Origin: a virus | Reading direction: 5' to 3' (one strand) | IMG/VR virus record: IMGVR_UViG_3300033233_000841 | Location: 1 to 25,145 of that record | Length of the DNA: 25,145 bases | Shown here: positions 1 through 25,145 of the stretch, piece by piece | Numbering within the stretch: position 1 is the first letter of the stretch | Layout: the number at the start of each line of letters is the position of its first letter | Made by a program: the position numbers and the translations under genes | The notes under the pieces: generated by a model | What the model was told of the DNA's origin: nothing | The model's database searches: none | The model's input: only the letters and a program-made list of their open reading frames with translations

Positions 1-3
1 TAA

Positions 4-378
4 TCATCTTTGTCCTTTTTTCTTGATTTTTATCATAGCTTTGTTCTTCTTCATTCGTTTCTTGATATCTTTGCGTAACACATCTGGTATCCAGATAGAA
101 TTATCGTCAAATGGAGGAACATCAGCTACTTCATAAGATTGCATCTTCTCCCCAGGAATGTGAAATAAAACAGTATCTTGGTAAAGAATATGCCAAATCC
201 AATTTTCTTTTTTCTCCAGCTCTTTCTTATCGACAATCTTTGTGTCTTTGACAATGACATCCCAGAAAGGTGCCCAGACTTTCCTATACTTCTTTTTGTC
301 GATAGTGACAGGTGATATTAATTTTACGATTCCAGATGGAACGATAACATTATTATCACTCGAAATAGCTCTACCCAT
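4..378 (-). CDS. Hypothetical protein, 124 aa
   Basis: A complete reading frame with a TGA stop at 4-6 and an ATG at 378. The ATG lies inside the end of the upstream gene, giving an 8-base overlap (ATGGGTAG), which suggests translational coupling. The protein is basic at its C-terminus, with a run of Lys and Arg over the last 20 residues, and is rich in Trp, Ile and Val in the middle. I see no signal peptide, membrane segment or recognised motif. It is the last gene of this run inside the window. I do not recognise a family. Confidence 0.7.
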   Translation of the reverse strand: MGRAISSDNNVIVPSGIVKLISPVTIDKKKYRKVWAPFWDVIVKDTKIVDKKELEKKENWIWHILYQDTVLFHIPGEKMQSYEVADVPPFDDNSIWIPDVLRKDIKKRMKKNKAMIKIKKKGQR

Positions 379-724
379 TGATTAGTCTCGCATTGCTAGG
401 AATCTGAGTAGACAGGATGATTCCTGAACGCTCTGCCATCTGGGCACGATATATATCAATGGTCTCTTGTGTGATTTCATCTTCATTGAAAATAAGCCAG
501 TCTGCTCTATCGAACTTAAACTCTTTTCCGTTCAATGCTTCAGCTTTTACAAAGTTCTTTGTGAACATGCCCGGATAGGGATGTGGAAGAGGCGACATGC
601 CACGCTGTCCCGGGACGATAGCAATCACCAGACAATCTTTTAACCAAATCTCATTATCGAGAATGGGTTGAGATGGTTCACCTACAATCATTTGTTCTGT
701 GTTCTTGTTTACGATAAAAATCAT
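371..724 (-). CDS. Hypothetical protein, 117 aa
   Basis: The start has a strong ribosome binding site (AAGGAGAG, 7 bases before ATG) in the 13-base gap after the helicase gene. The protein is soluble and mixed in composition, with a Pro-rich stretch around residues 45-52 (SPLPHPYPG) and an acidic stretch near residues 80-88. It has no recognised motif. Its stop overlaps the start of the next gene by 8 bases, so the two are probably translated together downstream of the helicase. Function unknown. Confidence 0.75.
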   Translation of the reverse strand: MIFIVNKNTEQMIVGEPSQPILDNEIWLKDCLVIAIVPGQRGMSPLPHPYPGMFTKNFVKAEALNGKEFKFDRADWLIFNEDEITQETIDIYRAQMAERSGIILSTQIPSNARLING

Positions 725-737
725 TTTTGTTCTCTCC

Positions 738-2135
738 TTAAGATATACCTGCGAATTTGTTGTCCTTTATTGTGTCATTGAATTCTTTGAAAGCGTTTAC
801 TTCTTCTTCAACTGTTACTTCATGGTCATCTGTCACAACTGGTCTTACATTAGTGACAGCCATTCTATCACGAAAGTCAACGAGTTTCAATCTCTCTTCA
901 TCATTTAATATCTGATTGAACGAAAGAATTTCTTGGTCCATCTGCATCTTGAAACTAACACCTTTTCTACCCAAACGATTCTTGATAATCTTCCAAGTCT
1001 GGTAATTCTCTGACTCTTCTTCTGGGGATTGTGTCATACCGATAACAAGGTCCGCTGTGTTCACGATACCGATAGAATCAGCAATGTTCGATAGACCCAT
1101 ATCACTGTTGTTGTAGCCTGCACGTTGTACCTGAGAGAACGTGATAACGGGTATGTTCAATTCAACTGCTATTTCTCTCAACTCTTCAGCAACTTCTTTA
1201 AACTTCTCGTAGCTGTTCACGTTTCTTGGATAGTTAGCTTTCATCAACTGAATATAGTCAACTACCAAGAAATCGAATTTCTCTTTCTTGATAATCTCTA
1301 ACTCTTTGATATAACTCATGATACTCTGACTGCTTGCATGAGAAGGTGCATATTCGCGTACCCAAATGTTACCTTTCAGAGTAGCTAACTTATCTTGAAC
1401 TCGTTGCAATTCTTTTGGTATGCTGTAATATGGAATCTTTGTGATAACAGAGTCCATACGTCTTGATATCAACTCTTCTGCAAGTTCGAGAGTGAGATAA
1501 ACACCGCGATATCCACGTTGAACGAGTGACGCCGCGAGATTCGTACCAAGTAATGTCTTACCCAACCCAGACGAACCAGCGCCTACAGTCAGAGTTTTCT
1601 TTGATAGACCACCATTTGTGTAGTAGTCCAACATATCCCAACCTGTAGAAATCTTTTCATCGAGTCTGTTATAATACTCGAACCTGCGCTCAATATCATT
1701 CTTGTAATTTAATCCCAGATGTTTGTCGAAAGAGAAAGCAAGGGCTTCTCGGATTCTTGACCCGATAATGCCCCAGTCTTTTCTTTGTGACTTATCTTCA
1801 AACGTATCAGCGGCAGCCATGAGTTCTTCACGCAACGCCGCTTCTTGTGCCCATATCTCCGTCTCTTTGATAAGAAGCGGGATGTTCTCCAATGGGAAAT
1901 CTTCTGACAATACAGAATCAAGAAAGTCTGTGTTCTTGTATTTGAGAAGAATGGTTGCTCTATCAAGAGATTTTGCTTTGTCTACTTTTACAAGCTGTTC
2001 GAGAACAGGATATAAAAGTTGACTGTCTTTCTCGATAAAGAATCTTGTCTGAATATGAGAAATCACCTTGTCCCTGAACATCGGGGACTTTATGACTTGA
2101 CTCAATATCAGATTTTCACTAAGTTGAAGTTGCAT
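738..2135 (-). CDS. 41: Replicative DNA helicase, DnaB / T4 gp41 family
   Basis: A 465-aa RecA-fold hexameric helicase that would unwind DNA at the phage replication fork. Residues 186-194 form a Walker A motif (AGSSGLGKT), and residues 289-298 (FLVVDYIQLM) form the Walker B motif typical of DnaB/gp41 helicases. A downstream Ser-Gln-Val-Gln-Arg stretch fits the DnaB sensor/H4 region. The length is close to T4 gp41 (about 475 aa). The N-terminal 150 residues lack an obvious primase-binding motif. The ATG overlaps the UvsX stop codon (TAATG) and is preceded by AAAGGAAAG. The order polymerase, UvsX, helicase matches the T4 replication cluster, which supports the gp41 assignment. No primase (gp61) is visible in this window. 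Confidence 0.95.
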   Translation of the reverse strand: MQLQLSENLILSQVIKSPMFRDKVISHIQTRFFIEKDSQLLYPVLEQLVKVDKAKSLDRATILLKYKNTDFLDSVLSEDFPLENIPLLIKETEIWAQEAALREELMAAADTFEDKSQRKDWGIIGSRIREALAFSFDKHLGLNYKNDIERRFEYYNRLDEKISTGWDMLDYYTNGGLSKKTLTVGAGSSGLGKTLLGTNLAASLVQRGYRGVYLTLELAEELISRRMDSVITKIPYYSIPKELQRVQDKLATLKGNIWVREYAPSHASSQSIMSYIKELEIIKKEKFDFLVVDYIQLMKANYPRNVNSYEKFKEVAEELREIAVELNIPVITFSQVQRAGYNNSDMGLSNIADSIGIVNTADLVIGMTQSPEEESENYQTWKIIKNRLGRKGVSFKMQMDQEILSFNQILNDEERLKLVDFRDRMAVTNVRPVVTDDHEVTVEEEVNAFKEFNDTIKDNKFAGIS

Positions 2136-3268
2136 TAACTCTTTCCTTTCTTTGCTTTAGATTTACTGACAACGACTGTATCTACTTGCCCTTCTACATC
2201 ATCGACACCGCCGACATCTGATGCTCTGTCAGGGCATGAATCGCTGATGCTACTGTATGCTACATTCTGCTTTACCCATACGTTCAGTTCCTGAAGAATA
2301 GGTTCCCATACTTCAGGTGTATAGATGTTCTTCTCGAATATCTTCTTGTCAAGATGTTTAACATACCAAGAGGTCGATATCTTCTCGACTAACCCAGCGG
2401 CTTCTGCCCAAGGTAGCAATCCATAATAAGGGTCAACGCCTTCAGCGAAGTCAACTTTTGTCTCTGCAATCTTACCTTCAGGAACAACGCGATTCTTTGT
2501 TGTACGAGCTTTAAGTATGTTGCCTGTCAACTGCTTGTACTTCTCGCCGACTATTTCTTCTTTGATAGCTTGCTTTGTGAGCAGACAAATGATGCTAGAG
2601 ATATAGATAACCCCTTCACCGCCTGATGGAACTTCGATTGGCACATAACCAGATGCATTTGTATATGTGTGATTCACAACGACCATAGGTATCTGCATCT
2701 TTGCAATAGGCATCGTCAATACTCTTGACAACGAGCGAATGACTTTGCTTCTTGTACCCATATCTTGCGCTGACTTACCCTCATCAGCATCTTTCAATTC
2801 CTTCTCGATAGGAAGATTGCCAAGAGAATCAAGAATGAGCATCATCTTCTTGTTTGGGTCTGCGGCTTTTGCGGCTTCAAACAAGTCAATAACTTTGATT
2901 GCTTGGTTTCTGAATTCTTCTACAGTATTGATTGGAAGGATGATAACTTTTCGTGTATCAACTCCACAACGCTGTAAGAAGAACTTATCTGTAGCGTTCT
3001 CACTCTCGAACCAGATAACATCATAACCTTTCTTCTGTGCTTCACGGGCGATACGAGCAGTAAGAAATGACTTACCTGTACTCGATTTCCCCATGAATGC
3101 GCTTACTCGACCTGCAGGGATACCCCCAAACAAATCTCCAGATAGAATACCGTTCAGCGTATAACTTCCCGTGCTGATGAATTCAGTAATATTACCTAGA
3201 CTTGAATCTTCTACAAAATCTGCCATCTCATTAACTTTTTGAATCTCTTTCAGAAAATCCATACTCAT
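2135..3268 (-). CDS. uvsX: UvsX-like RecA family recombinase
   Basis: A 377-aa strand-exchange recombinase of the RecA/UvsX family, expected to load on single-stranded DNA and drive recombination-dependent replication and repair. Walker A is at residues 60-67 (GKSSTGKS) and Walker B at about 142-148 (MMLILDS). An acidic then Lys-rich tail (last 30 residues) resembles the charged C-terminus of UvsX. I chose the ATG at 3268 because AAAGGAGAG lies 5 bases upstream. A longer frame reaching 3322 would overlap the polymerase gene and has no ribosome binding site. A near-consensus sigma-70 promoter lies just upstream (3294-3322), so this gene and the helicase can be transcribed independently of the polymerase. 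Confidence 0.95.
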   Translation of the reverse strand: MSMDFLKEIQKVNEMADFVEDSSLGNITEFISTGSYTLNGILSGDLFGGIPAGRVSAFMGKSSTGKSFLTARIAREAQKKGYDVIWFESENATDKFFLQRCGVDTRKVIILPINTVEEFRNQAIKVIDLFEAAKAADPNKKMMLILDSLGNLPIEKELKDADEGKSAQDMGTRSKVIRSLSRVLTMPIAKMQIPMVVVNHTYTNASGYVPIEVPSGGEGVIYISSIICLLTKQAIKEEIVGEKYKQLTGNILKARTTKNRVVPEGKIAETKVDFAEGVDPYYGLLPWAEAAGLVEKISTSWYVKHLDKKIFEKNIYTPEVWEPILQELNVWVKQNVAYSSISDSCPDRASDVGGVDDVEGQVDTVVVSKSKAKKGKS

Positions 3269-3293
3269 GCGTTCTCTCCTTTTGTGTTGTGAG

Positions 3294-3322
3294 ACTGTAT
3301 CAGTTCTAAAACAAGCTGTCAA
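3294..3322 (-). promoter_or_regulatory. Sigma-70-type promoter for uvsX
   Basis: On the minus strand TTGACA (3322-3317) is followed after exactly 17 bases by TACAGT (3299-3294). A TGA triplet directly before the -10 makes an extended -10. The predicted start is near 3287, about 20 bases upstream of the uvsX ATG. The -35 lies just beyond the polymerase stop codon, inside the polymerase frame. Two other promoters in this window have the same architecture (11275-11303 and 20047-20075). Confidence 0.7.
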
Positions 3323-5810
3323 GACTGTCTACATCTAAATCCATGATACCCCAACCCACTGCTTGACATAATCCATTAATAGGGCTCATGAATGACTTCT
3401 CAAACTGCGTTTCGATATCAATGAATTCATCTAATCCGAATTCGACTGGCATATCATCCAAGAACGCCATAACTTTATCTTGTAGATTAGGCGACCTTCT
3501 GACATAGATGAATTTTATCTTTTCTCCATCTCTTATAAGAGGGTACTTCGCTTCTAATCCCAAACGATGAAGCATGTTGTTGTAATTAAATGCCGCACGA
3601 ACCTGAATCGGTGTCCCAGCTTTTATTTCACCGTTATCAGATTTATAATCACTGAAGTTGCATCCTCTAGGGAATGCGATAGTCCCAATCGGTTGCTTTG
3701 CGAACTCTTCTCTAATCTCTCTGACTTCAGCTTGAATAGCATCTCTGTTCATGGATTTCAACATATTCTCAACGACTTCTTCAATCTTCTTACGACAGAA
3801 TGAAGGTGTAGAACTGCGAACCATTTCAATGCCCTTCACTTTGAGTTTTGGTTTTGCGTACACAACACCTTCGTTAGCAATGATGTATAGAGCATACTTT
3901 TTCTTCATTACAAAAATGCTTGCAATAGAAGTAGCTTCCTGCTTGAGATGAAACCAGTTCTTCTCGTTATTGATGTATATATTCGAGAACTGATTGTGAA
4001 TGTTCAAGAAGAAAGGCTTTAACATCTTTTCATATACAGCAGTCACAGCATCAGGGAATCTCTCTTTTGTAATACTATACTTTGTGCAGAATCCACCGAA
4101 ATCGATGTAAAGAGAATCTGTATCAGCCGCAATAACAGCATCGTCTGCATTAAAGTTTCTCTTGAACAAAGAATTCGTTTCATCGATTGTGAACTTGATA
4201 AGTTTCTGCCCAGTCAATGTAACAGCAGAGGCCATATCAGGATTGAAGAATCTGAAATTCTCGTTTGCAAGAATACCGTATGCAGAGTTAGCTAGAATCT
4301 TCACAGCATTCTGGAACAAGTCATACTTCTGAGCATTCATCTTATGTTTCGGGTCTTTTGTCTCTTCATAGAGCTTTTCTTCTTTGAGCTTTATGTCCTT
4401 GAATTCTTTACGTTTATCGAAGATACCCTTAACAGCTTTAGGAATGAATCCAAACTCGGGCTTAAATAACAGACCATTCGCAGATATCAGAAGTTTCTCA
4501 TTTCTAATCTTATCTGCAAGCTCTTGACCAGAAATCAAATTACCCGCTAGTCGATACATTTCTGATGCATTGATTCTCTGCAAATCTATATCAAGATAAT
4601 CATTACCAATTTCAGATTGAATCTTACCTACGAATGTTTCAGGTGACATATTCAATGCGAACATAATGTGAGGATACAATGATGTGAAGTCAAAGCTGAC
4701 TACGAAATCATAGTACCCCGCTCTTGGTTCGCTGACATATGCGCCGACAATCTCTTCTTTCTGTTTGTGCCCAGCAGTAGGAAGCACAATCTTCTGAGAT
4801 TTAAGCAAGCTCATGAGGTAACCATCAAACTTTCTGATAGCTGAACCTACTTTACCCAAAGGAGTCTTTGAGAAGTATGCTTGCACTTGCCATAGACCGA
4901 TGAAGTCCAACTTGTCGTGGAGTTTCTTAACAAGCAGAACGTCTTGGATGTTATACTCTACGAACTTATTGAAATCATTACGTCTTAGGTCATCAAGACT
5001 TCCATCGAACTTCACCTTTGTCTTGTCGAGCTCCACTTTGGAAATGTAATCCAATGAGTATGATTCTCGTTCGTTTAACGAATACTTCTTGTACAAATCC
5101 ATGTAATCGAGTAGAGTTATCCCAGCTATTTCAATCTGTTCTTCTCCCATGAATTCTCTGAACTGAACATCGTTCACTGGCGAGAATTTCTTCATAGCTC
5201 CTTCGCCAAGATGACGCTCAATGCGTCTGAGAATGATGGGGACATCATACCAGTTTGAATTCCAACCAGTAATGATATCTGGGCAGTTTGAACGATGCCA
5301 CTTTAGATATCGCTGTAGCATCTCACGCTCGTCCACGCAATGAACGAACTCTGACTTGAGAACTCCCGTGTATGGTGCTGTACCGAAAGTAATCCAGTTC
5401 CCAGTCTTTGTCGAATAGACTGTTATCAGGGTTATTTCATTCCCAGCTATTTTTGGTGATGAAAATCCATGCGTTGAATCTGTTTCAATATCAACGATAT
5501 GAACATCAAGAGCAGGAAGATTGCTAATCAAATCTTTGTCGTAGTATCTGTCTAGCAAGAATCTGGAATCTGGGCTGATATCACCTTCAAATGTAGCATA
5601 GCTCTTTACGAACTCACGCTGAGACATCCATGTATCAAATTCTTTTCTCTTGCATCTGTTACCGAAGATATCTTTGTATTCGCCGTCTGGGGAATGCAAA
5701 TAGCAGTATGGTTGATATGGTTCTATGATGTGCTGGCGCTTACCTTCTTTATCATACTCCCAAAGATGAATCTCGTTTCTGTGAAAATTGTAAAATATGT
5801 TAGCATACAT
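3306..5810 (-). CDS. 43: Family B DNA polymerase, T4 gp43-like
   Basis: An 834-aa replicative polymerase with a 3'-5' proofreading exonuclease; T4 gp43 is about 898 aa. Exonuclease motifs are ExoI at residues 106-110 (VDIET, Asp107 and Glu109), ExoII at 182-189 (GWNSNWYD) and ExoIII at 286-290 (YNIQD). Polymerase motif A is DFTSLYP (374-380), motif B is KILANSAYG (504-512) and motif C is DTDS (563-566). A KKKYALY stretch matches the conserved KxY motif. All catalytic residues are present, so the enzyme should be active. The ATG at 5810 lies inside the 3' end of the upstream homing endonuclease gene, with GAGGAAG about 8 bases before it. No intein or intron interrupts it. Confidence 0.97.
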   Translation of the reverse strand: MYANIFYNFHRNEIHLWEYDKEGKRQHIIEPYQPYCYLHSPDGEYKDIFGNRCKRKEFDTWMSQREFVKSYATFEGDISPDSRFLLDRYYDKDLISNLPALDVHIVDIETDSTHGFSSPKIAGNEITLITVYSTKTGNWITFGTAPYTGVLKSEFVHCVDEREMLQRYLKWHRSNCPDIITGWNSNWYDVPIILRRIERHLGEGAMKKFSPVNDVQFREFMGEEQIEIAGITLLDYMDLYKKYSLNERESYSLDYISKVELDKTKVKFDGSLDDLRRNDFNKFVEYNIQDVLLVKKLHDKLDFIGLWQVQAYFSKTPLGKVGSAIRKFDGYLMSLLKSQKIVLPTAGHKQKEEIVGAYVSEPRAGYYDFVVSFDFTSLYPHIMFALNMSPETFVGKIQSEIGNDYLDIDLQRINASEMYRLAGNLISGQELADKIRNEKLLISANGLLFKPEFGFIPKAVKGIFDKRKEFKDIKLKEEKLYEETKDPKHKMNAQKYDLFQNAVKILANSAYGILANENFRFFNPDMASAVTLTGQKLIKFTIDETNSLFKRNFNADDAVIAADTDSLYIDFGGFCTKYSITKERFPDAVTAVYEKMLKPFFLNIHNQFSNIYINNEKNWFHLKQEATSIASIFVMKKKYALYIIANEGVVYAKPKLKVKGIEMVRSSTPSFCRKKIEEVVENMLKSMNRDAIQAEVREIREEFAKQPIGTIAFPRGCNFSDYKSDNGEIKAGTPIQVRAAFNYNNMLHRLGLEAKYPLIRDGEKIKFIYVRRSPNLQDKVMAFLDDMPVEFGLDEFIDIETQFEKSFMSPINGLCQAVGWGIMDLDVDSLDSLF

Positions 5811-6426
5811 TCGTTATCTTCCTCTTTTCTTCCCAACTTCTTTTTCGTGATTCCCCTATTTTTCGTTTGTGGTCTTCTGATTTCTTCGAACATTTCTGCC
5901 ATTCACTTAAACTTTTTAAATGAGAATCAGAAAACTTCTTACCTAAATGAGAGTTTCTTTGTTTTTCTTTGGTTTCTGATTTGACAGTCTTTCCTCTATG
6001 AAGTAAACTCGATTCTAAAAATCTCTTTGAATGCCATTCTTTATCGTTCTTGTGTTTGAGTTTATGAGAAAGACTAATAGCGGCTCGATGTTCAACTGAC
6101 ATTGATTTACCACGGTTAGAACCACCCCAACCACCAGAAGAAATGTTATATAAAATTTCTTTGTTTGTATCGACAAATTCAAGAGTAAGAATCTCAGCTT
6201 CCAATTTGCTTAACGATTCAGAATCACTACAGTAACATAGTATCTCCAACTTAAAATTTTCTTCACCGTATTTGTTAATCGCTCTTTTAAGCAATTTACC
6301 ACTACCAAGATAACCATCTGACAAGTCATATGATTTGTGCATTCCGATGTATATCTTACCAGTTAAGATATTAGTAGTTTGATAGATAAAATAATAAGGA
6401 GATGCTTCAGGTTTCAAACAAATCAT
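5800..6426 (-). CDS. GIY-YIG homing endonuclease with NUMOD3 repeats (Seg-like)
   Basis: A 208-aa free-standing homing endonuclease. The N-terminal GIY-YIG domain spans about residues 10-95: PYYFIYQTTN carries the GIY half, KIYIG (24-28) the YIG half, and Glu78 is the likely metal ligand. Downstream come Lys/Arg-rich NUMOD3-type repeats (about 100-200), which in this family bind DNA. The ATG overlaps the radical SAM stop (TAATG) and has AGGGAGG 4 bases upstream. Its last 11 bases overlap the polymerase gene, so its 3' end supplies the polymerase ribosome binding site. The N-terminal half is closely related to the GIY-YIG protein at 20957-21697, pointing to a duplicated or spreading family. 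Its likely role is to cut phage DNA lacking it and drive its own inheritance. Confidence 0.9.
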   Translation of the reverse strand: MICLKPEASPYYFIYQTTNILTGKIYIGMHKSYDLSDGYLGSGKLLKRAINKYGEENFKLEILCYCSDSESLSKLEAEILTLEFVDTNKEILYNISSGGWGGSNRGKSMSVEHRAAISLSHKLKHKNDKEWHSKRFLESSLLHRGKTVKSETKEKQRNSHLGKKFSDSHLKSLSEWQKCSKKSEDHKRKIGESRKRSWEEKRKITNVC

Positions 6427-7772
6427 TAAACCTCCCTAAAATCTAATAGCTTATCTTCTGTTTTCTCTTCCAATTTCAACTGCACATTATACTCTCGTTG
6501 AAGTCTCTGTTTCAAGCCAGTGAGTAGATTATTGCTTCTCTGAAATCCATAATTTACTTTACCGCGTATCTCGATGTGCTTTTGTTTACGTTCACATGTC
6601 AACTTCAGCTTATCAAAAATTACATCAATCGGGTCATTATACAAATCGATATCAGCCTCTGCAAAAAAGTTCAATGAATTCAGTATCGATTTATACTCTC
6701 TCAATTTCTCTGCTGATAGAAAATTGGTCTTGCCAGAATTGGTATATTCCCTCATTATGTTTACTCGCACGTTCAGTTTATTTCTTGAACAAAATTCTAT
6801 GTTCTCCTCGACTTCAGGTGCCGTTAAGTCCCCTCCTATCAGACACAACATGAATGGTTGAATCCCAACTTCTCTACATATCGTAATTGCTTTCTGGATG
6901 TTCTCTGCTGAATTGTGGTACTTGTCGATACTTTTGAGGAAACGCTCGTTGACGTTCTCGAACCCAATCTTGACATCTTCAAATCCAAGGTCATGCAATA
7001 ACTGTGGCACTTCTTTGTTTAAGAACAGCGTTACTTCGAAGCCTTCCTGACAGATGTATTTCATACCCTTGAGATTGAGGGCTTTTAGCTTCTTGAGGAA
7101 CTCTGTGAAGATTCCTATAGAGCATGATAGATTATCGTCTACAAACGTGATGTAGCGAACTCCAGAGTCATAATATGACTTGATTTGTGCAACCATCTCA
7201 TCAACGTCATGGAACTTGTACTTCTGCTTGTAGATGAAATACGTTGGGCACATGTTACATTTGCGCGGGCACCCGTATGTGATACGCATACTTGCTCTAG
7301 TAGATGCCCCGACCTTTGGGTAGCGATTCATCATATCTTGAGTAAGCACAACGTCTGATACTTCAAAGTCCGTATCGATGATTGTCACATTTGATGTCCA
7401 CATAATCATATCTTCAATCTTATGCTTCTCAACTGTAGGATAGATTCCCATAATGGACACAGGGGTCTTTATAAGATTGATGAATTTGTCAAAGAACTCG
7501 TTCTTGTCTGCATCAGGCGGGAACTCGCCCATGTTCACGATTATTTTTGTATACTTGTCTTTGTTCTTATCGATGAACTTCAAACAATCTTCGAGAATCT
7601 CCAACTTACCAGCTTTGTCTGCTTGTCTGTCGTAAGCCATAAGATTCAAATCCAATAAATCATACGACTCGTTGAGATTTTTTGCTTGCTTCAAAAGAAG
7701 AAGTGGATACGGGAAATACTTCGGGTATTTGTTTGTTGATGCATTATAAAGCATCTGTATGAGTAGAATCAT
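6426..7772 (-). CDS. Radical SAM protein, B12-binding-like N-terminus
   Basis: A 448-aa radical SAM enzyme. Residues 168-175 contain the CxxxCxxC iron-sulfur cluster motif (CPRKCNMC), followed by a GGDL-type SAM-binding stretch near residues 314-317. The first 150 residues look like the alternating beta-alpha Rossmann segment found before the radical SAM core in B12-binding members, but I see no canonical DxHxxG cobalamin motif. C-terminal residues 380-448 are Lys/Glu rich. Its ATG overlaps the stop of a 59-aa gene (ATGA), which in turn overlaps a TS-family enzyme, so the three are probably coupled. The substrate is unknown. Nucleotide or DNA modification is an inference from the neighbours only; tRNA or peptide modification are alternatives. 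Confidence 0.85.
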   Translation of the reverse strand: MILLIQMLYNASTNKYPKYFPYPLLLLKQAKNLNESYDLLDLNLMAYDRQADKAGKLEILEDCLKFIDKNKDKYTKIIVNMGEFPPDADKNEFFDKFINLIKTPVSIMGIYPTVEKHKIEDMIMWTSNVTIIDTDFEVSDVVLTQDMMNRYPKVGASTRASMRITYGCPRKCNMCPTYFIYKQKYKFHDVDEMVAQIKSYYDSGVRYITFVDDNLSCSIGIFTEFLKKLKALNLKGMKYICQEGFEVTLFLNKEVPQLLHDLGFEDVKIGFENVNERFLKSIDKYHNSAENIQKAITICREVGIQPFMLCLIGGDLTAPEVEENIEFCSRNKLNVRVNIMREYTNSGKTNFLSAEKLREYKSILNSLNFFAEADIDLYNDPIDVIFDKLKLTCERKQKHIEIRGKVNYGFQRSNNLLTGLKQRLQREYNVQLKLEEKTEDKLLDFREV

Positions 7773-7948
7773 TTCATGTCCTCGAATGGAGATTTATCGC
7801 TAGGTTCATATTCACCTATGTAATCTTTTATGTTCTTCATCAAGAGAGCTGGTGTAACATGCTGATATTCCTTATTGTGTTCATCCAGATGCCAGAGAGC
7901 TTCTTTGAGCAACGCTATCGCAAACAACTTATCGAAATCTGCTGTCAT
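7769..7948 (-). CDS. Small hypothetical protein, 59 aa
   Basis: A 59-aa frame beginning MTADFDKLFAIALLKEALWH and ending with PFEDMK and a TGA stop. It fills the otherwise empty gap between the TS-family gene (20-base overlap at its start) and the radical SAM gene (ATGA overlap at its end). This tight fit on both sides is the main support. The ribosome binding site is weak (GGGGTTGTGGG before ATG), so it is probably translated by coupling. The protein is predicted mostly helical and acidic at its C-terminus. I do not recognise a family. Confidence 0.7.
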   Translation of the reverse strand: MTADFDKLFAIALLKEALWHLDEHNKEYQHVTPALLMKNIKDYIGEYEPSDKSPFEDMK

Positions 7949-8618
7949 CCCACAACCCCAATAACGCTTTTGTATTCTTCATCTCATCCCCGCTCGAATG
8001 AATATGCCAAGAGAAAGCAACGCATGTTACTTCTTGTAACACCATATTCGACTGTTCAGCGAGCCATTTACCGAGATTTATCAAAGCTGTATAGTCTGCA
8101 TACCCCGACTTGCTGACTCTCTGTGAGCGAAAAGCGGCATTCAGATAGAGCCTACCATTTCTCGGTTTGATATCGATGACCAACAAACAAGGCTGTTTGT
8201 ACATGTTCTTGATATCGTATGGGGAATAAACCATCAATTCGCAACGCTTGACGTTCTTACCCTGCTTCAGAATCTTTAGGACTTCTGTAACCTGATTGAA
8301 TTTGTCATCGTAGCGTGTCATCCTGCCCCAATACGAGTCTTTCCAGTTAGGCTTGATGGTTTCATAGTTCAGTTCCCCATCTATCACGGAAATGTCTGGA
8401 GCGATGAATGTGACTGCTGAAGCATAATCTATGCGCTCATCACCAAAAATGCTTCTGAACTCTTTGTCAAATTCCTCCTCGTAGTTGAACTCTGTGATAG
8501 AGACAACACCATTCTGAATTTCTATGATATCACCAAGATTAGTACCTTGATTCAGGATAGTTCTCGATGCTTTCATCCATGCTCCTGCCGCTGAACTCGC
8601 TTTGATTTCTGTTATCAT
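7929..8618 (-). CDS. Thymidylate synthase-family enzyme, possible dCMP hydroxymethylase
   Basis: A 229-aa protein of the ThyA fold, shorter than E. coli ThyA (264 aa). It aligns to ThyA with a constant offset of two residues. Pro143-Cys144 matches the catalytic Cys146, Arg164-Ser165 matches Arg166-Ser167 with the same 20-residue spacing from the Cys, and Lys124-Arg125 matches the phosphate-binding Arg126-Arg127. His205 and His207 match His207 and Tyr209. Two specificity positions differ. Asp175 stands where ThyA has Asn177; in the family this Asn selects uracil, and Asp is found in dCMP hydroxymethylases such as T4 gp42. Arg167 replaces the folate-contacting Asp169. It may therefore act on a cytosine nucleotide, but the folate site looks changed. 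The ATG overlaps the preceding micro-ORF (ATGA). Confidence 0.75.
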   Translation of the reverse strand: MITEIKASSAAGAWMKASRTILNQGTNLGDIIEIQNGVVSITEFNYEEEFDKEFRSIFGDERIDYASAVTFIAPDISVIDGELNYETIKPNWKDSYWGRMTRYDDKFNQVTEVLKILKQGKNVKRCELMVYSPYDIKNMYKQPCLLVIDIKPRNGRLYLNAAFRSQRVSKSGYADYTALINLGKWLAEQSNMVLQEVTCVAFSWHIHSSGDEMKNTKALLGLWDDSRFR

Positions 8619-8686
8619 TTTCCTATCCCATTCTGTCGATATGCTTCATCCAGCGACAAGTCATACCATTCATCTACTTTCATCAT
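8615..8686 (-). CDS. Micro-ORF, 23 aa
   Basis: A 23-aa frame (MMKVDEWYDLSLDEAYRQNG, then IGK and TGA). It overlaps the stop of the Cys-rich gene upstream (ATGA at 8683-8686) and the start of the TS-family gene downstream (ATGA at 8615-8618). AGGAAGAG lies 2 bases before its double ATG. It exactly fills the gap and so keeps ribosomes moving into the TS-family gene. It may be a real micro-protein or only a coupling cistron. Confidence 0.45.
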   Translation of the reverse strand: MMKVDEWYDLSLDEAYRQNGIGK

Positions 8687-8856
8687 ATCTCTTCCTCATC
8701 TCTCCAACCACAGACTGGACAATACATTCGACAGCTTATGCAAGATTCGCAAGGTGGATGCAAATGACATGAACAGTTCTCAGACTCTTCAAATCTCAAG
8801 ATACCTTCACATCCATCTCTACCACATACTTCACCTTCGTCAAAACATATTGTCAT
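8683..8856 (-). CDS. Small Cys-rich zinc-binding protein, 57 aa
   Basis: A 57-aa protein with ten Cys and two His in clusters: an N-terminal CGRDGC pair, a CSCHLHPPCESC central cluster and a C-terminal CPVCGW. The paired Cys spacing suggests at least two zinc-binding knuckles, and the CxCHxxPPCxxC pattern recurs in small proteins of large phages. I chose the ATG at 8856 because it overlaps the macro domain stop codon (ATGA). An in-frame ATG at 8868 would add four residues and has no better ribosome binding site. No function is assigned; it may bind RNA, DNA or a protein partner. Confidence 0.75.
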   Translation of the reverse strand: MTICFDEGEVCGRDGCEGILRFEESENCSCHLHPPCESCISCRMYCPVCGWRDEEEI

Positions 8857-9320
8857 TTTCTGTCCCATTTTACAAGAGTGTGATTGTAACCCTCTAGTTC
8901 TTCATCGATTATTTTTGAGATAATATTCCAGTCCCCACCAGCAAGACCAGCACCATAAAGAGGGTACCCGATTCTTACGCTGGGTGGAAATGCTTCTTTG
9001 ATTCGCTTGAATACTGAACGTACATGCTCATATTCTGTGCGTACTTGATTCGCTCCACAACCAAACTGACTGTACCCGTTGACAATCCAGAAGTGATATT
9101 TGAGATTGTTACTCTGAACATTACACGTTGAGATTGTACCCATTTTGTTCCTGTCGCCGAAAGCAGTGGTTTTGTCTGCTTCAAACGCCTGCGGGAAGTA
9201 TCGCATAACACCAACAGCAATCCCAGCGCCAAAGTTGTGAAAGCAATTGCATTGGTGAACGATAACATCAAACTGTCCTTCGTTTGCTAATTTAAGTAAG
9301 TCTCCTGTGATAACATTCAT
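8853..9320 (-). CDS. Macro domain protein (ADP-ribose-1''-phosphate phosphatase-like)
   Basis: A 155-aa single macro domain. It starts with the typical ITGDLL strand-loop, then FDVIVHQCNCFHNFGAGIAV, where the Asn and the Gly-Ala-Gly loop form the ADP-ribose pocket. A later GYPLYGAGLAGGDW loop contacts the phosphates. Single-domain phage members of this type act on ADP-ribose-1''-phosphate or related ADP-ribose derivatives and could recycle or erase ADP-ribose marks, but the actual substrate here is unknown. The ATG at 9320 follows a GGAGAGG ribosome binding site; a 9-residue longer frame has none. It overlaps the small zinc finger frame upstream and the Cys-rich gene downstream. Confidence 0.88.
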   Translation of the reverse strand: MNVITGDLLKLANEGQFDVIVHQCNCFHNFGAGIAVGVMRYFPQAFEADKTTAFGDRNKMGTISTCNVQSNNLKYHFWIVNGYSQFGCGANQVRTEYEHVRSVFKRIKEAFPPSVRIGYPLYGAGLAGGDWNIISKIIDEELEGYNHTLVKWDRK

Positions 9321-9479
9321 CCTAAATCCTCTCCACATCGCTTGCATGACATATTCGGTTCATCAGAGCATGAGTTATACCACAACGTCATCATGTCCTC
9401 TCGCTCTACACCAGAAGTTTACCCAACCTTCGCAATCTGTGAACAAGTATTTCCACCACCAGTAGCTAAACCATTTCAT
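9317..9479 (-). pseudogene. Small zinc finger gene split by a frameshift
   Basis: Two overlapping frames look like one protein of about 54 residues. The first (9479 to 9375, 34 aa) begins MKWFSYWWWKYLFTD and ends in RGHDDVVV. The second (9394 to 9317, 25 aa) reads TLWYNSCSDEPNMSCKRCG and ends in EDLG. Joined near 9383, they give a CxxxGHxxVWYN...EPNMxCKRCG pattern, familiar in small phage zinc finger proteins. The break is a net change of one base. Both ends fit the operon: ATGA overlap with the 60-aa gene upstream and with the macro gene downstream. The second frame has its own GAGAGG ribosome binding site, so separate translation is possible. It could be a true mutation, a sequencing error or a programmed shift. 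Confidence 0.55.
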
Positions 9480-9658
9480 AGACATCCCTCTTCACCTCTA
9501 TATTTCAATTTTGCCGGTTTATCCCACTGAGCCCAGTTATACAATTCACTATCAGACATATTTTCTAGCATAGATTTAAACTTCTTTACTCCAGAATCGG
9601 TTGCTGTAGCGGGTAACCAGTTCATCATGATAGTTATATATTTTTCTCTGTCAAACAT
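9476..9658 (-). CDS. Hypothetical protein, 60 aa
   Basis: A 60-aa frame starting MFDREKYITIMMNWLPATA. The ATG overlaps the methyltransferase stop (TAATG), and the stop overlaps the next small frame (ATGA). An in-frame start at 9697 is possible but would lie well inside the methyltransferase gene. The protein is short, soluble and Trp-containing, with a GEEG turn near the end. I do not recognise a family. A TTGACA with 16-base spacing to TATCAT lies in its first codons (9627-9654), a weak promoter candidate. Confidence 0.65.
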   Translation of the reverse strand: MFDREKYITIMMNWLPATATDSGVKKFKSMLENMSDSELYNWAQWDKPAKLKYRGEEGCL

Positions 9659-10779
9659 TAAAATAGACCATCCAATGTGGGTTCTCTGAACTTCCATCTC
9701 TGCTCATCATAATCGCAAGATTTGAAATATTCTTCTTTGACATAGATTCCTACAGTCTCTGGTTTTCTATTCTCACCTTTACCAGGAACTCTCGGTAAGT
9801 CATAAACAAGTTCATCGACTTGCACGAACCCATTCTCTGCGGCTTTCTGCTTCGTCAAATCAAGCAACGGGAATTCTTTTGTTCCATTTTTGATATCTGC
9901 GATGTTGATTCCCCAAACCCCATCGAACTTCAGCATGTGATGAATGTTCTGAATGACGGGTACTAAGAATCCAGCAACCCAACCATCACAGTCGGTATAC
10001 TGCTTGAATGATTGCGCTTCATCATCTGAATATTTCTCTTTGTTGAAATATGGCGGACTTGAGAAGGCGAAATCAAAATAGTTTGCAGCTCCTCGATATT
10101 TCTCAGCCGGGGATTCGATAGGAAATACTTTCTTATCGAAGTCTGGTCGATAAGTCTTGATGATATTCTGATACGCGGGGAAGTTCAACTTATTGACATC
10201 GACACCAACATACATCTTTGCGCTCGATGCTAAGAACCCAGTCATGCGCCCACCCCAGCCCATCGAGTAGTCATACACAGCGCCACCGCGGGCATAACGG
10301 TCATAGAGATACTTGGCGACTTCTGGTCTGAAGTTGCTTACGCACTGGGAACCGTTTACCCATTTGAGAACGCCACGAAGGTCAGCAAGTTTCAAAAGTT
10401 TCTCGCCACGTTCTGTTGCCATCTCTATAGCTAGAGATAATTGCTTGTCATTGTTCCATGAATGTTTTGGTGTGACTTTACCCGGTATCTCGACATCGAA
10501 CATATGAGGAAAGAATACAGAAGCCAGCTTACTGAACGTCCCGCTCATTTGGATGTGATTGTTTGTCTCTATGCAGAATGCATTATAGTTCTTGAGTTTG
10601 CGCCAGATTTTCAAATACGACTCATCGAATTTGTAATATGGGAAACCAAACGAGCGTACTTGTTCGAGAAATTCTTTTGGTAGTTGTCTCGCATAATCCC
10701 CACGTTTTTCTGTTGAATCGTAGTGAGGGGCAACGAGAACAGGTGAATCTATATCTTCTTCAATATCAACGTCTTGCAT
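9658..10779 (-). CDS. DNA adenine/cytosine amino-methyltransferase (SPPY type)
   Basis: A 373-aa SAM-dependent DNA methyltransferase. The SAM-binding motif I is at about residues 170-177 (DYSMGWGG), followed by a Rossmann strand ending in GVDVN (192-196). The catalytic motif IV is SPPY (241-244) within FDFAFSSPPYF, which marks exocyclic amino methylation (N6-adenine or N4-cytosine). The ATG at 10779 has a perfect GGAGG five bases upstream; a TTG at 10800 would start upstream of that site and inside the terminator tail. No restriction endonuclease is adjacent, so it is probably an orphan enzyme that marks phage DNA, for example to avoid restriction. The target sequence cannot be read from the sequence. 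Confidence 0.88.
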   Translation of the reverse strand: MQDVDIEEDIDSPVLVAPHYDSTEKRGDYARQLPKEFLEQVRSFGFPYYKFDESYLKIWRKLKNYNAFCIETNNHIQMSGTFSKLASVFFPHMFDVEIPGKVTPKHSWNNDKQLSLAIEMATERGEKLLKLADLRGVLKWVNGSQCVSNFRPEVAKYLYDRYARGGAVYDYSMGWGGRMTGFLASSAKMYVGVDVNKLNFPAYQNIIKTYRPDFDKKVFPIESPAEKYRGAANYFDFAFSSPPYFNKEKYSDDEAQSFKQYTDCDGWVAGFLVPVIQNIHHMLKFDGVWGINIADIKNGTKEFPLLDLTKQKAAENGFVQVDELVYDLPRVPGKGENRKPETVGIYVKEEYFKSCDYDEQRWKFREPTLDGLF

Positions 10780-10791
10780 TAATTCCTCCGG

Positions 10792-10829
10792 TGAAAACAA
10801 AATAGGCTACCCGGTTAAGGTAGTCTATT
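10792..10829 (-). terminator. Rho-independent terminator upstream of the methyltransferase gene
   Basis: On the minus strand an 11-bp stem (10829-10819 with 10811-10801, one G-T pair) closes a 7-base loop and runs straight into TTGTTTTC. It sits between the 86-aa gene and the methyltransferase gene, so it should end or attenuate transcripts from the 11.3 kb promoter. The methyltransferase ribosome binding site follows within 10 bases of the tail. Confidence 0.65.
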
Positions 10830-10851
10830 CAGGCACAACTATATGATTTGT

Positions 10852-11112
10852 TTAATTCTTTTCGAGCAAGAGCTTGTCTGCTTTTTCAACCATTCGTTCC
10901 ATGCGCTCAACTCTGCGAACAACACACCCACAGAGAACAGGGGCACTTTTACCAAACGCAACATTTGTTCCTGCTGTGCCGCTGCCATGACAATGCCCAC
11001 ATGATGGTTTAGCGAGTTTGAGGACGTCTTCGTCTTTGAAGTCTACGGCTTCGACTTGTGAAAGCTCGTTGGTGCTTGATACTGTTGCTGGGTCAATCAA
11101 ATCATTACTCAT
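10852..11112 (-). CDS. Small DnaJ-type zinc motif protein, 86 aa
   Basis: An 86-aa protein with one CxxCxGxG motif (CGHCHGSGTAG, about residues 38-48), the unit of the DnaJ zinc-binding domain, and a second Cys pair (CGC) near residues 61-63. The N-terminus is acidic and the C-terminus is a charged helix (ERMERMVEKADKLLLE) that could form a coiled coil. The ribosome binding site GGAGGAAG is strong. Its ATG overlaps the upstream 51-aa gene by 8 bases. It probably binds one zinc ion; a chaperone or assembly role is only a guess. Confidence 0.8.
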   Translation of the reverse strand: MSNDLIDPATVSSTNELSQVEAVDFKDEDVLKLAKPSCGHCHGSGTAGTNVAFGKSAPVLCGCVVRRVERMERMVEKADKLLLEKN

Positions 11113-11260
11113 CTTCTTCCTCCGATTTTTTCTTTTCGTTGTCTTTATATGTCTGAGTCTTACATTTCCCGTCGTTATCTAATTCGATATACAAAGAAAA
11201 ACATAGATTCGTTCTGTTGTTGTCACACAATCGATTCGAGCAGTTTATAAAACCAGCCAT
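11105..11260 (-). CDS. Small Cys-containing protein, 51 aa
   Basis: A 51-aa frame starting MAGFINCSNRLCDNNRTNLC, with a fourth Cys at residue 33 and a Lys/Glu-rich tail. GAGGAG lies 7 bases before the ATG. The stop overlaps the next gene's start by 8 bases (ATGAGTAA). The four Cys could hold one zinc ion. It is the first gene after a promoter at 11275-11303. I do not recognise a family. Confidence 0.72.
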   Translation of the reverse strand: MAGFINCSNRLCDNNRTNLCFSLYIELDNDGKCKTQTYKDNEKKKSEEEDE

Positions 11261-11274
11261 ATTTTACTCCTCAC

Positions 11275-11303
11275 ACAGTAGCATTTTATCTATTCATTGT
11301 CAA
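11275..11303 (-). promoter_or_regulatory. Sigma-70-type promoter, extended -10
   Basis: Minus strand TTGACA (11303-11298), 17-base spacer, then TACTGT (11280-11275), with a TGC triplet directly before the -10. The -10 is only a partial match, but the perfect -35, the exact spacing and the TGn support it. It lies across the end of the 90-aa gene and the short gap before the 51-aa gene, so it would drive the 51-aa and 86-aa genes up to the terminator at 10792-10829. Confidence 0.6.
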
Positions 11304-11562
11304 GTGGTTCACGGATTCTTTTGACTTCCGATATCTTGATTATTTTTCTTCCAATAGTTCTTCTTGGGTTACCACAACAAAAAGGGTTTGAGCAAGTGCA
11401 TGGTGTAGCAACTCTCTTTCCAGTTTGTCTTTCTACTGTTCGATGAAGAGGGTCCTTGATTTTTACACCGATAGCTTCCAGATGTTGAAGGTCTGCTTCG
11501 ATAGCTTTTCTGACCTTCAGCTTTCTCTTTATCTCTTCATGTCTACGTTCGGCTCTTTTCAT
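11290..11562 (-). CDS. Small Cys-rich protein with CGNPRR motif, 90 aa
   Basis: A 90-aa basic protein. The first 40 residues are a charged helix (ERRHEEIKRKLKVRKAIE). The middle carries CTCSNPFCCGNPRR, a Cys cluster followed by the GNPRR signature seen in many small, uncharacterised phage and bacterial proteins. I chose the ATG at 11562 because it overlaps the stop of the S4-like gene (ATGA); an ATG at 11595 would overlap that gene by 37 bases and has no ribosome binding site. It probably binds zinc and may bind nucleic acid. Function unknown. Confidence 0.75.
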   Translation of the reverse strand: MKRAERRHEEIKRKLKVRKAIEADLQHLEAIGVKIKDPLHRTVERQTGKRVATPCTCSNPFCCGNPRRTIGRKIIKISEVKRIREPLDNE

Positions 11563-11948
11563 ATTTTGAATATCTGATATTCCTTGTCGCCCCATTGAAT
11601 TATAAAGTTCGAACTTTCTGTTGTAGCGTCTACATCATAAGTCACTTTACCATTTAACAATATACCGTGAGTTCTGATATGATGTCTAGCCTCATGATTC
11701 AGTTTGAAAAAATCGAGCAAACAAAGCACATGAGGAAGATATGTATCCTTTACACCTCTATGGTTTTCATAGATATTTGGATACGGTTGTGATATTGTTT
11801 CAGCCGTATTACCTATAGAATCTTCAACGGTTTCAGCTTCTTTCCAGACGATGGCCGCCGCTGTATCTGGGATAAGTGCTGTGTTTGAAGAAACTTTCTT
11901 CGTTGGTTTCTTTAACGATGTTATCGCTTTGTCAAGTTCGTCTGTCAT
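11559..11948 (-). CDS. Hypothetical protein with S4-like C-terminal region, 129 aa
   Basis: A 129-aa protein. The N-terminal half is Ser/Thr/Pro rich and probably flexible. The C-terminal 55 residues (about 75-129) resemble an S4 RNA-binding fold: a helix FFKLNHEARHHIRTHG, then ILLNGKVTYDVD and a final strand pair IIQWGDKEYQIFKI. This pattern matches the C-terminal S4 domain of tyrosyl-tRNA synthetases. The likeness is by eye only. The gene starts a few bases after the MazG-like gene and overlaps the 90-aa gene by 4 bases. Confidence 0.65.
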   Translation of the reverse strand: MTDELDKAITSLKKPTKKVSSNTALIPDTAAAIVWKEAETVEDSIGNTAETISQPYPNIYENHRGVKDTYLPHVLCLLDFFKLNHEARHHIRTHGILLNGKVTYDVDATTESSNFIIQWGDKEYQIFKI

Positions 11949-11951
11949 CTC

Positions 11952-12359
11952 TTACACCTTCTTCTTTTCATCCTTCACAAAAGTCCCGTTCTGCATCTTA
12001 CCTGTTCGATTCTTTATTTCATCCCATGCTACATCAAGGCAATCTTCGATGGTAGTTCCTGATTGTTTGCACAGAAGAATCAAAGTCACTACGATATCAC
12101 CAACATGGTCTTTGATATCTTCACCTTTTGCTACTGCATCCGCCAGTTCTCCCATTTCAGATACAGACTTCAGCGTTTGGGTCTTTGGGTCTGACTTCGA
12201 AAGAATACCTCTAACATGCCCCCAATGGAGTATGTCTGCTTCTCTATCAGAGAAACGAGAACCCGAATATATTGTTTGAGTAGACTCCAAACGAATCCCA
12301 TGAATAGGACATTTAGCATCTGCTTGTGACATTGGTACACATGTGCATACTTGGTACAT
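11952..12359 (-). CDS. mazG: MazG-like nucleotide pyrophosphohydrolase
   Basis: A 135-aa all-alpha NTP pyrophosphohydrolase of the MazG-like family, which hydrolyses nucleoside triphosphates to monophosphates and can lower alarmone or non-canonical dNTP levels. The metal-binding helices are at about residues 63-95: SEMGELADAV supplies Glu68 and Glu71, and DHVGDIVV supplies Asp84 and Asp88. The NRTGKMQNGTFVK tail is characteristic of phage members. The first 20 residues add a Cys/His cluster (CTC...CPIH) that could bind metal and is not part of the core family. GGAGGAAT lies before the ATG. It follows the ribonucleotide reductase genes, in keeping with dNTP-pool control. Confidence 0.85.
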   Translation of the reverse strand: MYQVCTCVPMSQADAKCPIHGIRLESTQTIYSGSRFSDREADILHWGHVRGILSKSDPKTQTLKSVSEMGELADAVAKGEDIKDHVGDIVVTLILLCKQSGTTIEDCLDVAWDEIKNRTGKMQNGTFVKDEKKKV

Positions 12360-12386
12360 TTTTATTCCTCCGAGAAAATCACCTCT

Positions 12387-12447
12387 ACATTATGGAACCT
12401 TTACAGATAGCTAGCCGGAGAGCTTCCGCTACGTCCGACCATAATGT
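12387..12447 (-). other. Structured leader RNA upstream of the MazG-like gene
   Basis: In the 110-base gap between the reductase 3' fragment and the MazG-like gene, a perfect 9-bp inverted repeat (12387-12395 and 12439-12447) encloses a second stem of 7 bp with one bulge (12412-12419 with 12425-12431). The outer stem closes a 43-base interior. The ribosome binding site lies outside the structure. A TATAAATA motif ends 20 bases upstream, so a late transcript would begin with this structure. It matches no riboswitch or tRNA pattern I know. Confidence 0.45.
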
Positions 12448-12466
12448 GATTCAGGATGATTGTTAT

Positions 12467-12474
12467 TATTTATA
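12467..12474 (-). promoter_or_regulatory. T4-type late promoter motif TATAAATA
   Basis: The minus strand reads TATAAATA, the T4 late promoter -10 consensus, across the stop codon of the reductase 3' fragment. Transcription would begin near 12460 and pass through the structured leader into the MazG-like gene. No gp55-like late sigma factor is visible in this window, and the motif is expected about twice per strand by chance in DNA this AT-rich, so the call is tentative. Confidence 0.35.
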
Positions 12475-12952
12475 TCCCACAAACCCCAGTGGGGCAAGCA
12501 ACATCTTTTGCTACATCTTCTGCTGTCTTTGAACGCTTCGAATACTTATTAACATCCAAAGGCTTCAAAGGACTGTCGCCACGACTACCTTCACGATAGA
12601 ATGTGATACCTTTGAGTTTTGTAATATACTTCAACACAACTTCTGATAGCTCATCGACTTTGTAATGATTAGGTAAATTTACAGTATTGTGTACTGGTAT
12701 ACCATTCGCCATATACGAATGCGAGTCATCATCAATCTCCAAATCAACTGTATGTTTTTTATCGCACATCTCTACCCGAATGATTTTCTTCTCTGTAGGG
12801 ATTAGTAAAGAACGCAGATTTATAACATGAGAGTTAGTAATATCATCATCAAGTTCTATCAAGTCTTTACGAATATCATCTAAAGTGTGAGACTTTCTGT
12901 ATTGTACTGGTATTCTGTCATCAGTCTTTGATATATTTTTTAAGATGTTCAT
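12470..12952 (-). CDS. nrdJ: Split-intein C-half plus C-terminal extein of class II ribonucleotide reductase
   Basis: A 160-aa product with two parts. Residues 1-89 are the C-terminal half of a split intein, ending in the canonical HN junction (GIPVHN); the +1 residue is Thr90. Residues 90-160 are the end of the reductase: TVNLPNHYKVDELSEVVLKY, then GITFYREGSRGD, matching the conserved tail that normally follows AVSK. The last residues, CPTGVC, give a CxxxxC pair likely to reduce the active site. The ATG at 12952 has GGGGG seven bases upstream and overlaps the nuclease gene by 32 bases. Trans-splicing to the product of 13960-17628 would rebuild the enzyme. The C-half is long (89 aa against about 35-45 usual); its first 50 residues have no obvious intein role. 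Confidence 0.9.
   Translation of the reverse strand: MNILKNISKTDDRIPVQYRKSHTLDDIRKDLIELDDDITNSHVINLRSLLIPTEKKIIRVEMCDKKHTVDLEIDDDSHSYMANGIPVHNTVNLPNHYKVDELSEVVLKYITKLKGITFYREGSRGDSPLKPLDVNKYSKRSKTAEDVAKDVACPTGVCGI
12686..12952 (-). mobile_element. Split intein 3, C-terminal half
   Basis: Intein block F is recognisable in HTVDLEIDDDSHSYMANG and block G in IPVHN followed by Thr. The penultimate His and terminal Asn needed for Asn cyclisation are present, so splicing chemistry at this end should be standard. It pairs with the N-half at 13963-14256. The two halves and the nuclease gene between them lie in three different reading frames, so this is a real separation, not a single frameshift. Confidence 0.88.
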
Positions 12953-13955
12953 AAAATGCCCCCATATCTTCTATTTCGTTTTCTGTTACGATTATGATTT
13001 CTTCAGTCAAATATCTTAACTTTTCATTAAAAAATTGCTCATATAAATATTCGGGTTTTACTTCTATTAAATATGTTTTACCCCTCAAGATGAATAGTAT
13101 ATCAGGAACATATGCTCTATCGAAAGTCTCTTTTTCACGTTTATATTTGATGTGATATGGTTCGGTATCTATATAACTCACATCATTTATATTTTCTAAA
13201 AACTCTAAAACTCGTTTTTCCCAAGATGACCTATAATACAGTGGGTGATTATTTTTAAAGGTATCGAAGAACCCACATATACCCCGTATACCCTTTTTTG
13301 TCCCACCGCGCACGATTCGCATAGCAGAAGTTATAGAAACATATGTCGAATACCATTTATTAACATCGGAATCAGAATTCAAACTACATGATATGAATTC
13401 TGGATATTCTTTACATAATATATCTATAATATTATTGTTTCTTAAATTAGACCTTTTCCACTCTATCACATATCTAATCTTTTCCTCCGCAGATTTCAAA
13501 CAATAATTCATTTTCTTTGTGAACCCTGATAGTTTTGAATACTCCGAATCGGGCAATTCTTCAAATATACCCAAATCCCAAGCCTTTCTTTTACCTTTTT
13601 TTATTATAGCGTTCTTATATGATGCGTGTATAGAACCACTTTTTTTAATTCTACCTTCTCTCTGAAGTATGGTAAGTTCCTTCATTTTCTTGCTATCTTT
13701 TACCCACTGAGCAAACTTACTGTCATGACCACATTTTTTTTCAACTGAAATCATCAAAGAATGACATGTATTCCAATTAAAATTCACCAATGGTAATTTA
13801 TGTCTAAAATATAATCCAAAACATCTTTTATCTCTTATGCCTAGCGATTCATAATTCTCTTTAATCATGAGAGAGATTATATCTTCGATATTGTAATCAT
13901 CTACATCTATGATTTTTCTTTTTATCCATCTGTTCACGACCCATTTATATACCAA
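12921..13955 (-). CDS. Free-standing PD-(D/E)xK-type homing endonuclease within the split intein
   Basis: A 344-aa protein encoded between the two halves of the split intein. The C-terminal nuclease region shows SSWE (Glu246), then AYVPD (Asp285), then IEVK (Glu298, Lys300), the spacing of a PD-(D/E)xK site. The YRSSWE and EVKP context resembles the T4 gp4 head-completion nuclease group. The first 230 residues are basic and helical, probably DNA-binding. The start is a TTG at 13955, seven bases after GGAGAG, which is embedded in the last codons of the N-intein frame. Split inteins with an endonuclease gene between the halves are known from environmental phage-like sequences; the role here is presumably homing into intein-free reductase genes. 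Codon use is AT-richer than in the flanking exteins. Confidence 0.82.
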   Translation of the reverse strand: MVYKWVVNRWIKRKIIDVDDYNIEDIISLMIKENYESLGIRDKRCFGLYFRHKLPLVNFNWNTCHSLMISVEKKCGHDSKFAQWVKDSKKMKELTILQREGRIKKSGSIHASYKNAIIKKGKRKAWDLGIFEELPDSEYSKLSGFTKKMNYCLKSAEEKIRYVIEWKRSNLRNNNIIDILCKEYPEFISCSLNSDSDVNKWYSTYVSITSAMRIVRGGTKKGIRGICGFFDTFKNNHPLYYRSSWEKRVLEFLENINDVSYIDTEPYHIKYKREKETFDRAYVPDILFILRGKTYLIEVKPEYLYEQFFNEKLRYLTEEIIIVTENEIEDMGAFYEHLKKYIKD

Positions 13956-13959
13956 GCGA

Positions 13960-16900
13960 TTACTCTCCTATAGATATTGTCTCATCTATATTTATATATC
14001 TCGCTTTTTTCCACCCATCAGCAGTATGTATTCTATGATTCGGGGTGCATTCTACAAAAGACCCGTCGCTAAAAGTTACTCGAATTATCTCAGCGATTCC
14101 ATTGTTATATATATTTCTTATGTTAACCTCTTGATTTCTATGATTTTTTGTTTTACCTGTATATTTACAAAAAGTATCGGGGACACCGGTAGAAATCTCG
14201 TCTAAATATAAAACTTCGTCATCCACAATAACCATAGTGGTGTCAGAAGCCATACATTTGCTGACAGCTTGGTCAAGATATCTCTGTGCGGCTTCCTGAA
14301 TAGCAATGTGCTGTTCTGGTGTTATGTCAAGAGCTCCTTCGAAAGCTGAGATATCTTCTCCAGATTCTGTCATCTTCTGGAAGAGGTTATCTGCAATGAT
14401 TTCCTTCTTCTTGTCATCACCGCTGAAGAATGTTCTCTCGTATACGGGAGCATATATAGGCTCGATACCTGAGGACACATCAGCGAGAATGCTTGTTGTT
14501 CCTGTTGGGGCTTGTGTATTCAAACACACGTTTCGGATTCCATCTTTGCGAATCTTCTCACGAATCTTTGTCGGTAGAGTCTTGACGAACGCTGACTTCA
14601 AGAACTTCTCGGGGTCAAACTTCTGGAATGAACCCTTCTCTACGGCGAGTTCTGTTGAGTAGTAGTATGAATGATTACGGAGAATCTCATAAATCATTTC
14701 TGCAAACTCTACACCGGCTTCTGACGAATACTTGATACCCATCTTCACCATACCGTAATGTAACCCACACAAACCAAGACCGATACGTCTGTCGCTAGTC
14801 CCAACTTCTTTCAGCTTGGAAAGCGGATATTCGTTTACTTGCAATACATTGTCGAGGAATCGTACACCAACTTCAACTGTCTGTTCAAATGCTTTTCTGT
14901 CGAACTTCTTGTTCTTCACAAAGTTGCTGACATTGATACTACCAAGGTCACATGAAGCATATGCTGGTCCTGGGATTTCGCCACAATTTTTTACACAAAT
15001 ACCAGAAGAAACTGTATAATCCCCAATACCAGAAGTTATAACATGATAATTGTGATTGTCATCTACAGTAATATTATATACATCCTCGTAACCACAAAAT
15101 TTAACAGATTTTACTTTGTGGTTTTCTGAACATTGATTAGCAAAATTCGTAAATGAACCAAATCTAAACTCATTTGCTAAATGTTGAGGTAGACCAAACT
15201 GTTTTGCGTACTTCACCCAATCTCGTTTCTGGATTCTACCAAGCATCTTAAATAACTTTTTTCCATGCTCTAAAATCTGCTCATTTGTGTGCCCCGTGTA
15301 TCTACCATTAGTCTCCCCATTATGAGTAGCAAAATGTGTTTTCCAACTCTCTGTCATTTTGTGATACGGATTCTTTTCACCGAGCATTCTGACAGAATGA
15401 AATTTTGTATGTTCATCTTTCAACATTGCAACAAGATTGTCGGGGGAATCATTTTTAGAGTTGAAATCTGAATGATGTATTGCATATTCATAATCAATTT
15501 CTCCCTTAAAAAACTCATACACAAGTCTATATTGTCTACGATTCCGTCTATGACCGCCTATCATTTCTGCACCAGACTTGTAAATCTGTCTGTACTTATT
15601 AGAATCGAATGAATAGAAAGGAGTTATAGATTCACCAATAAGCAAATCTTTCAGTTCTTTATATTCCCCATTTAACATCAAAATTTTGTGGTCTGGGGTA
15701 GCTCTCAATATGCTATCATCATCTAAAACAAGCTCATACACTTCTCTTTTTTCGCCTGTTTTTCTTGGGTTTCTGCCCCACTTTATCTCAGTTTTTCCTG
15801 TTTGAATATTTGTAGAATAAACAGCAACGTCTTTCTTTTCTTCAGTCAAAGTTTTTATAGATACAGCATTTCTACCATCCGCTACTGCTATAAGCGTGTC
15901 GCCAACGATGCACGGATTCGTTGACTCAATCTTCGAGTAGTACCAACTGTTGCTCATCTCGTTCATATAACCGAGATTCATGATACCAGGTTCACCACAT
16001 TTATGAGCATTCGTGATAATCTTGTCCCATATATCTTTTGCTTTGACTGTTTTCATGACTTTACCTGCCCATATCAAATCCCAGTTAGCATCATCTCTAA
16101 CAGCTTGAATGAACTTGTTGTCAATCTCGACTGACACGTTTGCATTGTTCAACTGACCGAGGTCGAGCTTCACATGCAAGAACTCTTCGATATCTGGATG
16201 ATACACAGACAATGATATCATCAAAGCGGCTCTACGACCACCGCCAGTTTTGATTGTGCCAGCAACAACATCAGCGCAACCCATAAAAGAGATAGGCCCT
16301 GATGAGAAGCCACCATTGGTTGTGATAGCAATACCTTTTGGTCTCAACTTCGAGAACGAAAGTCCGACTCCACCACCTGTGCCAGAAATCATCAAAATCT
16401 CTTTGAGCATTTCACCAATGCTCTCTCTCGAATCTTCGACGGAGATGATATTACATTGTTTTGTTAGATACCCGGAATCTATGACCATCGTATGGGTTTC
16501 TGGTTCTACACAACAATACACTTTCTCAATTTGATAAGGTTCAACAGATACAACCTTAACATTATAAGATTTCTTCGGTTTAACCGAAGCAAACATTTTT
16601 TCTCGATGTGATTTTTTAATAATCATTTTATTATCATACATAGAGGACTTCAAAAATCCCAAACCGAAACACGGGAAACCGTCCTCTTTCGTAAATGGAT
16701 TTATTGTTCTAAACAATCTTACATTAGTTGTTATAATTCCAGAAAAATATGCAATTTTTCTTATAGACATTAAAACATCAGAATTTTTATTATTTAGAAG
16801 GACATTTCCAATTTTATCTACCGTGCCATCTGTAGCAATAAGCCCCGCAATGAATCCCCTTAGATAAGAACGACTTTTTGACAAACTAGGAAGTTCTTTC

Positions 16901-17628
16901 CAAGCACCCGGAAGTCCACATTTACCTACAGCTTCTCCAATTTCAAACCCTTTAACTTTCCTAATTGACGGAGATTCAAAGAAATCATACATAAGATGTG
17001 TTTTACCATTGAACAGAACTACATCACAATAATCTCCGTTCCATGATTTTGGTGTGTGTCTTGTACCATCACCAAATACTATCCCATGTCGAACCCCCTC
17101 GTTATAATCAGATTCTAAATACTCAAAGTCAGATATACTTTGTGTGGGGATTCGTTTACCAATAAGCTCGTATGTTTTATGAACTTTCTTTGTGCCCTGA
17201 ACTATCCATTCATGTTCTGCGGTTGCTTTTAATACATCACCGTTCTGCAATGTGATATTATAAAGCATCTGTTCACCAAAACATGACCATTTTGACTGTC
17301 TGAATTTTCCACCAATAGACAAAACGGAAATCTCTTTATCTATAAGGGAACTCGCTTCAAAGACCCCCTCTTTTGTATGAATTAGGGTGTCCCCGCTAAC
17401 ACAATTCAAAAGATACGGTTTCGACTTCCCAGCATTCGTAATAATGCGGCCGCCGGGAATAAAATTGAAGTTAATCAATTCGTTATAAAACTTTGTGTAC
17501 CATTCATCATATTTCTCTGGAGATTCTGCGAGGGCTATTGCTCTCGACATACGTTTGCTGACATCCTCCCAAGTTGTTTCTCCCTGTTGTAGGTATCTTT
17601 CGGATAATATTATTTCAGATAATCTCAT
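13960..17628 (-). CDS. nrdJ: Class II ribonucleotide reductase precursor, N-terminal part with two inteins and a split-intein N-half
   Basis: A 1222-aa precursor of the adenosylcobalamin-type (NrdJ) reductase that makes deoxyribonucleotides. Exteins are residues 1-75, 392-572 and 882-1124; with the 71-residue tail from 12470-12685 they total 570 aa. Key catalytic features are Cys392 (first redox Cys, in NCNIISVEDS), the N-x-C-x-E active-site motif (Asn571, Cys882, Glu884 after splicing), Cys893 (CDLGSI, second redox Cys) and the APTGTTS loop (1040-1046). Class II is inferred from the ISVEDS and TGGGRRAALM stretches; no NrdB gene is present here. Each intein interrupts a conserved catalytic or core motif. 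Splicing of all three is needed for activity. The ATG follows AAGGAGAT. Confidence 0.95.
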   Translation of the reverse strand: MRLSEIILSERYLQQGETTWEDVSKRMSRAIALAESPEKYDEWYTKFYNELINFNFIPGGRIITNAGKSKPYLLNCVSGDTLIHTKEGVFEASSLIDKEISVLSIGGKFRQSKWSCFGEQMLYNITLQNGDVLKATAEHEWIVQGTKKVHKTYELIGKRIPTQSISDFEYLESDYNEGVRHGIVFGDGTRHTPKSWNGDYCDVVLFNGKTHLMYDFFESPSIRKVKGFEIGEAVGKCGLPGAWKELPSLSKSRSYLRGFIAGLIATDGTVDKIGNVLLNNKNSDVLMSIRKIAYFSGIITTNVRLFRTINPFTKEDGFPCFGLGFLKSSMYDNKMIIKKSHREKMFASVKPKKSYNVKVVSVEPYQIEKVYCCVEPETHTMVIDSGYLTKQCNIISVEDSRESIGEMLKEILMISGTGGGVGLSFSKLRPKGIAITTNGGFSSGPISFMGCADVVAGTIKTGGGRRAALMISLSVYHPDIEEFLHVKLDLGQLNNANVSVEIDNKFIQAVRDDANWDLIWAGKVMKTVKAKDIWDKIITNAHKCGEPGIMNLGYMNEMSNSWYYSKIESTNPCIVGDTLIAVADGRNAVSIKTLTEEKKDVAVYSTNIQTGKTEIKWGRNPRKTGEKREVYELVLDDDSILRATPDHKILMLNGEYKELKDLLIGESITPFYSFDSNKYRQIYKSGAEMIGGHRRNRRQYRLVYEFFKGEIDYEYAIHHSDFNSKNDSPDNLVAMLKDEHTKFHSVRMLGEKNPYHKMTESWKTHFATHNGETNGRYTGHTNEQILEHGKKLFKMLGRIQKRDWVKYAKQFGLPQHLANEFRFGSFTNFANQCSENHKVKSVKFCGYEDVYNITVDDNHNYHVITSGIGDYTVSSGICVKNCGEIPGPAYASCDLGSINVSNFVKNKKFDRKAFEQTVEVGVRFLDNVLQVNEYPLSKLKEVGTSDRRIGLGLCGLHYGMVKMGIKYSSEAGVEFAEMIYEILRNHSYYYSTELAVEKGSFQKFDPEKFLKSAFVKTLPTKIREKIRKDGIRNVCLNTQAPTGTTSILADVSSGIEPIYAPVYERTFFSGDDKKKEIIADNLFQKMTESGEDISAFEGALDITPEQHIAIQEAAQRYLDQAVSKCMASDTTMVIVDDEVLYLDEISTGVPDTFCKYTGKTKNHRNQEVNIRNIYNNGIAEIIRVTFSDGSFVECTPNHRIHTADGWKKARYINIDETISIGE
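13963..14256 (-). mobile_element. Split intein 3, N-terminal half (98 aa)
   Basis: Residues 1125-1222 of the reductase frame. Block A begins at Cys1125 after the extein sequence LDQAVSK. Block B is FVECTPNHRIHT, with the TxxH motif that assists the first acyl shift. The frame stops 98 residues later, without the C-terminal blocks, and these are found 1 kb further on at 12686-12952. The length is that of known split-intein N-halves. Confidence 0.88.
13969..13996 (-). promoter_or_regulatory. Late promoter motif and hairpin controlling the intein endonuclease gene
   Basis: Minus strand TATAAATA occupies 13996-13989. A 7-bp hairpin has its 5' arm TATAGAT at 13990-13984, an 8-base loop, and its 3' arm ATCTATA at 13975-13969. 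The 3' arm abuts the GGAGAG ribosome binding site (13968-13963) of the endonuclease gene. A transcript starting about six bases after the TATAAATA motif lacks the 5' arm, so only read-through transcripts from the reductase can form the hairpin. This parallels late-only expression of I-TevI in T4. Confidence 0.5.
14986..15912 (-). mobile_element. Intein 2 with HNH endonuclease, inserted in the NPCGE active-site motif
   Basis: Residues 573-881 (309 aa). It splits the reductase motif between NP and CGE. Block A starts at Cys573 (CIVGDTLIAV), block B is ILRATPDHKIL with a TxxH, and the end is ICVKN followed by Cys882. Lys replaces the usual penultimate His. The central endonuclease is HNH type: YAIHHSDFNSKNDSPDNLVA (715-734) followed by His740 and His744. 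It is probably a complete, mobile intein. Confidence 0.92.
16456..17403 (-). mobile_element. Intein 1 with LAGLIDADG endonuclease and C-terminal Gln
   Basis: Residues 76-391 (316 aa), inserted before the first redox Cys (LLN then Cys392). Block A begins CVSGDTLIHTKEG and block B is KATAEHEWIV with a TxxH. Two LAGLIDADG helices are visible: HGIVFGDGT (181-189) and FIAGLIATDGTV (259-270). The intein ends DSGYLTKQ, so the terminal residue is Gln rather than Asn and the penultimate residue is Lys rather than His. Gln-ending inteins are known but rare, for example in an iridovirus ribonucleotide reductase. Confidence 0.92.
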
Positions 17629-17682
17629 CTAATCTCCTTGTTGCAAAATATGGCGAATTCTTTGGTTTTTCTAACTGCAAAA

Positions 17683-18216
17683 TCAACTCTCCTTCATTAT
17701 CTGGTTATAAAACACATTCAAGACATCGAATAATTTGAGGTCTTTCATATATGTCTCGCTAACCATTGCTTCATCTGGTCCCCATATCTGCATCACATTA
17801 CTTGTTGATATATGTGAAAACATCAACTGGTCAAAAGACTCCCACTCAATTACTTCATTGAATCCTTCGTTCTCAAGTCTCCCTATGTTCGCTTCGATAT
17901 CAAGAATGTTCCATATGTTTGAATAATCGTGATAGCAACGAGCATCCCAACGAATCGATAAATGGTCATTCGACTCTGGTAATGTATCATAACTAGGACA
18001 CGGTTTCAATACAGATAGGTCAAACAAATGATTCAAAATATCAAATTTCTCAAACAAACGCCAAACAGATACGACTCTGGTTCCTGAAGCAATTCTACAA
18101 TTCTCATAAAGCATATGATTCAAAGAGAATATCTGAATCTCTGAATACAGAGAATTGTAGAATTTATTGTAGTAAATCCCATTGTTGTTTATGCTGATGT
18201 AATTCGCTGAAATCAT
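17683..18216 (-). CDS. Hypothetical protein, 177 aa
   Basis: A 177-aa frame whose ATG overlaps the GroES stop (ATGA). It is rich in Asn, Tyr and Trp, mildly acidic, and has no signal peptide or membrane segment. I see no catalytic motif. It lies between groES and the reductase, separated from the latter by 54 bases that hold the reductase ribosome binding site. I do not recognise a family. Confidence 0.75.
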   Translation of the reverse strand: MISANYISINNNGIYYNKFYNSLYSEIQIFSLNHMLYENCRIASGTRVVSVWRLFEKFDILNHLFDLSVLKPCPSYDTLPESNDHLSIRWDARCYHDYSNIWNILDIEANIGRLENEGFNEVIEWESFDQLMFSHISTSNVMQIWGPDEAMVSETYMKDLKLFDVLNVFYNQIMKES

Positions 18217-18503
18217 ACAGTTTTTGGTTCAGACTCTGTGATATAAGCAAAGATATCCTCTTGCTTCATCGCTCTGTAGAATTTACCTTCAAGCTCGAAC
18301 ATCTCTCCATTCATACGACTGACGATAACGGTATCACCGACATCGATGCCGCGGACTTTTGACCCTACGGATACAACGAGAGCCTGACTCTGTGCTTCTG
18401 TGTCTGCTCTAGCTGTAAGAATAAGCCCACCTTCTGATACTGTTTCTTTTGCGATACGGATTTCTACAACTACGATATCACCTACTGCTTTGACTTGTTT
18501 CAT
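18213..18503 (-). CDS. groES: GroES-like co-chaperonin
   Basis: A 96-aa co-chaperonin of the GroES/Cpn10 fold. GDIVVVEIRIAKETVSEGGL matches the first beta-barrel strands, the variable segment after it corresponds to the mobile loop, and GDTVIVSRMNGEMFELEG followed by EDIFAYI matches the conserved C-terminal half (GDxVxF...GxEVxxxG...EDILAxI). Phages use such proteins to redirect the host GroEL, as T4 gp31 does for capsid folding. The length is that of bacterial GroES (97 aa). AGGAGG lies 8 bases before the ATG. Confidence 0.88.
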   Translation of the reverse strand: MKQVKAVGDIVVVEIRIAKETVSEGGLILTARADTEAQSQALVVSVGSKVRGIDVGDTVIVSRMNGEMFELEGKFYRAMKQEDIFAYITESEPKTV

Positions 18504-18507
18504 TTCT

Positions 18508-18798
18508 TTACTCCTCCTTGATTAACTTCTTCATCGACTTTAATTTTTCTTGCACACCTTTACGACCATAAACTGGATACTGTCTTGCTTCTTGATTTGC
18601 TTTGCATTTGGTATATTCATATTGGTAACCTGAATTGGCCCAGGCTTCTCCCAATAATTTGAACCCGAATCTTCCCAAATGTCTAGTCATTTTATCGCTA
18701 TTACATTCATCACATTTTAAGAGTGGAGATTCTGAAGCTGATAACGTCATAACTTCCTGGATATGTCCACATTCGCACTCATAGTCAAATATTGGCAT
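18508..18798 (-). CDS. FmdB-like zinc ribbon protein
   Basis: A 96-aa protein starting MPIFDYECECGH, the FmdB/CxxC zinc ribbon signature (usual form MPxYxYxCxxCGxxxE), with the second Cys pair at CDECNSDK (residues 29-36). Here the first pair is CxC (C8, C10) rather than CxxC. Residues 40-96 are a basic tail. FmdB-like proteins are regulators or small zinc proteins of unclear role. GAGGAAG precedes the ATG and lies inside the end of the upstream NUMOD3 frame. Confidence 0.78.
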   Translation of the reverse strand: MPIFDYECECGHIQEVMTLSASESPLLKCDECNSDKMTRHLGRFGFKLLGEAWANSGYQYEYTKCKANQEARQYPVYGRKGVQEKLKSMKKLIKEE

Positions 18799-19006
18799 TG
18801 CTACTTCCTCGTTTCTTGGTCCACGTATTCTTTCTTCCTTTTAATTTATCAGACAATTTCTTTTTTGTTTCATCAGAGCATATATGCCCACGCAAAGCAT
18901 CACTTATCTTTTTTCGTGCTTCTAATGAAACCCATAACTCTCCATTCAATACTCTTGCTCTTTTCTTTTCTAAAGATTCAGAAAAATGCTCATGTAACTT
19001 TTTCAA
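18785..19006 (-). pseudogene. Homing endonuclease remnant (NUMOD3 repeats only)
   Basis: A 73-residue frame made almost entirely of NUMOD3-type DNA-binding repeats (SLEARKKISDALRGHICSDE, then TKKKLSDKLKGRKNTWTKK). No GIY-YIG or HNH domain precedes it. The only available start is a TTG without a ribosome binding site, and the terminator at 19051-19094 lies just upstream. Its 3' end overlaps the start of the FmdB-like gene, just as the GIY-YIG gene at 5800-6426 overlaps the polymerase start. I read it as the tail of a decayed homing endonuclease gene kept because it carries the next gene's ribosome binding site. Confidence 0.65.
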
Positions 19007-19050
19007 TTTAATTTATATCTTATGAATTTTCATCCCGAGCCTAGGACTCA

Positions 19051-19094
19051 CCCAAAAAGAAAACCACAATCGCTGGATATTGTGCGATTGTGGT
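19051..19094 (-). terminator. Rho-independent terminator after the peptidase gene
   Basis: A perfect 11-bp stem (19063-19073 with 19084-19094) with a 10-base loop. On the minus strand it is followed by TTTTCTTTTTGGG, ending the peptidase transcript. The plus strand side also runs into a T-rich tract, so it could work in both directions. Confidence 0.85.
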
Positions 19095-19115
19095 AATCGT
19101 TTCTTTTTATTTATA

Positions 19116-20021
19116 CTAGAACGCTTCTGCACACTCTTTGCAAGTGTTATATAGCAGTTCTTTGTAATCCCCACATATTTGGCACTTACCAAAGAATGGG
19201 GTTAATTCTTTTTGCTCAATTTGTTCACTGAACACATAATCAAGTATATCGTGTCTTGTTTTAACTTTCTTCTTGGGGCTTAAATCCTTCATTCCCCATT
19301 CATGTATGTTATCAGTGCTATAGACTTTCTTCTTGTTCTCCCAGACTGTCGTAGAACTGCTATTTGCTTCGAGAAGAAGTCTAATCTTACGCATCGATTC
19401 AGCAAGCCATTTGAGATTCAGAGTTTCTTCTTTGCTGTGCTGATGCTGATATCCTACACTCAGATTGACAGCGCATACTTCAAAGAATTTACCGAGAATG
19501 CTGATGTCGCTGAAACTACCATGCGATTCTTTGTAACCGAAAGTCTCGATATAACGTCTGAAATTTACTGGCTCATTGCAATAGAATACAGCATCTTTCT
19601 GGTCTTGTCTATCCAGTTCTACAAAGAAAATCACATTCTTGAGTTCTTCTTTGAGAACGGTGCAGGCCTCATATGCTCCGATACCCCCGCGTTCTTCACC
19701 ATCAGTAAACAGAAGCATGGGTCTATCTGCTTTGGACATCGTATTATAGAGTTTCAAGAGTGCCCAAACTCCAGCTCTGTCATCCGCGCCAAGACCTTCA
19801 TTTTTTGCACTCTTGAGTATATGATTGGATATCTCAAGATTGCTCGGCGAAACGAAGATTGTGTCTATGTGAGCGACAAGACAAACACGACTGTTGCTTT
19901 CTGGATGCTTGACGAACCAACAACCCTCACCGTGCTTTGTTGCGATACTATCGAGATATTTAGCTATCTCTTTAGGTTGAGACCTTATCGCTTCCGTTAT
20001 CGTTCTGAATTTTCTGGGCAT
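19116..20021 (-). CDS. M20/M28-type zinc metallopeptidase with C-terminal zinc ribbon
   Basis: A 301-aa aminopeptidase-like protein with the full co-catalytic zinc site: His51-x-Asp53 (VAHIDT), bridging Asp80 (GLGADDRAG), general base Glu109 with ligand Glu110 (DGEERGG), Asp137 (VELDR) and His194 (YQHQHSKEE). Residues 275-301 add a four-Cys zinc ribbon (C280, C283, C294, C297), an extra domain not typical of the family. There is no signal peptide, so it acts in the cytoplasm, perhaps on peptides or acylated small molecules. The ATG follows GAGAGGTG. It has its own strong promoter and terminator and is therefore a monocistronic unit. Confidence 0.88.
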   Translation of the reverse strand: MPRKFRTITEAIRSQPKEIAKYLDSIATKHGEGCWFVKHPESNSRVCLVAHIDTIFVSPSNLEISNHILKSAKNEGLGADDRAGVWALLKLYNTMSKADRPMLLFTDGEERGGIGAYEACTVLKEELKNVIFFVELDRQDQKDAVFYCNEPVNFRRYIETFGYKESHGSFSDISILGKFFEVCAVNLSVGYQHQHSKEETLNLKWLAESMRKIRLLLEANSSSTTVWENKKKVYSTDNIHEWGMKDLSPKKKVKTRHDILDYVFSEQIEQKELTPFFGKCQICGDYKELLYNTCKECAEAF

Positions 20022-20042
20022 TTTGGTTCACCTCTCTTATAA

Positions 20043-20473
20043 TTAAATCATATCACAAGAAAGATGTTTTGTCAAGTGCAATAAGAAGCTGTCTATTTTC
20101 GCTCTAAAATCAAGGTCTTTTCGCAATACAAACCCATCAGATTTGGTTATCGGGAATGTACATTTCTTGACTTTTTTGAATCCGTGGTGTTCAAAGAATC
20201 GTTGCGCTCTCTTATTATTCTCTTTACATGTCAACACTATAGCTGATGTACCTTTTCCTACTGAGGGGTTATCGACTGCGATGTAACGTACAACAAGACC
20301 GTTTGTAAAACAATGACCAGAATAGGATTCTCTGTCATCTGCGTATACAATAGTTGCCCCATTATCAAAGAACACTTTATAGCTTCCGACAAAGAATCTT
20401 CATCCACCCTGAAGTCATACGTCTTAAAGATGCTCAATACATTATCTCTATCATGTATGGATGCTGTTTTCAT
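20043..20473 (-). pseudogene. GNAT-family acetyltransferase interrupted by a frameshift
   Basis: Two frames make up one protein of about 143 residues. The first (from the ATG at 20473) reads MKTASIHDRDNVLSIFKTYD to SLSEAIK; the second (20375 to 20043) continues VFFDNGATIVYADDRE and carries the acetyl-CoA loop NPSVGKG and the NNKRAQRFFEHHGFKK helix typical of GNAT N-acetyltransferases. The join is at about 20373-20377, in a run of three A residues; one more A would restore the frame. The ATG overlaps the stop of the 113-aa gene (TAATG). It may be a mutated gene or a base-call error. The 3' part alone has a GTG start without a ribosome binding site. Confidence 0.7.
20047..20075 (-). promoter_or_regulatory. 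Strong sigma-70 promoter for the peptidase gene
   Basis: Minus strand TTGACA (20075-20070), 17-base spacer, TATGAT (20052-20047), with an extended -10 TGA. This is the best promoter match in the window. It lies in the last codons of the acetyltransferase frame and would start RNA near 20040, about 20 bases before the peptidase ATG. It should be read by unmodified host polymerase, early in infection. Confidence 0.85.
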
Positions 20474-20814
20474 TAATCTTTGTGAATACCTTTGAGTTTA
20501 CCATCTTTATCAAACCAATCCCAGAAACAACCAATATCGAGAGTATTATCAATCTTACATTGTTCATTCTCTGCTACTTCATCTTTCACAGCTTTTCTGA
20601 AAAAGAATCTCTTGTAGAAAGGTTGTGTACCAAATAAATTTCGATAAAATAATTCGATGCATTTATTTTTCAATACACTGTCGCTGAGGGTTTCACCATA
20701 TCTATACGAGAACCCATAAATACTTTCGAAATATTTTCCACATCGATTAGTTTTGATGATTTTTATTGTCAATCCATTTGGGATTGGGTGTAATTTACAA
20801 CGTGATATTCGCAT
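20473..20814 (-). CDS. Hypothetical protein, 113 aa
   Basis: A 113-aa protein starting MRISRCKLHPIPNGLTIKII. It is basic, rich in Phe and Tyr (FYKRFFFRKAV), and ends in IHKD. GGAGG lies six bases before the ATG. Its first 58 bases are part of a 70-bp tandem duplication, so a second copy of the start and ribosome binding site sits directly upstream. No family is recognised. The stop overlaps the acetyltransferase start by one base. Confidence 0.72.
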   Translation of the reverse strand: MRISRCKLHPIPNGLTIKIIKTNRCGKYFESIYGFSYRYGETLSDSVLKNKCIELFYRNLFGTQPFYKRFFFRKAVKDEVAENEQCKIDNTLDIGCFWDWFDKDGKLKGIHKD

Positions 20815-20903
20815 TAGATTCCTCCATGATTTTTATTGTCAATCCATTTGGGATTGGGTGTAATTTACAACGTGATATTCGCATTAGATTCCTCCATGAT
20901 TTT
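20756..20903. repeat. 70-bp tandem duplication covering the start of a gene
   Basis: Positions 20756-20833 are identical to 20826-20903, giving two full 70-bp units (20756-20825, 20826-20895) plus 8 bases. Each unit holds the ribosome binding site, the ATG and the first codons of the 113-aa gene. The upstream copy encodes a chimeric 29-aa frame (20884 to 20795) that runs through the junction and stops at the old upstream cistron's TAA. The identity is complete, so the event is recent or an assembly artefact. Confidence 0.95.
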
Positions 20904-20936
20904 GCTGAAGTCTGCTTCCTTACCTATTCTTATCAC
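20865..20936 (-). CDS. Micro-ORF, 23 aa, upstream of the duplicated start
   Basis: A GTG-started frame (IRIGKEADFSKIMEESNANI, then TL and TAA) with GAGGGTG six bases upstream. It runs into the duplicated segment and stops there. Without the duplication it would overlap the start of the 113-aa gene, as other gene pairs do here. The sequence looks like the first residues of a larger enzyme, but nothing follows. It could be a leader peptide or a truncated gene. Confidence 0.35.
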   Translation of the reverse strand: MIRIGKEADFSKIMEESNANITL

Positions 20937-20956
20937 ATTCACACCCTCAAATATCG

Positions 20957-21697
20957 TTAGTTGTCAACCAATCTTGAATCTCCAATTTTATTAGTCTTTC
21001 TCCCCAGAATCCACCCATTTCTAATATAAGAGTCTAAAAGAGTTGATTTTATTAGCTTATTCATCCAAGTACCATCAACATATTTAGAAATATATTTAGT
21101 ATCTTTTCTGTGTTCGCTCATCTTCTTTTTAACAACATCGGTGTATTTAGAAAACAAAATCCCCCTCTTTAGTTGGGTGTCTAATCTTTTCTCAATCTGC
21201 TCTTTCGTCTGCTTCTTCCCTATATGTGAGAGAATACATTTATTTCTATATTCTGGGTTAGTCCATAGTAACTTCCGAGACTTTCTATTACTCTCACACG
21301 CTTTCTTTGATTGCTTTCTACCTGTATTAGCCTTTATTATACCTAAAATCTTCTTTCTTTTAGATTCTTCTGTTAGACATATAGAATGGATTCCTCCGTG
21401 ACCACCTACCTTCAGATTATACAGTATGTCTCTATTCAGTTTAAAGAAATCATCATTCAAGAAGTCATATTCTAATGCGTACATCTCATGTATATTATGA
21501 CAGAAGCACAACACCGTTCTCAAGAAATTATCAACACCATATTTCTTTATAGCATATTGTAAAATCTTACCGCTACCAAGATAATCATCATCGAGATTGT
21601 TCGTTTTGTGAGCGCCGATATAGATTTTACCATTTACTAAATTTGTTGTTTGATAGACGAAATAATATGGTCCAGTTTCTGGTACAGAAGTTTGCAT
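20957..21697 (-). CDS. GIY-YIG homing endonuclease with NUMOD3 repeats
   Basis: A 246-aa free-standing homing endonuclease. The GIY-YIG domain is at about residues 10-95 (PYYFVYQTTN, then KIYIG at 24-28, Glu76 as likely ligand). Basic NUMOD3-type repeats follow (about 115-200). The last 40 residues (WMNKLIKSTLLDSYIRNGWI, then LGRK) match the C-terminal motif of Seg-type enzymes. I chose the ATG at 21697, preceded by GAGGTGAG; a longer frame to 21772 would begin inside the structured leader. Its N-terminal domain is closely similar to that of the protein at 5800-6426. It sits just downstream of the gp46-like gene. Confidence 0.9.
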   Translation of the reverse strand: MQTSVPETGPYYFVYQTTNLVNGKIYIGAHKTNNLDDDYLGSGKILQYAIKKYGVDNFLRTVLCFCHNIHEMYALEYDFLNDDFFKLNRDILYNLKVGGHGGIHSICLTEESKRKKILGIIKANTGRKQSKKACESNRKSRKLLWTNPEYRNKCILSHIGKKQTKEQIEKRLDTQLKRGILFSKYTDVVKKKMSEHRKDTKYISKYVDGTWMNKLIKSTLLDSYIRNGWILGRKTNKIGDSRLVDN

Positions 21698-21802
21698 TTG
21701 ACTCACCTCATATAAATAGTAGGAGAGGGACAACCAAGAAACCTCACTTGGCTGGTTGAATGTTAGTAGCACTCAACCTTACCTCTTAATATTATTTATA
21801 TA
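21698..21802 (-). promoter_or_regulatory. Late promoter motif and folded leader of the GIY-YIG gene
   Basis: Minus strand TATAAATA (21800-21793) overlaps the stop of the gp46-like gene. Its exact complement TATTTATA lies at 21718-21711, extending to a 9-10 bp stem (21802-21793 with 21718-21709). The 3' arm touches the GAGGTGAG ribosome binding site (21709-21702). Between the arms are a 9-bp hairpin with one G-T pair (21778-21770 with 21762-21754) and a 5-bp hairpin (21751-21747 with 21738-21734). Read-through RNA can fold the long stem and hide the site; RNA started at TATAAATA cannot. Confidence 0.55.
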
Positions 21803-23687
21803 TAAGTTCAAATTTACTAAAGTCAGCTTCTTTTTTTACTCGCAATACTATAGACCCATCTATATTCAAATTGACATCATGTGATATTATAAACACATTT
21901 TGTATCATACCTGTATTTATTTTATTCTGTAACATATTGATTATATGAGATTTTCCAGAAAAATCCAAACTTGTATCTAAAATCTCATCTAGTACGAGAA
22001 TATTCAAATCTACAGAATTTTTCTTCTTACTCAAATCGATAAACGATAAGAGAATAGCAAGGTCGATACGCTTCTTCTCGCCTTCAGATAGGTTGTAATA
22101 GCTCAACCCTGTCTTTGAGTAACCTTTGATATTTATGTTGAATTCAGAATCGAATTCGACTTGATAGTTTCTCTCGAATGCTTTCAGATACGCATTGATA
22201 GACGTATTTATAAACGGAATGTCTCTGCTGATAACATTTGACTTGATACCAGAATCAGAAAGCAACTTCTTAATCAGTTCATAATACTTCATCTGGTCAA
22301 GACAATTGGTGAGCTCCAAACTGATAGTCTCATACTTGATAGCATAATCCTGAATCTTCTCTTCATTCAGCTTAATAGCGACCATCTGTTCTGCTTCTGC
22401 TTCTCTCAATTGAGTTTCATAGAGTATGATGAAATTATTTGATTCAGTTATTGTTGCTCTGTGACGTTCACATTCCTTTTCCCAAACTCTATACACTTCT
22501 TTTGCTGATGCGATTTCTTCTGTTATTTCAACAAGTTGTCTTTCCCATTTGATTAAGGTAGCTCTGAATTCTTTCTGTCTGTTTACGATTTCAGCGGATG
22601 CTCTCTCAGTAGTATTGAGTTCAGTTGTGTTGAAAGCTATATCCTCAAGTTGCTTGTCTATCTCTGCTTGAAGTCTGCACAGTTCTTTCTTTCGATGAGT
22701 TGAAGTCAGTTTGCTTGCACATATCGGGCAAACGTCCGTATCGTTGAGGAAAGTAATCTGCTTCTTCAGCTTTTCAATCTCTTTATTCGCGGACGCTATC
22801 TTGGTTCTAAACATGGAATTATCATTTGTTTTCATCAAGAGTGCGCTTTGATAATCCTCGATTCCCTGCTTACATGAAGCTATATCTACGATGAGATTAG
22901 AAGTGTCGTATACTGGGATTGTAGGGGCAAGATGTTGAATCTTTGCAAGAGCTTCACCATGAATGCAAAGAGTATGACCCCTCAACTGGTTTATCTGCCC
23001 TTTGATACGCTCAATCTTTGCAGCCTTGTTCCTCTCGAATTCCGCTTTCTGCTGTTCAGCATTAGCTTTGTTTCGAGCGTTCTCAGCTACGAGTTCCTTA
23101 TAAAGAGTATAATCCTTGGTGAGGGATTCAACCTTTGTCTTGAGTTCCTTCAGGAGCTTCTTGGTTTCTTCGAGCATGAGACTGTAGACTTGAAGACCTA
23201 GAAGGGATTCAATTACATTGCGGGTTTCTTCTGGAGTAAGGTCAACGAAAGCCTTATTGTTGTTCAGACTCAACACAGACAGGGATTTGAACGTATTCTG
23301 GTCGAACTGTAAGATAGCCTCAATTTCTTGCTGGATGAGCTTTTTGGCGCTTCTCTCGTTCTCCTGGGCCCCATTCTTGAACAGTTTCAAGATGTCAGGA
23401 GCTAAACCACGTTCGATAATGATTTGTGTCCCATTGACCATCATCTCCAGTTTAACCCAACAATTGGATTTGTTCACGTTGTTGATAACCTGTTCGAGCT
23501 TGACACCTTTACGGATTATCTTACCAAATAGAGCGAAATGGAGGGCATCAACAATGATAGATGATTTACCAGAACCATTCTCGCCGAGAATGAGAGTGAA
23601 TGCGTCCTTGTTCAGGTCGAGTTCTGTTATCCCGTTACCATAGCTGAGGAAGTTGCGTATCCATAGTTTCTTGAAGATTATTTTCAT
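21792..23687 (-). CDS. 46: SbcC/Rad50-like recombination ATPase, T4 gp46-like
   Basis: A 631-aa SMC-like ATPase that with a gp47/SbcD nuclease resects DNA ends for recombination. Walker A is GENGSGKS (35-42), the ABC signature is NLSEGEKKR (532-540) and Walker B is LNILVLDEIL (561-570). Two long coiled-coil arms (about 165-300 and 335-470) flank a zinc hook CPIC (320-323). The length is close to T4 gp46 (560 aa) with longer arms. The ATG has GAGG seven bases upstream. No gp47/SbcD partner gene is found in this window; it is probably located outside it. The last codons overlap a TATAAATA motif. Confidence 0.95.
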   Translation of the reverse strand: MKIIFKKLWIRNFLSYGNGITELDLNKDAFTLILGENGSGKSSIIVDALHFALFGKIIRKGVKLEQVINNVNKSNCWVKLEMMVNGTQIIIERGLAPDILKLFKNGAQENERSAKKLIQQEIEAILQFDQNTFKSLSVLSLNNNKAFVDLTPEETRNVIESLLGLQVYSLMLEETKKLLKELKTKVESLTKDYTLYKELVAENARNKANAEQQKAEFERNKAAKIERIKGQINQLRGHTLCIHGEALAKIQHLAPTIPVYDTSNLIVDIASCKQGIEDYQSALLMKTNDNSMFRTKIASANKEIEKLKKQITFLNDTDVCPICASKLTSTHRKKELCRLQAEIDKQLEDIAFNTTELNTTERASAEIVNRQKEFRATLIKWERQLVEITEEIASAKEVYRVWEKECERHRATITESNNFIILYETQLREAEAEQMVAIKLNEEKIQDYAIKYETISLELTNCLDQMKYYELIKKLLSDSGIKSNVISRDIPFINTSINAYLKAFERNYQVEFDSEFNINIKGYSKTGLSYYNLSEGEKKRIDLAILLSFIDLSKKKNSVDLNILVLDEILDTSLDFSGKSHIINMLQNKINTGMIQNVFIISHDVNLNIDGSIVLRVKKEADFSKFELIYK

Positions 23688-23737
23688 TCTTTTCCTCTAC
23701 TCGAACTTCTCCATATTCTATTATTGAATCTATGGGA

Positions 23738-23845
23738 TTAACATTCGTTCTTCAGTACCTTACACGTTTCCTTACGGTACTTCTCACAATCATCGCATGT
23801 ATGTTCTTTTGGTTCTTCAATAAGAAGCTCAAACGATTTCAACAT
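23738..23845 (-). CDS. Small Cys-rich protein, 35 aa
   Basis: A 35-aa frame (MLKSFELLIEEPKEHTCDDC, then EKYRKETCKVLKNEC). A strong ribosome binding site (AAGGAGAG) precedes the ATG, which overlaps the stop of the 100-aa gene (TAATG). Four Cys, including CxxC, suggest one zinc site. It fills most of the gap before the gp46-like gene. No family is recognised. Confidence 0.68.
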   Translation of the reverse strand: MLKSFELLIEEPKEHTCDDCEKYRKETCKVLKNEC

Positions 23846-24147
23846 TATCTCTCCTTGTAATTTTCACAAGCCTTCGAAGCTGAACCAATCTCTGTCGTAT
23901 GACCGAAATTATCACCCGCACAATCACAGCATGTACCATCGTTACCGTTAGCACATGTTCCGCATCGCAAGAGTAGCTTTTCGAAACGAGCAATCTGAGC
24001 TAGAGTAGGGGTTTTGCTATCAAGGTATGTATCACAGTAGATACCAAGAGCTTCTTTTGTGTCTTTCTTATTCGCAAACGGCCCATATAGTTCTTCTGCT
24101 TCACTGATGAAGAACCAGACGTTCTTTATGGGTTCGATATTATTCAT
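23845..24147 (-). CDS. Hypothetical protein with C-terminal Cys cluster, 100 aa
   Basis: A 100-aa protein. The first 55 residues are soluble and mixed (MNNIEPIKNVWFFISEAEEL); the last 35 carry a CGTCANGNDGTCCDC cluster and a final CENY, probably a zinc-binding or rubredoxin-like knuckle. I chose the ATG at 24147, with GGAGAAGG upstream and an 8-base overlap (ATGAATAA) with the preceding gene. A frame starting at 24201 would overlap that gene by 62 bases. Function unknown. Confidence 0.72.
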   Translation of the reverse strand: MNNIEPIKNVWFFISEAEELYGPFANKKDTKEALGIYCDTYLDSKTPTLAQIARFEKLLLRCGTCANGNDGTCCDCAGDNFGHTTEIGSASKACENYKER

Positions 24148-24766
24148 TGTCCTTCTCCACGAAGTCAGGAGAAAGAATCTCCTTTTCCATTTCGAATGCA
24201 ACTTTACATCTTTCTTTGTTCAATGCGTATCGTTCAATCATCTTATCGCCTAGACAGACTATAATTCTTGTAGTTTTCAAATCATGCTGGGGAGCATATA
24301 GAATTCGCACACCATTGTCTGTTGGTTCTTCTGTCTCTACCAAATCTGCGAGTTCACCGTAGCGAATGAAGTTTATATCTTGAATGATTAGGTTGATTGT
24401 TCCTGGTTCAACAACAATACACTTCTTCAACATGATAGTGTATATCCAGATTCTTGGCATCGTTTCAATCATATCGAAAAGGTCTTGAACTTTTTCAAAA
24501 CGTCTGGACTTCATTGTCAATACGATTGGACTACCACACGCTTCGCCGTCAAGAAGCACAAGAGGGGTATTAACTGCAACAATCTTTTCATTATATCTAT
24601 CCAACAACTGATTGTAAACCCCCATAATTTCTTCTTTTGATTGAATACCACCTGCAGGTAATGTAGTATAAATCATATCTTCAACAATCACCTTGTCTGT
24701 TGTTGCTTCAAACATCGCAATCTTTTCTTCTCTTGTCTGTGCTTTCGTGCTTGCATATTCATCCAT
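24140..24766 (-). CDS. Hypothetical protein, 208 aa
   Basis: A 208-aa soluble protein starting MDEYASTKAQTREEKIAMFE. AGGAGG lies seven bases before this ATG, which is why I chose it; the frame stays open upstream to an ATG at 24871 that has no ribosome binding site. The protein alternates hydrophobic strands and charged turns (PLVLLDGEACGSPIVLTMKS, IWIYTIMLKKCIVVEPGTIN) and has no recognised catalytic motif. It is translationally coupled to the 100-aa gene. The 118 bases between it and the 41-aa gene hold no supported gene, only its own upstream frame. Confidence 0.75.
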   Translation of the reverse strand: MDEYASTKAQTREEKIAMFEATTDKVIVEDMIYTTLPAGGIQSKEEIMGVYNQLLDRYNEKIVAVNTPLVLLDGEACGSPIVLTMKSRRFEKVQDLFDMIETMPRIWIYTIMLKKCIVVEPGTINLIIQDINFIRYGELADLVETEEPTDNGVRILYAPQHDLKTTRIIVCLGDKMIERYALNKERCKVAFEMEKEILSPDFVEKDNE

Positions 24767-24884
24767 ATTGTTTCCTCCTGTAGGTTCTGTTTCTGGGTAA
24801 AGTTTCCACTTCAGTCTCCAGAATAGATGTCTGAAGAATTGTTTACCGCTAGAATAAGCATTGTATAACATAGATAAAGCGGTA

Positions 24885-25010
24885 TCAACAAGTTCTTAGA
24901 CATTTTATCGATATTACATCTAAAAAAGAGTACCAATAATCAATCGCAAGTATCTTATAATTCTTGGTTTGCCACAACATCTTGCGATAGTCATAATTGA
25001 AGTTATCCAT
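24885..25010 (-). CDS. Small hypothetical protein, 41 aa
   Basis: A 41-aa frame (MDNFNYDYRKMLWQTKNYKI, then a hydrophobic WYSFLDVISIKC). The ATG overlaps the stop of the preceding gene by 8 bases (ATGGATAA), and GAGG lies nine bases upstream. The overlap and spacing are those of real gene pairs here. Function unknown. Confidence 0.55.
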   Translation of the reverse strand: MDNFNYDYRKMLWQTKNYKILAIDYWYSFLDVISIKCLRTC

Positions 25011-25145
25011 GCTTCTGAACCTCGTTCTCTCTATTCATTCTTTCCAAGTCATTGTAAGAATTCCACATTCTAAGACTCGCTAATCTAGCAATATCGAGAG
25101 CGTCCTCAGTGGTTATCTTCTCTGCATCTCTGTTTGGTGTTGCTT
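25003..25145 (-). CDS. C-terminal end of an unknown gene, cut by the window edge
   Basis: An open frame enters from the right edge and ends at a TAA at 25003-25005. The visible 46 residues (TPNRDAEKITTEDALDIARL, then ASLRMWNSYNDLERMNRE and on) are charged and predicted helical, with codon use like the neighbouring genes. No start is seen. It overlaps the next small gene by 8 bases. The family cannot be judged from this fragment. Confidence 0.6.
   Translation of the reverse strand, partial: ATPNRDAEKITTEDALDIARLASLRMWNSYNDLERMNRENEVQKHG

What the first reader, a model, noticed from the sequence alone, without database searches (positions are those of the whole stretch)
12470..17628. One ribonucleotide reductase carries three inteins, each at a different catalytic or core motif
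Joining extein segments 1-75, 392-572, 882-1124 and the tail at 12470-12685 rebuilds a 570-aa class II reductase without gaps. The three inteins carry three different nuclease types: LAGLIDADG, HNH and a separate PD-(D/E)xK gene. Insertion points are directly before the first redox Cys, inside NPCGE and between AVSK and TVNLP. The intein-free enzyme cannot form unless all three splice, one of them in trans. That makes dNTP supply depend on splicing and gives three possible control points. Inteins in reductases are well known; three with three nuclease classes plus a split one is unusual.
Basis: partly seen in the sequence, partly recalled or inferred. Interest (0 to 1): 0.85.

Follow-up and report, generated by a model that had tools for sequence, protein, structure and literature searches.

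The report
Phage ribonucleotide reductase with three inteins
A phage gene for a DNA-building-block enzyme is interrupted by three self-removing protein inserts, one of them split over two genes with an unusual DNA-cutting gene between the halves; the arrangement is mostly a known kind of selfish element, but that nuclease type has not, to my knowledge, been described in such a place.

Summary
Joining the four extein pieces gives a 570-aa class II (B12-dependent) ribonucleotide reductase, NrdJ. It scores 2.6e-156 to NrdJ_Z and aligns along its length to solved T. maritima NrdJ. Uninterrupted phage relatives at 62-72% identity run straight through the predicted junctions. Inteins 1 and 2 lie directly before the residues aligned with redox Cys134 and thiyl-radical Cys322. 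Intein 3 lies at SK|T. It is split: N-half, separate nuclease gene, C-half, in three reading frames.

Most of this is a known kind. RNR genes with four inteins are published. Other viral contigs here carry two or three inteins in NrdJ, at the same sites. Split inteins flanking a nuclease gene ('fractured genes') were described in 2009. Inteins 1 and 2 belong to mobile families: intein 2 is 55-69% identical in reductases whose exteins are only 28-47% identical. All the inserts share an AT-rich composition foreign to the exteins.

The new point is the nuclease between the halves of intein 3. Its C-terminal domain resembles T4-type gp4 head-completion nuclease (PD-(D/E)xK), not the EDxHD/Vsr-like type expected there. 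Its other 230 residues match nothing found here. It is probably a homing endonuclease. Splicing as a control of dNTP supply has no supporting evidence.

The parts
17404..17628 (-). NrdJ extein 1 (aa 1-75)
   Evidence: ATG after AAGGAG ribosome site
16456..17403 (-). Intein 1 (316 aa), LAGLIDADG-type, C...Q|C; inserted before the residue aligned with T. maritima Cys134
   Evidence: TIGR01445 28.9 bits; LAGLIDADG_3 0.0007; relative in Thermobifida phage P318 and 7 viral loci at the same site
15913..16455 (-). NrdJ extein 2 (181 aa)
14986..15912 (-). Intein 2 (309 aa) with HNH domain, at NP|CGE before the thiyl-radical Cys (aligned with Cys322)
   Evidence: TIGR01445 42.3 bits, TIGR01443 17.9 bits; HNH_3 3.9e-6; 26 viral relatives all at NP|CGE; precisely absent at DNA level in L004
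14257..14985 (-). NrdJ extein 3 (243 aa)
13960..14256 (-). N-half of split intein 3 (98 aa) and stop codon
   Evidence: TIGR01445 20.8 bits just under cut-off; HINT domain match; aligns with contiguous site-3 mini-intein of L054
12921..13955 (-). Separate nuclease gene (344 aa, TTG start, AGGAG ribosome site): orphan N-terminal 230 aa plus gp4-like PD-(D/E)xK domain; predicted homing endonuclease
   Evidence: phrog_218 1e-11 residues 236-307; YRSSWE / PD / EVK aligned with gp4 proteins; ribosome site
12686..12952 (-). C-half of split intein 3 (89 aa), ends SYMANGIPVHN
   Evidence: TIGR01443 21.2 bits over cut-off
12470..12685 (-). NrdJ extein 4 (71 aa, C-terminal Cys pair CPTGVC) and stop
   Evidence: TIGR02504 positions 564-605; continuous in L111, L112, L189 and L004

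Best explanation
This is a phage class II ribonucleotide reductase gene colonised by three independent intein-based homing elements. Intein 1 (LAGLIDADG) and intein 2 (HNH) splice in cis from the 1222-aa precursor. Intein 3 is a natural split intein: its N-half ends the precursor, its C-half starts the 160-aa protein, and the two associate and trans-splice to join the last 71 residues, giving the 570-aa enzyme. The nuclease gene between the halves most likely acts as a free-standing homing endonuclease. It would cut intein-free nrdJ at the SK|T codons, so that repair copies both halves and the nuclease gene into the cut allele. Shown here: gene structure, motifs, extein continuity, relatedness, horizontal spread of inteins 1 and 2, composition. 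Inferred: splicing, trans-splicing, DNA cleavage and homing.
For: Joined extein is NrdJ. Uninterrupted relatives are continuous at all three sites. Intein 2 is found in 26 further viral loci, always at NP|CGE; over 21 distinct loci it is 55-69% identical to the window intein against 28-47% for the exteins, and in 226 of 231 pairs the inteins are more alike than the exteins; 6 of the 26 loci have lost the HNH domain. Intein 1 relatives are at the same site in P318 and 7 viral loci. Contiguous inteins occupy site 3 in L052, L054 and L190, and the joined split halves align with the L054 one through the conserved blocks. GC3 is 0.26-0.32 in inteins and nuclease against 0.40-0.46 in exteins 1-3 and four other phage genes examined. 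Nuclease: gp4-like catalytic residues intact, AGGAG 9 nt before TTG. L042 holds the known layout (helicase N-half, nuclease, C-half) as a control.
Against: No biochemical proof of splicing or cleavage. Intein 1 has Lys-Gln instead of His-Asn at its end and intein 2 has Lys-Asn; both may splice slowly, though these endings recur in their families. The N-half scores just under the curated intein cut-off. The nuclease has no close relative in any collection searched, so its homing role rests on position, composition and intact active-site residues. Extein 4 is also low in GC3 (0.31), but it is short.
Confidence: 0.85

Rival explanations
1. Splicing of the three inteins is a regulatory switch: the enzyme is held inactive until redox or other signals allow splicing, timing dNTP supply.
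For: Two inteins sit directly before catalytic cysteines, which are also their +1 nucleophiles; splicing is necessary for an intact enzyme.
Against: Nearest relatives lack all three inteins; the inserts have foreign composition and inteins 1 and 2 spread horizontally. A published analysis finds inteins preferentially in conserved sites and explains it by homing and hindered loss (PMC2814812).
Confidence: 0.06
2. Intein 3 is really one contiguous intein with an internal PD-(D/E)xK domain, and the split is a sequencing or assembly frameshift.
For: The three ORFs lie in different frames and nearly abut.
Against: Two separate indels would be needed, one in a stretch of about 12 bases before 13955 and one of about 18 bases before 12952, because stops at 13968 and 12971 close the frames. 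The nuclease has a good ribosome site, and the N-half ends where the split is expected.
Confidence: 0.04
3. The nuclease is not a homing enzyme but a stray gp4-type packaging nuclease gene that happened to land in the intein and split it.
For: Its catalytic domain matches only gp4 head-completion proteins.
Against: The two gp4 proteins aligned here are 141 and 146 aa and lack the 230-aa N-terminal region. The gene sits exactly at the intein split, has the composition of the other mobile inserts, and fits the known fractured-gene layout.
Confidence: 0.12
4. The gene is a decaying pseudogene: inteins accumulated because the reductase is no longer needed.
For: Decay with inteins has been proposed for nrdA of some Campylobacter phages (PMC3653736).
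Against: All four extein pieces are open, the catalytic cysteines and substrate motifs are kept, and GC3 of exteins 1-3 is like that of other phage genes.
Confidence: 0.05

Closest known systems
Fractured genes with split inteins (Dassa et al. 2009, cited in PMC3653736; gp41-1, NrdJ-1, IMPDH-1 split inteins)
   Same: Split intein in a phage-type replication or nucleotide gene with a nuclease ORF between the halves; nrdJ is among the reported hosts
   Different: Here the nuclease is gp4-like PD-(D/E)xK, not EDxHD/Vsr-like; the site is SK|T (NrdJ-1 sits at NPC|SEI, from memory); two further conventional inteins are in the same gene
Trichodesmium erythraeum ribonucleotide reductase with four inteins (PMC1635734)
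   Same: Several inteins in one RNR
   Different: Cellular gene; its intein sites and nuclease types were not compared here
NrdJ of L052 (IMGVR_UViG_3300015263_001568)
   Same: Viral NrdJ with three inteins, two at the same sites (NP|CGE and SK|T)
   Different: All three contiguous and LAGLIDADG-like by eye
Thermobifida phage P318 RNR intein
   Same: Same insertion site, 40% identical, also ends in Gln
   Different: Single intein in a more distant reductase (extein about 26% identical)
F-CphI of cyanophage S-PM2 (PMC6083498)
   Same: A phage housekeeping-type nuclease domain (endonuclease VII there) turned homing endonuclease
   Different: Collaborates with an intron in psbA, not with a split intein

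Membership tests
Class II ribonucleotide reductase (NrdJ_Z) | Full-length match over curated cut-off | tested here: met
   521.7 bits vs cut-off 399.95, residues 8-538
Class II ribonucleotide reductase (NrdJ_Z) | Redox and radical cysteines | tested here: met
   C76, C257, C268 align with C134, C322, C333 of 1xjk
Class 1 intein (inteins 1-3) | N-terminal nucleophile, block B TxxH, C-terminal Asn/Gln, +1 Cys/Ser/Thr | tested here: met
   C1, TAEH/TPDH/TPNH, Q/N/N, +1 C/C/T; Gln endings are known to splice (PMC4031507)
Class 1 intein (inteins 1-3) | Precise absence in relatives | tested here: met
Class 1 intein (inteins 1-3) | Splicing activity | not testable with these tools
   no experiment possible
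Fractured gene (split intein with intervening nuclease gene) | N-half and C-half on separate ORFs around a nuclease ORF | tested here: met
   same layout in control L042
EDxHD / Vsr-like homing endonuclease of fractured genes | EDxHD-type catalytic domain | tested here: not met
   No match to DUF559/MTES_1575, which hit the L042 nuclease; no similarity to it; PD...EVK motif instead
gp4-like PD-(D/E)xK nuclease domain | Profile match and catalytic residues | tested here: met
   phrog_218 1e-11; YRSSWE, PD, EVK aligned
gp4 head-completion protein as a whole | About 140-150 aa protein without long N-terminal extension | tested here: not met
   344 aa; aligned gp4 proteins are 141 and 146 aa
Homing endonuclease | Site-specific cleavage of the empty site | not testable with these tools
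   needs biochemistry

The most novel reading that the evidence does not exclude
The gene between the halves of split intein 3 is a new type of homing endonuclease: a T4 gp4-type head-completion nuclease domain fused to a new 230-aa DNA-binding region, driving the spread of a split intein. One reductase would then host three elements with three unrelated nuclease chemistries.
Probability: 0.5. Interest if true: 0.6.

Novelty: new variant of a known kind. Interest (0 to 1): 0.45.

Why it matters
It shows one essential enzyme gene collecting three separate homing elements at conserved codons, and it suggests that a phage packaging-type nuclease can be recruited as a homing endonuclease beside a split intein. 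It also offers a new natural split intein at a different NrdJ site, next to two cis inteins, for testing orthogonal splicing.

Tried and rejected
A single-sequence fold of the nuclease was useless (pLDDT 34.6), so no fold search was made. Close relatives of the nuclease were sought in viral contigs, genomes, phages and plasmids: none beyond its gp4-like domain. Patterns for HN|T[VI]N looking for further inteins at SK|T found only L054 in an NrdJ in viral contigs and none in genomes. The idea that the 50 extra residues at the start of the C-half are a leftover of a LAGLIDADG domain got no support against shuffled sequence; their partial match to the L054 mini-intein (p 0.012) falls on its block B region and is probably chance. 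A single-protein scan for intein 1 in viral contigs found nothing; the two-sequence alignment did. The automatic site-2 counts are slightly inflated because tblastn runs past the junction in L052, L069, L070, L185 and L190.

Full report
What is there. On the minus strand lie three adjacent ORFs: 17628-13960 (1222 aa), 13955-12921 (344 aa, TTG start) and 12952-12470 (160 aa). The window is the whole of a 25,145-base virus record, probably a fragment, with a T4-like replication set: DNA polymerase, RecA-like protein, gp46-like protein, helicase. Cutting the first ORF at CVSGDT...LTKQ|C, CIVGDT...CVKN|C and SK|CMASDT, and the third at PVHN|T, leaves extein pieces of 75, 181, 243 and 71 aa, which join to 570 aa.

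The extein is a class II reductase. The joined protein matches TIGR02504 (NrdJ_Z) with 521.7 bits over residues 8-538 and aligns with T. maritima NrdJ, 1xjk, in three consecutive stretches covering 5-534. In that alignment C76 falls on C134, C257 on C322 and C268 on C333; from general knowledge of this enzyme, C134 and C333 are the redox pair and C322 carries the thiyl radical. Intein 1 therefore sits directly before the first redox cysteine and intein 2 directly before the radical cysteine.

The junctions are real. In L004, 72% identical, the reductase runs without a break through sites 2 and 3, and at the DNA level intein 2 (14986-15912) is exactly what is missing. In L111, L112 and L189 (68, 62 and 62%) the enzyme runs without a break through all three sites. 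Among 80 viral loci of the A1 scan, site 1 is empty wherever it is covered, site 2 is interrupted in L185, L187 and L190, and site 3 only in L190.

The inteins. All three match intein splicing profiles, the split N-half just under the curated cut-off and the C-half over it. Intein 2 carries an HNH domain. Its relatives in 26 viral loci and in a 735-kb uncultured phage all sit at NP|CGE. Over 21 distinct loci they are 55-69% identical to it, while the flanking reductases are 28-47% identical; in 226 of 231 pairs the inteins are more alike than the exteins; 6 of the 26 viral loci have lost the HNH domain. That is the signature of horizontal homing. Intein 1 has two LAGLIDADG-like motifs and relatives at the same site in Thermobifida phage P318 and seven viral loci; it ends in Gln, as do most of them. 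Gln-ended inteins are known to splice (PMC4031507). Contiguous inteins are found at site 3 in L052, L054 and L190. The joined halves of intein 3 align with the L054 mini-intein through the conserved blocks, with about 50 extra residues at the split.

The split and the nuclease. The N-half stops at 13960; the nuclease starts 4 bases on, with AGGAG 9 bases before its TTG; the C-half starts inside the last 32 bases of the nuclease gene in a third frame. Two indels in very short stretches would be needed to explain this as an error. The C-terminal 100 residues of the nuclease match gp4 head-completion nucleases (phrog_218, 1e-11; YRSSWE, PD, EVK all kept). The phage records listed are nearly all annotated as gp4, head completion or head closure. 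The first 230 residues match nothing in the collections searched. It shows no similarity to the EDxHD/Vsr-like nuclease of the fractured helicase gene in L042, which served as a control for the known layout.

Composition. GC at third codon positions is 0.26-0.32 in the inteins and the nuclease and 0.27-0.34 in two GIY-YIG genes, against 0.40-0.46 in exteins 1-3, polymerase, helicase, gp46-like and methylase genes. The short extein 4 (0.31) is the exception.

How it most likely works. Two inteins splice in cis and the third in trans, and the nuclease acts as a free-standing homing endonuclease for the split element. The structure, kinship and composition are shown; the splicing and cutting are inferred. 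Regulation by splicing is possible but has no support here. Published analysis finds that inteins prefer conserved sites, explained by homing and hindered loss (PMC2814812).

What is known. A T. erythraeum RNR has four inteins (PMC1635734). Nine intein-interrupted nrdA and nrdJ genes were reported in ocean metagenomes by Dassa et al. 2009, as cited in PMC3653736; the original paper is not in the library and was not read, so its nuclease family (EDxHD) is taken from later papers and from memory. Phage NrdJ with two or three inteins occurs elsewhere in the same virus collection. Six homing endonuclease families are recognised, PD-(D/E)xK among them, and a cyanophage endonuclease VII-like protein was shown to be a further one (PMC6083498). 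A gp4-like nuclease as the partner of a split intein is, as far as I could find, new; the library searched is partial.

Noticed in passing
window 5800-6426 (-) and 20957-21772 (-): Two free-standing GIY-YIG (Seg-like) homing endonuclease genes, one overlapping the start of the DNA polymerase gene, one downstream of the gp46-like gene; both AT-rich like the inteins.
   Followed up: partly
window 16456-16476; L090, L191, L192, L194, L196, L206: Intein 1 and most of its relatives at this RNR site end in Gln; L193 and L195 end in Asn. A family in which the last residue varies at one site.
   Followed up: partly
L042:1701-4792: A DnaB/gp41-like helicase gene split by an intein, with a DUF559/Vsr-like nuclease gene between the halves, directly upstream of an intact nrdJ.
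   Followed up: partly
L052:2961-9575: Viral NrdJ ORF of 2204 aa with three contiguous inteins, at a GGG|CFSG site, NP|CGE and SK|T.
   Followed up: partly
L082-L086, L088: HNH-less mini-intein forms of intein 2 (152-170 aa) at the same site.
   Followed up: partly
window 18213-18503, 11952-12359, 7929-8618, 6426-7772, 8853-9347: Cpn10 (GroES), MazG-like, thymidylate synthase-like and radical SAM genes around nrdJ, plus an ORF that reads like a macro domain by eye but has no Pfam match.
   Followed up: no
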